Translations under genes and position numbers: made by a program
Notes under the pieces: model-generated
What the model saw: only the letters and a program-made list of their open reading frames with translations
Told to the model about the DNA's origin: nothing
Databases searched by the model: none
NCBI GenBank assembly: GCA_018066125.1
Contig: JAGHSA010000022.1
Span: 19,004-83,003, forward strand
Origin: Candidatus Cryptobacteroides onthequi
Lineage (GTDB): Bacteria > Bacteroidota > Bacteroidia > Bacteroidales > UBA932
Reading direction: 5' to 3'
Length of the DNA stretch: 64,000 nt
In this document: piece by piece, positions 1 through 64,000 of the stretch
Layout: each line of letters starts with the position of its first letter
How positions within the stretch are numbered: position 1 is the stretch's first letter

Positions 1-69
1 ACGAGAAAGCCTCTCTGCACTGCCGATGACGGCAGGACGACGCTGAAGGCCACCTGGTGCGACAACGAA
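1..69. other. Window edge, no gene assigned
   Basis: These bases lie just downstream of the binding-protein gene on the minus strand. Minus-strand frames stay open to the edge, so the next gene of the transport operon (a permease would be expected) may begin here, but no convincing start or family motif is visible in so short a stretch. Confidence 0.3.
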
Positions 70-1110
70 TCAATGAAGTTCGATATAATAATGTAAGTCC
101 CCGGGGCTTGCATTTTTTGTTTCCAATGACAGTTCTGGGTGGAAGATGTGGATGAGGTCCTCGAGCACAAGGTCGGGACGTACTGCTCCGGACTCATAAT
201 AGTCGTTGCCGCCTTCGGAACCGGCTTTGAGGATGTTGTTGAACACCTTCCCCTCCCCGAACACGCCGAAATCGGCGAAAAGAGGATGTGCCGCTTTCAA
301 TTCGTCAAGGGTGCGGCACCATCCGGGATGGAGCCAGAATGAGGCATTCCCCGCAAGGGTGAACGCCTTCTCCACCGTCATCAAAGACGATGCGCTTCCC
401 GCCTGGGCACCCGCCACCTCGGCTCCGGCATCTGATATGAGCCGTGCGAAATAACTGTCCCGTCCGGGCAGGTACCAGGCATCCTTATACGGTATGTTGA
501 CAAGAACGGAGGGACGTTGCTCTGCAGATGCGGCAGCAGCTGCGGCACGGGCGTATCTGTCACTCACTGCCCGGAAAACGGAGTCCGCCTTCTCGGCGCA
601 CCCGGTGAGCATCCCGAACAGGCGGATATATTCGGCTCTGGCAAGCGGGTGCTGCTCCATATAGTCGTAAAGATGGATCACCGGTATGCCGAATGCGTCA
701 AGGCGGGAATAATCATCCATCCCACCGCCGCTGGCAACCACCAGATCCGCCTTCATGGCCACAACCTTCTCAAGATCGAGATCGCCGACTTCCTGAACAT
801 GGGCAGAAGACCTCAGTACAGTATCGGACAGATACCGAAGACCATTGACTCCCGCAACGACATCCTGGCGTCCCAGTGCGGAAAGACATGCCACGTGCGT
901 GGATGACAAGCAGACTATCCTGGAAAATGGCTCGGACACTTCCAGCGTGTCGCGATGCCCGTCGACAGGAGAGATGGTGATGACCGAGTTTCCAGTCAGA
1001 TCGAAACAGGACGCATAGTCCATGCCTCCATCACCCTGAATGACTGCGACACGGCATGACACCAGACAGAATGACAGGCAGAACACGACTACTGACGATA
1101 ACCTATTCAT
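70..1110 (-). CDS. ABC transporter substrate-binding lipoprotein (iron-siderophore/cobalamin type)
   Basis: This 346-residue protein resembles the periplasmic binding proteins of the TroA/BtuF/FepB fold, which capture a metal chelate or corrinoid and hand it to an inner-membrane FecCD-type permease. It begins with a short hydrophobic signal ending in a lipobox, LVSC, so Cys19 should be lipidated and the protein anchored in the membrane. The motif SRIVCLSSTHVACLSALG (about residues 63-80) is the usual first strand-helix of this fold. The segments DLEKVVAMKADLVVASGG and FGIPVIHLYDY follow in the expected order. It is transcribed divergently from nhaA. The partner permease and ATPase would lie outside the window. 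The ligand cannot be told from sequence, so BtuF, heme or siderophore binding are all possible. Confidence 0.8.
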   Translation of the reverse strand: MNRLSSVVVFCLSFCLVSCRVAVIQGDGGMDYASCFDLTGNSVITISPVDGHRDTLEVSEPFSRIVCLSSTHVACLSALGRQDVVAGVNGLRYLSDTVLRSSAHVQEVGDLDLEKVVAMKADLVVASGGGMDDYSRLDAFGIPVIHLYDYMEQHPLARAEYIRLFGMLTGCAEKADSVFRAVSDRYARAAAAAASAEQRPSVLVNIPYKDAWYLPGRDSYFARLISDAGAEVAGAQAGSASSLMTVEKAFTLAGNASFWLHPGWCRTLDELKAAHPLFADFGVFGEGKVFNNILKAGSEGGNDYYESGAVRPDLVLEDLIHIFHPELSLETKNASPGDLHYYIELH

Positions 1111-1156
1111 AGCGATAATTGAATTTATAAAAATAGGAACTATTGATGAAAAAGGC

Positions 1157-1164
1157 TACATTTG
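1157..1164 (+). promoter_or_regulatory. -7 promoter element for nhaA
   Basis: TACATTTG matches the Bacteroidota -7 consensus TAnnTTTG and lies 25 bases upstream of the nhaA ATG. I could not find a correctly spaced -33 TTG. Confidence 0.55.
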
Positions 1165-1189
1165 CAGCCCTTAAAAATAAAAACACAAC

Positions 1190-2608
1190 ATGAGACTAAT
1201 TCCGATGTACTCCTGGACAAAGGGAGTCGCTCAGTTCAATAAGAGAAGCAACAGTCTTTCAAAGCAGCCCTGGGCACAAGGGGTACTGCTCCTCATCTGC
1301 GTGATAGCAGCCATGCTGCTTGCCAACCTTCCTTTCACAAAGGAGTGGTACGAGGACTTCCTCCAAACCAGCATGACCATCCATCTGCAGAGTCCAGACG
1401 GACATCTCAACCTTCTTTTCCCTCGCGACATGAATGTAGAGAAGTTCATCAATGACATCCTGATGGTGATCTTCTTCTTCGCTGTCGGTCTGGAAATCAA
1501 GCGTGAGATTGCACATGGCGAGCTCTCAAGTGTCAAGAAGGCCCTTCTGCCCGTCATTGCCGCTCTCGGCGGAGTGCTGGTACCGGCGCTCATCTACACT
1601 GCTGTCAACCATGGCACCGGTGCGGCCAGCGGCTGGGGTATCCCTACAGCCACGGACATCGCGTTTGCTGTCTGCATTCTCTCTGTGCTAGGAGAGAAAG
1701 TCCCTGTATCGTTGAAAGTCTTCCTCACAGCTCTGGCGATTGCCGATGACCTCGTGGCCATCCTTGTAGTCGCGCTGTTTTATGGAGGAGCCATCAATCT
1801 TGCACTCCTTGGAGTCGCCTTCGTCGTGATCGCATTCACGCTGCTTCTCCGCAAACTCGGCGAGAAGCGCATGTTCCCATATCTGTTCCTTGCTGTGATC
1901 GTATGGGTGCTCTTCTACTATTCCGGCATACACGCCACAATGTCAGGTGTGGTCATGGCCTTCCTGATCCCATCTGAACCAAGGTACAACCAGTCATACT
2001 TCCACCACAAGACCAAACTTTTCCTCAAGAAACTCTCCGCACATACCGCCATTGACGAAGAACGCTTTCCCAATGGTCCGCAGAGGCATTTCCTCCGCAA
2101 GATGAAACATGTGTCGAATGGTTCTCTGGACATGAGCTACAAGGTCGAGCACGCACTTTCTCCATGGGTCAACTTCGTCATCATGCCTATCTTCGCCCTT
2201 GCCAATGCGGGAGTTGAAATCGCAGACCCTTCATACTTCAACATCTTCAAGTTCGATCCTGCTCTCGGAAGCGTCAGCATGGGTATCTTCCTCGGGCTTC
2301 TCCTCGGAAAGCCGCTCGGCATCACACTCTTCAGCTTTGCCGCAATCAAGTCCAAGGTCGGAGCGATGCCTGAGAAGGCCACATGGCCGATGTTCTTTGC
2401 CGTTGCATGTCTCGGCGGTATCGGATTCACCATGTCCATCTTTGTCGACACACTCTCATTCGGAGAGCAACCGGCAGAAGTGACGCAGCATCTGCGCGAC
2501 GCAGGAAAGATCGCCGTGCTTCTCGGATCGATCTGCGCCGGCGTACTCGGCAGCCTGCTCATCAGCTTAACTTACAAGATTGAAAGCAGAAAGAAGGCAA
2601 ATCAGTAA
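1190..2608 (+). CDS. nhaA: Na+/H+ antiporter NhaA
   Basis: The product is an inner-membrane sodium/proton antiporter that uses the proton gradient to expel Na+ and to manage internal pH. Diagnostic segments are FFFAVGLEIKRE, TDIAFAVCILSVLG and the paired aspartates in ALAIADDLVAILVVALF, which are the ion-binding residues of the family. About eleven or twelve hydrophobic segments can be counted. At 472 residues it is longer than the roughly 390-residue enterobacterial protein. The extra length is a hydrophilic stretch at about residues 265-315, likely a cytoplasmic loop, and a longer N-terminus. The ATG at 1190 is preceded by A-rich sequence and a phylum-type promoter. It stands alone, with a tRNA gene following. 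Confidence 0.95.
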   Translation: MRLIPMYSWTKGVAQFNKRSNSLSKQPWAQGVLLLICVIAAMLLANLPFTKEWYEDFLQTSMTIHLQSPDGHLNLLFPRDMNVEKFINDILMVIFFFAVGLEIKREIAHGELSSVKKALLPVIAALGGVLVPALIYTAVNHGTGAASGWGIPTATDIAFAVCILSVLGEKVPVSLKVFLTALAIADDLVAILVVALFYGGAINLALLGVAFVVIAFTLLLRKLGEKRMFPYLFLAVIVWVLFYYSGIHATMSGVVMAFLIPSEPRYNQSYFHHKTKLFLKKLSAHTAIDEERFPNGPQRHFLRKMKHVSNGSLDMSYKVEHALSPWVNFVIMPIFALANAGVEIADPSYFNIFKFDPALGSVSMGIFLGLLLGKPLGITLFSFAAIKSKVGAMPEKATWPMFFAVACLGGIGFTMSIFVDTLSFGEQPAEVTQHLRDAGKIAVLLGSICAGVLGSLLISLTYKIESRKKANQ

Positions 2609-2616
2609 AATTTGAC

Positions 2617-2624
2617 TATATTTG
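2617..2624 (+). promoter_or_regulatory. -7 promoter element for tRNA-Thr
   Basis: TATATTTG starts 9 bases after the nhaA stop and ends 7 bases before the tRNA 5' end, so the transcript would begin almost at the mature end. Confidence 0.6.
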
Positions 2625-2631
2625 CAGTCCT

Positions 2632-2704
2632 GCCACTTTAGCTCAGTCGGTAGAGCAACGCATTCGTAACGCGTAGGTCGCCAGTTCAAGTCTGGCAAGT
2701 GGCT
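2632..2704 (+). tRNA. tRNA-Thr (anticodon CGT)
   Basis: A full cloverleaf can be drawn by eye: acceptor GCCACTT with AAGTGGC, D stem GCTC with GAGC, T stem GCCAG with CTGGC around TTCAAGT, and anticodon loop TTCGTAA giving anticodon CGT, which reads threonine ACG codons. The discriminator base is T. The anticodon stem closes with an A-C mismatch at its innermost pair (31-39). No CCA is encoded, so it must be added after transcription. Confidence 0.95.
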
Positions 2705-2709
2705 CGCAG

Positions 2710-2742
2710 GCTCCCGGGGTTTGACCTCGGGAGCTGTTTTTT
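2710..2742 (+). terminator. Rho-independent terminator after tRNA-Thr
   Basis: A 10-bp stem, GCTCCCGGGG with CCTCGGGAGC (one G-T pair), has a 5-base loop and is followed by TGTTTTTT. It lies 5 bases beyond the tRNA. Confidence 0.9.
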
Positions 2743-2802
2743 ATTGATTGACGACCGTCAGTGGTGAGCACCAGCGAATCAGTGACCGGTAGAGAAAAAC
2801 GC

Positions 2803-4179
2803 CTACAGACCTTTGCCGGCGGACTGGCCGGCGAGGAGACCGGTGCAGAAGGCTGTCTGGAGATTGTAGCCGCCTGTATCGGAATCTACATCCAACAACT
2901 CGCCGCAGAAATACAGGCCGGGGTGAAGCCTCGACTCCATGGTCTTGCCGATAAGTTCATCTGTAGCGACGCCTCCGGCTGTCACCACACACCTCTCATA
3001 CCCGACATAGCCGGCAATCCTGAAATGCCACTCCTTAAGAGCCTTCGCAATGGTCACGAGATTGACCCAGACCTTGGTCTCAGTCCTGGAACGCCTCTCG
3101 AGAGTGATGATCTCTGGATGCATGGTCATAAATCCCGGAATAAGCTCCCAAGGCATCAGCTTGCCCAAAAGGATGCGGCAGCGCTCCTTCTCTTTCGCGC
3201 GCCTGCTGCGGGGATCCCTGTCTATTTCAGACCAGAGTTCCTTGACACGGGTAGTCAGTTCTGTCAGAGTCACCCCCGGCTTGAGATCAAGCACGAGCTC
3301 CGCCCTGCCGCCATTGATCAGAGTCTTGACACACCTACGGCTGAGCTGGAAACCTATTGGTCCCTCTATGCCGCCGTCAGTGAAATCCAGATCCCCGAAT
3401 TCGGAATCCACCTCATTGCCATCCACCAGCAGAGCGGCAGTCACATTCTTGAGCTGAATGCCGCAGAGGGACTTGCCGAGCTCAGAAAGCGGTGTACTCC
3501 TGTCGATATGGCACTTCGCCGACGAGATGACATCATCCACCTTGTAGCCCTGAGGAACCATTGCGGTGAGAGACGGGAAAAGCGTCTTGACACTGTGCCC
3601 GCATTTCTCTGCAAAGGCATATCCGTCACCGGTGCTGCCGGTACCGGGATATGACAGTCCGCCTGTAGCCACGATGAGTCTGCGGCAGAGCCACTTCTCC
3701 GGACCATCAGGACCCTCTGCAGCGAGCACATAGCTGCCGTCCGCAGCGACAGCGACATCACATACTGAAGTCTCCGTCATGATCTTCACGCCCAGGCTGA
3801 GGCACGCGTTGACAAGAGTGTCGACCACATCCGAAGCATGGTGGGATGCCGGGAAAGCGCGGTCTCCCCTCTCCACCACCGTCTCCAGGCCGTAGCTCTC
3901 GAGGAAGTCGATCATCTTTGCGCTTGTGAGATTGTAGAATGAAGACTTGACAAAATTGGAGCCCGCCCTGATATGGGCGGAGAATTCGTTCCAGTCCTTG
4001 AGATTTGTGAAATTGCAGCGGCCCTTGCCGGTGATCATTATCTTCCTGCCGGGACGCGGCATCTTTTCAAGTACTGTCACCTGTGCGCAGACGTCTCTGT
4101 CCGCAAGCGTCTTGGCTGCGCCATATGCGGCCATGAGTCCAGAGGCACCTCCTCCGATGATGATTATGTCAGACTTCAT
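2803..4179 (-). CDS. YhiN/HI0933-family FAD-dependent oxidoreductase
   Basis: This is a flavoprotein of the HI0933-like (YhiN, sometimes called aminoacetone oxidase) family. The in vivo substrate is not established. The dinucleotide-binding motif IIIGGGASGLMAAYGAA sits at the N-terminus. It is followed by the family-specific GKGRCNFTN near residue 55, ATGGLSYPGTGSTGDGY in the middle, and a C-terminal GGVATDELIGKTMESR-type closing motif with a second FAD-contact, FCGELLDVDSDTGGYN. The frame stays open 61 codons further upstream, but that part runs through the SRP-RNA-like repeat. The ATG at 4179, placed just before the Rossmann strand, gives a normal 458-residue protein. It lies 23 bases downstream of a T-tract that may end the preceding RNA. 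Confidence 0.88.
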   Translation of the reverse strand: MKSDIIIIGGGASGLMAAYGAAKTLADRDVCAQVTVLEKMPRPGRKIMITGKGRCNFTNLKDWNEFSAHIRAGSNFVKSSFYNLTSAKMIDFLESYGLETVVERGDRAFPASHHASDVVDTLVNACLSLGVKIMTETSVCDVAVAADGSYVLAAEGPDGPEKWLCRRLIVATGGLSYPGTGSTGDGYAFAEKCGHSVKTLFPSLTAMVPQGYKVDDVISSAKCHIDRSTPLSELGKSLCGIQLKNVTAALLVDGNEVDSEFGDLDFTDGGIEGPIGFQLSRRCVKTLINGGRAELVLDLKPGVTLTELTTRVKELWSEIDRDPRSRRAKEKERCRILLGKLMPWELIPGFMTMHPEIITLERRSRTETKVWVNLVTIAKALKEWHFRIAGYVGYERCVVTAGGVATDELIGKTMESRLHPGLYFCGELLDVDSDTGGYNLQTAFCTGLLAGQSAGKGL

Positions 4180-4200
4180 ACAGATAGAAGCGAAAGAATA

Positions 4201-4228
4201 CAAAAAAAGGGAAAGCTCAGCACATCGC
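4201..4228 (-). repeat. Second copy of the SRP RNA 3' end plus terminator
   Basis: This 28-base stretch matches 4368-4395 with a single mismatch. Read on the minus strand it repeats the 3' helix strand, the CTTTCCC end and the run of seven T residues of the SRP RNA gene. It lies directly before the flavoprotein start codon. Confidence 0.9.
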
Positions 4229-4280
4229 CTGTCGAGGGGGCGCTGCCCCCTACTATCCCCCGCGGCCTTTGTGCCTTTCC
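4209..4280 (-). ncRNA. Candidate small structured RNA sharing the SRP RNA 3' end
   Basis: On the minus strand this segment starts with GGAAAGGCACA and ends with TGTGCTGAGCTTTCC, so its ends can pair as GGAAAG/CTTTCC and GCACA/TGTGC. The SRP RNA just upstream pairs its own ends in the same way. Between the arms lies a perfect 7-bp hairpin, AGGGGGC/GCCCCCT. The conserved SRP core (CAGG, GGAA loop, AGCA) is missing, so this is not a second functional SRP RNA. It could be a diverged duplicate, a separate RNA that reused the terminator, or decay. No promoter was found, so it may depend on read-through. Confidence 0.35.
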
Positions 4281-4367
4281 GACTTCTGCAGACTTCCCTC
4301 ACAATCATGCAGAAGTCCCGGCCCGGCCGGTCGGCTGATGCCGACTGCGGTGCGATGGACAAATGAA
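4281..4367 (-). other. Spacer with nested hairpins between the two SRP-like 3' ends
   Basis: On the minus strand this spacer holds GTCGG-CATCAG-CCGAC and a 10-bp perfect inverted repeat, GACTTCTGCA with TGCAGAAGTC, separated by 17 bases. No reading frame is credible here. Confidence 0.5.
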
Positions 4368-4395
4368 CAAAAAAAGGGAAAGCTTAGCACATCGC
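4368..4395 (-). repeat. First copy of the duplicated SRP RNA 3' end with T7 terminator
   Basis: This holds the 3' strand of the SRP RNA terminal helix followed by seven T residues on the minus strand. It is repeated, with one mismatch, at 4201-4228. Confidence 0.9.
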
Positions 4396-4472
4396 ACCGC
4401 TACGACCTCCTACCCTTGCTACATTCCTGTCCTGGGGGAGTTCAGAGGGAGCTGGTCGTGTACGACTTTCCC
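4376..4472 (-). ncRNA. ffs: Signal recognition particle RNA (4.5S-type small SRP RNA)
   Basis: The conserved SRP domain IV is directly readable on the minus strand at 4434-4417: CAGG, stem ACA, loop GGAA, stem TGT, then AGCA. These bases form the Ffh-binding asymmetric and symmetric loops and the GNRA tetraloop. The ends GGGAAAG and CTTTCCC pair to close a roughly 97-base hairpin of the small bacterial type. Inside it CGACC pairs with GGTCG and CTCCC with GGGTAG/GGAG. A -7 element sits five bases upstream and a T7 run follows immediately. The RNA joins Ffh to target nascent membrane proteins to the SecYEG channel. Confidence 0.95.
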
Positions 4473-4476
4473 GCTG

Positions 4477-4484
4477 CAAATATA
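4477..4484 (-). promoter_or_regulatory. -7 promoter element for SRP RNA
   Basis: Read on the minus strand this is TATATTTG, four bases from the first G of the mature SRP RNA. It lies immediately after the cytidine deaminase stop codon. Confidence 0.75.
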
Positions 4485-4493
4485 AGCAAAAAT

Positions 4494-4967
4494 TTAAATA
4501 CTGTCGAAAATGAAAGGAAGAATATCATCCACTTTCGCAAACTTCTGGATCTTAGACGCGCTGATCAGTATCACAGACATCGGCTTGCCGCTCTTGGCCT
4601 GATACTGAGCCATCACCTGGCGGCACGCCCCGCAAGGCGTTGCGGGTGCCTCAGCCAGTCTTCCCATCACTCCACCGGCCACGGCAATGCTGAGCATGTC
4701 CCTGTCGGGATAGTTGGCGCCGGCAGAGAACATGGCTGTCCTCTCTGCGCAGAGACCGGACGGGAAGGCTGCATTCTCCTGGTTCGCACCCTTCACGACA
4801 GTACCGTCAGAGAGCCTCACGGCTGCCCCTACATGGAAATGCGAATATGGTGCATATGCTCCGGACATTGCGCTGATGGCAGCTTTCACGAGCTCCTGGT
4901 CACAAGCCTCCATCTCAGAGACATCAGAGTACTCTTCGTATGAAATAACGACTTCCTTGACTTCCAT
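4494..4967 (-). CDS. cdd: Cytidine deaminase
   Basis: The enzyme hydrolyses cytidine and deoxycytidine to uridine and deoxyuridine for pyrimidine salvage in the cytoplasm. The zinc-site motifs are intact: CAER (Cys ligand and catalytic Glu) near residue 75 and PCGACRQ (the two further Cys ligands) near residue 112. AYAPYSHFHVGAA marks the substrate-binding N-terminal part. The longer open frame upstream starts inside the promoter, so the ATG at 4967 was chosen. It gives 157 residues, normal for the homotetrameric class. It stands alone, divergent from mnmA. The upp gene at 39543-40172 completes the same salvage route. Confidence 0.92.
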   Translation of the reverse strand: MEVKEVVISYEEYSDVSEMEACDQELVKAAISAMSGAYAPYSHFHVGAAVRLSDGTVVKGANQENAAFPSGLCAERTAMFSAGANYPDRDMLSIAVAGGVMGRLAEAPATPCGACRQVMAQYQAKSGKPMSVILISASKIQKFAKVDDILPFIFDSI

Positions 4968-4992
4968 GTGCAGATTTTGGTTATAGTTTCCA

Positions 4993-5000
4993 CAAATGTA
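4993..5000 (-). promoter_or_regulatory. -7 promoter element for cytidine deaminase
   Basis: Minus-strand TACATTTG lies 25 bases upstream of the ATG at 4967. Its place supports that start over the longer frame. Confidence 0.6.
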
Positions 5001-5024
5001 ACAAATTCTTGGATGAAAAAAACG

Positions 5025-5032
5025 TAACTTTG
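5025..5032 (+). promoter_or_regulatory. -7 promoter element for mnmA
   Basis: TAACTTTG lies 27 bases upstream of the mnmA ATG and matches TAnnTTTG. Confidence 0.6.
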
Positions 5033-5059
5033 CCTGTGTAATAATCACATGACGCACCC

Positions 5060-6469
5060 ATGAAGGTTTGTATCGGTCTTTCCGGAGGAGTTGATTCCAG
5101 TGTAGCCGCTCTGCTGCTCAAACAGCAGGGATACGATGTCTTCGCCATGTTCATGCAGAACTGGCATGACACGGAAGGTACACTTCACGGCGACTGCGAA
5201 TGGGAGGAGGACCGCTTCGTCGCCGAGATGGTGGCACGAAAGATAGGAATCCCCTTCTACTTCATCGATCTGAGCGACCAGTATAGGCAGAGGGTCGTGG
5301 ACTACATGTTCGACGAGTACTCAAAGGGACGTACTCCAAACCCGGATGTCCTCTGCAACAGGGAGATAAAGTTCGACGCCTTCCTCACCGCCGCCCGCAG
5401 GATGGGAGCGGACATGGTGGCCACCGGACACTACTGCCGCAAAGAAGTCACCACCGGTCCTGACGGCAGGGAGATCTATCACATTCTGGCGGGAAACGAC
5501 TCCAACAAGGACCAGAGCTACTTCCTCTGCCAGCTCACTCAGGAGCAGCTCAGCGCTGCAATGTTCCCCATCGGCGACATACCCAAGCCTGAAGTGAGAC
5601 GCATCGCCGCCGAAGCCGACCTCCCATCGGCAGAGAAAAAGGATTCGCAGGGCATATGCTTCGTGGGAAAGGTGGACCTCCCGGTATTCCTCCAGCAGAA
5701 GCTGAAAAGCGTCGAGGGCGATGTGGTGGAGGTCTATGACGCCTACTACGACGGAAATGAGCAGTACGCATTCCGCCGCCGCATCATGGACTCCATCATG
5801 GAGGACGGAACCCCGGCAAACCTGGTCACAGGCTACATCTCGGAGGACAGATGCGTCAGGTCCGTTCCCGGCAACCCGGAGCACGAGGCGGGATGCGACA
5901 GGGCGAAATCACCATTCTCACTCGAGAGAGTGGCCGCACTGAGCGACGATGAGCTCATGGAACTCTCAGAGCGCATAAGATACGACATCACATTCGAGAC
6001 AGAGACTTACCGCTCCGGCAAGCACCATATCAAGAAGACAAGGTACAAGGCGAACCCGTACGGCTGCATTGCGGGGCGTCACGAAGGTGCCCAGTTCTAC
6101 ACCATCGGGCAGCGCAAGGGCCTCAACATCGGCGGTCATGCGCAGTCGCTCTTCGTCATCGAGACGGACATCGAGAAGAACATCATCTATGTCGGGGAAG
6201 GCCACACCCACAAGGGACTCTCACGCAGCTGCGTGCGCATCGCCCCGGACGAGATGCACTGGATACGCCGCGACCTGGAAATGGAGGTTGGAGAGATACG
6301 CCGCTACCGCGTGCGCATACGCTACCGCCAGCCGCTCCAGGACGCACTGCTCATCCGCAGGGAGAACGGTCTGTTCATCCTGTTCGACGAGCCTCAGAGA
6401 GGCATCACACCGGGACAGTTCGCGGTCTGGTACGACCGTGACGAGATGATAGGTTCGGGAGTGATCTAG
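5060..6469 (+). CDS. mnmA: tRNA-specific 2-thiouridylase MnmA
   Basis: MnmA adenylates U34 of the Lys, Glu and Gln tRNAs and replaces O2 with sulfur. The PP-loop [15 protein letters not shown] is at residues 6-20. The two catalytic cysteines are recognisable in NPDVLCNREIKF (near residue 98) and SQGICFVG (near residue 200). The C-terminal barrel carries FYTIGQRKGLNIGG. At 469 residues it is about 100 longer than the enterobacterial enzyme. The surplus lies between the second cysteine and the YTIGQ motif, roughly residues 217-340. It keeps the frame and shows no sign of disruption, so it is probably a lineage-specific insert. Its stop codon overlaps that of the convergent gene in the palindrome CTAG. 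Confidence 0.94.
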   Translation: MKVCIGLSGGVDSSVAALLLKQQGYDVFAMFMQNWHDTEGTLHGDCEWEEDRFVAEMVARKIGIPFYFIDLSDQYRQRVVDYMFDEYSKGRTPNPDVLCNREIKFDAFLTAARRMGADMVATGHYCRKEVTTGPDGREIYHILAGNDSNKDQSYFLCQLTQEQLSAAMFPIGDIPKPEVRRIAAEADLPSAEKKDSQGICFVGKVDLPVFLQQKLKSVEGDVVEVYDAYYDGNEQYAFRRRIMDSIMEDGTPANLVTGYISEDRCVRSVPGNPEHEAGCDRAKSPFSLERVAALSDDELMELSERIRYDITFETETYRSGKHHIKKTRYKANPYGCIAGRHEGAQFYTIGQRKGLNIGGHAQSLFVIETDIEKNIIYVGEGHTHKGLSRSCVRIAPDEMHWIRRDLEMEVGEIRRYRVRIRYRQPLQDALLIRRENGLFILFDEPQRGITPGQFAVWYDRDEMIGSGVI

Positions 6470-8004
6470 CGTTTCTCCGCAATGGCGCAGGCACATCTGA
6501 TGCCGTCCAGCGCCGATGACACGATACCACCGGAATAACCTGCGCCCTCACCGCAAGGATAGAGGCCGGGAACCTGTGCGCACTCAAGTGTCTCAGGGTC
6601 GCGCGGGATGCGTATCGGGGACGAAGTGCGTGACTCGACTCCCAGGAGAAGGGCGTCGTTGGTGTAGTAGCCGTGGATCTTGCGGTCTACCGTAGGGAAT
6701 GCCAGCCTCATGCGCTTGTACACATTCTCCGGAAGGAGCTCATGAAGCGGCGCTGAGACAGCTCCGGGGAAGTATGAGGTCTTCGGAAGGGACGCCGACA
6801 CGATGCCGCGGCAGAAATCCTTCATCCTCTGCGCAGGAGCCGCAAATGAACCGGTGTATGAGTACATCCTGCGCTCTACATCGCGCTGGAAATTCATGAG
6901 CGAGAAGGCTCCGTATTTCTGGTACTCCTCCGGCACATCCTCTGGCTCGATGGACACTACCACACCCGCATTGGCCCACTTGGAGTTGCGCTCTGAGTTG
7001 GACATGCCGTTGAGAACCACGGTCTCGGGCTCAGTCGAAGACGGCACAAGTATGCCGCCGGGGCACATGCAGAAGGAGAACACTCCCCTGCCGTCCACCT
7101 GCTCGACGAACGAATACTCGGCGGCAGGCATGCCCTGCCACTGACGTCCGTGATACTGGGCATTGTTGATGATGTGCTGAGGATGCTCTACACGCACGCC
7201 AAGCGCGAATCCCTTGGCCTGTATCTCCCATCCCTTGGCATCGAAAAGCTCATATATGTCACGGGCGGAATGACCGGTCGCGAGGATCACATCGGAAGCC
7301 TTGAATTCGACCTCCGAGCCCTCATGCACGGCCTTGACCGTGAAGCCGGGGATGATGTCGGTGACCCTGGTGTCGAAGTGATACTCTCCACCGTGCGCGA
7401 TGATGCAGTTGCGGATGTTCTCCACGATGCCCGGAAGCTTGTCGGTACCTATGTGGGGATGCGCCTCGATGAGGATATCCTCCTTGGCACCGAACTTCAC
7501 CAGCTGATACAGGACCTCACGGATGTCGCCTCTCTTGGAAGAGCGGGTGAAAAGCTTTCCATCGGAAAACGCTCCGGCACCGCCTTCCCCGTAGCAGTAG
7601 TTCGAGTCAGGATCGAGCTCGCCGTCACGGGAGAGTTTTGCCATGTCAGCCTTGCGGCGATGGACATCCTTTCCCCTTTCGAGGACGACAGGCTTCAGTC
7701 CCTGCATGAGCAGCCTGAGCGCTGCGAACATGCCGGCAGGACCTGCACCGATGACGATCACAGGCTCGGCGTCGTGCACGTCCTGATACTCAGGAAGGAC
7801 ATATGGCTGATATGGCTCATCCATCCGGTAAGCCTCCACCCTGTAGCGCCAGACAACGTCCTTGCGGGCGTCGAGAGACTTGCGGGTGACTATGCAGCGG
7901 ACCTGAGCTGCCTTCGGAAGCCCGAGCTGCCTGCGGGCTTCAGACTCCATGACCTCCTGACTGAGCTCTCTGCTCACAGGTACTACGATATCAATTTCTT
8001 TCAT
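6466..8004 (-). CDS. FAD-dependent dehydrogenase, COG2509 type
   Basis: This 512-residue cytoplasmic flavoprotein has an N-terminal segment of about 85 residues that precedes the nucleotide-binding motif VIVIGAGPAGMFAALRLLMQG. That order is characteristic of the uncharacterised COG2509 dehydrogenase family. Further family signatures are CYGEGGAGAFSDGKLFTRS near residue 135, VILATGHSARDIYEL near 235 and the C-terminal GLYPCGEGAGYSGGIVSSA. The reaction is unknown. Its ATG lies three bases after the tsaD stop codon, so the two are very likely cotranscribed. Its 3' end overlaps mnmA by four bases. Confidence 0.85.
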   Translation of the reverse strand: MKEIDIVVPVSRELSQEVMESEARRQLGLPKAAQVRCIVTRKSLDARKDVVWRYRVEAYRMDEPYQPYVLPEYQDVHDAEPVIVIGAGPAGMFAALRLLMQGLKPVVLERGKDVHRRKADMAKLSRDGELDPDSNYCYGEGGAGAFSDGKLFTRSSKRGDIREVLYQLVKFGAKEDILIEAHPHIGTDKLPGIVENIRNCIIAHGGEYHFDTRVTDIIPGFTVKAVHEGSEVEFKASDVILATGHSARDIYELFDAKGWEIQAKGFALGVRVEHPQHIINNAQYHGRQWQGMPAAEYSFVEQVDGRGVFSFCMCPGGILVPSSTEPETVVLNGMSNSERNSKWANAGVVVSIEPEDVPEEYQKYGAFSLMNFQRDVERRMYSYTGSFAAPAQRMKDFCRGIVSASLPKTSYFPGAVSAPLHELLPENVYKRMRLAFPTVDRKIHGYYTNDALLLGVESRTSSPIRIPRDPETLECAQVPGLYPCGEGAGYSGGIVSSALDGIRCACAIAEKR

Positions 8005-8007
8005 CAG

Positions 8008-9030
8008 CTAAAAGTCGGCGATTCGGGACACAGGAGCGACATCGAGAGGACAGCGCTCGCCTGCAAGGTAGTGATAGTAACCGGCAATCGCAATCATCGC
8101 CGCATTGTCGGTAGTGAACTTGAATTCAGGAAGATAGGTATTCCAGCCGCGCTTGCGGCCTTCCTCTTCCACACGGGCTCTCAGGCCGCTGTTGGCAGAC
8201 ACTCCGCCGCCTATGGTGATTTCCTTGATGCCGGTCTCCTTCGCGGCCTTGACAAGCTTGTCCATGAGGATGTCGACAAGTGTCTTCTGGAAGGAAGCGC
8301 ATATATCTTCCTTGTTCTTCTCCATGAAATCCGGATCCTTTGCCATCTCGTCCCTGACGAAATACAGAAGCGAGGTCTTCACGCCGCTGAAACTGTAGTC
8401 AAGACCAGGGATATGAGGCTTTGTAAACTTGAATCTGAGAGGATCTCCCTGCTTGGCAAGCCTGTCGATGACAGGACCTCCGGGATAACCGAGCCCCATC
8501 ATCTTGGAGCATTTGTCGAATGCCTCTCCCACAGCATCATCGATAGTCTGTCCGAGGATTTCAAAATCGAGCGGGCTGTTGACCTTGACTATCTGGGAAT
8601 TGCCGCCTGACACCAGAAGGCAGAGGTATGGGAAGGACGGATGACGGTTCTCCTTGTCAGGCTGCTTCACGAAACCGGCAAGGACATGACCCTGGAGATG
8701 ATTCACCATCACCAGCGGGATATCGAGAGCCACACCCATGGCCTTGGCGAACGATGTACCCACGAGAAGCGAGCCGAGAAGTCCCGGGCCCCTGGTGAAG
8801 GCTATGGCAGTAAGCTCATCCCTGGACACCCCGGCCCTGGAGAGAGCCTCGCTCACGACGGGCACGATATTGAGTTCGTGGGCCCTCGAAGCAAGCTCCG
8901 GGACCACTCCGCCGAACGCCTTGTGGACGTCCTGGCTGGCGATCACGTTGGACAGCAGAAAGCCGTCTCTGATCACCGCCGCTGAAGTATCATCGCAAGA
9001 TGATTCTATTCCAAGTATGATGTCTGCCAT
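8008..9030 (-). CDS. tsaD: tRNA N6-adenosine threonylcarbamoyltransferase TsaD
   Basis: TsaD transfers the threonylcarbamoyl group to A37 of tRNAs that read ANN codons, working with TsaB and TsaE. The N-terminal ILGIESSCDDTSAAVI motif, the iron-binding HLQGHVLAGF, the nucleotide-binding LVSGGNSQIV and GGGVSANSGLR segments are all present. Length (340) is standard. It shares the modified nucleotide pathway with MtaB at 14699-15988, which methylthiolates t6A. It leads an operon with the COG2509 flavoprotein and has its own promoter between it and tamB. Confidence 0.97.
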   Translation of the reverse strand: MADIILGIESSCDDTSAAVIRDGFLLSNVIASQDVHKAFGGVVPELASRAHELNIVPVVSEALSRAGVSRDELTAIAFTRGPGLLGSLLVGTSFAKAMGVALDIPLVMVNHLQGHVLAGFVKQPDKENRHPSFPYLCLLVSGGNSQIVKVNSPLDFEILGQTIDDAVGEAFDKCSKMMGLGYPGGPVIDRLAKQGDPLRFKFTKPHIPGLDYSFSGVKTSLLYFVRDEMAKDPDFMEKNKEDICASFQKTLVDILMDKLVKAAKETGIKEITIGGGVSANSGLRARVEEEGRKRGWNTYLPEFKFTTDNAAMIAIAGYYHYLAGERCPLDVAPVSRIADF

Positions 9031-9049
9031 AAAAATGTTTCAAGTAGGG

Positions 9050-9057
9050 CAAAGATA
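9050..9057 (-). promoter_or_regulatory. -7 promoter element for tsaD
   Basis: Minus-strand TATCTTTG lies 19 bases upstream of the tsaD ATG. Confidence 0.6.
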
Positions 9058-9081
9058 GCAATATTTGATGGATTTATTTAG

Positions 9082-9089
9082 TATTTTTG
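9082..9089 (+). promoter_or_regulatory. -7 promoter element for the tamB operon
   Basis: TATTTTTG lies 61 bases before the tamB ATG. The frame is open between the two, which leaves room for a non-ATG start. Confidence 0.5.
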
Positions 9090-9150
9090 TTGTTTACAAC
9101 AAAGCCTGAAAGCCATCAGAAAGCCGAAGCATATAATCATACGCTGTATC

Positions 9151-12100
9151 ATGGGTCTGCTCATGGTACTTCTCCTGTGCATTCTGCTGGTACAGCTGCC
9201 GGCGGTCCAGAACGCCGTGGTCAGTCAGGTCCTGTCTCATCTGACTGAAAACATCAAGGGAAAGATCAGTTTCAGCAAGATGAAATTCCTTCCTTTCAGG
9301 ACGCTGATGGTGAAGGACTTCCTCATCATGGACGACGAGCCTCTCGACTGCGGGGCATTCCCCGCAAGGGACACGGTCGCGTACGCGCGCGAGGTCACTG
9401 TAACCCTCTCCCTGAACGGCATCAAAGGCGTATTGGGCGACGGATGCGTGCGTATCGACAGAGTCGCGCTCAGCGACGGAGTGGTACACATGGTGACCGA
9501 AGGAAACCACACAAGCAACTTCAAGAGACTTTTCAGCAAAGGCAATCCCCCGAAGCCTATCCAGGACAAGGGAGACGTCTTCAACATATCCAGAGTCGTC
9601 ATACGCAATCTGCACTTCACGCTCTCGAACGTCAAGGCTCTGGAAGGAAGGAAATATGAGACCGGCATCGACTGGAACGACCTGGACCTCATCATGGACA
9701 AGGGCGTCCTTCACGGAGTCCACTACTGCGACGCATGTATCTCGGCGCATCTGGACGACGCGTCCGTGACCGAAAAGAGCGGCATCAGTCTCAACAGCAT
9801 CAGCGCATCGGCCGAAGTCCGCGCAGGCAATGTCACAGTCTCCGACATACGCATATGCGACCCATGGTCGGACATAGACGTGCCGTACTTCAGCATGAGC
9901 TACGAGAATGCGCGCTCATTCAGGGACTTCGTCAGAAACGTCTCCCTGGACGGAACAGTCGCCGACTCGCATCTCGACTCCAAGACCCTCGAGCACTTCC
10001 TCCCGATGCTTCACGGCAAGGAGATCGCAGCCGACGTCAGCACCGCCTCATTCTCGGGTCCAGTGGACGCTCTCGCCGTGACCGGGCTGTCATTCAGAGA
10101 GCGCGGCGGCACTTCCGGAGCGGCGGACATCAGATGGTCCGGGCTCATGGACAGAAACAGGATGCGTGCGGACCTCAATGTCAGAAGACTCGACTTCACC
10201 ACTGCCGGCGCAGGAAAGCTGGTTTCGGAATTCATGCCGGCATCTGCATTCAGGCTCGACAAATATGCCCCGGGAGAGAGGTTCACCTTCAGCGGGCGCG
10301 CCCACGGCCCCGCAAATGACCTCGAGGTAAGCGGACAGCTCCAGTCCACCGCCGGAGAGGCTTCCGCAAGGCTCAAGGTCACGGACCTGCTCAACGCATC
10401 CGCAGCTCCGGCGTTCGGAGGTGCCATCGAGACAAAGGATCTTGACCTGGGCAGGCTGCTCAATCTGGGATTCGTCCACGGCACGACCCTGCGCACGGTG
10501 GTGGAAGCCAGGAACGACGGTGCCACATCATTCAAGGTGGATTCACTGAAGGTCGAAAGACTCAACATCCTCGGCTACGACTACACCGGCATAGCAGGAG
10601 CCGGTCTGTTCTCAGGAAGCGCATTCGACGGCCGCGTCATCTGCTCGGACCCTAACCTCAACTTCATCTTCCAGGGTATCTTCAACCTCTCGAAGAAGAC
10701 CAACAACGCCATCTACAAGTTCTTCTTCAATCTGGGATACGCCGACCTCAACGCCCTCAACCTGGACAAGAGAGGCACATCCAAGGCCTCCCTCGCCGTG
10801 AATGCCAACTTCATGCGCGTGGTCAAGGGCGACCTGATCGGAGACATCAACATCAACGGAGTGAGACTCGAGAATGACGAGGGCATGCACAACATCGGCA
10901 ACATCGCCATCTCCTCACACGCATCGGACAACATCAACAGGATCAATCTCAACTCATCATTCGCCGAAGGCACATATGTGGGCACGAAACCGGTGATCGA
11001 TGTGATAGACGCTGTCATGGAGACCACACTGCGCCGCAATCTCCCGGCACTTGCAGGCGCCGCTCACAGCTGGAAGGGCGACAACTACAGGGTCAATTTC
11101 AGATTCGCAGACTCCAGGGACCTGCTTTCATTCGTGATGCCGGGACTCTATATCGCAGAGGGCACATCCTTCAAGTCCACCATCAGCAGCGAGGGCAAGG
11201 CATCAGCCTCTGTCACCTCCCAGCGTCTCGCCTTCAAGGACAAATACCTCAAGGACCTGAAGCTCACCATGAATGACATCAGCGACACCATACGTCTCAA
11301 GAGCTCGGAAATCAGTCTTTCCGGCATCAAGCTCAAGGACAGCGAGATGAAGCTTCACTCAGGCTCAGACCACATCGACCTCATCGGCTCGTTCGACAAC
11401 GGGCACGGAAGCCAGTCGTACGGAACGGTACATCTCACCTCCGACATGAGGAGAGATGCAGACGGCGGGCTGGTCATAGGCATCACATCTCTCCCATCAT
11501 ACGTACTGACCCGCGGAGAGAAGTGGGAGCTCCACCCGTCAAACCTGAGCATCAGGGGCAAGGACATCATGATCCACGCCCTTAAGCTGAGCAGCGGCGA
11601 ACAGTCACTCTCCGCTTCCGGCGGATGGTCGCGCACACATGCGGACACCCTCACCGCTGATATGAGCAAGCTGTCCGTCGAGTCCATCTGCTCCCTCCTG
11701 GGAAAGGATCTCGGCATCTCAGGCAGCCTCAGCGGGAAAGCAACCGTCTTCTCCACGGAAGAGGGCCGCACGGGACTCACGATAGGTGCATGGTGCGAAT
11801 CCACCATGATAAGCGGGAAGGGTGCCGGGAAACTGGCGCTCAACACCGAATGGCAGGAAGAAAGCGGAAGCATGACGTTCACGCTCTCCAACGATATAGA
11901 CGGCCACGGCAGATCGACCCTGGAAGCCGGCGGAAGCTTCTTCCCTTCCGACCGCAGGGTCAATGCCAAAGTCAGGCTCGACGGACTCGATATGGGCTAT
12001 GCAGGGCATTTCGTCCAGGGCATTTTCAGCGAGATCGGAGGAAGGATCAACGGCGAGATCACCATGGCCGGCCCGATCGGCAGCCCGTCACTGTACAGCC

Positions 12101-13626
12101 GCGGCACCAACCTCGAAAACGCCCTGCTGAGGATAGACTACACAGATGTGCCATACTACCTCAATGGACCTTTCCATGTCACCGACAACGGCGTTTTCTG
12201 GGACGACATCACAGCCGGCGACAGATTCAACGGCAAAGGAATCGTGACCGGAGGAATACTCTTCGAGAAACTCAGAAACCTGCGCATGGACACCCATGTC
12301 AAGGCAACCAGGATAGAGATGTTCAATGCGTCCGAGCATTCGAGCGCGGCGGTATACGGCAACATCACCGGTACCGGAGACGTCGCCCTGACGGGACCGT
12401 TCAGTGCACTGATTCTCGACGTGAACGCCAGGACAGAGGGCTCCGGCAACATCCACATCCCTCTGCGCAACATGTCATCCTCTTCGGGCACCGACCTCCT
12501 CACATTCAAGGAGCCTGAATCCACCGTGGCGGAGGACCCTTACGAGACCATGATGAGGAATATGGAGGAACGTGCAAAGAGCAAGAGCCAATTCGGCGTA
12601 AGGCTGCGCATCAATGCAAGACCTGAAGTCGAATGCTCGCTCGAGATCGACAAGGAGACAGGCAATGTGCTCGCGGGACGCGGATACGGACGCATCGACA
12701 TGGACATACTCCCGCACAAGCCGTTCAGCATCAATGGAGACTACAGCCTCAATGACGGAAACTTCCACTTCAACGCCCTGGGCATCGCGAGCCGCGATTT
12801 CGGCATACGGAGCGGCAGTTCCATCAAGTTCAACGGAGACCTGATGAACTCCGATCTCGACATCGAGGCCATGTACTCCACAAAGGCTTCGCTCGCCAAC
12901 CTCATATCCGACACGACATCCGTCTCTTCAAGAAGGACAGTCGAATGCGGCCTGCAGATCAGTGAGAAGCTCAACAACCCTAAACTCAGTTTCTCCATCG
13001 ACATACCTGACCTCGACCCTACTACAAAGTCGCTTGTCGAGACATCGCTCAACACGGATGACAAGATCCAGAAGCAGTTCCTTGCCCTGCTTGTGACAAA
13101 CAACTTCCTCCCGAGCGACCAGTCAGGTATCGTCAACAACTCCAGCATGCTGTTCTCGAACGTGACCGAAATCATGGCCGGACAGCTCAACAACATACTC
13201 CAGAGGCTTGACATCCCTCTCGACCTCGGACTGAACTATCAGCCTAACGAAGGAGGAACGGATATCTTCGATGTGGCGGTATCCACACAGCTCTTCAACA
13301 ACAGGGTCACCGTCAACGGAAACATCGGCAACAGGCAGTACGGCATCAGCGGCACAAACGAGGATGTGGTGGGAGACCTCGATATCGAGCTCAAGCTGGA
13401 CAAGGCCGGATCCGTCAGGATGAGTCTCTTCTCGCATTCGGCAGACCAATACACAAACTATCTGGACAACACCCAGCGAAACGGTATCGGTATCGGCTAC
13501 CAGAAGGAATTCAACACGCTGACGGACCTCTTCAGAGAGCTTTTCTCAGGAAAGAAGAGAGAACAGAGACAGGCCGACAGCAGAAACACTGAAAGAATCA
13601 CGATAACAATAGACAGCAATGAGTGA
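9151..13626 (+). CDS. tamB: TamB-like translocation/assembly protein (AsmA-like, DUF490)
   Basis: This is a 1491-residue envelope protein with a single N-terminal membrane segment (GLLMVLLLCILLVQL) and a very long repetitive beta-rich region. It ends in a DUF490/TamB domain (about residues 1050-1480, including LDLGLNYQPNEGGTDIFDVAVST). TamB proteins span the periplasm and are linked to outer-membrane protein assembly and bulk phospholipid transport. The ATG at 9151 places the hydrophobic segment at the extreme N-terminus without the usual preceding basic residues. In-frame codons upstream would supply RKPKHIIIRC, so a non-ATG start between 9097 and 9151 is possible. It heads an operon whose later genes serve translation, folate and lysine. 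Confidence 0.9.
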   Translation: MGLLMVLLLCILLVQLPAVQNAVVSQVLSHLTENIKGKISFSKMKFLPFRTLMVKDFLIMDDEPLDCGAFPARDTVAYAREVTVTLSLNGIKGVLGDGCVRIDRVALSDGVVHMVTEGNHTSNFKRLFSKGNPPKPIQDKGDVFNISRVVIRNLHFTLSNVKALEGRKYETGIDWNDLDLIMDKGVLHGVHYCDACISAHLDDASVTEKSGISLNSISASAEVRAGNVTVSDIRICDPWSDIDVPYFSMSYENARSFRDFVRNVSLDGTVADSHLDSKTLEHFLPMLHGKEIAADVSTASFSGPVDALAVTGLSFRERGGTSGAADIRWSGLMDRNRMRADLNVRRLDFTTAGAGKLVSEFMPASAFRLDKYAPGERFTFSGRAHGPANDLEVSGQLQSTAGEASARLKVTDLLNASAAPAFGGAIETKDLDLGRLLNLGFVHGTTLRTVVEARNDGATSFKVDSLKVERLNILGYDYTGIAGAGLFSGSAFDGRVICSDPNLNFIFQGIFNLSKKTNNAIYKFFFNLGYADLNALNLDKRGTSKASLAVNANFMRVVKGDLIGDININGVRLENDEGMHNIGNIAISSHASDNINRINLNSSFAEGTYVGTKPVIDVIDAVMETTLRRNLPALAGAAHSWKGDNYRVNFRFADSRDLLSFVMPGLYIAEGTSFKSTISSEGKASASVTSQRLAFKDKYLKDLKLTMNDISDTIRLKSSEISLSGIKLKDSEMKLHSGSDHIDLIGSFDNGHGSQSYGTVHLTSDMRRDADGGLVIGITSLPSYVLTRGEKWELHPSNLSIRGKDIMIHALKLSSGEQSLSASGGWSRTHADTLTADMSKLSVESICSLLGKDLGISGSLSGKATVFSTEEGRTGLTIGAWCESTMISGKGAGKLALNTEWQEESGSMTFTLSNDIDGHGRSTLEAGGSFFPSDRRVNAKVRLDGLDMGYAGHFVQGIFSEIGGRINGEITMAGPIGSPSLYSRGTNLENALLRIDYTDVPYYLNGPFHVTDNGVFWDDITAGDRFNGKGIVTGGILFEKLRNLRMDTHVKATRIEMFNASEHSSAAVYGNITGTGDVALTGPFSALILDVNARTEGSGNIHIPLRNMSSSSGTDLLTFKEPESTVAEDPYETMMRNMEERAKSKSQFGVRLRINARPEVECSLEIDKETGNVLAGRGYGRIDMDILPHKPFSINGDYSLNDGNFHFNALGIASRDFGIRSGSSIKFNGDLMNSDLDIEAMYSTKASLANLISDTTSVSSRRTVECGLQISEKLNNPKLSFSIDIPDLDPTTKSLVETSLNTDDKIQKQFLALLVTNNFLPSDQSGIVNNSSMLFSNVTEIMAGQLNNILQRLDIPLDLGLNYQPNEGGTDIFDVAVSTQLFNNRVTVNGNIGNRQYGISGTNEDVVGDLDIELKLDKAGSVRMSLFSHSADQYTNYLDNTQRNGIGIGYQKEFNTLTDLFRELFSGKKREQRQADSRNTERITITIDSNE

Positions 13627-14347
13627 AAGAGGAAAATTGTATCTGATCCCGTCACCACTCGGTGACAATGATCCGCAGGAGGTCATCCCTGCACCCGTGC
13701 TCGAGCTTCTCACCCACATCGGCACATACGTCGTGGAAGAAGTCAAGACGGCCAGGAGATATCTCTCAAGGGCGGGTCTCAAGGGGCATATAGCCGAGCT
13801 TGAGTTCCATGAACTCAATGAGCACACCACCCGGCAGGAGGTGGAGGCCATGGCCTCGCTCTTTGACAACGGTCAGAACATAGGACTCATCACAGAAGCC
13901 GGTCTTCCGGCCGTCGCAGATCCCGGATCGGCTCTCGTGGCTCTCTGCCACCGCAAGGGCATCGAGGTGGTGCCGTTTGTCGGGCCGTCCTCGCTCATGA
14001 TGGCTCTCATGTCATCCGGTCTCAACGGACAGTCATTCGCATTCTGCGGCTATCTCCCGGCCAAGACCGACGAGCGCAGGAACGCCATCAGGAACATCGA
14101 GAAGAGATCGGCAGCAGAGAGGCAGACGCAGATATTCATCGAGACCCCTTACCGCAACGACGCCATGATGGCGGATCTCCTTCAGAACTGCAGCGGCAGC
14201 ACACGCATCTGCATTGCGGCGGACATCACACTCGAGACCGCATACATCAAGACCAGGACAGTGGCCGAATGGAAAAAGGCCGGCATCACCATAGGCAAGA
14301 GGCCATGCGTGTTCGTGATGCTGGCAGAAAGAGGAGGACGCTCATGA
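13619..14347 (+). CDS. SAM-dependent methyltransferase of the RsmI/tetrapyrrole methylase family
   Basis: The 242-residue protein has the tetrapyrrole-methylase fold used by RsmI, which 2'-O-methylates C1402 of 16S rRNA. YLIPSPLGDNDPQEVIP and LITEAGLPAVADPGSALV match the two SAM-site regions, and IFIETPYRN matches the family's third motif. It is shorter than classic RsmI (about 280 residues) and its start reads IPSPLGD rather than the classic VATPIGNL. It may therefore be the Bacteroidota-specific paralogue rather than RsmI itself. The gene overlaps the end of tamB by eight bases and the start of folB by four. Confidence 0.85.
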   Translation: MSERGKLYLIPSPLGDNDPQEVIPAPVLELLTHIGTYVVEEVKTARRYLSRAGLKGHIAELEFHELNEHTTRQEVEAMASLFDNGQNIGLITEAGLPAVADPGSALVALCHRKGIEVVPFVGPSSLMMALMSSGLNGQSFAFCGYLPAKTDERRNAIRNIEKRSAAERQTQIFIETPYRNDAMMADLLQNCSGSTRICIAADITLETAYIKTRTVAEWKKAGITIGKRPCVFVMLAERGGRS

Positions 14348-14706
14348 AAGGGACGGTGGAACTCGTGGGAATGGAGTTTGTCTGCAGGCACGGATGCCTG
14401 GAAAGCGAAAAGCTCAACGACAACCTCTTCGTCGTGGATTTCTGCGGCGTGTACGATATGGAGAAGGCTGCAGCAAGCGATGATCTCGCCGACGCGGTGG
14501 ATTATGGTTCAGTCTATGACCTGGTCGCCGGGGAGATGAAGCGCCCGGCCGAGCTCCTGGAGCATCTGGCCGGCCGCATCGTCGCAGCCATAGCAAAGGC
14601 CCACCCGGAGCTGGAGGAATTCAGCGTGAGGGTCGCCAAGCAGAATCCTCCCGTAGCAGGCAAGACCGCATGGTCAGCCATCACCATAGCCTACCCTTAT
14701 GAATAA
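14344..14706 (+). CDS. folB: Dihydroneopterin aldolase
   Basis: FolB cleaves 7,8-dihydroneopterin to 6-hydroxymethyl-dihydropterin in folate synthesis. The 120-residue protein carries GMEFVCRHGCLESEKLNDNLFVVD at its start, corresponding to the catalytic and pterin-binding region, and DAVDYGSVYDLV and LLEHLAGRI, both typical of the family. The ATG at 14344 overlaps the preceding stop as ATGA, so translation is probably coupled. A longer upstream frame exists but lies inside the previous gene. The first pathway enzyme, FolE, is encoded at 55594-56181. Confidence 0.92.
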   Translation: MKGTVELVGMEFVCRHGCLESEKLNDNLFVVDFCGVYDMEKAAASDDLADAVDYGSVYDLVAGEMKRPAELLEHLAGRIVAAIAKAHPELEEFSVRVAKQNPPVAGKTAWSAITIAYPYE

Positions 14707-15988
14707 GACCATATCACTGCTCACCCTCGGCTGCAAGCTCAACTATGCCGAGACATCCACATACGAGCGCGGTTTCAACGCCGCGGGATACTCTTCCGTG
14801 CCCTGGGGAGACGGTGCCGACGTGTATCTGATCAACACCTGCTCGGTAACCGAGACCTCGGACAAGAAGTCCAGAAGCATCATACGCAAGCTCCACCGCG
14901 TCAATCCTGAGGCAGCCATCATCGTGACAGGCTGCTATGCGGAGCTGAAGCGTGAAGAGATAGAGAAGATAGAGGGCGTGAGCCTGGTCTTCGGGGCGAA
15001 GGAAAAGAACCGCCTCGTGGCAGAATCCCTGAACTTCCTCGAGGGCAGGGAAATGACTCGCGAAGACTATGAGAGAAAGGGACTCGCCGAAGAGTACCGT
15101 GAGATATCCGGAGAGACTCTGGCAGCCTACTCCGTCGGCGGCCGTACACGATCGTTCCTCAAGGTCCAGGACGGATGCAACAACTTCTGTGCATACTGCA
15201 CCGTGCCATACGCCAGAGGCGAAAGCCGCAACATCCCCATCTGCGAGATCGTGCGCCAGGCCGAGGCCATTGCCGCATCAGGAACCAAAGAGATAGTACT
15301 CACCGGTGTGAACACAGGCGATTTCGGCAGGACCACAGGAGAGAGCTTCCTCGACCTGCTCAAGGCACTCGACGGGATCGAAGGAATAGAGCGCTACAGG
15401 ATCTCATCCATAGAGCCCAACCTCATCACAGAGGAGATTGTGGACTGGATAGCGTCAGGAAGCAAGTTCCTCCCCCACTTCCACATACCGCTCCAGACCG
15501 GCAGCGACATCCAGCTCAGGCGCATGGGAAGGAAATACACCACGGACTTCTTCCGCGACAGGATAGAATACATCAGGTCCAGAATGGAAGGAGAAGGCAA
15601 GCCAAAGGTCTTCTTCGGCATCGATGTCATGGCGGGACTCCCCGGAGAGACAGAGGAATTGTTCATGGAGACCTACAACTTCATCGCATCCATACGGCCG
15701 GCGTTCATCCATGTGTTCCCCTACTCCCGCAGACCGGGCACAAGGGCCGCTGCATGGGAAGACCAGGTACCTGAAGCCGTAAAGGCCGAGAGGGTGCACA
15801 GGCTCGAAGAACTGTGCGAAAGGCTCAACAGCGAATTCATCGAAGCCAACAGGGGCATCAGGGAAAAGGTCCTGTTCGAGTCCAAGGAGAAGGACGGCAA
15901 CATGTCCGGATTCACCGGCAACTACATAAAGATCACACGGCCCTACGACGCCGGACTCGTCGGAAAGGTCTCAGACATAATCATCTAG
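14699..15988 (+). CDS. mtaB: tRNA t6A37 methylthiotransferase MtaB
   Basis: This radical-SAM enzyme adds a methylthio group to C2 of t6A37, giving ms2t6A. The N-terminal cluster domain has LGCKLNYAET, NTCSVTE and VTGCYAE, supplying three Cys. The radical-SAM motif CNNFCAYC lies at about residue 160, and a C-terminal TRAM domain ends the 429-residue protein. The CKLN form of the first motif separates MtaB from MiaB and RimO. It overlaps folB by eight bases. Its substrate is the product of the TsaD pathway encoded at 8008-9030. Confidence 0.95.
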   Translation: MNKTISLLTLGCKLNYAETSTYERGFNAAGYSSVPWGDGADVYLINTCSVTETSDKKSRSIIRKLHRVNPEAAIIVTGCYAELKREEIEKIEGVSLVFGAKEKNRLVAESLNFLEGREMTREDYERKGLAEEYREISGETLAAYSVGGRTRSFLKVQDGCNNFCAYCTVPYARGESRNIPICEIVRQAEAIAASGTKEIVLTGVNTGDFGRTTGESFLDLLKALDGIEGIERYRISSIEPNLITEEIVDWIASGSKFLPHFHIPLQTGSDIQLRRMGRKYTTDFFRDRIEYIRSRMEGEGKPKVFFGIDVMAGLPGETEELFMETYNFIASIRPAFIHVFPYSRRPGTRAAAWEDQVPEAVKAERVHRLEELCERLNSEFIEANRGIREKVLFESKEKDGNMSGFTGNYIKITRPYDAGLVGKVSDIII

Positions 15989-15992
15989 CACC

Positions 15993-16838
15993 ATGGTATC
16001 AGACATCAGACTACATCTCTATTCAGGCGCAGGCAATCTCTTCCTGCTGGCTGACGGACGCAAGGGACACTGCGTGGAAGAAGACATCAAGGCACTCCAG
16101 ACAGTGGACACCATCCAGGAACTGTGTGCACGTCACGGGACAGACGGACTCATGGTGATAGAAGACTGCGGCGGTCATGACTTCCGCATGGTCTATTACA
16201 ATCCGGACGGTTCAGGCGGAATGATGTGCGGCAACGGAGGTCGCTGCATAGTGGCGTTCGCCGCCGACCTCGGCGTCGCCATGAAGGGAGAGAAGTACAT
16301 GTTCGAGGCACCGGACGGACTCCATGAGGCCGAAATACTCAGCACCAGTGACGGAGTGAAGACAGTACGGCTCAAGATGATCGATGTGGCCGCAATAGAC
16401 AGGCACAAGTCACTTGCAGTTGACGTACCGTCGGACGGTTACTTCCTCAATACAGGCACCAGACACTACGTCCGCTTCATAGATGACGTGGAAGCACTCG
16501 ATCTGGAAACGGAGGGCCGCACCATCAGATGGGCCGGGGAATTCGCACCGGCCGGCACCAACGTCAACTATGTCACCCCGAGGCAGACTGACGGTGGCAC
16601 TCTCCTCGACGTACGCACATTCGAGAAGGGAGTAGAGCGCGAGACCCAGGCATGCGGCACCGGCATAGTGGCTTCAGCCATTGCGGCATACACCCACGGC
16701 ATCACGCCGACTGAAAAGGGAGATAGTGTGCGATATGCAGTAAAAGCCAGAGGCGGCGACCTGGCAGTCGATTTCGTTCCTGCTCAGATTGCCGTCTCTG
16801 TATATCTCACGGGTCCTGCCGTGGAGCTCCCGCTCTAA
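15993..16838 (+). CDS. dapF: Diaminopimelate epimerase
   Basis: DapF interconverts LL- and meso-diaminopimelate, the precursor of lysine and peptidoglycan. The two catalytic cysteines are visible as Cys79 in GGMMCGNGGRC and Cys221 in ETQACGTGIVASA. The N-terminal motif is an unusual SGAGNLFLLAD where most homologues have GxGNDF, so the usual Asp of that loop is Leu here. Length is 281, normal. The gene closes the tamB operon and is convergent with lysA, which uses its product. Their stop codons overlap by four bases. Confidence 0.94.
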   Translation: MVSDIRLHLYSGAGNLFLLADGRKGHCVEEDIKALQTVDTIQELCARHGTDGLMVIEDCGGHDFRMVYYNPDGSGGMMCGNGGRCIVAFAADLGVAMKGEKYMFEAPDGLHEAEILSTSDGVKTVRLKMIDVAAIDRHKSLAVDVPSDGYFLNTGTRHYVRFIDDVEALDLETEGRTIRWAGEFAPAGTNVNYVTPRQTDGGTLLDVRTFEKGVERETQACGTGIVASAIAAYTHGITPTEKGDSVRYAVKARGGDLAVDFVPAQIAVSVYLTGPAVELPL

Positions 16839-17992
16839 AGCTCGTCGCTGTAGACAGCTCCAGGGAGATCGTGCTGGTTGTAGCGTGATGCCATGGACAT
16901 GCCGTAGGCACCAGCCGACTTCACGGTGAGGATGTCACCCCTTCGTGTGATAGGGAGGGTGATGTTCTCGTCGAACACATCCGTCGACTCGCAGGCCGTT
17001 CCCACCACTGTGTACTTGTCATTCTGCTCTGAAGCGGAAGTGATGTTCTCGATATTGTGGTATGCACCGTAAAGCATAGGACGGATGAGTTCTGTCATGC
17101 TGGCATCGATGATCAGGAGCTTGCGTCCGGTGGCAGTGGTCTTGTTGTAGAGAACTCTGGTGATAAGCTCGCCGCACTCGCCCACGATAGATCTTCCGAA
17201 CTCGAAATGAACCGGACGTCCGCCGACTTTGAGATTTGAATTCACAAGCTCAAATACTCTTGCGAAATCAGGGATCGGTTCTGCCTCCGGGCAATCGTAG
17301 TTGATGCCGAGTCCGCCGCCGACATCGACGAATTCAAACTTGAATCCGAGCGACACGAGGTTCTCCACGATGGCATTGACCTTGTCGCAGAGCTCATTGT
17401 ACACTCCGAAATTGCGGATCTGAGAACCGATATGGAGATGGATTCCCTTCACATCGAGATGCTCGAGTGAAAGTATCTCAGATGCCTTCGCCTGCACCTC
17501 CTCGTATGAGATGCCGAACTTGCAGTCAGCCTGGCCGGTGTCGATGCAGTGGTTCGTCTTCGGATCGATATCCGGATTGACGCGTACGCCCACAGTGACT
17601 TTCCTGCCAGCTTCCGCTGCGATCCTGTCGATCACATGCATCTCTTCAAGCGACTCGCAGTTGATGCAGAATATGCCCTGTTCGACGGCGTATCTGATCT
17701 CCTTGTCACGCTTGCCCACACCGGCATAGACGACCTTCTGGGGATCGAATCCTGCCTCGATGGCACATCTGACCTCGTTGCCGCTTGCGCAGTCGATGCC
17801 TACGCCGTAGCGGCGGATGGTCTCGATGACGCGCGGGTCGCAATTGGCCTTGATGGCGTAATGAATGGTATAACCGTATTTTGCAGCTTCACCTGTAAGT
17901 GTCTCGAGAGTCCTTTCAAGGAGTCCGAGATCATAGAAATAGAACGGAGTCTCTTTCTGCTGAAGCTTGTCTGCTACCTGTCTGCTGAGCAT
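16835..17992 (-). CDS. lysA: Diaminopimelate decarboxylase
   Basis: LysA removes CO2 from meso-diaminopimelate to give lysine, using pyridoxal phosphate. The cofactor lysine is Lys48 in HYAIKAN. HLHIGSQ, the glycine-rich VGGGLGINY and the C-terminal CESTDVF and GAYGMSMASRYN segments complete the fold type III alanine-racemase-like barrel and C-terminal domain. The frame extends 14 codons further upstream, into asnA. The ATG at 17992 (385 residues) leaves an 11-base gap and fits the family. It is the last gene of the metX-thrA-metY-asd-asnA-lysA operon. Confidence 0.96.
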   Translation of the reverse strand: MLSRQVADKLQQKETPFYFYDLGLLERTLETLTGEAAKYGYTIHYAIKANCDPRVIETIRRYGVGIDCASGNEVRCAIEAGFDPQKVVYAGVGKRDKEIRYAVEQGIFCINCESLEEMHVIDRIAAEAGRKVTVGVRVNPDIDPKTNHCIDTGQADCKFGISYEEVQAKASEILSLEHLDVKGIHLHIGSQIRNFGVYNELCDKVNAIVENLVSLGFKFEFVDVGGGLGINYDCPEAEPIPDFARVFELVNSNLKVGGRPVHFEFGRSIVGECGELITRVLYNKTTATGRKLLIIDASMTELIRPMLYGAYHNIENITSASEQNDKYTVVGTACESTDVFDENITLPITRRGDILTVKSAGAYGMSMASRYNQHDLPGAVYSDEL

Positions 17993-18003
17993 GTCCTGTC
18001 TTT

Positions 18004-19038
18004 TTATACTAAATCGATTCCCGCTGCAGCGCACTCTGCGCGCATTTCATCCGGCCAGATGCTGCACTGGATCTCACCTATATGAGCCTTCCTGAGAAGG
18101 TACATGCAGAGGCGTGACTGGCCGATACCGCCTCCGATGGTGTATGGAAGCTCTCCTGCAAGAAGCTTCTTGTGGAAATAAAGGTCTGCCTTCCACTCCT
18201 GGCCGCGCTCTGCGAGCTGTGCCTTGAGAGCGGTCTCATCCACACGGATACCCATTGAAGACACTTCGAATGCGTGTCCGAGAACTGGATTCCAGAGCAT
18301 GATATCGCCGTTGAGGCCGTTGAATCCCTCTGAATTCGGTGTGCTCCAGTCATCGTAGTCAGCGGCTCTTCCATCATGGATGGTGCCGTCTGAGAGCCTG
18401 CAGCCGATACCCATGATGAACACGGCCTTGTGCTCCTTCACGATAGCATCCTCCCTTTCCTTCGGAGAGAGACCCGGATATCTCTGGAGAAGCTCCTCTG
18501 CCGAGATGAAGAAGATATCTTCAGGAAGACCCGGCTCGATCTGAGGGAACTCTACATAGAGCTTGTTCTCTGTGACCTTTATGGACTCATATATGCGCTT
18601 TACCGTCTGCTTGAGGAAATCAAGGGTGCGGTCCTCCTTGCGGATGACCTTCTCCCAGTCCCACTGGTCCACATAGATTGAGTGGAGATTGTCAAGGTCC
18701 TCATCAGGACGGAGTGCGTTCATGTCGGTATAGATGCCCCTTCCCGGCTGGACTCCCATCTCTCCGAGCTTGAGGCGCTTCCATTTCGCGAGAGAATGCA
18801 CGACCTCGGCATTCTGCTCGTTCATGCTCTTTATAGGGAAACGCACAGGGCGCTCGACGCTGTTGAGATCGTCGTTGATACCTGTACCGGTGAGTACGAC
18901 CATCGGAGCGGTGACTCTGAGCAGTGCAAGCTGGGCAGAGAGATTCTCCTGGAACATGTCCTTGACTGCCTTGATTGCCTTCTCTGTGGCTTCAGTGCCA
19001 CCGAGGAGATTCTTGTAGTTCTTTGGGAGTGTGAGCAT
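18004..19038 (-). CDS. asnA: Aspartate-ammonia ligase (AsnA)
   Basis: AsnA makes asparagine from aspartate, ammonia and ATP and is related to class II aminoacyl-tRNA synthetases. LTGTGINDDLNSVERPVRF, GIYTDMNALRPDE and SIYVDQWDWEKVI mark the N-terminal and active-site regions. GGGIGQSRLCMYLL near the C-terminus is the class II motif 3. Length is 344, slightly more than the E. coli enzyme. It lies 12 bases after asd and 11 before lysA, so it competes for aspartate while being made from the same transcript as the other aspartate-family enzymes. Confidence 0.96.
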   Translation of the reverse strand: MLTLPKNYKNLLGGTEATEKAIKAVKDMFQENLSAQLALLRVTAPMVVLTGTGINDDLNSVERPVRFPIKSMNEQNAEVVHSLAKWKRLKLGEMGVQPGRGIYTDMNALRPDEDLDNLHSIYVDQWDWEKVIRKEDRTLDFLKQTVKRIYESIKVTENKLYVEFPQIEPGLPEDIFFISAEELLQRYPGLSPKEREDAIVKEHKAVFIMGIGCRLSDGTIHDGRAADYDDWSTPNSEGFNGLNGDIMLWNPVLGHAFEVSSMGIRVDETALKAQLAERGQEWKADLYFHKKLLAGELPYTIGGGIGQSRLCMYLLRKAHIGEIQCSIWPDEMRAECAAAGIDLV

Positions 19039-19050
19039 CTCGATATTTAA

Positions 19051-20052
19051 TTATGCGATGAAACCTTTCTTGAGCAGAAGCTCTGCTATCTGCACGGCGT
19101 TGGTCGCGGCACCCTTGCGGAGGTTGTCAGCCACGCACCAGAAGTTGAGACCGTTCTCGACAGAGAAGTCTCTGCGGATACGTCCCACGAAAACCTCATT
19201 CTTGCCCCATGCATTGATAGGCATAGGATATACATTGTTTGCGGGATCATCCTGGATGACAACGCCCGGCATGTCTGCCATGAGCCTGCGTGCCTCATCG
19301 AGGTCGAAAGGACGCTCGAACTCAAGGTTGACCGACTCAGAGTGGCCGCCCTGGACAGGGACGCGCACGGTGGTGGCTGTCACCTTGATGCTGTCGTCGC
19401 GCATGATCTTGCAGGTCTCGTTGACCATCTTCATCTCCTCCTTTGTATAGCCGTTGTCCATGAAGACATCGATATGAGGAAGGATGTTCTGGTCGATCTG
19501 GCAAGGATATACCGCCTTGTATTCGCCCCATTTCGCACCTGCGCGCTCAGCCTCCATCTGGTGGACGGCCTTATAGCCGGTACCGGTGACTGACTGGTAG
19601 GTAGAGACTACGATTCTCTTGATGCCGTATGCCTTGTGGAGCAATGGGAGAGGGAGAACCATCTGGATGGTGCTGCAGTTAGGGTTGGCGATGATATAAT
19701 CATCCTCGGTGAGGACATCGCCGTTGATTTCAGGAACGACCAGTTTCTTGGTCGGGTCCATGCGCCAGTATGCGCTGTTGTCCACCACTCGGCAGCCTGC
19801 TGCCGCAAACTGAGGTGCAAGCTCGCCTGATGTGGCGCCGCCTGCAGAGAAAAGTGCCAGTGCCGGCTTCATGGCGATGGCGTCTGCCGCACTGACCACT
19901 GTCCACTCCTTACCCTTGAATGCAACCTTCCTTCCTACTGACTTCTCCGATGCCACAGGGATGAGCTCTGTGACAGGGAAATTGCGCTCCTCAAGTACCT
20001 GGAGCATCCTTGTGCCGACCAGTCCGGTCGCGCCTACTACTGCTACTTTCAT
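19051..20052 (-). CDS. asd: Aspartate-semialdehyde dehydrogenase
   Basis: Asd reduces aspartyl phosphate to aspartate semialdehyde, the branch point to lysine, threonine and methionine. The NADP-binding start VAVVGATGLVGTRML, the catalytic Cys126 in NPNCSTIQ and the histidine in VPVQGGHSESVNLEF are all in place. Length is 333. Its ATG begins one base after the metY stop codon. Together with ThrA it supplies homoserine to MetX in the same operon. Confidence 0.97.
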   Translation of the reverse strand: MKVAVVGATGLVGTRMLQVLEERNFPVTELIPVASEKSVGRKVAFKGKEWTVVSAADAIAMKPALALFSAGGATSGELAPQFAAAGCRVVDNSAYWRMDPTKKLVVPEINGDVLTEDDYIIANPNCSTIQMVLPLPLLHKAYGIKRIVVSTYQSVTGTGYKAVHQMEAERAGAKWGEYKAVYPCQIDQNILPHIDVFMDNGYTKEEMKMVNETCKIMRDDSIKVTATTVRVPVQGGHSESVNLEFERPFDLDEARRLMADMPGVVIQDDPANNVYPMPINAWGKNEVFVGRIRRDFSVENGLNFWCVADNLRKGAATNAVQIAELLLKKGFIA

Positions 20053-20053
20053 T

Positions 20054-21346
20054 TTATTCTTTTACTGCCTTTTCAATTGCCTGTTCGATATCTGCGATGA
20101 TGTCATCCGGATCCTCGAGACCGATGCTGAGACGGATGAGATCTGGAGCCGCACCTGCCTCTATGAGCTGCTCGTCGGTCATCTGACGGTGAGTGTGTGA
20201 TGCCGGATGGAGTATGCAGGTATAGCAGTCTGCCACATGTGTCTCGATTGTGACAAACTGGAGATTGTCCATGAATCTGATGGCCACGTCACGGCCACCC
20301 TTGAGACCCCATGCGATGACGCCGCATGATCCGTCAGGGAGATACTTCTGCTGAAGATCATGATACTTGTCGCCAGGAAGGTCTGAATAGTTCACCCATG
20401 ACACCATAGGATGGCTGCTGAGGAACTCTGCCACTTTCTTTGCGCTCTCTGAGTGCTGCTTCACTCTCACATGGAGAGACTGGAGTCCGAGGTTGATATA
20501 GAATGCGTTCTGCGGGCTCTGGATGCTTCCGAAGTCACGCATGAGCTGGCTTGTCGCCTTGGTGATGTATGCGAGCTTGCCGAATTTCTTTGTATAGGTA
20601 AGCCCGTGATACGACTCGTCCGGAGTGCAGAGTCCAGGATACTTCTCTGCATTTGCCTCCCAGTCGAAATTGCCGCTGTCCACGATGACTCCACCGACTG
20701 ACACGCCGTGGCCATCCATGTACTTGGTGGTGGAATGTGTCACGATGTCGGCACCCCACTCGAAAGGACGGCAATGAACCGGAGTGGCGAAAGTATTGTC
20801 CACAATGAGCGGAACCCCGTGGCTGTGCGCTATGCGGGCGAATTTCTCCACATCGAGCACTGCGACACCCGGATTCGAGATCATCTCACCGAAGAGGAGC
20901 TTGGTGTTCGGCTTGAATGCGGCTGCAATCTCCTCCTCACTGGCATCCTGGTCGATGAATGTGACCTCGATGCCCATCTTGGCCATTGAAGTGCCGAGAA
21001 GGTTGAAAGTACCGCCGTAGATGCTGGCAGCGCTGACGATATGGTCACCGGCGTTGCAGATATTGAAGCATGCATAGAAGTTTGCTGCCTGACCTGACGA
21101 TGTGAGCATCGCTGCGACACCACCCTCGAGCGCCGCGATCTTGGCGGCAACCATGTCGTTGGTGGGATTTGCGAGTCTGGTATAGAAATATCCGCTGTCC
21201 TCAAGGTCGAAGAGACGCGCCATCTGGTCGCTGTTCTCATACTTGAATGTGGTGCTCTGGATGATAGGTATCTGACGGGATTCTCCCCTCTTAGGGTTGT
21301 ATCCTGCCTGGACACACATTGTCGCGATTGAAGGTTTCTTTGTCAT
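20054..21346 (-). CDS. metY: O-acetylhomoserine aminocarboxypropyltransferase (sulfhydrylase)
   Basis: MetY joins O-acetylhomoserine with sulfide to give homocysteine, or with methanethiol to give methionine. It belongs to the Cys/Met-metabolism PLP enzymes. IIQSTTFKYENSDQMARLF, the tyrosine/arginine segment GYFYTRLANPT and the PLP lysine in THSTTKYMDGHG are visible, and the length of 430 fits MetY rather than the shorter MetB or MetC. The ATG at 21346 was preferred over an in-frame TTG at 21364 that touches the thrA stop. Genes metX and metY in one operon define the direct sulfhydrylation route. Confidence 0.95.
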   Translation of the reverse strand: MTKKPSIATMCVQAGYNPKRGESRQIPIIQSTTFKYENSDQMARLFDLEDSGYFYTRLANPTNDMVAAKIAALEGGVAAMLTSSGQAANFYACFNICNAGDHIVSAASIYGGTFNLLGTSMAKMGIEVTFIDQDASEEEIAAAFKPNTKLLFGEMISNPGVAVLDVEKFARIAHSHGVPLIVDNTFATPVHCRPFEWGADIVTHSTTKYMDGHGVSVGGVIVDSGNFDWEANAEKYPGLCTPDESYHGLTYTKKFGKLAYITKATSQLMRDFGSIQSPQNAFYINLGLQSLHVRVKQHSESAKKVAEFLSSHPMVSWVNYSDLPGDKYHDLQQKYLPDGSCGVIAWGLKGGRDVAIRFMDNLQFVTIETHVADCYTCILHPASHTHRQMTDEQLIEAGAAPDLIRLSIGLEDPDDIIADIEQAIEKAVKE

Positions 21347-21364
21347 TATGGTTTTCTTTATCAA

Positions 21365-23830
21365 TTACAAAAGGATGTCTTTGAGCACTCCGCTGGCGGT
21401 CTGCAGTGCACCGGCTCCGGCACCCTGAATCACGAGCGGTGACGGATAGTAGTCGGTGGTGATGATGGCAGCGTTGTCTGAGCCCATGAGGTTGTACAGG
21501 GCATTTTCAGGGCCCACCTCGCAGAGACCGATGGCGGCGTCGGTGCCGTCGAGGGATGCCACGAAACGGAGGCGCCTGCCTCTGGATGCCGCAGACTCGA
21601 AGAGGCCGCGGAAATAGTCCTCGTTGTCGGAGAGCTTCTGGAAAAAGGCCTCCACATCACCCTCGAAGTACTCTGGGCCGAGGATAGGGTTTATCTTCAC
21701 GTCTGACTCCTCGATCCTGAGGCCGGACTCACGGCTGAGGATGACAAGCTTGCGGAGCACGTCCTTGCCGCTGAGGTCGATGCGCGGATCCGGCTCGGAA
21801 TAGCCCTTCTGCTGGGCGAGACGGACCACCTCCGAGAATGTAGGACCCTCTGCACCCTTATAGGTGCTGAAAATGAAATTCAGGGTGCCGGAAAGCACGG
21901 CCTGCACCTTGTGGATAGGGTCGCCGCTGTTGGTGCATCGCGCCACAGACTCAAGTACCGGGAGGGCAGCTCCCACTGTGGTTCCGTAACGGTAGCGGCA
22001 GTGGTGCGCGAGCGCGGTCTCATTGAGCTTGAGGTACTGAGGATATGGAGCCGCGAGAGGTATCTTGTTGCAGGCCACCACATGGTAGCCGCGTGCGAAG
22101 AGGTCGAGATAGCGGCACGCCATCTCGCCGTTGGCTGTACAGTCCACAAAGACTGAATCCTCCTGCGTGAGGTGGCCGAGAAGCTCGAAGTACTTGCCCT
22201 CGGAGGCATCCTCACCCTGAGCGAGGCGTTCCTTGAGGTTCTCGAGCTTGAGACCGTCGATGTCGAAGAGATATCTGCGGCTGTTGGCCAGACCGCAGAC
22301 ACGTATGCGCTTTCCGGTACGGGCGGCGATGTTGTCGCCGTTCTCGGCGATGATGTCGAGAAGCGCCTTGCCCACGGTGCCGTAACCGGCTACATAGATG
22401 TTGATGATCTTCTCTGTCGCATCATCGAAGAACTCGTCATGCACATATCTCAGGGCCTTGTCCACAAGAGATGAAGGCACGATGACGGAAATGTTGCGCT
22501 CTGACGATCCCTGGGCGGTGGCACGTACCGGGATGGCGTGCTTTCCGAGTGCGGTCAGCATGCGTCCGGTGGCTCCGCTCTGGGTGAGCACGTCATCGCC
22601 CACGAGGCAGATGATGGAGAAACCGGTCTCGACCTTCAGAGGGTTGAGCTTGCCGAGCGAGATCTCATATGCGAAGCAGTCGTCCGCTGCCTTCTTGGCC
22701 TTGATGGCATCCTTCTCCGACACCGCGATGCACATGGTGTGCACGGACGATGCCTGGGTGATGAGGATGATATTGATATCGTTGCGGCTGAGCGCATCGA
22801 AGAGACGGCTGGAGAAGCCCGGGATGCCGACCATGCCGCTTCCTTCAAGGGAGATGAGTGCGATGTTGTCGGAGTTCGACAGGCCGATCACATTACCGGA
22901 ACTGCGTGGAGGGTTCTGCTCGATCAGGGTACCCGGTGCATCAGGATTGAAGGTATTCTTCACCCTGATAGGGATTCCCTCGGATACGACAGGCTGGATG
23001 GTCGGAGGATAGATGACCTTTGCGCCGAAATGAGAGAGCTCCAGAGCTGCTCTGTACGATATGTGCTCGATTGTGAGCGCATTTGGAACCACCTTCGGAT
23101 TGGATGTCATCATACCGGTCACGTCAGTCCAGATCTCGAGAGTGCGGGCCTTGGTGCAGACCGCCGCAATGGATGCGGTATAGTCGGAACCGCCGCGGCC
23201 GAGGGTCGTGGTATGCCCCTGTGAATCGGATGCGATGAAACCCTGGATGATGAAGAGCGAAGTGAGATCGTTCTTCTCGAGCATATCCCTGAAATTGGCG
23301 CGGGTCTTGTCCATATCGACAACGTTCTTGGTGAACTCGTTGTCCTGGGTTCTGTCCTTGTTGGGGTCGGTCTTCACGATAGTGCGCGAATCAACCCACT
23401 TGCATGATATTCCGAGAGACTTGAATCTCGCCTGGATGATCCTCGTGCTGAGGAGCTCGCCATAGCTCTGGATGGCGTCGAGACTGGAGGAGCTGAGCTC
23501 GCCCACCAGATACACACCGTACACGATGGCTTTGAGCGACTCGAACTGGCCGTCGCAGACTTCTGTCGCAGCATCCCTTCCCGATTCAGGGACAAGCTCT
23601 GCTATGATGCCGTGATGACGCTCCTGGAGTGCATCCAGAAGCGACTTGTATGATTCGTCGCGTGATGCCGCCCTCTTGCCGATCTCGATGAGAGTATCGG
23701 TGCACTTGCTGATGGCCGAGCAGACAAGAATGGTCCTGTCCTTCTCGAGAGCCTTCACTACGATGTCCACAACCTTGGACATGTTCTCTGCCGAGGCAAC
23801 CGATGTGCCTCCGAATTTGAGTACCTGCAT
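21365..23830 (-). CDS. thrA: Bifunctional aspartokinase / homoserine dehydrogenase
   Basis: The 821-residue fusion catalyses the first and third steps of the aspartate family pathway. The kinase domain starts with QVLKFGGTSVASAENM and contains the TLGRGGSDYTAS site. Two ACT-type regulatory segments occupy about residues 310-455. The dehydrogenase begins with NIYVAGYGTVGKALLDII and includes DCTANGEMACRYLDL, GTTVGAALPVLE and the catalytic LSGTLNFIFSTY. It lies between metX and metY, an order that ties homoserine supply to methionine synthesis. Feedback inhibition by threonine is usual in the family but cannot be judged here. Confidence 0.97.
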   Translation of the reverse strand: MQVLKFGGTSVASAENMSKVVDIVVKALEKDRTILVCSAISKCTDTLIEIGKRAASRDESYKSLLDALQERHHGIIAELVPESGRDAATEVCDGQFESLKAIVYGVYLVGELSSSSLDAIQSYGELLSTRIIQARFKSLGISCKWVDSRTIVKTDPNKDRTQDNEFTKNVVDMDKTRANFRDMLEKNDLTSLFIIQGFIASDSQGHTTTLGRGGSDYTASIAAVCTKARTLEIWTDVTGMMTSNPKVVPNALTIEHISYRAALELSHFGAKVIYPPTIQPVVSEGIPIRVKNTFNPDAPGTLIEQNPPRSSGNVIGLSNSDNIALISLEGSGMVGIPGFSSRLFDALSRNDINIILITQASSVHTMCIAVSEKDAIKAKKAADDCFAYEISLGKLNPLKVETGFSIICLVGDDVLTQSGATGRMLTALGKHAIPVRATAQGSSERNISVIVPSSLVDKALRYVHDEFFDDATEKIINIYVAGYGTVGKALLDIIAENGDNIAARTGKRIRVCGLANSRRYLFDIDGLKLENLKERLAQGEDASEGKYFELLGHLTQEDSVFVDCTANGEMACRYLDLFARGYHVVACNKIPLAAPYPQYLKLNETALAHHCRYRYGTTVGAALPVLESVARCTNSGDPIHKVQAVLSGTLNFIFSTYKGAEGPTFSEVVRLAQQKGYSEPDPRIDLSGKDVLRKLVILSRESGLRIEESDVKINPILGPEYFEGDVEAFFQKLSDNEDYFRGLFESAASRGRRLRFVASLDGTDAAIGLCEVGPENALYNLMGSDNAAIITTDYYPSPLVIQGAGAGALQTASGVLKDILL

Positions 23831-23833
23831 ATG

Positions 23834-24847
23834 TTAGAGAAGCGGTTTTATTATTTCTGTAAGCTGTTCTGTCTCGAGGAGGAATCCGTCATGTCCGAAT
23901 GCCGAACTGATGACATGGAACTTCGCCCCCGGAATGGCCTTCGCGATGTCCTCCATTTCCTTCGGAGGGAAAAGGCCGTCGCTGTCGACAGCCACCACAT
24001 CGGTGAGTGCCTTGATGGTGCCCAGTGCGGCATCGACGCCACCGCGCTTGCGGCCTACATTATGGCTGTCGAGACTCCACGCGAGATACCAGTACGAATA
24101 GGCATCAAACCTTTTCACAAGTTTCTCGCCCTGGTAGCGCTCATACGAAGCCACCCTGCTGGAGAAGAGAGTGTCCGGATCGGTCTCGAACTGTGTCCTG
24201 TTGTAGCCCTCGGCCGAGCGGTAGGTGATCAGCGCCTGTGCTCTGGCACACTTGAGTCCTTCCCTTCCGCCTTCCAGGCTCTCGCATGCGCGGAATGTAG
24301 GATCCGCCTCGAGCGCCATCCTCTGAGCCTCGGCACCGGCGCCGAGCCACGGAGTCTCCCTGGAAGCAGTGGCTATGAATATCGCCCTCTTGAACACATC
24401 AGGCTCCATCACTGCCCACTCGATGGCCTGAAAGCCTCCGATAGAGCTTCCCACAAGCAGATCCACCTGATCGATGCCCAGATGCCTGCGCACTATGATG
24501 GACGCCTTGATCATGTCACGGACGGTAACCTTCGGGAAATCGAAGAAAAACGGCTTTCCGGTATCGGGATTGATACTTGACGGGCCGCTGGATCCATATG
24601 GAGAACCGAGCATGTTTACACAGACAATAAAGTACTTGTCGGTGTCGAAAAGCTTGCCTGGTCCCACAAGCTGAGGCCACCAGTCTTCCGCGTCGGAATT
24701 GGCGGTCAGCGCATGGCATATCCACAGCACTTTCTCCCCTTTGGTATATGTGTGTCCGGAGGTGTGATAGGCTATCTCTATGGAGTCAAGCCTGCCTCCG
24801 GCCTCGAAGACGAACTCTTCTTCTGTCTTTATCGTGAACTTTTGCAT
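23834..24847 (-). CDS. metX: Homoserine O-acetyltransferase
   Basis: MetX acetylates homoserine with acetyl-CoA, the committed step to methionine. It is an alpha/beta hydrolase with the nucleophile Ser135 in VGSSIGGFQ, the acid in VAVDSDGLFPP and the histidine in SAFGHDGFLLE. CHALTANSDAEDWW supplies the oxyanion region. Length is 337. It is the first gene of the aspartate-family operon. Its ATG forms the last three bases of a 12-base segment that can pair with an upstream methionine-rich leader frame, suggesting that its translation start is controlled by that leader. Confidence 0.95.
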   Translation of the reverse strand: MQKFTIKTEEEFVFEAGGRLDSIEIAYHTSGHTYTKGEKVLWICHALTANSDAEDWWPQLVGPGKLFDTDKYFIVCVNMLGSPYGSSGPSSINPDTGKPFFFDFPKVTVRDMIKASIIVRRHLGIDQVDLLVGSSIGGFQAIEWAVMEPDVFKRAIFIATASRETPWLGAGAEAQRMALEADPTFRACESLEGGREGLKCARAQALITYRSAEGYNRTQFETDPDTLFSSRVASYERYQGEKLVKRFDAYSYWYLAWSLDSHNVGRKRGGVDAALGTIKALTDVVAVDSDGLFPPKEMEDIAKAIPGAKFHVISSAFGHDGFLLETEQLTEIIKPLL

Positions 24848-24856
24848 ATCAATGAT
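24845..24856 (-). promoter_or_regulatory. Start-codon segment complementary to the metX leader frame
   Basis: On the minus strand this reads ATCATTGATATG, ending in the metX start codon. It is the exact reverse complement of 24980-24991, which lies inside the leader reading frame. Pairing would bury the start codon in a 12-bp helix. Confidence 0.6.
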
Positions 24857-24865
24857 TGGAAATAT

Positions 24866-24881
24866 GGCGGAACATACCGCC
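24866..24881 (-). promoter_or_regulatory. Hairpin just upstream of metX
   Basis: GGCGG and CCGCC form a short 5-bp hairpin with a 6-base loop, 18 bases before the metX start. No T-run follows, so it is not a terminator. It may help present or block the start region. Confidence 0.4.
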
Positions 24882-24950
24882 CGATGTCTTTTGTGAAGTT
24901 TATGAGAAGTGCCTCCGGAACGATACGCTCACTGCAAGGCGGATGATAGG

Positions 24951-24969
24951 ATGCATCTTAGCGATGCAT
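24951..24969 (-). promoter_or_regulatory. Hairpin over the end of the leader frame
   Basis: ATGCATC and GATGCAT form a perfect 7-bp stem with loop GCTAA. The loop holds the leader frame's stop codon and the stem holds its last Met codon, so a ribosome finishing the leader would melt it. Confidence 0.5.
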
Positions 24970-25008
24970 TCGCTTGGACATCATTGATATGTGCTTGGAT
25001 TTCCTCAT
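24958..25008 (-). CDS. Methionine-rich leader peptide of the metX operon
   Basis: An ATG about 16 bases after the predicted transcript start opens a 16-codon frame, MRKSKHISMMSKRMHR, ending in TAA. Three of the 15 codons after the start are Met, two of them in tandem (codons 9 and 10). The region before the ATG is A/T-rich, as for other genes here. Codons 6-10 include the 12 bases (24980-24991) complementary to the metX start. Leader peptides rich in the regulated amino acid are the hallmark of ribosome-mediated attenuation. I infer that role from position, composition and pairing only. Chance cannot be excluded for so short a frame. Confidence 0.55.
   Translation of the reverse strand: MRKSKHISMMSKRMHR
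24980..24991 (-). promoter_or_regulatory. Anti-start segment inside the leader frame
   Basis: On the minus strand this reads CATATCAATGAT, a perfect 12-base complement of the metX start segment at 24845-24856. It overlaps the tandem Met codons of the leader peptide, so a ribosome paused there would cover it. Confidence 0.55.
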
Positions 25009-25030
25009 AACGTTCACAAAAATAACAACT

Positions 25031-25038
25031 CAAAGGTA
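25031..25038 (-). promoter_or_regulatory. -7 promoter element for the metX operon
   Basis: Minus-strand TACCTTTG predicts a transcript start near 25024 and so an untranslated leader of about 177 bases, much longer than others in the window. Confidence 0.6.
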
Positions 25039-25065
25039 CATTTCCAAAATTTTTTAATATTACAC

Positions 25066-25092
25066 GAAAACTGCCGGCACAAAGGCCGGCAG
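25066..25092 (-). terminator. Rho-independent terminator after apt
   Basis: A perfect 8-bp stem, CTGCCGGC with GCCGGCAG, has a 6-base loop and is followed by TTTTCG on the minus strand. It lies 45 bases beyond the apt stop and separates apt from the metX operon. Confidence 0.85.
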
Positions 25093-25136
25093 TTCATCGG
25101 AATCATCCTGAAGACGGTATGTGAATGTATCTGGAA

Positions 25137-25712
25137 TCAGACTTTGATGATGCTCCTGACAGGGGCTATCTGGGAGAGCATCTCTGCCGCTCCGGGTATC
25201 TCGGAAGCAAGTTCCACGATGAAGACGAATTCCTTGACCTTCACCTGGTATGTCTTGCCGTCCACAGTCACCTTCTCACTGTTCAGTGCCTCTGCGATGC
25301 CCTTGGCGGTACCGCCGGTCGCGAGGATGTCGTCGAGGATAGAGACATACATGATATCTCCATCAGGCACACCGGCTGCGATGTCGGAAAGTCTGTAATA
25401 CACATGATCCTTGCCATATTCCTTGGTGATGGCCACATCGTGGAGGTCGTCACCTGAGAAAGGAAGCTTGCCCTTCTTGCGGATGGCGATCACATTCGCC
25501 ACATTCTCGGTCTCGGTGAGAAGCGGTGCTGCGAAAAGGAAGCCTCTGGCCTCGACAGTCGCCACATTCGGGCAAGTCAGGGCATCGGCAATATCATTGA
25601 CAATAGACTTGAACGCCTCTCTGTTCTGGAGCAGAGGCATGATGTCTATGAAATCGATTCCCGGGATAGGGAAATCAGGATAGTGCTTGAGTATAGTGTC
25701 GTACTTTCCCAT
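25137..25712 (-). CDS. apt: Adenine phosphoribosyltransferase family protein
   Basis: The 191-residue enzyme is of the type that joins adenine to PRPP to give AMP. The N-terminal YPDFPIPGIDFIDIMPLLQN segment matches Apt closely. The PRPP-binding loop ILDDILATGGTAKG sits near residue 127, and EARGFLFAAPLL matches the conserved substrate region. The upstream in-frame extension runs back into aspC, so the ATG at 25712 was chosen, ten bases after the aspC stop. The pair is very likely one operon. Substrate specificity for adenine is inferred from similarity only. Confidence 0.85.
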   Translation of the reverse strand: MGKYDTILKHYPDFPIPGIDFIDIMPLLQNREAFKSIVNDIADALTCPNVATVEARGFLFAAPLLTETENVANVIAIRKKGKLPFSGDDLHDVAITKEYGKDHVYYRLSDIAAGVPDGDIMYVSILDDILATGGTAKGIAEALNSEKVTVDGKTYQVKVKEFVFIVELASEIPGAAEMLSQIAPVRSIIKV

Positions 25713-25722
25713 GGCTGCAAAA

Positions 25723-26931
25723 TCATATAGTTCTTCCAGGATATGCCTTAAGGCCTTCTGCAAGGATGGTGAGTGCCTTTCTGAGCTCAGGGACCTCAAG
25801 CACGTAGGCGATGCGCACCTGATGCTTGCCGGCATCCGGAGTCCTGTAGAATGAAGCCACCGGTGTGGTCATGGTAGTAGCTCCGTCAAGTCTGAAGTCT
25901 GTCAGCATCCAGCGGCAGAATGATTCGGCATCATCAACAGGCAGTTCTGCGATGGTATAGAATGCTCCGAGAGGTGTAGGCGCGAAAACGCCCGGCATTG
26001 CGTTGAGCATCTCGATGGCGCAGTCACGGCGTGCGATGTATTCAGCCTTGACTTCATCGAAGTACTCCTGAGGGGTGTCAAGGGCACCGATGGCTGCATA
26101 CTGGCCGAGAACCGGAGGACACAGACGTGACTGTCCGAACTTGAGAGCGGCTGCCATCACATCCTTGTTGTGTGAGGCGATGCATCCGATACGTGCACCG
26201 CAGAGGTTGTATCTCTTGGAAACAGAGTCTACGAGGATCACATTCTGCTCGAGGCCTGGGATGTTCATGGCTGAGAAATGAGGCTCGTCTGTGTAGCAGA
26301 ACTCACGGTAGACCTCATCTGAGATGAGGAAAAGGTCATGCTTCTTGCAGAACTCGCCGAGAGCGAGCATCTCTTCCTTTGAGAAGAGCTTTCCGCTAGG
26401 GTTGCAAGGGTTGCTGATGAGAACCGCCTTTGTCTTCGGAGTCACGACCTTCTCGAACTCATCGATGGATGAGAGCTTGAACCCCTCCTTGATGTCGGTA
26501 TGGATGGCCTTCAGGGTGATTCCGTTGAGGACCGCAAAGGTGTTGTAGTTTGTATAGTAAGGCTCGATGACGATGATCTCGTCGCCCTTGTCGGCAGCGA
26601 TCTGCATAGCTACTGCGAAAGCCTCGCTTCCCGCAACCTCCACCATGATCTCAGACGGCTCGAGGTCAATGCCGATCTTGCGGTAGTACTTCTCGATGAG
26701 ACCTGTCCTGAGCTCAGCAAAGCCGAGAGAATTGGTGTACGAGATATGATCGAGTGTGCGGCACTTGTCAGCGACATAGTCAAGGGCACATCTTGGAGAC
26801 TTGATGTCAGGTGCACCTACATTGAGGTGGTACACTTTGGTTCCTGATGCCTTTGCCGCGTCAGCGAGAGGGACGAACTTCCTGATGGCCGAAGCCGGCA
26901 TGGTCGATGCTTTACTTGAAATTGATGGCAT
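25723..26931 (-). CDS. Pyridoxal-phosphate aminotransferase (aspartate aminotransferase type)
   Basis: This is a class I aminotransferase of 402 residues. YHLNVGAPDIKSP near residue 35 starts the small domain, VLISNPCNPSGKLF holds the conserved Asn and Pro, and VDSVSKRYNLCGARIGCIAS carries the PLP-binding lysine with the nearby arginine. Similar Bacteroidota proteins are annotated as aspartate aminotransferase, which would supply aspartate to the metX operon lying just downstream. The true amino-donor preference cannot be read from the sequence. It has its own promoter and leads apt. Confidence 0.85.
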   Translation of the reverse strand: MPSISSKASTMPASAIRKFVPLADAAKASGTKVYHLNVGAPDIKSPRCALDYVADKCRTLDHISYTNSLGFAELRTGLIEKYYRKIGIDLEPSEIMVEVAGSEAFAVAMQIAADKGDEIIVIEPYYTNYNTFAVLNGITLKAIHTDIKEGFKLSSIDEFEKVVTPKTKAVLISNPCNPSGKLFSKEEMLALGEFCKKHDLFLISDEVYREFCYTDEPHFSAMNIPGLEQNVILVDSVSKRYNLCGARIGCIASHNKDVMAAALKFGQSRLCPPVLGQYAAIGALDTPQEYFDEVKAEYIARRDCAIEMLNAMPGVFAPTPLGAFYTIAELPVDDAESFCRWMLTDFRLDGATTMTTPVASFYRTPDAGKHQVRIAYVLEVPELRKALTILAEGLKAYPGRTI

Positions 26932-26956
26932 TGTAAATCGTTTTAACTTAATCCCA

Positions 26957-26964
26957 CAAATTTA
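26957..26964 (-). promoter_or_regulatory. -7 promoter element for the aminotransferase-apt operon
   Basis: Minus-strand TAAATTTG lies 25 bases upstream of the ATG and overlaps the stop codon of the preceding glycosyltransferase gene. Confidence 0.6.
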
Positions 26965-27705
26965 ATCATTTTTCCGTGACTTGCGCTTCTCTTCACGAAT
27001 GATTGAAGGAAGATTGAAAAGAATCTCCCTGACTCTCCTCCACTGCTTCCCGGGCTCGGAAAACAGGCGGTAGACAAACTCCAGATGGTTCCTCACCATC
27101 CATTTCGGGGCACGCTTCTCCCCCACACCGCTGAAGAACTTGAACACAGCCCCCACTCCGACCATCACTCCCCTGTCCAGCAGCGGCTCGAGCCTCTGCA
27201 TGAAAAGCTCCTGCTTCGGGGCACCGAGGGCGACCCATATGACGTCCGCCCCGTCACCGTTGATCAGGTCTGCAATGGACTGGTAGCCGAAGTCCTCGAC
27301 CGCGCAGAACGGAAGAGAGATGAACTTCATCCCCGCAATCGACGGGTCACGCCTGAGCAGATAGGTCCTGAGCGCCTCCAGAGTGGCACTGTCCGTCCCC
27401 AGAAAGATCTGGCGGTATTTCCTCATTCCGGTCACCTCCGCAAAGATATGGCTGCCGCAATACTGCTCCGGCCGGAAGCCGTATATGCGGTCCAGGTACA
27501 GGGGCACCCAGCTGCTGTCACAGATGGAAAACATCGCTCCCGCAACGGTATGGCGGTACTCCGTGTCGCGGTGCACCATCTGCAGGATGTTCCCGTCCGC
27601 CACGCATATGTACCCCGGCCGTCCTGACCTCACGCGCTCATCCAGACGCTTCTTCACAGTCGGGATGTCGAACTCGTAGTTTATGTTGAAGTATTCCTGA
27701 TTCAT
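26962..27705 (-). CDS. WecG/TagA/CpsF family glycosyltransferase (GT26)
   Basis: GT26 enzymes add the second sugar, often N-acetylmannosamine or its uronic acid, to an undecaprenyl-linked sugar. The signature DVIWVALGAPKQELFMQR is present near residue 165, and MVGVGAVFKFFSGVGEKRAPKWM matches the C-terminal part of the family. The ATG at 27705 overlaps the upstream stop codon as ATGA. An earlier in-frame start at 27729 lies inside the previous gene. At 247 residues it is a normal length. As the last gene of the polysaccharide cluster it probably acts on the lipid-linked product of the WecA-like enzyme at its other end. Confidence 0.9.
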   Translation of the reverse strand: MNQEYFNINYEFDIPTVKKRLDERVRSGRPGYICVADGNILQMVHRDTEYRHTVAGAMFSICDSSWVPLYLDRIYGFRPEQYCGSHIFAEVTGMRKYRQIFLGTDSATLEALRTYLLRRDPSIAGMKFISLPFCAVEDFGYQSIADLINGDGADVIWVALGAPKQELFMQRLEPLLDRGVMVGVGAVFKFFSGVGEKRAPKWMVRNHLEFVYRLFSEPGKQWRRVREILFNLPSIIREEKRKSRKND

Positions 27706-28805
27706 CTTTCCAATGCTTTCCCGATACATTCACAGAAGCGGCGGATGAATGTGTCCTCCGTGAATTCCCCCTCATAGAGGGCACGGCCTCTCATTCCCAT
27801 CCGTTTGCGCTCCTCAGGATGTCCAAGCATCCATTTCATCTTTTCCGCAAGGTCCTCCGGGTCACCCTGCGCGGTCATCAGACCGTTCACGCCGTCATCG
27901 ACCATATCGGACACGGCACCCTGGCAGGTAGTAAGCACCGGCATGCTGTGAGCCATGGCCTCAAGGACCACCAGCGGCTGGCAGTCATTCATTGTAGGGA
28001 GCACCAAAACACTTCCGGAGGACAGGAGCCTCTCCTTGGACATGCCATATACAGGACCTGCATACGCGACCGTCCCGTCAAGTCCGCGCGAACTTATCTC
28101 CCCAGAAAGGCAGTCCGCATCGATTTCTGCCGACTCTGCCCCTGCAATCACACAGTTGCATGCCACACCTTCCGCTCTGAGAGAAGACAGAGCGTCCAGC
28201 AGGACAATCAGTCCTTTGGAAGCCAGAAGATTGGAAAGGAACACAAAGTCCGGTGCGGCCGGGTCGGACCGTACCTGACCGGACACCGGCACATCTATCC
28301 CGTTCGGACATGTAAGCACCTGTTCCCTCGACACGATGGCGCTGACGTCATCATATAGCTTTTCGGACAGCAGCATCACCCTCGTGCCTCGGTAGACCAG
28401 ACGCATCAGCCAGCGGTAGAACGGGCGCCCCGAATAAAGGCTCATGCCCTTATTGTGGTGATGAAGGACCACATTGCGGCAGAAGAGCTTGCATAAGAGG
28501 ACTGCCGGTGCATCCTTGAGAAAGCCCCTGCCATAGCAGGTGGCGGTCACATAGCAGCAGTCATACCGGTGCCCCAGAAGTCTGAGAAGCACGCGTCCGT
28601 AAACTGCCAGGACGGAGAATGCCTTCGCCAGTCCGAAACGGCTCACGTCCGAGAGCGACCTGGAAGTCGACAGGTTCACCCAATCCGCATCGAAAGTCCC
28701 GTTCACGACACTGCTGTCATGAATGCACTTCCCCATCATGGCAGCGCCATGAACCGGAGGAGGAAGAGTGGCCACGAATAAGACTTTTGGACGGCGTTCA
28801 GGCAT
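27702..28805 (-). CDS. Family 4 glycosyltransferase
   Basis: This is a 367-residue cytoplasmic GT-B enzyme. The N-terminal VLFVATLPPPVHGAAMMGKCI, with a glycine/histidine-rich acceptor loop, the central CPNGIDVPV and the C-terminal VLPTMNDCQPLVVLEAMAHSMPVLTT donor-binding motif (EX7E type) place it in GT4. The donor and acceptor sugars are unknown. It overlaps the upstream fusion gene by eight bases and the downstream GT26 gene by four, so the three are translationally coupled. Confidence 0.88.
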   Translation of the reverse strand: MPERRPKVLFVATLPPPVHGAAMMGKCIHDSSVVNGTFDADWVNLSTSRSLSDVSRFGLAKAFSVLAVYGRVLLRLLGHRYDCCYVTATCYGRGFLKDAPAVLLCKLFCRNVVLHHHNKGMSLYSGRPFYRWLMRLVYRGTRVMLLSEKLYDDVSAIVSREQVLTCPNGIDVPVSGQVRSDPAAPDFVFLSNLLASKGLIVLLDALSSLRAEGVACNCVIAGAESAEIDADCLSGEISSRGLDGTVAYAGPVYGMSKERLLSSGSVLVLPTMNDCQPLVVLEAMAHSMPVLTTCQGAVSDMVDDGVNGLMTAQGDPEDLAEKMKWMLGHPEERKRMGMRGRALYEGEFTEDTFIRRFCECIGKALER

Positions 28806-30753
28806 GTTGACTGTCTATGATAGATTTGAGTTGATCCATATATGAAGTGAAGGAGCACCCCAGCATGCTGCCTCTGAGAGTCCCGTAGTCAGACCTGAGT
28901 TCAACGGCATCCAGAGCATCCCGAAGGCACTTTTTCAGCGTTTCCAAGTCGTGTGGCGGGAACAGCATCCCGTTATCTTCTTTGATGAGACAGGAGGAAC
29001 CGGCCGCGGACGAGCACAAGACTGGCACTCCAGCCTGAAGAGCCTCTGCCGTCACAGCTCCGAATGGCTCATATGTGCTCGGCAGGACGAAAAGATCCGC
29101 CAGCTGATACCAGGCCAGCAGCGCTTCACCCTCGAAACGCCCGGGGAAGAGGACACGGTCGGCACATCCTGCCTCCCGGGCCAGCGCCATCATATCGGCG
29201 CGCATGTCGCCATCTCCCACCAGCACAAGGCGTACATCCTGCCCTGGAACCCCGGAAAAGGCCTTCAGAAGGAATGGCAGGTTCTTCACTTCTACGAAAC
29301 GGCCTACGAAAAGGACGACCTTATGTCCCCTCAGGCCATATTCATCCAGATATCGCTCTGCCGTCGGGATTGCTGAAGTCATTTCCTTCCTGAAAGCCGC
29401 ATCTTCACGGACAATCGGCAGGACAGCATACTGCGCCGATGACTTCAGATGCTCAGAATACCACTGTGCCACATCCTGCGATATGAACAGCACCCCGTCA
29501 CAGTTCTTAAGGACAAAGCCCCTGAGAAGACGGCGCAAGCCGCCACATGAAGACGCGATGTCCAGGCTGTCATCGCACATGGTCCACAGCCTGTACCTGA
29601 AACGGAAGAGCTTTTTAAGCATCAGAGGCACAAGGACAGAGAGGCCATATTCTGAGCCGAAAACGATATCAGGTTGGGTCTGTCGTATCTTCTTCAGATA
29701 CCCGGTATTGATATCCCTGTCTCCGATGACGAGCTTATGGTCGAGATATTCAGGCTCGAACGTGCACTTTGTCCTGAGCGAATCCTGATCAAAGCCCTGA
29801 TTGCGGTTGTTTCTTGAAAGGAACACCACATGTGCATCGAAGTCCTCTGCCAGCCTGTTGAAGAAATCCACCCTGTACGGGAGCAGTGCCGGATGGAACA
29901 TCAGGAGACGGAGCCTGCCATCACCCGACGTTTCCATGGGACGCCACAGCGAAGGGAAGAGCACATGAACCATATTCGACACAAAAGTCATGCATGCCGG
30001 AAGGAGCCCGAAATGACGCCTCCTGTAATAAAAGTACTCAAAGGGATTGGAGCCTGAAGGTGAGAACAGAGACTTCCATCTTGCCCTCAGCGGCTTGGAC
30101 GGGTCGCTCCATACCGGGATCTTCTCATGAAGGTCGCAGACTCCCATGAACCCGGGTGCAGCCATCACCTCCAGACCGGCTTCTCTCACCCTGAGACTGT
30201 AATCATAGTCGCCCATCGCATGAGTGTACCGTGAATCATTCAATCCGACGGCATCCACCACATGACCTGGTATGAGAACGACATTGCCATTCATGTAGAC
30301 ACATGGCGCCGGGGATGACTCAGGGACAATGATATTCTCCCTTGCGTCCCGCCCGCCATACGTGGCACGGCTTCCGGTACGGCTGTCACAGGTATTGCCC
30401 ACGATGACTGCACGGTCGGAGAACATCGAAGAGAACCCGACCATCTTCGACAGGCTGTCACGGTACAGCATGGTGTCGTCATTGAGCCAGAGGTATGCAT
30501 CGTATCCATGACGGCATGCCTCTTCCCATGCGGATCGCATGCCGCCGTTCCAATACAGCGAACCGTTTCCCTTTAGAATGTTGACCTCCGGGAATCCTGC
30601 GGCCACCGCCTCGGCGGTACCGTCCGTGCATCCGTCATCGGTAAGGTATACATCGAACGGAGGCGCCTGAGTCTGTCCGTAAAGGCAGCTCAGGCATTCC
30701 AGAGTAGTTTCTCTCCGGTTATGGACTGTCATTATGACTGCGACTTTCTCCAT
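28798..30753 (-). CDS. Fused glycosyltransferase, GT2 domain plus GT4 domain
   Basis: Two glycosyltransferases are joined in one 651-residue frame. Residues 1-250 form a GT-A fold GT2 domain: VAVIMTVHNRRETTLECLS, the DDGCTDGT segment, WLNDDTMLY with the metal-binding DD, and a late MGDYDYSLRVREAG. Residues 285-650 form a GT-B domain: LLMFHPALLPYRVDFFNRL, VLFVGRFVEVKNLPFLLKAF, and the donor motif VLPSTYEPFGAVTAEALQAGVPVLCS. The frame is uninterrupted, so the fusion is real in this sequence. It would add two successive sugars. It overlaps the polymerase gene by 22 bases. Confidence 0.88.
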   Translation of the reverse strand: MEKVAVIMTVHNRRETTLECLSCLYGQTQAPPFDVYLTDDGCTDGTAEAVAAGFPEVNILKGNGSLYWNGGMRSAWEEACRHGYDAYLWLNDDTMLYRDSLSKMVGFSSMFSDRAVIVGNTCDSRTGSRATYGGRDARENIIVPESSPAPCVYMNGNVVLIPGHVVDAVGLNDSRYTHAMGDYDYSLRVREAGLEVMAAPGFMGVCDLHEKIPVWSDPSKPLRARWKSLFSPSGSNPFEYFYYRRRHFGLLPACMTFVSNMVHVLFPSLWRPMETSGDGRLRLLMFHPALLPYRVDFFNRLAEDFDAHVVFLSRNNRNQGFDQDSLRTKCTFEPEYLDHKLVIGDRDINTGYLKKIRQTQPDIVFGSEYGLSVLVPLMLKKLFRFRYRLWTMCDDSLDIASSCGGLRRLLRGFVLKNCDGVLFISQDVAQWYSEHLKSSAQYAVLPIVREDAAFRKEMTSAIPTAERYLDEYGLRGHKVVLFVGRFVEVKNLPFLLKAFSGVPGQDVRLVLVGDGDMRADMMALAREAGCADRVLFPGRFEGEALLAWYQLADLFVLPSTYEPFGAVTAEALQAGVPVLCSSAAGSSCLIKEDNGMLFPPHDLETLKKCLRDALDAVELRSDYGTLRGSMLGCSFTSYMDQLKSIIDSQHA

Positions 30754-32000
30754 ACAAAACGAATCCGTCTCTTCCTTGATTTCTTGCCGTCCCTTCTCGT
30801 GGTGCGGCTGCAGAAATCTGCGAATGGAACCGAAAGATACAAAGGATAATTGAGGAAATACTCACTCTGGAGCGCAAGAATGACGAGTATAAGGAGCAGC
30901 CATTTGCGCGTAAGCGTAGGATTGCGGTACAGAGCGGCAAGGTACATAAGCATGAAAATGACTCCCATGCTGGCTATGCATCCAGAAAAGCCGTTGCTGA
31001 AGGCTGCCAGAGTCTCTTCCGAGAACTGCTGATGAAGTGCATACCTCGTCTTGCCTGCAAGCCCGTTGCCGAACAGAGGATGCATGGCGATATACTGGGA
31101 ATCGAATATCAGGGAACCAAGCCTTTCGTAGTTGATGCTGTCCATGTCCATCGTTGAGATTCCCTCAAACTGCTTGGCTATCTTCTCTCCGAGGAATTCC
31201 GAGCGGGTGAAAAGGACAGCTACAGCCGGGATGAGCACAAGCAGGACAGGTATGATAAGTATCTTTTTCCGTATCTCAAGAAAGATATAGAAGAAAGTCA
31301 AGATGGCTGTCAACAGGTATCCGGCGGTACTGAACGTGGTCAGGAGACAGACAAGCAGCACCAGCACGGACGGCAGATGCCTGTATACCAGAAACTTCAA
31401 ATCATCGATATAGAGCATGAAGGCGAGGACGATGTACCCAGCGAAAGCGCCTGGCTCCCAGAACATGCCGGAATTGCGGTACATGGACGAGCCTATGTAT
31501 CCGCCCTCTCTCTGAGTATAGACGATGAGCGTCTCCATAGGCTGGTCGAGATGCAGCAGGCTCGGGAAGAATACGCCGCACAGGTTCAGGGCATAGAACA
31601 CCAGACTGACTGCACCAGCCACGGTCATTATCCTCAGATAGATAACCCTGAATTTACGTCCAAGCACATACGGTATGAGTATGGCCGCGGCCAGCTTGGA
31701 CATGAAATTGACACACGCCAGCGGGGACACGTAGTGAAGATTGACAAACTGCATGGCGAAGATGAGCACCAGCACAGCCTGCCATGACAGCAGTCTCTTC
31801 CACTCATCCCATCTGATTCTCTTCCAGAATACAGACAGCGTCAGCATGACCAGCAGAAGGCCGCCGATCTTGCCGAGGATTCCGACAGAAGTGAAAGCAG
31901 GGTTTCCGCTGAAGCATATCATAAGTAGAACCAGAAGGATCTCCCATGCTGAAAATCCTTTCTTCCTGCTCACATGATATTTGTCAGTTCGTCGTGTCAT
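30732..32000 (-). CDS. O-antigen polymerase/ligase-like membrane protein (Wzy-like)
   Basis: This is a 422-residue protein with about ten to eleven hydrophobic segments and a large outward-facing loop. Around residues 170-190 is RNSGMFWEPGAFAGYIVL and around 320 GNGLAG, arrangements typical of O-antigen polymerase and WaaL-type ligases. Sequence is poorly conserved in these families, so the call rests on topology and on its position between the flippase and the transferases. It would link repeat units on the periplasmic face. It overlaps the next upstream gene by four bases. Confidence 0.78.
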   Translation of the reverse strand: MTRRTDKYHVSRKKGFSAWEILLVLLMICFSGNPAFTSVGILGKIGGLLLVMLTLSVFWKRIRWDEWKRLLSWQAVLVLIFAMQFVNLHYVSPLACVNFMSKLAAAILIPYVLGRKFRVIYLRIMTVAGAVSLVFYALNLCGVFFPSLLHLDQPMETLIVYTQREGGYIGSSMYRNSGMFWEPGAFAGYIVLAFMLYIDDLKFLVYRHLPSVLVLLVCLLTTFSTAGYLLTAILTFFYIFLEIRKKILIIPVLLVLIPAVAVLFTRSEFLGEKIAKQFEGISTMDMDSINYERLGSLIFDSQYIAMHPLFGNGLAGKTRYALHQQFSEETLAAFSNGFSGCIASMGVIFMLMYLAALYRNPTLTRKWLLLILVILALQSEYFLNYPLYLSVPFADFCSRTTRRDGKKSRKRRIRFVWRKSQS

Positions 32001-33262
32001 CGGCAGATCGAGGTATATATATCCATAAGACCAGAGGTGATTGTCTCACGGCTGTGGCGCTCTGACGCCACGTCCCTGACATGACTGCCGTCAAACTGCG
32101 CGGACAGGTCCAGCACCTGAGTCACTCTTTCGGCAAGAGCCTCTCGGTCGTCAAAGTCATACATCAGCCCACAGCCCTCATCCGGGATCATGTCCGGGAT
32201 GCCGCCTACACGCGACGCCACGCATGGAACTCCCAGCATCTGAGCCTCCCCTAGGGAGTTGGGACTGTTCTCAATGGCCGAAGGGATGACGAAAGCATTG
32301 CATGACAGAAGCTCCTGCCTCATGGCCGCAGCATCTATGCTGCCTATAAACTCCACTCTTCCCTTCAGACCGTATCTTCTCATGAGGCGGCGCAGCATCA
32401 GGCCATAGCCGGAGATTTTTATCCTCTCGGAGAAGGCATCTCCACGGACGACTGCAGGACCGGCAACCCTCACCGTCACGTCAGGGTGTGAAGCAAGGAC
32501 AGCAGGAAATGCAGCCATCAGCCTATGCAGACCTTTCAGAGGATAATGCCCCTGGGCAACGAAAAGCCGCCCCTTGACACATGATTCATATGACCACCTG
32601 CCGGAAAGGAATGGTTCCCGCAGCAGTTCGCCGCTATGGTGGTACACAAGCCCGGGATTGACAGCGAGTACAGCCTCCCTGTCCCATGCAGTCCTTCCGC
32701 AGACATGACTGACACTCTTCAGCATCTCCAGCTCAAGACATGATCTCCGCTCCACACGTCTTTTCTGTCCGAAAAGGCTGTCGCGTCTGACTATGTCCCG
32801 CGGTGTGACAGACATGGCTATCTCAGAGACAGGAATGCCTCCGAAATAATGCTCCGCCACTCGGTGGATGACTCCCTGTATGGACACGAGGACATGTTCC
32901 GCACCACAGGCTCTGACGTATGCCAGTCCATGAGGATATTCGGTACCATGGATATGGACGACGTCCGGATCTGTCATGTCGCGAACCTGCCGCCACAGCT
33001 CTTCATACCGCTGCTCATACACATCGTTCCTTCCGAACACAGGCAGAAGTATGTGCCTTATGTCTTTCCCCGACAGCTCCGTGAGCTGACTTACACCTGC
33101 GGCTGGAGATGCAACTGTAAGCTCAAGACCCGGGAAGGCAGAAGGAAGGCATGCAGAAAGTGCGTGCACCCAGCTGCCGGTACTGTCCGAGACAGCCTTC
33201 TGTCCGGACATCAGCCCCAGAGCCTCCGGGAGCGGTTCATTTGTTATCCACAGGACTCTCAT
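31997..33262 (-). CDS. Family 4 glycosyltransferase
   Basis: This 421-residue GT-B enzyme starts with VLWITNEPLPEAL. It contains DVVHIHGTEYPHGLAYVRACG, a GT4 acceptor-domain pattern, then LFVAQGHYPLKGLHRLMAAF and the donor-site NSPNSLGEAQMLGVPCVAS with the two conserved glutamates in a slightly changed setting. Its sugar substrates are unknown. It lies one base after the flippase gene and overlaps the polymerase gene, consistent with a role in building the same repeat unit. Confidence 0.88.
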   Translation of the reverse strand: MRVLWITNEPLPEALGLMSGQKAVSDSTGSWVHALSACLPSAFPGLELTVASPAAGVSQLTELSGKDIRHILLPVFGRNDVYEQRYEELWRQVRDMTDPDVVHIHGTEYPHGLAYVRACGAEHVLVSIQGVIHRVAEHYFGGIPVSEIAMSVTPRDIVRRDSLFGQKRRVERRSCLELEMLKSVSHVCGRTAWDREAVLAVNPGLVYHHSGELLREPFLSGRWSYESCVKGRLFVAQGHYPLKGLHRLMAAFPAVLASHPDVTVRVAGPAVVRGDAFSERIKISGYGLMLRRLMRRYGLKGRVEFIGSIDAAAMRQELLSCNAFVIPSAIENSPNSLGEAQMLGVPCVASRVGGIPDMIPDEGCGLMYDFDDREALAERVTQVLDLSAQFDGSHVRDVASERHSRETITSGLMDIYTSICR

Positions 33263-33263
33263 A

Positions 33264-34604
33264 TCAATCTCTCCTCAACATATTGCGGCACTGGAGCGGA
33301 GCCAGCAGGTAGCCGTTGAAATTCGATATGATGGCAGCTATGACGATGCCATGTACACCTGTCCCCAGATGCACCGACAAGGCACACAGCCCTATGAACA
33401 CAAAAGGCGAGATCATCGACGATATGGTCTGCACCCTGAGATGACCCGAGCCGTTGACTATGTTCACATAGAGGTTGGCCGCCATTAGCACTGCCATATA
33501 TACCATTACCCAGACCGTGGTCGCGAATGGCACCGTCACAGTGCCGTTTGAAAGGAAGCGATACGCCACGGGAGAGAATAGAAGCAGCAGTCCGAGACCC
33601 GCAAAGGCAAGGACAAGAAGTTTCTGATATCCTCTCAGGCTTTCTCTTACCCAGCTGACATCATTCCTGGCAAATGCATCTGTCGTCGCTGTCCACAGAG
33701 GTGTCACGAGTATGCCCCAGAGCATGAGTGCGACACTGAAATACCGGTATGCTATATTGTATGAAGTCACATCAGATGCACCGTGGTATCTTATGATAAG
33801 GAAATTAAGCATCTGAAACTGGATCACAGAGGCTATCTGTATGATGAAGAACTGCGCACCAAGGCTGAGGAGAGAACCTGTCAGGCTGAAATCCACATGC
33901 CTGAAGGACGGCGCGATATCCCTGTAGCGACCGAGATACAGGACAAGGCTTGAGAATGCTATTATAATCAATGGTGACGCGCACAGGCCAAGGCAGAGAC
34001 GAATCAGGTTGCCCTGGGTGATGCGTGTCATGATGAATATGACGGTAAGGGATGTGAGCTGCTGGATCAGGGAGATCAGGGATGACCATGCTGGACGCTG
34101 CTCGGCCAGGATCACCATGTTCACTGTGGACAGGATAAAATTGAGGCAGAAATATACGATGATGACGCACGCTGCAGCTGCTATTCCTCCCGCCTGCGCC
34201 TGAGGCAGTCTGAGCAGTCCGGACCAGTCGATATATCCGGACGCAAGCACGAGAGCCGCCATCAGCGGTATGAATATCATAGACATCAGGGCGTATGTCG
34301 TACTGACATACCGCCTGCCCAGCGGCTTGTCCCCTGCTGCCAGCGCTTCTGCCAGCTTGTTGCGGAGCCCGTTGTTCAGTCCGATGTCGAACAAGCTCAT
34401 CCATGCCACCATGGAGCTGAGCGCTATCCATATGCCATATGTATCACTGTCGACATAAGTCAGGGTGAGAGGCACGAGAAGCAGGCCGACAAGCACATTC
34501 CCTCCTTTGAGCAGCAGCATTGCAGCAGCATTCCTTCTGGCCCTGACCGACCTGTCATTGCCCTCATTGAAGAATGCCCGGACTCTGTCTGCAAGCGCTC
34601 CCAT
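33264..34604 (-). CDS. Polysaccharide flippase (Wzx-like, MOP superfamily)
   Basis: The 446-residue membrane protein has about twelve hydrophobic segments and the N-terminal RNAAAMLLLKGGNVLVGLLLVPLTLTYV typical of oligosaccharide flippases. YGIWIALSSMVAWMSLFDIGLNNGLRNKLAEA is a conserved Wzx-type loop. It would move undecaprenyl-linked repeat units from the cytoplasmic to the periplasmic leaflet for the Wzy-like polymerase. It lies two bases after the initiating transferase gene. Confidence 0.88.
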   Translation of the reverse strand: MGALADRVRAFFNEGNDRSVRARRNAAAMLLLKGGNVLVGLLLVPLTLTYVDSDTYGIWIALSSMVAWMSLFDIGLNNGLRNKLAEALAAGDKPLGRRYVSTTYALMSMIFIPLMAALVLASGYIDWSGLLRLPQAQAGGIAAAACVIIVYFCLNFILSTVNMVILAEQRPAWSSLISLIQQLTSLTVIFIMTRITQGNLIRLCLGLCASPLIIIAFSSLVLYLGRYRDIAPSFRHVDFSLTGSLLSLGAQFFIIQIASVIQFQMLNFLIIRYHGASDVTSYNIAYRYFSVALMLWGILVTPLWTATTDAFARNDVSWVRESLRGYQKLLVLAFAGLGLLLLFSPVAYRFLSNGTVTVPFATTVWVMVYMAVLMAANLYVNIVNGSGHLRVQTISSMISPFVFIGLCALSVHLGTGVHGIVIAAIISNFNGYLLAPLQCRNMLRRD

Positions 34605-34606
34605 CG

Positions 34607-35776
34607 TCAGAATCTGTCAACAAAATCCGTAATCCTGGCCCAGAATCCCCTGCGCTCGAAATGTGACCGCTCCGCGGCGCTTCTCAATCCCTCCGGAATA
34701 CCGTTTTCCAGGCAATGCGAAAGATATGCGGATATGCCGAAATCGGCCGCAGAAGCGGCGGCAATGACCGCCAGAAGCTGCATCCCTGCCGATGCTCCCG
34801 ATGCCCATGCCAGAATCAGGACTGCAACGACGGCAGCATTGAGGCACACCATCACAAATACAGTCGCGATATGCGAGAAGCCTGCCCTGACCAGATAATG
34901 GTGGAAATGGGTGTTGTCCGCCCGGAACGGCGAGCGTCCTTCGAGCATGCGCACCGTCATGACACGAAGCGTGTCGAATACAGGCATGGCCATCACCGCA
35001 AGGGAAAAGCTGACAAGATTGAAATCCATCCACGGCTGGTATATGCGAAGGTGGAGCTTGCCCCCCAGGGTCTCGATCACCATGGAAGAGAGCATGATGC
35101 CGACCATCATGGTGCCGCCGTCACCCATGAACATCTTGCTTTCCCGGCCGAAGACGTTGTGGAACACGAACGGGAGAAGCGCGCCGACAGTCACAGCACT
35201 CAGGGCGGCGAAGGAGTAATCGTGAGAGAGGAAGAATATCAGGCCGAAACAGGTGACCGCAAAGACTGACATGCTTGCCACCAGACCGTCGATACCGTCA
35301 ATCATGTTCACGGCATTAACCACACCGACACACATGACGACCGTAAGCGGGATGGCTGCGGCTATCGGAATACGCCCGATGCCCCAAAGGCCATCGAAGT
35401 CTATGGCCGTCATCCTGTTGCCATATATCAGGAGCAGGGCTACACCGACTTCGACAACAAGACGAGTCACAGGCTTCAGGTCCGCTATGTCATCTATGGT
35501 ACCGACGTAGAGCATTATCACCATCGCACCAAGGAGCGGGAAGAGCGACACGTAGTTGAGCATGGTCTTGAAGTAGCACAGACCGACGACTACCCCGAAG
35601 AAGACGGCTATGCCTCCGAGAACAGGAACAGGAGAATCCTGAAGCTTACGCGCATCAGGGTTGTCTGTCATGTTTTTTGTCTTGGCTATGTCAAGGATGG
35701 GTCTGTAAATCAACCAGCTTGCCACAAAGGCAATCAGGAAGAGGATAATCATCCTAATTTTGGGGGACATTATCAT
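34607..35776 (-). CDS. Undecaprenyl-phosphate sugar-1-phosphate transferase (WecA/TagO-like)
   Basis: This integral membrane enzyme of the MraY/WecA group starts the lipid-linked unit by moving a sugar-1-phosphate, usually GlcNAc-1-P, onto undecaprenyl phosphate. The Mg-binding GTIDDIADLKP, the NMIDGIDGL and KMFMGDGGTMMVG motifs and the C-terminal HFHHYLVRAGFSH (HIHH-like) are all seen, along with about eleven membrane segments. It is the first gene of the seven-gene polysaccharide cluster. Two ATG codons, six bases apart, could serve as start (35776 or 35770). Confidence 0.92.
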   Translation of the reverse strand: MIMSPKIRMIILFLIAFVASWLIYRPILDIAKTKNMTDNPDARKLQDSPVPVLGGIAVFFGVVVGLCYFKTMLNYVSLFPLLGAMVIMLYVGTIDDIADLKPVTRLVVEVGVALLLIYGNRMTAIDFDGLWGIGRIPIAAAIPLTVVMCVGVVNAVNMIDGIDGLVASMSVFAVTCFGLIFFLSHDYSFAALSAVTVGALLPFVFHNVFGRESKMFMGDGGTMMVGIMLSSMVIETLGGKLHLRIYQPWMDFNLVSFSLAVMAMPVFDTLRVMTVRMLEGRSPFRADNTHFHHYLVRAGFSHIATVFVMVCLNAAVVAVLILAWASGASAGMQLLAVIAAASAADFGISAYLSHCLENGIPEGLRSAAERSHFERRGFWARITDFVDRF

Positions 35777-35795
35777 ATCGCAGGCAATAATCGTA

Positions 35796-35803
35796 TAAAG
35801 GTA
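35796..35803 (-). promoter_or_regulatory. Possible -7 element for the polysaccharide cluster
   Basis: Minus-strand TACCTTTA differs from TAnnTTTG in the last base and lies 19 bases upstream of the first gene. It is the only candidate promoter seen for the cluster. Confidence 0.35.
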
Positions 35804-35875
35804 ACAAAATTATCTGTAATGGAAGAGTCGACGTGAGATTTCAGATAAATGTCTCGTCTCTGACCGGAGAATGAC

Positions 35876-35906
35876 TTGCAACTGTATTTCATAATGCCTA
35901 TATTTA
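35876..35906 (+). promoter_or_regulatory. Promoter of gdhA
   Basis: TTG at 35876-35878 and TATATTTA at 35899-35906 are separated by 20 bases, matching the -33/-7 arrangement of Bacteroidota promoters with one mismatch. The transcript would carry about 70 untranslated bases. Confidence 0.5.
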
Positions 35907-35981
35907 TGCCGGAGTGCGCTGTAAAAAGCCGCCCCGGTTGTTAGTATAGAGTAAATCACCAAAATCATTTTCAAACCATTT

Positions 35982-37316
35982 ATGGAAGCAAAGAAGGTCT
36001 TAGAAATTCTCCAGCGCCGTTTCCCGAACGAGCCGGAGTATCTCCAGGCAGTTGAAGAAGTACTCAACAGCATCGAAGAAGAGTACAACAATCATCCAGA
36101 GTTCGAGCGTTACAACCTCATCGAGAGACTCTGCATTCCAGACAGAGTTTACGAGTTCCGTGTAAACTGGATGGACGACAGCGGTAAGATCCAGACAAAC
36201 ATGGGTTACCGTATCCAACACAATAACGCCATCGGTCCTTACAAAGGCGGCATCCGTTTCCACAGCTCAGTAAACCTCAGCATCCTGAAGTTCCTCGCTT
36301 TCGAGCAGCCCTTCAAGAACTCTCTCACCACTCTCCCTATGGGCGGTGGCAAGGGTGGCTCAGACTTCAGCCCACGCGGCAAGTCCGACGCAGAAGTAAT
36401 GCGTTTCTGCCAGGCATTCGTGCTTGAGCTCGGTCGTCACATCGGTCCGAACATCGACGTCCCTGCAGGTGACATCGGCGTAGGCGGACGCGAGGTCGGC
36501 TACATGTTCGGTATGTACAAGAAGCTCACCAGAGAGTTCACAGGTACATTCACCGGCAAGGGCATGGAGTTCGGCGGTTCACTCCTCCGTCCTGAAGCTA
36601 CAGGTTACGGTGCAGTCTATTTCCTCCAGGAAATGCTCAAGACCAAGGGCGACAGCGTAAAGGGCAAGAAGGTAGCCGTTTCTGGCGCAGGAAACGTGGC
36701 ACAGTACGCCATGAAGAAGATCCTCGAGCTCGGCGGAACCCCTATCACATGCTCTGACTCCAACGGTTACATCTACGACCCGGACGGAATCGACATGGAG
36801 AAGTGGGAGTACATCATGCTCCTCAAGAACGGATACCGTGCACGTATCAGCAAGTACCTCGAGAAGTATCCTAACGCAAAATATGTAGAAGGTGCAAAGC
36901 CATGGGGTGAGAAGTGCGACATCGCAATGCCTTGCGCTACCCAGAACGAGCTCAACGGCGAGCAGGCTGCACAGCTCGTGGCAAACGGCTGCATCGCAGT
37001 TTGCGAGGGTGCGAACATGCCATGTACACCTGAGGCTATCAAGGTATTCCAGGACGCAAAGATCCTCTATTCTCCAGGAAAGGCTTCCAACGCAGGCGGT
37101 GTATCTGTATCAGGTCTCGAGATGAGCCAGAACAGCGAGCGTCTCAGCTGGACAGCAGAGGACGTGGACAACAGACTTCACACCATCATGGAGACCATCC
37201 ATGCAAACTGCGTGAAGTACGGTACAGAAGCTGACGGCTATGTCAACTATGTAAAGGGTGCAAACGTTGCCGGCTTCATGAAGGTAGCAAGCGCCATGAT
37301 GGCTCAGGGAATCTAA
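35982..37316 (+). CDS. gdhA: NADP-type glutamate dehydrogenase
   Basis: GdhA aminates 2-oxoglutarate to glutamate and is the main ammonia-assimilating enzyme in many gut Bacteroidota. GYRIQHNNAIGPYKGGIRFH, the catalytic-lysine motif LPMGGGKGGSDF, DVPAGDIGVGGREVGYMFG and the nucleotide site KVAVSGAGNVAQYA are present in order. Length is 444, typical of the hexameric bacterial enzyme. The codon set is more restricted than in neighbours, with many AAG, CGT, GGT and GTA codons, which suggests high expression. A promoter and a strong terminator make it monocistronic. Confidence 0.97.
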   Translation: MEAKKVLEILQRRFPNEPEYLQAVEEVLNSIEEEYNNHPEFERYNLIERLCIPDRVYEFRVNWMDDSGKIQTNMGYRIQHNNAIGPYKGGIRFHSSVNLSILKFLAFEQPFKNSLTTLPMGGGKGGSDFSPRGKSDAEVMRFCQAFVLELGRHIGPNIDVPAGDIGVGGREVGYMFGMYKKLTREFTGTFTGKGMEFGGSLLRPEATGYGAVYFLQEMLKTKGDSVKGKKVAVSGAGNVAQYAMKKILELGGTPITCSDSNGYIYDPDGIDMEKWEYIMLLKNGYRARISKYLEKYPNAKYVEGAKPWGEKCDIAMPCATQNELNGEQAAQLVANGCIAVCEGANMPCTPEAIKVFQDAKILYSPGKASNAGGVSVSGLEMSQNSERLSWTAEDVDNRLHTIMETIHANCVKYGTEADGYVNYVKGANVAGFMKVASAMMAQGI

Positions 37317-37340
37317 TCCTCCCTGAATCTCATTCAATAC

Positions 37341-37376
37341 AAAGGCTGATCCTCCGGGGTCAGCCTTTCATTTTTC
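37341..37376 (+). terminator. Rho-independent terminator after gdhA
   Basis: The arms AAAGGCTGA and TCAGCCTTT form a 9-bp stem with a 10-base loop, followed by CATTTTTC. It ends at the stop codon of the convergent pgeF. Confidence 0.85.
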
Positions 37377-38143
37377 TACAGGATTCTGATGGCATTGATG
37401 ATGCGGGGGCATGCTATGGTCTCGCGCCGCGCGGAATAGAACTGATCGGCAGCAAGATATGTATCTATCCCTGAAATGCCGATCTGCCCGGCCGGGACGC
37501 CAGCATCGATGAGCGTAAGCTCGTTGGCACGCCAGAGGTCGATATGGAGTCCACCGCGCATGGAGCGGGCAGCGCCAGACAACTGAGAGCAGACGGGCCC
37601 CTCATCGGTGAGAATCTCCGACATGTCATATCCCGCCGCCTCGAATGCATCAGCGACCTCTCTGCCCACCTGGAAACTCTCCGGGCCGATTCCGGGGCCG
37701 ATCACAGCCAGAACATCGGCGGGATCGGTGCCATACCACTCCGCCATTGCGGCAACAGCCTTGGCCGGAATGCGTGCAACGGTCCCCCTCCAGCCGGCGT
37801 GAATCGCAGCCACGGCGTGGTGCACGGGGTCATGGAGCAGTACAGGAATGCAGTCGGCAGTACGCGCTCCTATTGCGGTGCCGGGAACATCCGTGACAAG
37901 GGCATCCACGCCGTCTATCGCCGGCGGAATGCTGCGGTCCGAACCGGTCTCAACGCTTCCCCAGCACGGTCCGGGTTCAGTCCCTGGGGCTGAAGCCATA
38001 AGCCTGGAGCCGTCCATATAGACGCGTGCCACCCTGTCGCCATGCACCTGATGCGCCTGTATTACGGGAAATGGAAGCACCGCTCCCCTTTCGGTAGAGA
38101 ATGCTTCCACTCCGACGCCCATATCATAGCGATACAGACCCAT
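37376..38143 (-). CDS. pgeF: Multicopper polyphenol oxidase/laccase-domain protein (YfiH/PgeF)
   Basis: This is a cytoplasmic protein of the YfiH family. E. coli PgeF corrects wrong amino acids in peptidoglycan stems, and other members act on purine nucleosides. The metal-site features are here: VIQAHQVHGDRVARV, RTADCIPVLLHD with the Cys, and IHAGWRGTVARIPAKAV with the His. Length is 255, normal. It lies three bases after the symporter gene upstream, so they are probably cotranscribed. The precise substrate is unsettled for Bacteroidota members. Confidence 0.88.
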   Translation of the reverse strand: MGLYRYDMGVGVEAFSTERGAVLPFPVIQAHQVHGDRVARVYMDGSRLMASAPGTEPGPCWGSVETGSDRSIPPAIDGVDALVTDVPGTAIGARTADCIPVLLHDPVHHAVAAIHAGWRGTVARIPAKAVAAMAEWYGTDPADVLAVIGPGIGPESFQVGREVADAFEAAGYDMSEILTDEGPVCSQLSGAARSMRGGLHIDLWRANELTLIDAGVPAGQIGISGIDTYLAADQFYSARRETIACPRIINAIRIL

Positions 38144-38146
38144 GAT

Positions 38147-39481
38147 TTATCTGTTTTCTGCGAAATAGCGCTTCATCTCCTTCTTCGCGCGAGGTGCGAG
38201 CCTCAGCAGCGCGAACATGGTAGGTATGGCCATGAGAGCGAAGGCGGCATCCATGAGGCTGACTGCGACATCAAGTGAGATGATGCTCGCAACCACGATC
38301 ATGAAGATGTAGAAATAGCTGTAGTACTTCGCATTCTTCTTGCCGAAGAGATATGCGGCGCACTTGGTACCGTAGTACGAGTACGAGAACATGGTCGAGA
38401 ATGCGAAAATCAGCACCATCACCATCAGCAGGTACCTTCCTACGGACGGGATGAGGATGTCATATGCGCCAAGTGCGATGGTGAGACCCTTGACTCCCTC
38501 GACATGGTAGTTGCCCGCCATGAGGATAGGGATGGCTGAGAGTGTGCATACAAGTCCCGAATCTATGGACGGTCCGATCATGGCCACAAGGCCCTCACGC
38601 ACCGGTTCAGTATTGCGCGAAGCGCCATGCATGAGGCTCGCGGTACCCACACCGGCCTCATTGACATACATGGCACGGCGGGCACCGGTCAGGGCCACGC
38701 CCATCATCGCGCCGAGACCTGCCTTGAAATTGAATGCACCGTTGATGATGTCCATGAACACGCCAGGGAGCCTGTCGAAATACACGATGATGATGGCGAG
38801 CACCATCACGAAATACATGGCCACCATGGCAGGAACGATCTTCGTGGCGATATTGGAGATGCGCTTGATGCCGCCGAGCACCACTACGGAGACGAGTGCG
38901 CCCACGACGATGCCGAGCACCAGTCTGACGCTGAAGCAGTCAGTGAATCCGAGCGGCACGAGGAACACCTCTGTGACCGACTCCGCGAGCTGGTTGGCCT
39001 GCATCACCACGAGGCAGCCTATCATGCCCACGATGCAGAAGAACTGCGCCAGAGGCTTGAGTTTCGGACTGATACCCTCGGTCAGGACGTACATAGGACC
39101 GCCCTGGACCTCGCCTTCTTCATCTCTTCCCTTGTACATCAGAGCTATGGTGCCTTCGAAGAACTTCGTGGCCATGCCCAGCAGGGCACTTACCCACATC
39201 CAGAAGATCGCACCGGGGCCGCCGACAACGATGGCGATGGCCACGCCGGCGATGTTACCCATGCCGACGGTGCTGCTGATGGCGCTCATGAGCGCCTGGA
39301 ATGAACTTATCTGTCCTTCACCGGTGCTGCCGCCCCTCATTGAGCGTATGGCGGTACCGAACCGGCGCAGCGGAATTGCACCGGAATAGATGAAGAGAAA
39401 CAGTCCTCCTCCCATGAGGAGGACGAAAAGCGGATAACCGCAGATGAAGTCGCTGAAGCCTACTATTGCGTCCTTGATCAT
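38147..39481 (-). CDS. Alanine or glycine:cation symporter (AGCS family)
   Basis: The inner-membrane carrier takes up alanine or glycine with Na+. It has about ten to eleven membrane segments and the family motifs GNIAGVAIAIVVGGPGAIFWMWVSALLGMATKFFEG in the first half (glycine-rich, with the conserved Pro-Gly) and NEAGVGTASLMHGAS in the middle. Length is 444, normal. It precedes pgeF by three bases. If PgeF acts on peptidoglycan precursors, an alanine carrier next to it would be consistent, but that is inference. Confidence 0.92.
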   Translation of the reverse strand: MIKDAIVGFSDFICGYPLFVLLMGGGLFLFIYSGAIPLRRFGTAIRSMRGGSTGEGQISSFQALMSAISSTVGMGNIAGVAIAIVVGGPGAIFWMWVSALLGMATKFFEGTIALMYKGRDEEGEVQGGPMYVLTEGISPKLKPLAQFFCIVGMIGCLVVMQANQLAESVTEVFLVPLGFTDCFSVRLVLGIVVGALVSVVVLGGIKRISNIATKIVPAMVAMYFVMVLAIIIVYFDRLPGVFMDIINGAFNFKAGLGAMMGVALTGARRAMYVNEAGVGTASLMHGASRNTEPVREGLVAMIGPSIDSGLVCTLSAIPILMAGNYHVEGVKGLTIALGAYDILIPSVGRYLLMVMVLIFAFSTMFSYSYYGTKCAAYLFGKKNAKYYSYFYIFMIVVASIISLDVAVSLMDAAFALMAIPTMFALLRLAPRAKKEMKRYFAENR

Positions 39482-39542
39482 ACACTACATTAACTGACCG
39501 ACGGTCCAACCAACAATACCGTCTCTTGATTTTCGGATCTGG

Positions 39543-40172
39543 CTACTTGGTACCGAAGATACGGTCGCCGGCGTCGCCGAGTCCAGGAAGTATATAGCAG
39601 TCACTGTTGAGCTTCTCATCCACAGCAGCCACATAGATGTCGACATCCGGATGTCTCTCCTGCACGGCCTTCACACCTTCCGGAGCGGCCACGAGGCACA
39701 TCAGGCGGATATTGCTGCATCCCTTCTCCTTGAGGAGGTCTATGGCATCGCTGGCGCTTCCGCCGGTCGCAAGCATAGGATCTGTAAGGATGACAGTACG
39801 CTCCTGGATATCCTTAGGGAGCTTGCAGTAATAGAATACAGGCTTGTGGGTCTCCTCATTGCGGTAGAGGCCGATATGACCGACACGTGCCACCGGGATG
39901 AGGGTCAGAAGTCCGTCAACCATACCGAGACCGGCGCGGAGAATAGGGACGATGGCCACTTTCTTTCCGGAGATCTTCTTTGCGACCATGGTCTGCATAG
40001 GTGTCTTGATCTCTACGTCCTCAAGCGGGAAGTCTCTTGTAACCTCGTATCCCATCAGCAGGGCGATCTCGTTGAGAAGCTCTTTGAAATCCTTTGAACC
40101 TGTAGTTTCCTCACGCATGATTGTCAGCTTGTGCTGAATCATCGGATGGTCGATAACGTGTAACTGACTCAT
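39543..40172 (-). CDS. upp: Uracil phosphoribosyltransferase
   Basis: Upp converts uracil and PRPP to UMP in pyrimidine salvage. [25 protein letters not shown] at the N-terminus, [15 protein letters not shown] and the PRPP loop [19 protein letters not shown] with the C-terminal [14 protein letters not shown]...[12 protein letters not shown] uracil site are all intact. Length is 209. It is transcribed alone, divergent from the MATE exporter. With the cytidine deaminase at 4494-4967 it forms part of a complete salvage route, given a uridine phosphorylase elsewhere. Confidence 0.97.
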
Positions 40173-40199
40173 TTTTAAAAAAATTTACTTTTAATCATA

Positions 40200-40207
40200 C
40201 AAATATA
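40200..40207 (-). promoter_or_regulatory. -7 promoter element for upp
   Basis: Minus-strand TATATTTG lies 27 bases upstream of the upp ATG. Confidence 0.6.
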
Positions 40208-40229
40208 ACTCTTTTATCCTGAAATCTCG

Positions 40230-40237
40230 TAACTTTG
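40230..40237 (+). promoter_or_regulatory. -7 promoter element for the MATE exporter
   Basis: TAACTTTG lies 13 bases before the ATG. The two divergent -7 elements are only 22 bases apart, so the promoters of upp and this gene overlap. Confidence 0.55.
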
Positions 40238-40250
40238 CGGCCGCTAAATT

Positions 40251-41609
40251 ATGGATAAGACAAAAGAACTCGAAACCAGGAAGATAAGTGAACTGCTCTG
40301 GATCTATGCAGTGCCTGCCATCATCAGCCAGGTGATATCTTCCATATACAATATCGCCGACCGCATCTTCATCGGACAGGGTGTGAGCGCTCTGGCCATC
40401 GCGGGTCTGGGCATCACCATGCCCATCATGAACATCATACACGCATTCGGTTCGCTCGTGGGAGCCGGCTCCGCTGCGCGCATGTCCATCGTTCTGGGTC
40501 AGAAGGATACACGCTGGGCCGAAAAAATCCTCGGCAACAGCATGCTTCTGACCTTCTTCCTCGGAGCCCTGTTCCTCTCCGGAGGCTACATCTTCATGGA
40601 CAGGATACTCTCACTTTTCGGAGCCACCGAGGGCACCATCACCTATGCCAGGGAGTACCTGCTGATCGTGCTTCCGGGCATGTTCCTCACCACCGTGACC
40701 TACAACCTCACAGGTCTGATCAGGGCATCCGGATACCCGAGAAAGTCGATGTACATACTCGTGAGCGGTGCCATCCTGAACATAATCCTCGATGCCATCT
40801 TCATCCTGGTCTTCAGATGGGGAATCGCCGGCGCGGCCTGGGCCACCACCATCTCCATGGCTGTGACTGCCGTCGCGAGCGTGGCGCATTTCATCCATCC
40901 GGGATCCTTCATAAGATTCAGGTCCCACTCATGGACTCCGAAGCTCTATATCTTCAAGAACATCATGCTCATAGGCATGAGCCCGTTCCTCATGAATGTG
41001 GCCGCGTCTGCAGTGGTGGCGTTCGAGAACGCCCAGCTCATCAGATACGGAGGAGATCTGGCCGTGGCGACCATCGGAGTCGTGAACACCTTTGTCAGCC
41101 TGATGATCATGGTGATCATCGGCATCTGTCAGGGCATGCAGCCTATCGCTGGATACAATTACGGCTCAGGACATCCGGACCGTCTCAGGGAAGTGTTCAC
41201 TCTGGTCATGAAGATCAACGTGTTTATCGGTTTCATAGCCATGGCCATCGGTCTGAGCATACCTGGACTGATAGGGCGTCTGTTCACCAGCGATGTGGAG
41301 CTCATCTCTATGGTCAAGCCATGTATGAGATGGCTTACCGTGATGATGCCTCTGATCTGTATGACCATCACGAATTCTCAGTTCTTTATGGCTGTGGATA
41401 AGCCGTGGATTTCTATCGTGACGAGTCTTTCGCGTCAGGTCATTTTCCTGCTGCCTATGATCTATATCGTTCCTGCCATTTTCACGCATTTCGGCGGTGA
41501 CGGTCTGACCGGTCTGTGGGTCAGCAACACGATCAGTGACGTGACGGGTGCCGTGCTCGCCGTCTCGCTCCTTCTCACCCAGCTCAGGATCTTCCGCGAG
41601 GCGAAATAG
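40251..41609 (+). CDS. MATE family multidrug/organic cation exporter
   Basis: The 452-residue protein has twelve predicted membrane segments in two related halves. IISQVISSIYNIADRIFIGQGVSALAIAGLGITMP at the start and GICQGMQPIAGYNYGSG at the beginning of the second half are typical MATE signatures. These carriers expel cationic drugs or metabolites in exchange for Na+ or H+. The substrate is unknown. It is a single-gene unit followed by a 470-base repeat-rich non-coding region. Confidence 0.92.
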   Translation: MDKTKELETRKISELLWIYAVPAIISQVISSIYNIADRIFIGQGVSALAIAGLGITMPIMNIIHAFGSLVGAGSAARMSIVLGQKDTRWAEKILGNSMLLTFFLGALFLSGGYIFMDRILSLFGATEGTITYAREYLLIVLPGMFLTTVTYNLTGLIRASGYPRKSMYILVSGAILNIILDAIFILVFRWGIAGAAWATTISMAVTAVASVAHFIHPGSFIRFRSHSWTPKLYIFKNIMLIGMSPFLMNVAASAVVAFENAQLIRYGGDLAVATIGVVNTFVSLMIMVIIGICQGMQPIAGYNYGSGHPDRLREVFTLVMKINVFIGFIAMAIGLSIPGLIGRLFTSDVELISMVKPCMRWLTVMMPLICMTITNSQFFMAVDKPWISIVTSLSRQVIFLLPMIYIVPAIFTHFGGDGLTGLWVSNTISDVTGAVLAVSLLLTQLRIFREAK

Positions 41610-42035
41610 CCGCCCCGAGCCGAGGCTCCAGCATCTGCCGGTCCACCTTCGGTCTGAGGTCTGCACTATGGCATAACCGGCATAGGAAATCTGCTTCGAA
41701 CCGAGCCTCCAGCATCTGCGCTATACCACTCTTGCGGGCGAAGAAGAGCTCCGCAACGCCCGCCGCGAGCGGTATAGCTCCGCTGCTTTCGCCTCGGATC
41801 GAAGCGTAGAGGCAATCGGACCGGCGTAATTTGAGGGCAAACCTAGCGAAGCGACGGTTTGTCCGAAGTATGGAGCCGGGACGTTTTTGCCTCGATAGCG
41901 TAGAGAAGTGGCTCAGGCTGCAGGGCTTTGCCGCCCCATAGCGGCGGAGGGTTTGCCCCTGCGGCGGGCGTTGCGGAGCTATTCTTCGCCCGCAAAGGGG
42001 CATTCCCGCAGCCGCGACAATGGCGGCAGAAACAG
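41610..42035. repeat. Repeat-rich intergenic island with long inverted repeat
   Basis: No credible gene is present. A 35-base inverted repeat with one mismatch lies at 41732-41766 and 41961-41995, enclosing 194 bases. Outside the left arm, CCAGCATCTGC recurs at 41628-41638 and again at 41709-41719, each preceded by a CGAGGCTC/CGAGCCTC variant. Inside the loop, GCCTCG...AGCGTAGAG occurs twice (41791 and 41890 areas) and GGGCAAACC faces GGTTTGTCC as another inverted pair. A 139-codon minus-strand frame crosses it but its residues repeat with the DNA repeats. Confidence 0.75.
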
Positions 42036-42069
42036 AAGAACCGGTCAGGAATACTGGCCGGTTCTTTAT
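42036..42069 (-). terminator. Terminator after pfkA
   Basis: The arms AGAACCGGTCA and TGGCCGGTTCT form an 11-bp stem with one G-T pair and a 7-base loop. The minus strand continues TCTGTTTCT. It lies 15 bases beyond the pfkA stop. Confidence 0.75.
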
Positions 42070-42083
42070 AGCGTATGTGACGA

Positions 42084-43064
42084 CTAGATCGAGAGGACGC
42101 CGAGAACATGGATGAGCTCGCGGTCGATAGGCTTATCGATCTTGATGGCACGGGAAAACGGCACATAGACGATCTGATCATTCTTGATGCCGATCATCAC
42201 ATTGCGCTGTCCCTCATTGAGAGCCTCGATCGCAGCCACACCCATCCTGGACGCAAGGATACGGTCATAAGCGGTAGGAGTACCGCCCCTCTGGAGATGT
42301 CCGAGAATAGTCACACGCACATCATACTCAGGATGCTCATTGCGCATGCGCTCTGCATAATGCATCGCACCGCCATCCTTCGGACTCTCGCTCACCAGCA
42401 CGATAGAGCTGTTCTTGCTCTTGCGGAAACCGCGGCTGATGAACTGCTCAAGCTGGTCGATATCAGTCTTGTCCTCAGGGATGATGGCAGCCTCGGCACC
42501 TGCAGCGATGGCGCTGTTCTGAGTGAGGAAACCGGCGTCACGGCCCATCACCTCTATGAAGAAGATACGGTCATGAGAAGTAGCGGTATCGCGGATCTTG
42601 TCCACACATTCCACGATGGTATTGAGTGCAGTGTCATATCCGATAGTCGAGTCAGTGCCGTAAAGGTCATTGTCGATGGTTCCAGGGAGACCGATGCAAG
42701 GTATGTCATACTCCTTCGCGAGGATCTGAGCTCCGGAAAGCGAGCCGTTGCCTCCGATGATGATGAGAGCGTCAATGCCGAACTTCTTGATATTCTCGTA
42801 CGCCTTGACACGTCCATCCTCAGTCATGAATTCCTGGCTGCGGGCAGTCTTGAGTATGGTACCGCCGCGCTGGATGGTATTGGACACGCTCTCGCTGGTG
42901 AACTCCTTGATGTCACCGTTGATGAGTCCCTCATATCCCCTGTAGATGCCATAGACCTTCCAGCCTTCAAAAATGGCAGAACGTGTCACCGCCCTGATGG
43001 CAGCATTCATTCCAGGTGCATCACCTCCTGAGGTGAGGACACCTATAGTCTTGATTTCTTTCAT
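42084..43064 (-). CDS. pfkA: 6-phosphofructokinase
   Basis: PfkA phosphorylates fructose 6-phosphate in glycolysis. [18 protein letters not shown] starts the protein, [21 protein letters not shown] supplies the catalytic Asp, [12 protein letters not shown] the substrate contact, and [15 protein letters not shown] the C-terminal site. In the nucleotide loop [12 protein letters not shown] (residues 101-112) Asn106 stands where the common ATP-dependent enzymes have Asp (GGDGS). That could affect metal or phosphoryl donor binding, or may be a normal variant in this phylum. Length is 326. The ATG overlaps the stop codon of the upstream symporter gene as ATGA. Confidence 0.94.
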
Positions 43065-44227
43065 ATTTGCTTCTTCTGATTTATCTTGTTAATAATCAAT
43101 GCAATCGCTCCGTCTCCGGTGACATTGCCCGCAGTGCCGAAGCCATCCATGGCGAGATAGAGTGCAATAACCAGGCCCTGCATGCCGGCATCGAACCCGA
43201 GCATGGAATCAAGCAATCCGAGCGATGCCATGACAGCTCCTCCCGGCACACCCGGCGCGGCCACGGCCACGATTCCGAGCATGAAGATGAATCCCGCGAA
43301 TGTACCGATATCTGTAGGCATGCCCATGCTCATCGAGATCACCAGCGCGCACGCCGTGATCTTCAGGATGCTGCAGGACATATGTATGGTGGCACAGAGC
43401 GGAATCACGAAACCGGCGACATCCTCATCCACACCGTTTGTCCTGGCGCACTTGAGAGTGACCGGGATGGTGGCTGCCGAAGACATGGTGCCGAGAGCCG
43501 TCATATAGGCCGGAGCCATGTTCCACAGTGCCTTGAACGGATTCTTGCCGCCGACGGCCCCTCCTATGACAAACTGGAGGACGAGCACAGTCACATGAAG
43601 CACGAAGATGATGAGGATGAGCTTTATGAATGTCCCCAGCACCGCAAATGCCGCACCTTCAGCGCCCATCTTGAGGAAGATGCCGAAGATATAGACAGGA
43701 AGGAAAGGTATGATCACATTGTTGATGACCATGAGCACCAGCTCCTTGAACTCACCGAAAAGGCCGCGCATGTAGCCTGTCTTCACGAGCGACATCGAAA
43801 GTCCGGCCATGAAGGCGATCACCAGCGCGGTCATCACAGAGATGAACGCAGGCATCTCCACCGTGAAATACGGAGCTATCTCCTCGGCGCTTGCCGCCTC
43901 ACCGAGAGCATGTATGGAATCCCCCATGACAGCCGGGAACGCCCACGATCCCACGCCATACGAGAACAGGCCGCTGAGCACGGTCGAGCCGTACGCGAGC
44001 GCCACAGTGATGAGCAGAAGCCTTCCGGCATTGTGACCGAGGTCGGAAATGCCAGGCGCCACGAGACCGATGATCAGCAGAGGGATGAACATCCCCAGGA
44101 AATTGCCGAAAATGGAATTGATGGTGACGAAGATCCTTGTCGCCCAGAGCGGGAAGATAAACGAACACGCCACGCCGAGGAGGATGGCGATGATGATCTG
44201 TACGAGTAGTCCTGGTTTTCTGGCCAT
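43061..44227 (-). CDS. Dicarboxylate/amino acid:cation symporter (DAACS/SDF family)
   Basis: The 388-residue inner-membrane carrier has eight membrane spans plus two hairpin loops. Family features include [19 protein letters not shown], the serine-rich hairpin [26 protein letters not shown] in place of the usual NMDG segment, and the C-terminal [14 protein letters not shown]. Members import glutamate, aspartate, C4-dicarboxylates or serine/threonine with Na+ or H+. The -7 element at 44246-44253 puts the transcript start after the in-frame TTG at 44248, so the ATG at 44227 is the start. It is coupled to pfkA by a four-base overlap. Confidence 0.9.
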
Positions 44228-44245
44228 TGCGCAATTTTGTTTCAC

Positions 44246-44253
44246 CAAAATTA
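44246..44253 (-). promoter_or_regulatory. -7 promoter element for the symporter-pfkA operon
   Basis: Minus-strand TAATTTTG matches TAnnTTTG, 18 bases upstream of the chosen ATG. Confidence 0.55.
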
Positions 44254-44286
44254 ACCATTTTCACACGATTCCCCAAGGAGCTTCAA

Positions 44287-44317
44287 TTGATTTTTGGCGG
44301 CAATTCATTTATATTTG
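44287..44317 (+). promoter_or_regulatory. Promoter of the GH29-GH127 pair
   Basis: TTG at 44287-44289 and TATATTTG at 44310-44317 are spaced by 20 bases, an exact fit to the -33/-7 arrangement. Confidence 0.65.
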
Positions 44318-44341
44318 TGTGGATAACTCACATAATATCAT

Positions 44342-45772
44342 ATGAAAACAAATATCAGAGCAGCGATCGCATTGGCTGCAGTCATATCCGCAGCATGCAG
44401 CCCGGACGCTCCGGCACCTTACGGACCGGTCCCTACCCCGCAGCAGGTGGCATGGCAGAAGATGGAGACCAACATGTTTGTCCATTTCGGCCCGAACACC
44501 TTCACCGCCGCAGAATGGGGTGACGGCACCGAAGCCGAGGACATCTTCAACCCTACAGACCTCAACTGCCTCCAGTGGGCACAGACCGCCGCCAAGGCAG
44601 GATTCGGCGGCATCGTCATCACCGCCAAGCACCATGACGGATTCTGCCTCTGGCCTAGTCCTGAAAGCTCTCACACCGTAGCCGCAAGCACATGGCGCGA
44701 CGGCAAGGGAGACGTACTCAGGGAGCTCTCAGACGCATGCGCACAGACAGGTGTCAAATTCGGCGTGTACATATCCCCATGGGACCGCAATGACCCGCGC
44801 TACGGCACTCCGGACTATAACGCCGCCTTCGTCAACACCCTCAACAGCGTGCTCGGCGGCACATACGGCACCATCTACGAGCAGTGGTTCGACGGAGCCT
44901 GCGGCGAAGGCCCAAGCGGCAGGAAGCAGGTATATGACTGGCCGCTTTTCAACGGCACAGTATATCAGAATCAGCCGGACGCCATCATCTTCAGCGACAG
45001 CGGTCCTGGATGCCGCTGGGTCGGCAACGAGAGCGGCCAGGCAGGACGCACCAGCTGGAGCACCCTGAATCCGGAAGGCTTTGCACCGGGCATGTACAAC
45101 CCGGACCTCAACGAAGGCGTGAAGAACGGACAGGCATGGATCCCGAGCGAAACCGACGTTTCCATCCGCAAGGGCTGGTTCTGGAAAGAGAGCGAGAATG
45201 AGACCGTGAAGTCCCTCAACAAGCTCCTTCAGATCTGGTACGAGAGCGTGGGCCGCAACTCCCTTCTCCTCCTCAACGTGCCGCCTGATACACGCGGCCA
45301 CCTCCACGAGATCGACTCCACCCGCCTGATGGAGTTCCGCGCCGCCCTGGATGAGATCCAGGTCAATGTCGCAGCGGGAGCCAAGGCTCAGGCAAACACA
45401 TCCAGAGGCCGCGGATTCAAGGCATCCGCACTCGTCGACGGAAAGTATGATACCTATTGGGCAGCAAACGACGGAGAGACCGCCGCTTCGATCATACTCA
45501 CCCTCCCTGAGGCAAGGGCGTTCAACCGCGTCATGATACAGGAATACATCCCTCTCGGACAGAGGGTAGAGTCATTCACCATCTCGGTTCCGGACGGAGA
45601 CGGATGGAAGACTGTCGCTGAAGAGACCACCATCGGATACAAGCGCATCGTGCTCATCCCTCAGACCACAGCCGACAAGGTACGCATAGACATCACCGGT
45701 GCACTCGCCTGCCCTGTGATCAACAACATCGAGCTCTATCAGGACAATATCTACGTCGCAGAACAGAAGTAG
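44342..45772 (+). CDS. Alpha-L-fucosidase (GH29) lipoprotein with C-terminal carbohydrate-binding domain
   Basis: The 476-residue protein has a lipoprotein signal (AAVISAACS, lipidated Cys19) and a GH29 barrel. NMFVHFGPNTFT, ITAKHHDGFCLWPS (with the substrate-binding His pair) and YEQWFDGACGEG, whose Asp is the expected nucleophile, are visible. Residues 345-476 form an F5/8 type C-like beta-sandwich, often a CBM32. The barrel length and single-domain tail fit the subfamily that prefers alpha-1,3/1,4-linked fucose, as on Lewis antigens, but this is inference. The GH127 gene starts eight bases later. Confidence 0.9.
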   Translation: MKTNIRAAIALAAVISAACSPDAPAPYGPVPTPQQVAWQKMETNMFVHFGPNTFTAAEWGDGTEAEDIFNPTDLNCLQWAQTAAKAGFGGIVITAKHHDGFCLWPSPESSHTVAASTWRDGKGDVLRELSDACAQTGVKFGVYISPWDRNDPRYGTPDYNAAFVNTLNSVLGGTYGTIYEQWFDGACGEGPSGRKQVYDWPLFNGTVYQNQPDAIIFSDSGPGCRWVGNESGQAGRTSWSTLNPEGFAPGMYNPDLNEGVKNGQAWIPSETDVSIRKGWFWKESENETVKSLNKLLQIWYESVGRNSLLLLNVPPDTRGHLHEIDSTRLMEFRAALDEIQVNVAAGAKAQANTSRGRGFKASALVDGKYDTYWAANDGETAASIILTLPEARAFNRVMIQEYIPLGQRVESFTISVPDGDGWKTVAEETTIGYKRIVLIPQTTADKVRIDITGALACPVINNIELYQDNIYVAEQK

Positions 45773-45780
45773 GACACATC

Positions 45781-47748
45781 ATGAGAAGAAACCACCTTAC
45801 GCTTTTTGCCGTGCTGATGGCAGCGGCCACAGCATGTTCAGGTCCCGTACAGGAGATCAGGCAGGTACCATTCAACGAAGTCAATATCAGCGGCGGGTTC
45901 TGGAAGGACCGCATGGAGACTGAGCTCAGGACCACGGTGCCGTTCTCACTCGAGCACTGCGCAGAGGCTATAGGCCGTTTCGAAAAGTGCGTCGATTTCG
46001 TCGAGGGACGCTCCAGCGAGCTGCCTCAGCCGCACAGATTCATCAGCTCGGACATGTACAAGGTGCTCGAAGGTGCGGCATACTCGCTCATGCTGGAGAG
46101 CAACCCGGAGATCGAAGCCAAGATAGACTATGTGGCAGACCTCATCGCGCGGGCCCAGAGACCTGACGGCTACATGTACATCTCCCACATCTGCGGAAAC
46201 CCATATCCGGACGAGATGGGCGAAAAGCCATACACCTATGTCATCCACAGCCACGAGCTCTACAATATGGGACATCTGTACGAGGCTGCTGTGGCATACT
46301 ATCAGGCGACGGGAAAGACAAACCTCCTGGACATCGCCATCAAGAGCGCCAGACATATCAACCATGTGTTCTTTGAAGGCGACCCGAACTACAACGACGG
46401 CAAGCCTGTGATGCAGGCTCCGGGACACGAGGAGATCGAGCTTGCCCTCTGCAAGCTCTACAAGGTGACCGGAGACAGACTGTATCTCGACATGGCCAAG
46501 AAGTTCCTCGATATCAGAGGCATCACCTTCATCCCGGACGGTGACGGCGTCAATTCGCCGGAATACGCCCAGCAGCACCTTCCTGTGACAGAGCAGCGCG
46601 AAGTCGCAGGACACTCTGTGCGTGCCGGATATCTGTACACCGGCATGGCGCAGGTCGATGCCCTCACAGGAAAGAACGACTATTCCGAAGCCCTCAATGC
46701 CATCTGGGACAATCTTGTATCCAAGAAGATGCACATCACCGGCGGACTCGGGGCATGCCGCTCTACCGAAGGATTCGGTGCCGATTATGAACTGCCGAAC
46801 AGGGACGCTTACGACGAGACCTGTGCCGCTGTGGCAAATGTATTCTTCAACGAAGGCATGTTCCTCGCGAGCGGAGACGCCAAGTTCCTGGACATTGCGG
46901 AGCTGTCACTGTTCAACAACGCCCTTGCCGGCATCAACCTTGCCGGCGACCGCTTCTTCTACGTGAACCCACTCGAAGCTGACGGCGAGTGGGGGTTCAA
47001 CCACGGCCACAAAGGCAGGGCCGAATGGTTCGGCTGCGCATGCTGCCCTCCGAACATTTCGAGGCTGATACTGCAGGCTCCGGGGTACATGTATGCATAC
47101 GACAGCGGATCCATATTCCTCACCCTGTACGCCGGCAGCAGCACCAGCATCCCTATGAAGGGAACAAAAGTCGCCCTCGAGCAGAAGACTGACTATCCGT
47201 TCAGCGGCAGTGTCCAGCTCAAGGTGAACCCTGCCAGGAGCTGCAGATTCTCACTCAAGCTCAGGATTCCGACATGGGTCGGGAACGGAAACTTCATTCC
47301 TGGAGGGCTCTACACCTACCAGGACAAGCGTGACGACGCCGTAATCATCAAGGTCAACGGCGAAGATGTTGAATGCGCTGTCGCCGACGGCTTTGCCGTG
47401 ATCGACCGCAAATGGCAGTCCGGCGATGTGGTAGATCTGGAACTGCCTATGTCTGTGCGCTACGTCTCCTGTGACGAGCACGTGGAGAACAACCGCAATT
47501 GCACCGCCGTGACCAGAGGACCTGTCGTGTACTGCGCAGAGGAAGCCGACAACGGCTGCAGAGTCCAGGAGCTCACCATCGAGCCATGCGCGGAAGCAGG
47601 CGTCTCAGCCATCGGAGACGGAGCTCTCAAAGGCATCCCTGCCATCCGCTGTCAGGGCAGCAGGCCTGTCACCCTCATCCCATACTACGCATGGGACAAC
47701 CGCGGTGACGCCCAGACCATGACGGTCTGGCTCAGAAATCAGCAATAA
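45781..47748 (+). CDS. Glycoside hydrolase family 127 (beta-L-arabinofuranosidase-like)
   Basis: The 655-residue protein begins with a lipoprotein-like signal ending AAATACS. The N-terminal VPFNEVNISGGFWKDRM and the alpha/alpha barrel are typical of the former DUF1680 family. The zinc and catalytic site of GH127 is recognisable: YDETC (Glu and Cys, near residue 345) and FGCACCPPNISRL (the paired cysteines, one acting as nucleophile, near 420). GH127 enzymes release beta-L-arabinofuranose from plant glycoproteins, and other specificities are known in related families. It is paired with a fucosidase but no SusCD-type transport genes are near. Confidence 0.88.
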   Translation: MRRNHLTLFAVLMAAATACSGPVQEIRQVPFNEVNISGGFWKDRMETELRTTVPFSLEHCAEAIGRFEKCVDFVEGRSSELPQPHRFISSDMYKVLEGAAYSLMLESNPEIEAKIDYVADLIARAQRPDGYMYISHICGNPYPDEMGEKPYTYVIHSHELYNMGHLYEAAVAYYQATGKTNLLDIAIKSARHINHVFFEGDPNYNDGKPVMQAPGHEEIELALCKLYKVTGDRLYLDMAKKFLDIRGITFIPDGDGVNSPEYAQQHLPVTEQREVAGHSVRAGYLYTGMAQVDALTGKNDYSEALNAIWDNLVSKKMHITGGLGACRSTEGFGADYELPNRDAYDETCAAVANVFFNEGMFLASGDAKFLDIAELSLFNNALAGINLAGDRFFYVNPLEADGEWGFNHGHKGRAEWFGCACCPPNISRLILQAPGYMYAYDSGSIFLTLYAGSSTSIPMKGTKVALEQKTDYPFSGSVQLKVNPARSCRFSLKLRIPTWVGNGNFIPGGLYTYQDKRDDAVIIKVNGEDVECAVADGFAVIDRKWQSGDVVDLELPMSVRYVSCDEHVENNRNCTAVTRGPVVYCAEEADNGCRVQELTIEPCAEAGVSAIGDGALKGIPAIRCQGSRPVTLIPYYAWDNRGDAQTMTVWLRNQQ

Positions 47749-47785
47749 AAAAAAGAGTGGGATTTGAATTCCCACTCTTTTTTTA
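47747..47785. terminator. Bidirectional terminator between GH127 and guaA
   Basis: AGAGTGGGA and TCCCACTCT form a perfect stem around a 7-base loop, with A8 on the left and T8 on the right, so it can end transcription from both convergent genes. It overlaps the guaA stop codon. Confidence 0.92.
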
Positions 47786-49363
47786 CTCCCACTCGATTGT
47801 TGCAGGCGGTTTTGAGCTGATGTCATAGACAACTCTGTTGACACCGCGTACCTTGTTGATGATCTCGTTGCTGACTTTCTCAAGGAAGTCATATGGGAAA
47901 TGGAACCAGTCCGCTGTCATGGCGTCTGTAGAGACGACCGCTCTGAGAGCGACAGGATTCTCATATGTTCTTTCATCACCCATCACACCGACGCTCTTGA
48001 TAGGAAGGAGTATGACTCCGGCCTGCCAGATGGCATCGTAGAGGTTTGTGGCCATGACCCTAGGATCGGATGCTGAAGGGAAACCGAGACCTGTGCAGTC
48101 GTAGTTGCGGAGTCCCCTGATATAGATGTCATCAGCCTCCCTGAGGACATTGAGCTTCTCCTCGGTGATGTCGCCGATGATGCGGATGGCAAGTGACGGT
48201 CCCGGGAAAGGATGTCTTCCCACAAGTTCCTCCTTGATGCCGAGGGCACGTCCTACGCGGCGCACCTCATCCTTGAAAAGCATCTTGAGCGGCTCGAGAA
48301 GCTTGAATCCCATCTCCTTTGGAAGACCTCCCACATTGTGGTGGGACTTGATCTTGGATGCGATGCCCTCGATGCCTGCAGACTCGATCACATCCGGGTA
48401 GATGGTACCCTGAGCGAGCCACTTCGCGTTCTCGATGCTCTTGGCATATTTGTCGAAAGTCTCCACGAAGAGACGGCCGATGATCTTTCTCTTGGCCTCC
48501 GGCTCGGTCACACCCGCAAGCTCGGAGAGGAACTCCTTCGATGCATCGGCGCCGATCACATTGAGGCCCATGTCCCTATAGGACTCGAGCACATCTTCAT
48601 ATTCATTCTTGCGGAGCAGACCGTTGTTGACGAAGATACAGGTGAGGTTGTGGCCGATGGCCTTGTTGATGAGCACGCCGGCTACTGTGGAATCCACACC
48701 ACCGCTGAGACCGAGGATCACCTTGTCGTCACCCACCTGAGCCTTGATGTCAGCCACGGTGGCATCGATGAAGGACTCCGAAGTCCAGTCGCCCTTGCAT
48801 CCGCAGATGCCGAGTGCGAAGTTGCCGAGCATCACGGTTCCCTCTGTGGTATGGAACACCTCCGGATGGAACTGCACTGCATATGTCTCTTCACCCTTGA
48901 AATGGAATGCCGCATACTCGACATCGTCTGTCGATGCTATCACCTCGGCACCCTCAGGGAGCTTGGAGATGGTATCGCCATGTGACATCCACACCTGAGA
49001 GCGTGCAGACACGCCCTTGAGGAGAGGTGATGCAGAGTCCTTGACATTGAGCATGGCACGGCCGTACTCTCTGGCAAGCGAGCCCTCAACATTGCCTCCG
49101 CACTTGTATGAAAGATACTGTGCTCCATAGCAGATGCCCAGGAGCGGGAGTTTTCCCTTCACGGTGGAGAGATCCATCTGCGGTGCATTGGCATCTCTCA
49201 CTGAGCACGGGCTGCCCGAAAGGATGACACCTTTCACATCGGCGGTAAGCTCAGGCATTTTGTTGAAAGGATAGATCTCGCAGAATACATTCAATTCGCG
49301 AAGGCGACGGCCGATGAGCTGGGTCACCTGCGAACCGAAGTCGAGAATGATGATTTTTTCCAT
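47783..49363 (-). CDS. guaA: GMP synthase (glutamine-hydrolysing)
   Basis: GuaA converts XMP to GMP. The class I amidotransferase domain has [12 protein letters not shown] with the catalytic Cys near residue 77 and the HPEV histidine. The ATP pyrophosphatase domain starts at [16 protein letters not shown]. The C-terminal dimerisation domain ends in PPATIEWE. Length is 526, standard. It begins two bases after the guaB stop codon, forming a guaB-guaA operon for guanine nucleotide synthesis. Confidence 0.98.
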
Positions 49364-49365
49364 GA

Positions 49366-50917
<1,552 letters not shown>

Positions 50918-50940
50918 CAACAAAATCGTAACTGAATACC

Positions 50941-52839
50941 CTACTTGAGGTATGCATCCTTCATCACGTCTGCACTGCGTGCGATGAAGTCGCTCAGAGC
51001 CTTGCCCTTGAGCATGCCGTTGCCGAGGAGAGCGAGGTCGCAGAGCTGCCTGAGCAGGTCGCTGCCCTTGGCGAACTCCTCTGCAGGAGCCTCGTCAGCC
51101 TTGTGGGCATCCCATATCTTCTTGACGAGAGGGTTCTCCATGTTGACAATGATATTGTATGCCATAGGGAGCTCTCCGTAGAAATTCATGCCTCCGTTGA
51201 GAGCCGACATCTCGCGGTAGCGACGCATGAACTCGCTCTGGGTGATGAGCACCGGAGCCTTGTCCTCACCGAGGTTGTCAGGCTGGACCATATAGTCATT
51301 GCCCTGAGGAAGGACAGCCTTGAACATAGACTCGAGAGCCTTGGTGTCCTCATCCGACATCTCCGGCTTGATCTTATCCTCTGTAGGGATGAGATTCTCC
51401 ACGCTGTCAGAATCGACACGCGCAAACCTCACGTTCTCCATCTTCTGCTCAAGGAGATTGACGAAGTGCGAATCGAGCTCGCAATCGAGCAGGAGCACAT
51501 CGTAACCCTTGTTCTTCGCAGCCTCTACATACTGGTACTGAGACTCCGCATCGGTTGAATAGAGCACGACCACCTTCTTGTCCTTGTCAGTCTGAAGAGG
51601 CTCGATGGCAGTCTTGTACTCATCGATGCTGAAGAACTTGCCGTCAGTATTCTTCAAGAGGGCAAACTTGAGAGCCCTGTCGCAGAATTTCTCGTCAGAG
51701 AGCATTCCGTACTCGATGAAGAGCTTGAGGTTGTCCCACTTCTCTTCGAGCTGGCTTCTCTGCTCCTTGAAGATCTCCTCGAGACGGTCAGCCACCTTCT
51801 TGGTGATGTAGGTGCTGATCTTCTTGACATTGGAGTCGCTCTGGAGATAGCTTCGGCTGACATTCAGCGGAATGTCCGGAGAATCGATCACACCGTGGAG
51901 AAGGGTGAGGAAGTCAGGCACGATGTTGTCCACATGGTCTGTGACGAACATCTGGTTGCAATAGAGCTGGATCTTGTTGCGGGATATGGCCATCCTCTCC
52001 TTGATCTTAGGGAAATAGAGGATACCGGTCAGAGTGAACGGATAGTCCACATTGAGGTGGATATGGAACATAGGATCCTCATCCATAGGATAGAGGGCCT
52101 TGTAGAACTTGTCATAATCCTCATCCTTGAGCTCTGAAGGAGCCTTGGTCCAGAGAGGCTCGATGCTGTTGATGACATTGTCCTCATCCTTGTCCACATA
52201 CTTTCCGTCCTTCCACTCCTGCTGCTTGCCGAACACTACAGGCACAGGCATGAACTTGCAGTACTTGTCAAGAAGCTGCTGGATCTTGGACTTGGCAGCG
52301 AACTCTGTGGCGTCGTCATCGAGATAGAGGGTGATGACTGTACCTCTGTCAGCCTTGTCACACTCTTCCATGCTGTACTCAGGGGAGCCGTCGCATGACC
52401 ACTTGACAGCCTTGGCTCCGTCCTTCCAGCTGAGAGTCTCGATGGTCACCGTCTTTGAGACCATGAATGCGCTGTAGAAACCGAGGCCGAAATGGCCTAT
52501 GATACTCTGGAGCTGATCCTTATACTTCTCCAGAAACTCCCCGGCAGATGAGAACGCGATCTGGTTGATATACTTGTCGACCTCCTCAGAGGTCATACCT
52601 ATACCGTTATCTATGATCTTGAGTGTCTTTGCAGCCTCATCGAGGACCACGCCGACCTTGAGCTCGCCCAGCTCGCCCTTGTAGTCGCCGCTCAGTCCGA
52701 GCGCCTTCATCTTCTGGGTGGCATCGACCGCGTTTGCGACGAGCTCGCGGAGAAAGATCTCGTGATCTGAATAAAGGAACTGCTTGATGACCGGGAAGAT
52801 ATTCTCGGTGGTTACTCCGATTTTACCTGTGTTTGCCAT
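50941..52839 (-). CDS. htpG: Molecular chaperone HtpG (Hsp90)
   Basis: The 632-residue cytoplasmic ATP-dependent chaperone contains the GHKL site: FLRELVANAVDAT, IIDNGIGMTSEEV and GHFGLGFYSAFMV in the first 120 residues. The middle domain has LNVSRSYLQSDSNVKKI with the arginine that contacts ATP. The C-terminal dimerisation domain ends the protein. It is slightly shorter than some Bacteroides homologues but all landmarks are present. No TAnnTTTG element is visible upstream, which would fit another sigma factor or a weak match. Confidence 0.96.
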   Translation of the reverse strand: MANTGKIGVTTENIFPVIKQFLYSDHEIFLRELVANAVDATQKMKALGLSGDYKGELGELKVGVVLDEAAKTLKIIDNGIGMTSEEVDKYINQIAFSSAGEFLEKYKDQLQSIIGHFGLGFYSAFMVSKTVTIETLSWKDGAKAVKWSCDGSPEYSMEECDKADRGTVITLYLDDDATEFAAKSKIQQLLDKYCKFMPVPVVFGKQQEWKDGKYVDKDEDNVINSIEPLWTKAPSELKDEDYDKFYKALYPMDEDPMFHIHLNVDYPFTLTGILYFPKIKERMAISRNKIQLYCNQMFVTDHVDNIVPDFLTLLHGVIDSPDIPLNVSRSYLQSDSNVKKISTYITKKVADRLEEIFKEQRSQLEEKWDNLKLFIEYGMLSDEKFCDRALKFALLKNTDGKFFSIDEYKTAIEPLQTDKDKKVVVLYSTDAESQYQYVEAAKNKGYDVLLLDCELDSHFVNLLEQKMENVRFARVDSDSVENLIPTEDKIKPEMSDEDTKALESMFKAVLPQGNDYMVQPDNLGEDKAPVLITQSEFMRRYREMSALNGGMNFYGELPMAYNIIVNMENPLVKKIWDAHKADEAPAEEFAKGSDLLRQLCDLALLGNGMLKGKALSDFIARSADVMKDAYLK

Positions 52840-52864
52840 GATATCGTATGTTTAAATCTTTAAT

Positions 52865-52900
52865 CAAAAAAGCCGGCCCCGCTGCGGGACCGGCTTTTCT
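52865..52900 (-). terminator. Terminator after the acyl-CoA ligase gene
   Basis: AAGCCGG and CCGGCTT pair, then one C-A mismatch, then CCCG with CGGG around a 3-base loop. A T6 run follows on the minus strand. Confidence 0.75.
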
Positions 52901-52946
52901 GCAATCAATTTGCGTACCGATGGCAATTTCTGCCAAAATGGCACTG

Positions 52947-54590
52947 TTACTTGTACATGAATCTCTTGATCGACATCTTCGGAGTCTTCTCGAACGGCTC
53001 AAGCACAAGCTCGACCTTTGTGATCTGACTGTAGCTAGGGAGAAGCTTGTTGGATGCCTTGCGGATGTTCTCAGGAATATCCGATACAGTCTCATCATCG
53101 AGGCCGGCCTTCTTGATGGCTGCCTCATCGAGATATACGAGAGCCACGAGCTTGGTGGCACGGTCCACTACGACTGACTCTGTCACATAGTCCTGTGCGT
53201 TGATGACAGCCTCGACCTCCTCAGGATAGATGTTCTGTCCGTTTGCGGAGAGAATCATGTTCTTGCTGCGTCCGCGGATGGTGATGTTGCCATTCTTGTC
53301 CATGGTACCGAGGTCGCCTGTATGGAGATAGCCGTCTGCAGTGAATGCACCGGCGCTTGCCTCAGGATTGTTGAAATAGCCGCTGCAGATATTGCGGCCC
53401 TTTGCCTGGATCTCACCTGCGATATGCTCAGGATCCTCTGAGTCGATACGTACATCGCATGAGTCAAGCTTCATTCCGCATGAGCCCTGCACATAGATCC
53501 ATGGCTCTGCATACGCGAGAAGAGGGGCAGCCTCTGTCATGCCGTAACCGACTGTGTAAGGAAGACCGAGCTTTCTGAACACCTTCTCGACCTCAGGATT
53601 GAGAGCGGCACCACCCATGATGAACTGGCATACATTGCCTCCGAATGTAGCCATGAGCTTCTTGCGGATCACGCCGTAGAGGATCTTGTTGATGCCCGGG
53701 ATGGAAGTGAGGACCTTCATGGCAGGCTTTGAGAGCACCGGCTTGATGGAAGTCTTGTAGATCTTCTCCATCACGAGCGGTACTGTGATGACGATGTATG
53801 GCTTCACCTCGCCCACAGCCTTGAGCAGAGTTGATGCTGCAGGAGCCTTTCCGAGATAGTACACGGTCACACCGCAGCTGAGCGGATAGAGGAACTCGAA
53901 CACCATGCCGTAGATATGTCCCATAGGGAGCATGGAGACGATGTTGTTGGTGTTGTCTGCAGGGATGTGGCGGATGGCGAAATCGATTGATGCGCTGAGG
54001 CTCTCATAGCGGAGCATCACACCCTTCGGTGCACTTGTGGTGCCGGAGGTGTAGTTGATGACGGCGAGATCCTTCTCGTTGTCCACAGGGAACTTCACAT
54101 TCTCACGGGTGAAGCCCATAGGGTACTTTGCGGCGAGGGCCTCATTGAGGCTGTTGTATGCCTCGACGATCTCGTCCTCGCGGCAGAAGAGGATGTTGTA
54201 GTTGGCGTTGTCGATCACGCACCTCACATTCGGAACCATCTCCGGAGTCATCTTCTCCCATGTCGACTTGTCAACGAAGAGGAGTACGGCCTCCGAATGG
54301 GTGGTGAGCGTGCCGGCATTCTCAGGGAGGAACTCGCTGAGAAGTGGAACGACTACGGCTTCATATGTATTGATGGCAAGGAATGTGGTCGCCCAGCGTG
54401 CACTGTTGGAAGCGCAGATGGCGATCTTCTGTCCCTTCTTCACTCCGATCTTCTCGAAGAAGATGTGGAATTTCTCGATGTTGGTGGCAAGGTCGCCGAA
54501 GGTGAATTCCTCACCCTTGTAGTTGCAGAGCGCCTTGTCATTCCAGTAAGTCTTTACAGTGTTTTCGAGCTGTGCAAGATAGTGGATCAT
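52947..54590 (-). CDS. AMP-binding acyl-CoA ligase (long-chain fatty acid type)
   Basis: This is an ANL-superfamily enzyme that activates a carboxylate with ATP and usually joins it to CoA. The P-loop-like INYTSGTTSAPKGVML lies near residue 190, VGYGMTEAAPLLAYA is the A5 motif, HTGDLGTMDKNGNITIRGR the A7/A8 region, and the adenylation lysine near the end is in KTPKMSIKRFMYK. Length from the ATG at 54590 is 547. The upstream extension to 54653 has no family similarity. The acyl substrate cannot be deduced. It is monocistronic. Confidence 0.88.
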   Translation of the reverse strand: MIHYLAQLENTVKTYWNDKALCNYKGEEFTFGDLATNIEKFHIFFEKIGVKKGQKIAICASNSARWATTFLAINTYEAVVVPLLSEFLPENAGTLTTHSEAVLLFVDKSTWEKMTPEMVPNVRCVIDNANYNILFCREDEIVEAYNSLNEALAAKYPMGFTRENVKFPVDNEKDLAVINYTSGTTSAPKGVMLRYESLSASIDFAIRHIPADNTNNIVSMLPMGHIYGMVFEFLYPLSCGVTVYYLGKAPAASTLLKAVGEVKPYIVITVPLVMEKIYKTSIKPVLSKPAMKVLTSIPGINKILYGVIRKKLMATFGGNVCQFIMGGAALNPEVEKVFRKLGLPYTVGYGMTEAAPLLAYAEPWIYVQGSCGMKLDSCDVRIDSEDPEHIAGEIQAKGRNICSGYFNNPEASAGAFTADGYLHTGDLGTMDKNGNITIRGRSKNMILSANGQNIYPEEVEAVINAQDYVTESVVVDRATKLVALVYLDEAAIKKAGLDDETVSDIPENIRKASNKLLPSYSQITKVELVLEPFEKTPKMSIKRFMYK

Positions 54591-54750
54591 GATAATCGTT
54601 TTAGTTAATGATTCGTTTGCCCCGCAGCACGCTGTCATGCGCCGCTTTGGCAACGTAAAATTATCTCACACGCATGACACAGGCAACTGATTTTTGGTAT
54701 ATGTGGCGAATTTGCCGATATTTGGGGCGAAATAAGTACATAAGGGGCAT

Positions 54751-55581
54751 ATGAGGAAACCAATTGTAGCACTCATCTACGACTTCGACGGGACGCTGTC
54801 GCCCGGCAACATGCAGGAATTCGGATTCATCCAGGCGGTCGGACAGACGCCGCAGGAGTTCTGGACCAAGAGCGACAACATCGCCATCGGCCAGGACGCG
54901 TCCAACGTGCTCGCGTACATGAAGCTCATGTTCGACGAGGCCCGCAAGAACGGCATCAAGCTCCGCCGCAGCGAATTCAAGAAATTCGGCAAGCACATCG
55001 AGCTCTTCGAGGGCGTCAAGGAGTGGTTCGCAATGGTGAATGCCTACGGCGAATACAAGGGCGTACACATCGAGCACTACATCAACTCTTCCGGCCTCAA
55101 GGAGATCATCGAGGGCAGCCCCATCGCCAAGGAGTTCAAGCACATCTTCGCCGGTTCCTTCCTGTATGACAAGAATGGCGAGGCGGAGTGGCCGGGCATC
55201 GCCGTGGACTACACCGCCAAGACACAGTTCCTGTTCAAGATCAGCAAAGGCATCCTGAGCGCCCGCGACAACAAGATGGTCAACGAATCCACCGCCGAGG
55301 ACAAGAAGCGCATCCCGTTCTCACATATGATATATTTCGGAGACGGAGACACCGACGTGCCTTGCATGAAGATCGTCGGCATGTTCGGAGGCCACTCCAT
55401 TGCGGTGTACAACCCCGCAAATGAGAAGAAGATCGCCGCCGCCCGGAAGCTCAAGCGCCAGGGCCGCGTCAGATTCATCACCCCGGCGACCTACACGCGC
55501 GAAAGCCGCACCTTCCAGGTCGTCACAGCCATCATCGACAAGATCAAAGCCGACTACGACCTCCAGCAGCTCGCGAGATAG
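54751..55581 (+). CDS. HAD superfamily phosphatase
   Basis: This 276-residue protein has HAD motif I in YDFDGTLSPGNM, with both aspartates at residues 11 and 13, and motif IV in YFGDGDTDVPCMK. The segment between them is helical with a conserved NSSGLKEIIEGS (motif II Ser). It resembles phosphoserine phosphatase-like members of the superfamily, but the substrate is unknown. Several start codons are possible upstream in no other frame, and ATG 54751 gives the complete motif I context. It is convergent with folE, with a 12-base gap. Confidence 0.85.
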   Translation: MRKPIVALIYDFDGTLSPGNMQEFGFIQAVGQTPQEFWTKSDNIAIGQDASNVLAYMKLMFDEARKNGIKLRRSEFKKFGKHIELFEGVKEWFAMVNAYGEYKGVHIEHYINSSGLKEIIEGSPIAKEFKHIFAGSFLYDKNGEAEWPGIAVDYTAKTQFLFKISKGILSARDNKMVNESTAEDKKRIPFSHMIYFGDGDTDVPCMKIVGMFGGHSIAVYNPANEKKIAAARKLKRQGRVRFITPATYTRESRTFQVVTAIIDKIKADYDLQQLAR

Positions 55582-55593
55582 GCGGGCACTTCC

Positions 55594-56181
55594 CTACTTT
55601 ATCAGATTGAGGAATTCGTTGCGGGTGCGGGCGTCTTTGAGGAAGACTCCTGAGAATGCGGATGTGGTGGTCACGGCGTTGGATTTCTCCACTCCGCGCA
55701 GCTGCATGCAGGTATGATGCGCCTCGATGACGACGGCGACGCCCAGAGGGTTGAGTGCCTCCTTGATGCAGTCCATGATCTGGACGGTGAGGCGCTCCTG
55801 CACCTGAAGGCGGCGTGCGAAGGTCTCGACCACGCGTGCGATCTTGCTCAGGCCGGTGATCTTCCCGTCAGGGATGTATGCGATATGGGCCTTGCCGATG
55901 AACGGCATCATGTGATGCTCGCAGGTCGAATAGAGATCGATATCCTTCACAAGCACCATCTGACTGTACTCCTCATCGAACATCGCGGACTGGATGATGG
56001 CGATGCCATCCTGCTCATACCCCTTGGTAAGATACTGCAGAGCCTTGGCGACCCTCTCCGGAGTCTTCACGAGTCCCTCTCGGGTCTCATCCTCACCCAG
56101 AAGACGCAGAATCTCCTTCACATGGACGGCAAGCTCTTTCGTAACCTGCTCATCATAAATATCTTCGCGTTGGTATGACAT
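55594..56181 (-). CDS. folE: GTP cyclohydrolase I
   Basis: FolE makes dihydroneopterin triphosphate from GTP, the first step to folate. The zinc ligands are visible in [12 protein letters not shown] and in [12 protein letters not shown], and [22 protein letters not shown] is the conserved central helix. Length is 195 from the ATG at 56181. An alternative start eight codons upstream lies in the promoter region. FolB, which acts two steps later, is at 14344-14706. The gene is divergent from the DUF2795 gene. Confidence 0.97.
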
Positions 56182-56202
56182 AGCCCTTAGAATTCTTTTT
56201 CG

Positions 56203-56210
56203 CAAAAATA
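56203..56210 (-). promoter_or_regulatory. -7 promoter element for folE
   Basis: Minus-strand TATTTTTG lies 21 bases upstream of the ATG. A second copy of the same octamer sits ten bases further up (56213-56220), so either could be used. Confidence 0.5.
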
Positions 56211-56242
56211 CTCAAAAATAATAGATGTATCATTTTTTTATC

Positions 56243-56250
56243 TATATTTG
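56243..56250 (+). promoter_or_regulatory. -7 promoter element for the DUF2795 gene
   Basis: TATATTTG lies 75 bases upstream of the ATG and predicts an untranslated leader of about 70 bases. Confidence 0.55.
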
Positions 56251-56325
56251 CGACCCCCATGACAGGAAAGGAACAACTCTTGCATGTGGTAAAAATAGAA
56301 ATATTGTCAACAAAAACTTATAGCT

Positions 56326-56547
56326 ATGTACTGGACACTTGAACTAGCCAGCAGCCTGGACGACGCTCCATGGCCAGCAACCAAAGACGAACTCATCGAC
56401 TATGCAAGCCGCTCAGGCGCACCTGAGGAAGTCACAGAAAACCTCCAGGAGCTCGAAGACGACGGCGAGATCTACGAAAGCATCGAAGACATCTGGCCAG
56501 ACTACCCTACCAAAGACGACTTTTTCTTCAACGAGGAGGAATACTAA
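56326..56547 (+). CDS. DUF2795 family protein
   Basis: This is a small acidic protein of 73 residues, MYWTLELASSLDDAPWPATK at the start and EDDGEIYESIEDIWPDYP later. It matches the widespread, highly conserved DUF2795 family of Bacteroidota. Its function is unknown. The WPATKDELIDYASRSGAP segment resembles the helix-turn of that family. The 3' end of the gene, from codon 67 through the stop, is repeated 2.7 kb downstream, so the locus may serve as an integration site. Whether the present last codons belong to the original gene or were supplied by the insert cannot be decided. Confidence 0.9.
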   Translation: MYWTLELASSLDDAPWPATKDELIDYASRSGAPEEVTENLQELEDDGEIYESIEDIWPDYPTKDDFFFNEEEY

Positions 56548-56550
56548 GAG
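56525..56550 (+). repeat. Left direct repeat, candidate attachment site (DUF2795 3' end)
   Basis: The 26 bases around the DUF2795 stop codon match 59252-59277 with two mismatches. Repeats of a gene's 3' end on both sides of accessory DNA are typical of site-specific integration. Confidence 0.65.
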
Positions 56551-56579
56551 TCTATCATAGTCTTAAATACCTTATAATC

Positions 56580-56621
56580 AATCGGATGAACAAAGATACT
56601 TTGTTCGTCCGATTGTTATTT
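56580..56621 (+). terminator. Terminator downstream of DUF2795, at the island edge
   Basis: A 16-bp stem with one G-T pair, AATCGGATGAACAAAG against CTTTGTTCGTCCGATT, has a 3-base loop and is followed by GTTATTTTT. Confidence 0.9.
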
Positions 56622-56681
56622 TTGCCAGTTTTCAAGCCCGAGTTGAACGTAAAATACGCTAAAATTGTACTGAAACGAGCG

Positions 56682-56696
56682 TTTGTTTGTATAAAA
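56682..56696 (+). repeat. Subterminal direct repeat, left copy
   Basis: TTTGTTTGTATAAAA is identical to 59191-59205. Together with the att-like repeats it gives the insert two nested pairs of direct repeats, as arm-type recombinase sites might. Confidence 0.5.
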
Positions 56697-56826
56697 ATCA
56701 TAATGTTTGTACATCCTCGTGGGTAACACGGGAGACAGAATGTCTATCCTTTGTGCCAAGAAGCAATATAATTGATTTTATTTTCATTTTATTTGTGTTC
56801 TCTGGATAAAGATGGATATTATTTGT

Positions 56827-56834
56827 TATCTTTG
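56827..56834 (+). promoter_or_regulatory. -7 promoter element for the HTH-AlbA_2 operon
   Basis: TATCTTTG lies 23 bases upstream of the HTH gene ATG. Confidence 0.55.
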
Positions 56835-56857
56835 CTCTATAACCATATGTTTTGAAA

Positions 56858-57085
56858 ATGGAAGTTGCAAAAGAGTTTAAGGATTATAATCGAATCAAAG
56901 TGATGCTCGCTGAGAAACGGCGGACGAATAAATGGCTGGCTGAAGTCCTGGATAAAGATCCGGCCACTGTATCCAAGTGGTGTACGAATAATTCTCAACC
57001 TAGCATTGAGTTACTTTATAGAATAGCCGAAGCACTTGATGTTGACGTCAAAGACTTATTGAGGTCTAACAAATCCGGCGAATGA
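56858..57085 (+). CDS. Small XRE-family helix-turn-helix regulator
   Basis: This 75-residue protein is almost entirely one HTH_3 domain: RIKVMLAEKRRTNKWLAEVL, then KDPATVSKWCTNNSQPSIELL as recognition helix, then IAEALDVDVKDLL. Such proteins often control the gene that follows or a neighbouring toxin. The ATG at 58 of the line (56858) was chosen over a TTG six bases earlier. It precedes the AlbA_2/HATPase gene by 42 bases on the same strand. Its A/T-rich codon choice differs from the core genes. Confidence 0.88.
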   Translation: MEVAKEFKDYNRIKVMLAEKRRTNKWLAEVLDKDPATVSKWCTNNSQPSIELLYRIAEALDVDVKDLLRSNKSGE

Positions 57086-57127
57086 GATGTTTCCGCCACA
57101 GATTAATAATATATTTCGATTGATGAT

Positions 57128-58846
57128 ATGAAGAAATATACCAAACTCAGTTTGCAATGGTCTTACAATCTCCTTGAACGCGGAGAATGTGAAATCATGG
57201 ATTTCAAGGAGCAGTTGGAGGATAAGATGTCCTTTGGCAAGTCATTGAGGAATTTTGCTCCAAAGTATGACGAAACGGCCAGGGATGTCGTAGCCTTTGC
57301 CAATAACAAAGGTGGCTTTCTATTCATCGGCATTGTCGATGATAGCAAGGAGATAAACCGGGATTTCGTGTATCTGGACGCAAAGGTATTTGAGCTGATT
57401 CACCAGGTACAAGACCGCACGTCACCATCAATTACCATGATACCACATAAGATCAAGGTTGATGGTAGTGACCTATTGGTTCTGGAGATACCATTCTCGC
57501 CGCAATTGCACAGAACAAGCCGTGGTGAGTTCCTGATTCGTAGTAATGACGGGAATCGTCCTATTGAACCGTATGAGATGGCAACAATTATGTCTGAGAA
57601 GGGACTGATTGTTTATGACCAGAAGACATGGAAGGTATCAGGCGAGTGGATGGACAGCAAAAGACTGGAAACATTGCGGGATATGATTGGTGCGAAATCA
57701 CCAGACAGCCCATATCTTGACAAAGAAACCGGGGATTTTCTGGACTCTCTTGGTATGGTGAAGGAAGAAGGTGAATCCATCTTGCCAACCACGACCGGAA
57801 TTCTTTTTGTTGGCAATCAATCAGCACTCAGAGAATTGCCGTTCTATCAGGTGAAATACATCCACTATTTCTCGGACGGGACGTACAAGCCATACGAATA
57901 TAAAGGCAATATTGTTGAAGTCGCAAAGGAGTGTTTCGCTCAGCTGAAAGCAGAAATCCGGCAGAAAGAATACATCTTCGGATTATTCCGTGAGTATGTA
58001 GAGGATTACTCGGAAATAGTTATCCGAGAGCTGCTTATCAATGCTTTGGCGCATAGAGACCTGAGCCGCCAGCAGATTATTGAGATAAGGAAATATGACG
58101 ACGGAGGCTACCTTGAGATAGAAAGCCCAGGAAGGTTTCCTGAAGGCGTTACCACAGAAAACTATCTGCGTAAAACCAATCCCCGGAACCCGAACATAAT
58201 GGATATCCTGCGGGAAATCGGGTTGGCTGAGAAGGCGGGAAGTGGTTTTGACAAGATCTTCACAGATTTGCTGAAGAAAGGAAAGTCATTGCCGGAACCG
58301 GAAGAGACCGATACTTCAGTCATTTTCCGAATCAAGTCTGATGTGGTAACTGAGAAACTGATTGAATTGTCGCTTATGTTCGAAAGTCAGACTGGAAAGC
58401 CAATGAAGCTGGATGAGCTCCTTGTACTTTCAGAAGTGGTTAACCATAGACAGATCAAGCTGTCAGATTTGGCCTCGATGCCTAACATCGGCACGTACAG
58501 ATTACAGGCCATATTGGATAATCTTCAGGCCTTGGAATTTATTGAAACTACGGGAAAAACCTCGGGGCTCTCATATATCCTCCATGTCAGCAAACGAAAG
58601 GATACAAGCGACAAGATAGAGTATGTGAAGTCAAAGAAGCAGGAGAAAGCCAGACAGAAGGAAGCAATCCTCAGATATCTCGACTCCATCGAGACGATAA
58701 CCAATGCGGAAGCCCGTGAACTCTTGAAATTGCCGGAGAAAGATCGCTCAAAGGTTTCGCGTTTGTTTGCAGAATTGGTAGCTGCAAACGAAATAATGCA
58801 AACGGAAGATAGTAAACCTAACTGTGTGAAATACAGTAGAATATAA
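57128..58846 (+). CDS. AlbA_2 (Schlafen-like) and HATPase_c_4 domain protein
   Basis: The 572-residue protein starts with an AlbA_2 domain (about residues 15-160), with CEIMDFKEQL, VVAFANNKGGFLFIGIVDD and RTSRGEFLIRSNDGNRPIE. Residues 270-390 carry an ATP-binding domain of the HATPase_c_4 type: IVIRELLINALAHRDLS and EIESPGRFPEGV, NPRNPNIMDILREIGLAEKAGSGFDKIF. The C-terminal 170 residues look like winged-helix DNA-binding modules. These proteins are usually called ATP-binding or RecG-like regulators and are frequent on mobile elements. Roles in defence have been proposed for relatives, but nothing here proves it. It forms a unit with the HTH gene. Confidence 0.88.
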   Translation: MKKYTKLSLQWSYNLLERGECEIMDFKEQLEDKMSFGKSLRNFAPKYDETARDVVAFANNKGGFLFIGIVDDSKEINRDFVYLDAKVFELIHQVQDRTSPSITMIPHKIKVDGSDLLVLEIPFSPQLHRTSRGEFLIRSNDGNRPIEPYEMATIMSEKGLIVYDQKTWKVSGEWMDSKRLETLRDMIGAKSPDSPYLDKETGDFLDSLGMVKEEGESILPTTTGILFVGNQSALRELPFYQVKYIHYFSDGTYKPYEYKGNIVEVAKECFAQLKAEIRQKEYIFGLFREYVEDYSEIVIRELLINALAHRDLSRQQIIEIRKYDDGGYLEIESPGRFPEGVTTENYLRKTNPRNPNIMDILREIGLAEKAGSGFDKIFTDLLKKGKSLPEPEETDTSVIFRIKSDVVTEKLIELSLMFESQTGKPMKLDELLVLSEVVNHRQIKLSDLASMPNIGTYRLQAILDNLQALEFIETTGKTSGLSYILHVSKRKDTSDKIEYVKSKKQEKARQKEAILRYLDSIETITNAEARELLKLPEKDRSKVSRLFAELVAANEIMQTEDSKPNCVKYSRI

Positions 58847-59006
58847 AGAGGTTAATCTTGGTTTTTGTTTGCAGGTTTGTTTGCAAGTTCGTTTGCGTTT
58901 TTGTTTAAAACGAAGTGGTTGTCAAAAAATATTTCAAATTGCCACATGATGATTTCCTGAGTATTTGATAATCAATATATCGTTCTGTGTTTAATGAGTT
59001 TATCTT
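58847..59006. other. Non-coding stretch with GT-rich short repeats
   Basis: Directly after the AlbA_2 gene, 58866-58899 contains an imperfect tandem repeat of about 12 bases built on TTTGTTTGCA. TATTTGATAATCAAT at 58962-58976 recurs exactly at 59226-59240. No gene is seen. Confidence 0.5.
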
Positions 59007-59135
59007 GGTGAAATCACAGCTTCAAAGAAAGATCTTCTTGAGAGTTTAGGGGTAGAGGTTTTTTCATTTGTCCCCAATGGCGACTATGCTTCAATGTATA
59101 AGCAAATCTTGAGAACGATTGCCAATATTATCTGA
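59007..59135 (+). pseudogene. C-terminal remnant of an unidentified gene
   Basis: A stretch of 42 sense codons without a start, preceded in frame by a stop four codons upstream, ends in TGA. It reads like real protein: KKDLLESLGVEVFSFVPNGD and then YASMYKQILRTIANII. The composition is that of a folded domain's last strand and helix. I do not recognise the family. It is most simply the tail of a deleted or replaced gene on the accessory insert. Confidence 0.4.
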
Positions 59136-59190
59136 TGATAATTTGTCCGATACAAACAAACCGCTCATTTGAAATCCTCAGAAGTCAGAA

Positions 59191-59205
59191 TTTGTTTGTA
59201 TAAAA
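59191..59205 (+). repeat. Subterminal direct repeat, right copy
   Basis: Exact copy of 56682-56696, 46 bases inside the right att-like repeat. Confidence 0.5.
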
Positions 59206-59251
59206 TTCTGCCAAAATTACATAACTATTTGATAATCAATCGTGCAATCTA

Positions 59252-59277
59252 TCTTCAACGAGGAGGAGTACTAATAG
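59252..59277 (+). repeat. Right direct repeat, candidate attachment site
   Basis: Repeats the DUF2795 3' end, including the stop codon, with two mismatches. No DUF2795 coding sequence precedes it, so it is a displaced gene end. Confidence 0.65.
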
Positions 59278-59321
59278 ATGGAGATACCATAAACCTCTGG
59301 GTATCAGAGATTTAAGATTAA

Positions 59322-59349
59322 GGCATCGGGTAGTCCCGATGCCTTTTTT
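59322..59349 (+). terminator. Terminator, probably the original one of the DUF2795 gene
   Basis: GGCATCGGG and CCCGATGCC form a 9-bp perfect stem with loop TAGT, followed by T6. It lies 45 bases after the displaced gene end and has no gene before it now. Confidence 0.85.
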
Positions 59350-59454
59350 GTGTCCATTTTCGCCCTGAAACCATATGAAAAACGGCTCAAACTACCCATT
59401 TGACTACCCATTGAAAATCAAAATCCCCCTAAAAATAAGAGTAGTAAATACGAA
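59350..59454. other. Short A/T-rich spacer with a repeated CTACCCATT
   Basis: ACTACCCATTTG and ACTACCCATTGA lie side by side at 59391-59416. Nothing else is recognised. Confidence 0.4.
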
Positions 59455-59483
59455 GAGAGAGACCCGGGGTTCCAAGTCTCTCT
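59455..59483 (-). terminator. Possible terminator after the helicase gene
   Basis: AGAGAGAC and GTCTCTCT form an 8-bp stem with a 13-base loop. The minus-strand tail is only TCTTCG, so termination may be weak. Confidence 0.5.
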
Positions 59484-59492
59484 TAAACAATA

Positions 59493-62400
59493 TTAATCAT
59501 AGTTCTTGATTGCATTAATGAAGTCAAGCCCATATCCCTGATATGTCTTTTCCCCAAGGCCTTCAAGCGAAACAAATTCTTGCTTGTTTTGAGGACGGAA
59601 GGTTGCAAGGCTAACGAGACCTTTGTTTGAGATAATCATAAAAGCAGCTTTCCCAGAGTCTTTGGCAATTTTTGCACGCAGACTGCGGAGATGTACAAGC
59701 AATTCCACATCAGTTATCACCTGTCCATCATCAGTTGTCACAAGATGGAAGCCATCGTTCTCGAGCTTCTCGAATTTACTCTGAGTGGTATTGACGTTAA
59801 CCTTTTTCTTTGGACGTGGTTCAACTGACTTCTCAACTTTGACCACAGGCTCTGGCAACTTTGAAGGTGAGATTTTCAAGTAGGCCTGTTTGTCTGAACT
59901 GATGTCATATGAAAACCCGTCATTAACAAACTTCTCATAGTCAGCCATAGTCATGGTCCTCTTACATCCAGTGCCCTCGTGGTTGTAGTTTGTGCAGCCC
60001 AAGAATGGGGCGCCGGAAGCACGCTTTACAATAAGATATCCATCTTTGCAACAATCACATTTCAAAACAGAGAGCTTACCTCCTGCTGTGTCATTTGTCA
60101 TGAAATCACAGACTTCAGGATCGTTGGTGCATACCCATAAATTCAGGCCATAACTCTTCCGGAATCTATGCTGAAGTGGGTATCCGCAGACAGGACACAT
60201 CTTCTTTCCGGATTTATCCTGATGCTTGTCCTGTAAGTCGACGGTACCGCTGACTTCTATGTTCGGATAGTCCTTAATGAGCTCGCGGACAAATACGGAA
60301 GGTCTCTGCTGAGGCGCAATGATGTAAATACGGTTCTTTGTCCTTGTCAGCGCAACATAAAAGAGTCGTCTTTCTTCTGCATACTCGATGGAATTGTCGC
60401 TGACGGTCACCAGTTTCAATACAGGATCATCCTCAAGCTGGGCCGGGAATCCGAACATTTCATCTCGAGCATTGACAATGATGACTTCATCGTATCCAAG
60501 CCCCTTGGAGCGATGCGCTGTAAGGTATTCAAGTCTAGCTCTAGGATATTTCTTCGAGATGACCTTCCCGCTCTTTTCATCGTAATTGAAATCCTGCGAG
60601 AAACAGAGATTTCTAGCATCGAAGCCGTATCTTCCTATCAATAGAATGGATGGCGAACCTTTGCCCTTCCATGACTCGCGGATATCATCTATAGCCGTCT
60701 CAATGGCTTTGCCGAGCAACCGATATTTTCCGCCTTTCATCGGCTTGCCATCGTTTCCTGTCAACTGCTCTTTTTCTTCTTTTGCCGGGCTCTCATTATA
60801 TGTTTGTACAATTACAGGACGCTCTATACGTTTGGGAGAAATCAACGATTTCTTCAGCTGAGAGTCGTTCCTTTGAATAAAGCTACCGGCGATATCAATC
60901 ACTTCTTGGGCATTTCTGTAAGTCCTGGTGATCTTTAACTGCTTAGCATATCCATATGAGTTGGCGAACTGCGTAAACAGTGTGATGTCCGATCCTGCGT
61001 ATGCATAGATAGACTGCCAGTCATCACCAACCGCAATTATTTTAGCGTCACATATTCTCGACAGTTCTTTTGTGAGGTCAAATCTCTGATGCGAGATATC
61101 CTGATACTCGTCGACAATTATGTACTTATAGTTAAGATGCTCGCCTCGTCTGTATTTGTCTGTAAGAATCCTAGCCGAGTCATTGATCATATCTTCAAAG
61201 TCAACGGCACCCCGTTCCTTGAGACGACGTGTGTATTCCAGATAGCATTCCTGGCAGATGTCCAGGAATAATTTGGTTCGAACATTCCTGGTCTTACGAT
61301 TCATGATGTCAAACTCGCTCGAAACGTATCCGTTAGTCTTGAAATTACCAATAAAAGTGGTAATCAAGTTGACCAAACGGCTGATATACTTATTCTCTTC
61401 GGTATTGACAATCTTCTCGTAGACCTCCTGTGATGGACGTTTTTTCAGTGAGAAACCAGCCTTGATTAGTTTCTCGTCAAGGTGCTCAAGCAGGCTACGC
61501 CCATCACGGTATCCTGAGAAAGTATAAATCAAATCTGTTTTGTGATCCTTGTGAAACTGGACTTTATCTTTGACTTCTTTTTTGTACTTCTCGAGCTCCT
61601 GATAAGAATAGCGATTGTTCTTTCCAACTTCGGTTATACCGAAGTGCTCAATATATGCAACACGGCCATTCTGCGAGATAGTGAAGTCTGGAGTGTATGG
61701 CTTATTTGACTTTAGGAAGTTGTATGGATACACCTTTTCGTATTCATAGTCAATAGAATTCATGTAGAGATAGTTGGCAATCTGAACTTCCTGAACAGAT
61801 CTGACTTTTTCGTGCTTGATGGTAGTTGCCTTCATCGTGCGAGTATCTATCATCTTCGCGGTATATTCTCCTACATTGCTCTTAAGAGTCGTGAAGTCTC
61901 CCTTTGTTATGTAATTGAAGAAAGTATTTAGGTCTTCACCCTCGTAAGGGGCGTCAAAATATGAACCGAAGAACAAAATAAGTTTGTCGACGAGTTCCGG
62001 TTGTGTCAGGATGCGTTCTTTCAGATACTTGTTCACTGTGTCATAGAGGAATCCCTGGTCCACGATGACCTTTCTCTCAGCATCATTACTTTTGAGAATT
62101 GTGTATCCTATACTATGGAAGGTTGTAACTGGACAATCGATGCCAAGCGCGTCATTGATTTTCTCTCTTAACTCACCGACAGCTTTGTTGGTGAAGGAGA
62201 TTACTAGTATGTCCTCAGGTCTGACATCTTTCTTTTCAACAAGATAGCGGACCTTTGCGGCCAATGTCGTAGTTTTGCCAGCACCAGCTCCTGCGACAAC
62301 AAGGGTGTAATCTTCATCGGACAAAACAACCTGACGTTGCTCGGAATCAAGTTTAATCTTGCTGTCAACGATTGACAGAAGGCTGTCTAGATAATCCCGC

Positions 62401-62810
62401 TCCTCATTAAGGTGACGCACAAGGAAGGCCTCGTTATGCTTCCTAATTAATTCTGGTTCTCCCTCACAGTTAGTCAACGACTTTGAGAAGGACTCATAGG
62501 TGTCAGTAAACTGTCTGATTTTGTGCTGAGGAATGGAATATTTCTCGCAGTAGAAATCAAGAATCCCGGCTCGCATTTGAGCTGCGAAAAATGAGTATGA
62601 TTCTTTGTGATCTTCTACAATCTTACGATACGCGCTTCTCGCCAGATATTTGTCTTGGTCTGTAAGATGATCAATCTGTTTTAGGAATGCTATCGAGTCT
62701 TCAAACTCTTTAGTGCTGACAGCCACGCTTACTGCATCCGTTGCCACATTTGTGGGTCCGGACGTAATAGGCGTTTTCACCTTACCGAAAAGCTTTTGGA
62801 AAAAGGACAT
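59493..62810 (-). CDS. Large UvrD/Rep-type (SF1A) helicase with nuclease-like insert, zinc fingers and HRDC domain
   Basis: This 1105-residue protein has the SF1A helicase set: Walker A VVAGAGAGKTTTLAAKVRYL near residue 175, TTFHSIGY, IIVDEYQDIS near 565, GDDWQSIYAYAGSD near 597, TAHRSKGLGYDEVIIV and YVALTRTKNRIYI. Between motifs Ia and II, residues 340-395, lies EVQIANYLYMNSIDYEYEK, then YTPDFTI and AYIEHFGI, which resembles a PD-(D/E)XK nuclease core. Residues 870-955 hold two topoisomerase-type zinc fingers (CPVCGYPL...C...C and CDCC...C...C). Residues 1035-1105 form an HRDC-like domain. The ATG at 62810 was preferred over an in-frame GTG only five bases after the predicted transcript start. 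A role in repair or in defence is equally possible. Confidence 0.9.
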   Translation of the reverse strand: MSFFQKLFGKVKTPITSGPTNVATDAVSVAVSTKEFEDSIAFLKQIDHLTDQDKYLARSAYRKIVEDHKESYSFFAAQMRAGILDFYCEKYSIPQHKIRQFTDTYESFSKSLTNCEGEPELIRKHNEAFLVRHLNEERDYLDSLLSIVDSKIKLDSEQRQVVLSDEDYTLVVAGAGAGKTTTLAAKVRYLVEKKDVRPEDILVISFTNKAVGELREKINDALGIDCPVTTFHSIGYTILKSNDAERKVIVDQGFLYDTVNKYLKERILTQPELVDKLILFFGSYFDAPYEGEDLNTFFNYITKGDFTTLKSNVGEYTAKMIDTRTMKATTIKHEKVRSVQEVQIANYLYMNSIDYEYEKVYPYNFLKSNKPYTPDFTISQNGRVAYIEHFGITEVGKNNRYSYQELEKYKKEVKDKVQFHKDHKTDLIYTFSGYRDGRSLLEHLDEKLIKAGFSLKKRPSQEVYEKIVNTEENKYISRLVNLITTFIGNFKTNGYVSSEFDIMNRKTRNVRTKLFLDICQECYLEYTRRLKERGAVDFEDMINDSARILTDKYRRGEHLNYKYIIVDEYQDISHQRFDLTKELSRICDAKIIAVGDDWQSIYAYAGSDITLFTQFANSYGYAKQLKITRTYRNAQEVIDIAGSFIQRNDSQLKKSLISPKRIERPVIVQTYNESPAKEEKEQLTGNDGKPMKGGKYRLLGKAIETAIDDIRESWKGKGSPSILLIGRYGFDARNLCFSQDFNYDEKSGKVISKKYPRARLEYLTAHRSKGLGYDEVIIVNARDEMFGFPAQLEDDPVLKLVTVSDNSIEYAEERRLFYVALTRTKNRIYIIAPQQRPSVFVRELIKDYPNIEVSGTVDLQDKHQDKSGKKMCPVCGYPLQHRFRKSYGLNLWVCTNDPEVCDFMTNDTAGGKLSVLKCDCCKDGYLIVKRASGAPFLGCTNYNHEGTGCKRTMTMADYEKFVNDGFSYDISSDKQAYLKISPSKLPEPVVKVEKSVEPRPKKKVNVNTTQSKFEKLENDGFHLVTTDDGQVITDVELLVHLRSLRAKIAKDSGKAAFMIISNKGLVSLATFRPQNKQEFVSLEGLGEKTYQGYGLDFINAIKNYD

Positions 62811-62839
62811 ATAATCTTGCACTAACACACAGAGTCTTA

Positions 62840-62847
62840 CAAATATA
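62840..62847 (-). promoter_or_regulatory. -7 promoter element for the helicase gene
   Basis: Minus-strand TATATTTG predicts a start near 62833, which argues for ATG 62810 over GTG 62828. Confidence 0.6.
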
Positions 62848-62955
62848 CACGATTTTCCCCTTTTCGAAGCGACAATATCTTAATAGTATCAGAGCTCAGT
62901 ATTATTTTGCGGGAGTCTGCGATTAATCTTACCTTTTCATAAGCTGAGTTAGTTT

Positions 62956-63393
62956 ATGAAACTGTCATTTCGCATATATGAGGACAAAGAGGTCAGGGCC
63001 ATTGGGGATGATGAGAATTCCAAATGGTGGTTCTCCGTGCTTGATATTGTTGGCGTGCTGAATCAACAGGACGATTATGCGAAGAACAGGAACTACTGGA
63101 AGTATCTGAAGACCAAGCTCAAGAAAGAAGATAATGAAGTGGTTAGTGCCACTAACCAGTTGAGACTGCAGGCGCCCGACTTGAGACTGCAGGCGCCCGA
63201 CGGCAAAATGCGCTTAGCGGATGTACTTGACAGTGACGGTGTTACTCTTCTTGCATAGTCATTTCCAAACACTCGTGCATCCAAATTCCTTGATTGGTTC
63301 ACCTACAGCGAAAGTTCTATTGACGGGCAGAGCAGAAAGAAAGCTTATACTCTTTTCGAGAGCGGAATTCTAGACTCTATTACTTGCGGATAA
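62956..63393 (+). pseudogene. Interrupted Bro-N (phage antirepressor-like) gene
   Basis: The frame opens with MKLSFRIYEDKEVRAIGDDE and WWFSVLDIVGVLNQQDDYAK, then YWKYLKTKLKKEDNEVVSAT and DGKMRLADVLDSDGV, which matches the Bro-N domain of phage and mobile-element proteins. After 100 codons an in-frame TAG (63256-63258) interrupts it. The same frame then continues with plausible coding sequence, SFPNTRASKFLDWFTYS and DGQSRKKAYTLFESGIL, up to TAA at 63391-63393. In relatives I recall, this part leads into a longer C-terminal domain, which is missing. A 21-base perfect tandem duplication (63160-63201) doubles seven residues, LRLQAPD. The gene is therefore likely dead, or yields a 100-residue Bro-N fragment. 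Confidence 0.65.
63160..63201 (+). repeat. 21-base perfect tandem duplication inside the Bro-N gene
   Basis: Two identical 21-base units abut, keeping the frame and duplicating LRLQAPD. Identity of the copies suggests a recent slip. Confidence 0.9.
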
Positions 63394-63483
63394 TCAGTTT
63401 GACAGGCCGATTCGAATATAGTTCATAGTAGATTTCGCACAAATGAGATACATGAGACTGTTATGGTAATCTGGCACAACAAC

Positions 63484-63507
63484 TTTGGCGGTGTATTTGG
63501 CGGTGTA
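63484..63507 (+). repeat. 12-base tandem repeat at the Fic promoter
   Basis: TTTGGCGGTGTA occurs twice in a row. The first four bases of the second copy coincide with the -33 element, so the repeat could be an operator. Confidence 0.75.
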
Positions 63508-63527
63508 AAGTAAATTATGTAAATTTG
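63496..63527 (+). promoter_or_regulatory. Promoter of the Fic gene, predicting a leaderless transcript
   Basis: TTTG at 63496-63499 and TAAATTTG at 63520-63527 are separated by 20 bases, a full match to the -33/-7 pattern. The ATG at 63532 lies where transcription should start. Confidence 0.65.
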
Positions 63528-63531
63528 GACT

Positions 63532-64000
63532 ATGGAAGAAATACTCAAATACGATAAAATTTCGGAACCTCAGAAGTCTCAGAAAGCGCAACTATGGAAG
63601 ACAGCCATTGGTCTGCAGGCTGTTGATGGTTTGCAGACATCAGAATATCTCATTGATGTCGCCAAGCAGCATATTGAAGGAGATATCACGATAGACGAGG
63701 CGGGGCATTACCTTAAGGAGTATTATAAAGCCAAAGGAGATAGAGATGGTTCAGATGCGCGAAATGAGGAAGCTGACATAGTGTCTCAGAGAATTACAAA
63801 AATTCTGTCTGAGGGTGGATTCTCGTTTACACCGGCATATTATTGTGGCATACACCGTAAGCTGTTTGACGGGATCTTCAAATTCGCCGGACAGATAAGA
63901 GACTATAATATCACGAAAAAAGAATGGGTCCTGTCAGGAGACACCGTCATCTACGGCAACGCTGCAGACATTTCCGCTACATTGGATTACGACTTTGGTG
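63532..64000 (+). CDS. Fic family protein with N-terminal VbhA-like domain (cut by window end)
   Basis: The first 156 residues of a Fic protein are visible. Fic enzymes transfer AMP or other nucleotide groups onto target proteins. Residues 15-65 (LWKTAIGLQAVDGLQTSEYL, then AKQHIEGDITIDEAGHYL) resemble the VbhA antitoxin helices, here fused in front. The Fic fold begins with FTPAYYCGIHRKLFDGIFKF and AGQIRDYNITKKEW, and the flap WVLSGDTVIYGNA follows. The catalytic HPFxxGNGR motif lies beyond the window, so activity cannot be judged. At the position of the inhibitory S/TxxxEG motif the sequence is L28xxxD32G33. No in-frame ATG exists upstream of 63532. Confidence 0.85.
   Translation, partial: MEEILKYDKISEPQKSQKAQLWKTAIGLQAVDGLQTSEYLIDVAKQHIEGDITIDEAGHYLKEYYKAKGDRDGSDARNEEADIVSQRITKILSEGGFSFTPAYYCGIHRKLFDGIFKFAGQIRDYNITKKEWVLSGDTVIYGNAADISATLDYDFG

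Follow-up and report, generated by a model that had tools for sequence, protein, structure and literature searches.

We consider it fairly likely that the metX-thrA-metY-asd-asnA-lysA operon of Candidatus Cryptobacteroides onthequi is controlled by a translational attenuator, in which stalling at the Met codons of a short leader frame would expose the start codon of metX. According to the proposed mechanism, a ribosome would begin on this frame nearly at the 5' end of the mRNA. With plentiful charged Met-tRNA, it would read through, terminate and depart, and the leader segment CATATCAATGAT would then pair with the metX start segment ATCATTGATATG, leaving metX untranslated. With scarce Met-tRNA, the ribosome would wait with Met codon 9, 10 or 14 in the A site and cover the anti-start segment wholly or partly, and the metX start would be free for translation. 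We infer that methionine shortage stalls the ribosome and which way metX responds. Computation gave the frame with its coding signature, the co-varying pairing and the modelled effect of ribosome position. A leader peptide for methionine is conceptually awkward, because every translation of the leader itself begins with Met, and low methionine should also decrease charged initiator tRNA, which opposes the scheme. Since initiation uses Met as well, the leader would have to respond to elongator Met-tRNA with initiation still intact.

All positions refer to the window, i.e., the whole analysed stretch of 64,000 nucleotides, and the relevant features are listed in the table below. The genes follow each other in the order metX, aspartate kinase/homoserine dehydrogenase, metY, asd, asnA and lysA, and an effect of the leader on the rest of the operon, namely the five genes downstream of metX, may be expected from the gene order. 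The leader itself is located on the minus strand between metX and an apt-like gene (frame 25137-25835), which yielded a Pfam phosphoribosyltransferase domain match below the cut-off. A search of genome contigs returned metagenome-assembled genomes (MAGs) of Bacteroidales as carriers of the nearest similar loci, several of them named Candidatus Cryptobacteroides. The Rfam matches elsewhere in the window were a Bacteroidales small SRP RNA (4372-4479, minus strand) and a tRNA (2632-2704, plus strand).

Table. Genes of the metX operon and elements of its leader in the window
Feature	Position	Strand	Support
metX, homoserine O-acetyltransferase-like	23834..24847	minus	best match TIGR01392, 326.9 bits, below cut-off 500
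Bifunctional aspartate kinase / homoserine dehydrogenase, thrA-like	21365..23830	minus	NF006959, above cut-off
metY, O-acetylhomoserine sulfhydrylase	20054..21364	minus	TIGR01326, above cut-off
asd, aspartate-semialdehyde dehydrogenase	19051..20052	minus	NF011456 and TIGR01296, above cut-off
asnA, aspartate-ammonia ligase	18004..19038	minus	TIGR00669, above cut-off
lysA, diaminopimelate decarboxylase	16835..18034	minus	TIGR01048, above cut-off
-33-type promoter element TTTTG	25045..25049	minus	sequence
-7-type promoter box TATTTTTG, 8 bases 5' of leader ATG	25017..25024	minus	sequence; gaps in genus
Short leader frame MRKSKHISMMSKRMHR-stop, 16 codons	24958..25008	minus	sequence; synonymous third-position changes and in-frame Met enrichment in 60 relatives
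Anti-start segment CATATCAATGAT, leader codons 6-10	24980..24991	minus	exact reverse complement of 24845-24856; co-variation
Hairpin ATGCATC-GCTAA-GATGCAT across Met14 codon and leader stop (7 bp; arms 24969-24963 and 24957-24951)	24951..24969	minus	fold; relatives
metX start segment ATCATTGATATG, pairs with anti-start segment, ends in metX ATG	24845..24856	minus	sequence, fold

The original prediction, made from the letters of this DNA, had described a 16-codon Met frame, an exact 12-base complement between this frame and the metX start, a 7-bp hairpin over the leader stop and a lack of any T-run hairpin before metX, and all four were confirmed. The longest exact complement that the short frame shares with the region around the metX start has 12 bases, a length reached by none of 4000 mononucleotide shuffles of both parts (mean 5.2, maximum 10). 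No other 12-mer anywhere in the leader than CATATCAATGAT has its reverse complement further downstream. The 12-bp helix is also present in the minimum-energy fold of the leader. The fold of the whole leader was mildly better than those of shuffled sequences (z of -2.29 and -1.61 in two runs), so that the folding energy by itself proves little. Scanning 24780-25140 for terminator-like hairpins yielded none on the minus strand.

One element had to be revised. The promoter had been placed at TACCTTTG, giving a leader of about 177 bases. Reading the promoter elements against the Bacteroidetes consensus, the box is probably TATTTTTG instead, because the gap between box and ATG amounts to 7-11 bases in the leaders of the same genus, compared to 8 bases for TATTTTTG and 22 for TACCTTTG. 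The TTTTG element is separated from TATTTTTG by 20 bases, and 28 of 39 metX leaders contain a TTG 15-26 nt 5' of their TAnnTTTG box. With this box, only a few bases would thus separate the frame from the transcript start, and the leader would have about 165 bases if the transcript begins a few bases 3' of TATTTTTG. By eye, we noticed a GC-strong hairpin after the apt-like gene at 25060-25100 on the minus strand, consisting of CTGCCGGC, the loop CTTTGT and GCCGGCAG, followed by TTTTCGTG, which the scan of 24780-25140 did not list. It looks like a terminator of the apt-like gene, and the leader would therefore start its own transcript.

Related leaders were selected for three features, namely a motif resembling RMHR, the hairpin that goes with it and a gene for metX or metY at most 520 bases away. 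This yielded 60 distinct leaders (designated by L numbers) from one family of the Bacteroidales, 41 before metX and 19 before metY. The conservation of these three features is thus a result of the selection, which did not extend to the other parts of the frame, to its Met content or to the pairing with the start. The hairpin pattern with up to one mismatch occurred in 37 of 300 genomes of the genus, 26 of them with exact matches; the exact matches examined stand before metX, and L144 is the sole one-mismatch match to do so. A covariance model (R1) built from 27 leaders detected the element in 34 of 149 genomes of the family, distributed over 12 of 25 genera, and in only 38 of 400 genomes of the genus, which is a weak point of the attenuator reading. 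Positive genomes of either search contained a single match each.

Beyond the family, model R1 matched the own genome alone among 198 genomes of the order. In 296 genomes of the phylum, the hairpin pattern was found in nine besides the own one, each time with single-mismatch matches, and the three loci of these nine genomes that agreed with the regular expression had no adjoining metX. Using a model R2 at an E value of 0.01, we obtained, besides the own genome, matches in 7 of 178 genomes of the order and 4 of 159 of the class. Because tblastn detected neither metX nor metY at these 11 loci, we took them as chance matches and rejected them as true relatives. The order, phylum and class searches were run with strict filters, by which weak matches are lost. 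Thirty-one loci of genus members without the leader were also inspected by eye for the stretch before metY, which contained no RMHR-like element; in some of these loci, metY is located 3' of metX. A shortened relative (L097/L203, genome G126, with L203 as a weak model match) has lost the RMHR end and was excluded from the 60. It is located upstream of metX and retains the frame start and the TTGATATG pairing. Along with the RMHR end, it lacks the hairpin and most of the spacer, so that metX follows only about 40 bases past the motif.

The short frame looks protein-coding in this collection. The presence of a Met-rich frame in relatives had been named as a check in the original prediction, and all 60 leaders indeed contain an open in-frame start upstream of the RMHR-like motif, which itself was required. 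For L210, L213, L214, L216, L226, L228 and L233, several starts of the frame are possible, and the one used for the collection and for the composition counts is a guess. Outside of the start codon and RMHR, Met accounts for 14.7% of 810 residues, compared to 0.3% and 0.4% in the other two frames. At least one such extra Met is present in 58 of the 60 leaders and at least two in 45, as in the frames MKRETFISMMMMMRMHRKMLA (L224) and MNRLFYISSMIMRMHR (L211); L029 and L055 have no Met except those of the start and RMHR. The conserved residues Ser8 and Ser11 are encoded by TCA, TCT, TCC and TCG in the 42 twelve-codon leaders, and three leaders of the genus (L101, L194, L202) are longer by exactly one codon.

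The conservation of the peptide, I-S-x-x-S-x-R-M-H-R, exceeds what is needed for the Met codons, which is a further weak point of the attenuator reading, judged from these alignments. It would be expected if the nascent peptide itself arrested the ribosome in response to a small molecule of methionine metabolism, with the same output on metX, and the synonymous changes at Ser8 and Ser11 as well as the nearly fixed RMHR agree with such an arrest. However, the conservation of RMHR is partly due to the overlapping hairpin and to the search motif, the frame is strongly enriched in Met, and one peptide (L213) is rich in Thr instead. We therefore regard arrest by the peptide as unlikely.

The pairing of the leader with the metX start was evaluated with 39 of the 41 metX leaders, omitting L216, for which the script found no ATG, and L198, whose metX start is 414 bases past the motif. 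The average energy between own leader and own start was -16.97 kcal/mol, compared to -14.15 kcal/mol for permuted partners, and none of 20,000 permutations was as good. Restricting the set to metX proteins of less than 80% identity (n = 24) or less than 75% identity (n = 17) gave 2 and 0 of 20,000, respectively, and an earlier run with 28 of 29 leaders, without the shortened L097, had given 1 of 20,000. Inspection by eye identified different partners: CATATCAATG and CATTGATATG in the window, L011, L018, L044, L071 and L125; CATATCTGTC and GACAGATATG in L103 and, shorter, in L047, L069 and L096; and GAATATTTCAG and CTGAAATATTC in L223 and L231. The covarying pairing that the original prediction had asked for is therefore borne out: as judged from the aligned leaders, the partners are re-made with other bases in several lineages. 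In a test of single sequences, 23 of the 39 leaders had at most 10 of 200 dinucleotide shuffles with equally strong pairing.

Control segments were treated in the same way. A segment shifted 20 bases upstream, which overlaps the start region, reached 312, 3350 and 602 of 20,000 permutations (n = 39, 24 and 17), and the values were 2942, 5945 and 5787 after shifting by 30 bases and 4282, 3297 and 3465 after shifting by 38 bases. A piece of metX coding sequence, taken as a control, likewise favoured its own leader (33, 28 and 207 of 20,000), with a gain for the own partner of 1.1-1.5 kcal/mol versus 2.5-3.2 kcal/mol for the start region. Part of the pairing signal may therefore be background from relatedness or composition, or reflect extended pairing. 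As a separate observation from the 39 metX leaders, the segment 20-58 bases past the leader stop showed the opposite tendency: its pairing with the metX start of its own genome was matched or exceeded by 19,982, 19,904 and 19,222 of 20,000 permutations.

To describe the effect of ribosome position, the cost of opening the metX start region was calculated by an energy model with a 31-base ribosome footprint placed at each codon of the 39 leaders. When the A site contained a Met codon, the most effective one of each frame being used, this cost decreased by 4.09 kcal/mol on average, compared to 0.14 kcal/mol for footprints in the spacer. In the window, it was 5.4 kcal/mol for the free leader, 1.9 at Met9 and Met10, 2.0 at Met14 and 5.7 when the A site contained the stop codon. 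In this model, metX is thus freed by a waiting ribosome but not by a terminating one. The predicted exposure of the start by a ribosome at codons 9-10 was therefore reproduced for the window, but these codons are not general in the family, since Met9 is present in 23 and Met10 in 35 of the 42 twelve-codon leaders. The Met of RMHR at codon 14 occurs in all 42, as demanded by the search motif.

As a switch across the family, the model holds for most metX leaders: 30 of 39 gain 2 kcal/mol or more, and 31 of 39 lie above every control footprint. The gain stays below 2 kcal/mol in nine (L029, L101, L133, L161, L163, L183, L206, L207, L209), and only one of the 19 metY leaders (L210) reaches this value. 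Eight metX leaders were not above every control footprint (L018, L029, L049, L133, L163, L206, L207, L209). In about six of the 39 (L018, L127, L144, L148, L164, L188), opening the start becomes cheaper by 2 kcal/mol or more with the ribosome at the stop codon as well, so the contrast between stalled and terminating ribosomes is not general. TnaC stalls at its stop codon. A peptide arrest of this type would fail in the window, where the start is not freed from that position, and could work in those six or so relatives.

The opening effect was alike for most codons of the frame. Therefore, the stall model alone does not single out Met, and the amino-acid specificity rests on the composition of the frame. 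Taken together, the energy model and the co-variation point to mutually exclusive RNA structures set by the position of the ribosome. The only mildly improved overall fold would also suit a chance arrangement or a plain upstream frame without a regulatory role, but this is contradicted by the conservation over 60 leaders, the coding signature, the pairing permutations and the ribosome model, and we give it next to no credence.

The hairpin that spans the Met codon of RMHR and the leader stop retains its 7 bp in the relatives, partly through the motif selection, with the two outermost pairs broken in some of them. Its loop varies from 4 to 9 bases, and a single compensatory change was found (ATGCAAC/GTTGCAT in L209); both are as expected of an RNA element, as far as can be read from the alignment. 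At the DNA level, the inverted repeat ATGCATC-N5-GATGCAT might be an operator bound by a repressor just 3' of the promoter, and it is almost invariant in the collected relatives and close to the promoter. However, the spacing of its arms (4-9 bases) and its distance to the promoter box vary while the reading frame is kept, and the own genome contains one exact match of the pattern, with three mismatches in all others. We rejected a transcription-factor operator as extremely unlikely because the loop length varies and the frame is conserved; a fixed spacing of half-sites was not found.

A second hairpin was recognised in the leaders of the genus (columns 75-105 of alignment A1, which comprises 27 leaders and omits L097 and the near-duplicate L120). 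Counted on this alignment, its loop is GGGAU or AGGAU in 20 of 27 leaders, and the whole genus structure including this hairpin has 40 two-sided changes versus 21.0 in shuffled alignments (0 of 500 as high). The hairpin is often followed by GGCGGC, and its GAUGC could compete for the 5' arm of the first hairpin. Such a co-varying structure with a conserved loop might belong to the aptamer of a riboswitch for SAM or another ligand that happens to contain the frame, but the second hairpin is missing from the window, L029, L055, L133 and others and is thus not essential.

Database searches argue in the same direction. Neither the window leader nor 20 relatives matched any Rfam 15 family at the gathering score, and the seven matches to the window leader at E values up to 10 were all far below their gathering scores and included no T-box. 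SAM-I (RF00162) and SAM-II (RF00521) gave no match in the own genome, and six weak SAM-II matches in 101 genomes of the genus were all below the cut-off. A riboswitch would also leave the coding signature and the Met enrichment unexplained, and we consider it highly unlikely.

Leaders before metY retain the frame and the hairpin, and their pairing with the start is weak (680 of 20,000 permutations). The modelled ribosome had little effect in 18 of 19, with leaders shortened for this calculation if they had more than 60 bases before the motif. A crude script flagged terminator-like hairpins in six of them (L214, L215, L220, L221, L225, L233), and those of L214, L220 and L233, which have T-runs and were accepted by eye, are plausible terminators before metY, so that transcription attenuation is possible in these lineages. 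As a further observation, L224 and L228/L229 contain runs of 3-5 Met codons (ATGATGATG) that are able to pair with CATCATC just 5' of metY; this was seen in the fold for L224 and by eye for L228, with modelled gains of 1.2 and 0.7 kcal/mol.

The frame of L213 is rich in Thr (MTTTLNTGITSNITTSATTIASMRMHR, read from one of three possible starts) and keeps the MRMHR end and the hairpin. It precedes a metY-metX-thrA-asd operon, with the genes named by sequence resemblance, and fits the sensing of the other product of homoserine, as judged from this single genome. Its peptide resembles that of E. coli thrL. Seen together, the leaders may represent a new class of methionine attenuators, encountered so far in one Bacteroidales family, in which the codons also form the anti-start strand and the RMHR peptide and its hairpin serve as a reusable stall module. 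Around this module, evolution would have exchanged the sensing codons (mostly Met, in one lineage Thr) as well as the output, which would be pairing with the start in front of metX and termination in front of some metY genes. We put this wider reading forward tentatively, with rather less than even confidence.

If the attenuator exists as proposed, attenuation by stalling can serve methionine, an amino acid usually sensed via SAM, T-boxes or repressors. It would also provide a naturally occurring case of translational attenuation in a phylum where most initiation does not involve Shine-Dalgarno pairing, and the leaders would form an evolutionary series with a constant module and interchangeable sensor codons and outputs. 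This series makes the mechanism directly testable.

The original prediction was not aware of any described riboswitch or leader of this kind. Among the matches listed from the open-licence PMC literature, nothing relevant on methionine or Met-codon leader peptides was found, and together with the lack of an Rfam match, this led us to class the element as a variant of the amino-acid leader-peptide attenuators. Excerpts of published work assign methionine to the S-box and histidine, threonine and phenylalanine to attenuators (PMC1262725), describe other leader peptides (PMC2965389, PMC8632094), treat leader genes and reinitiation, citing a 2014 paper on leader genes and sulfur metabolism (PMC4833913), report possible leader frames in Bacteroides thetaiotaomicron (PMC7366714) and mention SAM-II before metX (PMC2704228). 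That ribosomes can stall in leader peptides has long been established; the features that seem new here are the amino acid, the direct pairing of leader and start, and the family.

Several known systems are related to the metX leader in part. The leaders trpL, hisL, thrL and ilv are ribosome-mediated attenuators of amino-acid operons. They share with the metX leader a short frame rich in codons for the product, helices that compete with a stalled ribosome and a biosynthetic operon located 3'. In contrast to these, the leader of the window would read Met and act on the start codon of metX as the first gene, with no terminator involved (a classical transcription attenuator was not found, as the minus-strand scan of the window detected no intrinsic terminator before metX), its codons carry the anti-start sequence, and the frame starts nearly at the 5' end of the mRNA. 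Translational attenuators of the erm type also use a stalled leader ribosome to open the start of the next gene, but their stall is caused by an antibiotic and rearranges hairpins, whereas the metX leader has a direct helix between leader and start and belongs to a biosynthetic operon. SAM riboswitches, Met T-boxes and MetJ control the same pathway step, but they sense SAM or tRNA via RNA or protein, whereas a translated peptide frame would be used in the metX leader. Finally, the MTO1 arrest peptide of Arabidopsis CGS1, compared with the metX leader by description only, likewise represents nascent-peptide control of methionine synthesis, but it is eukaryotic, is located within the main frame and causes mRNA decay.
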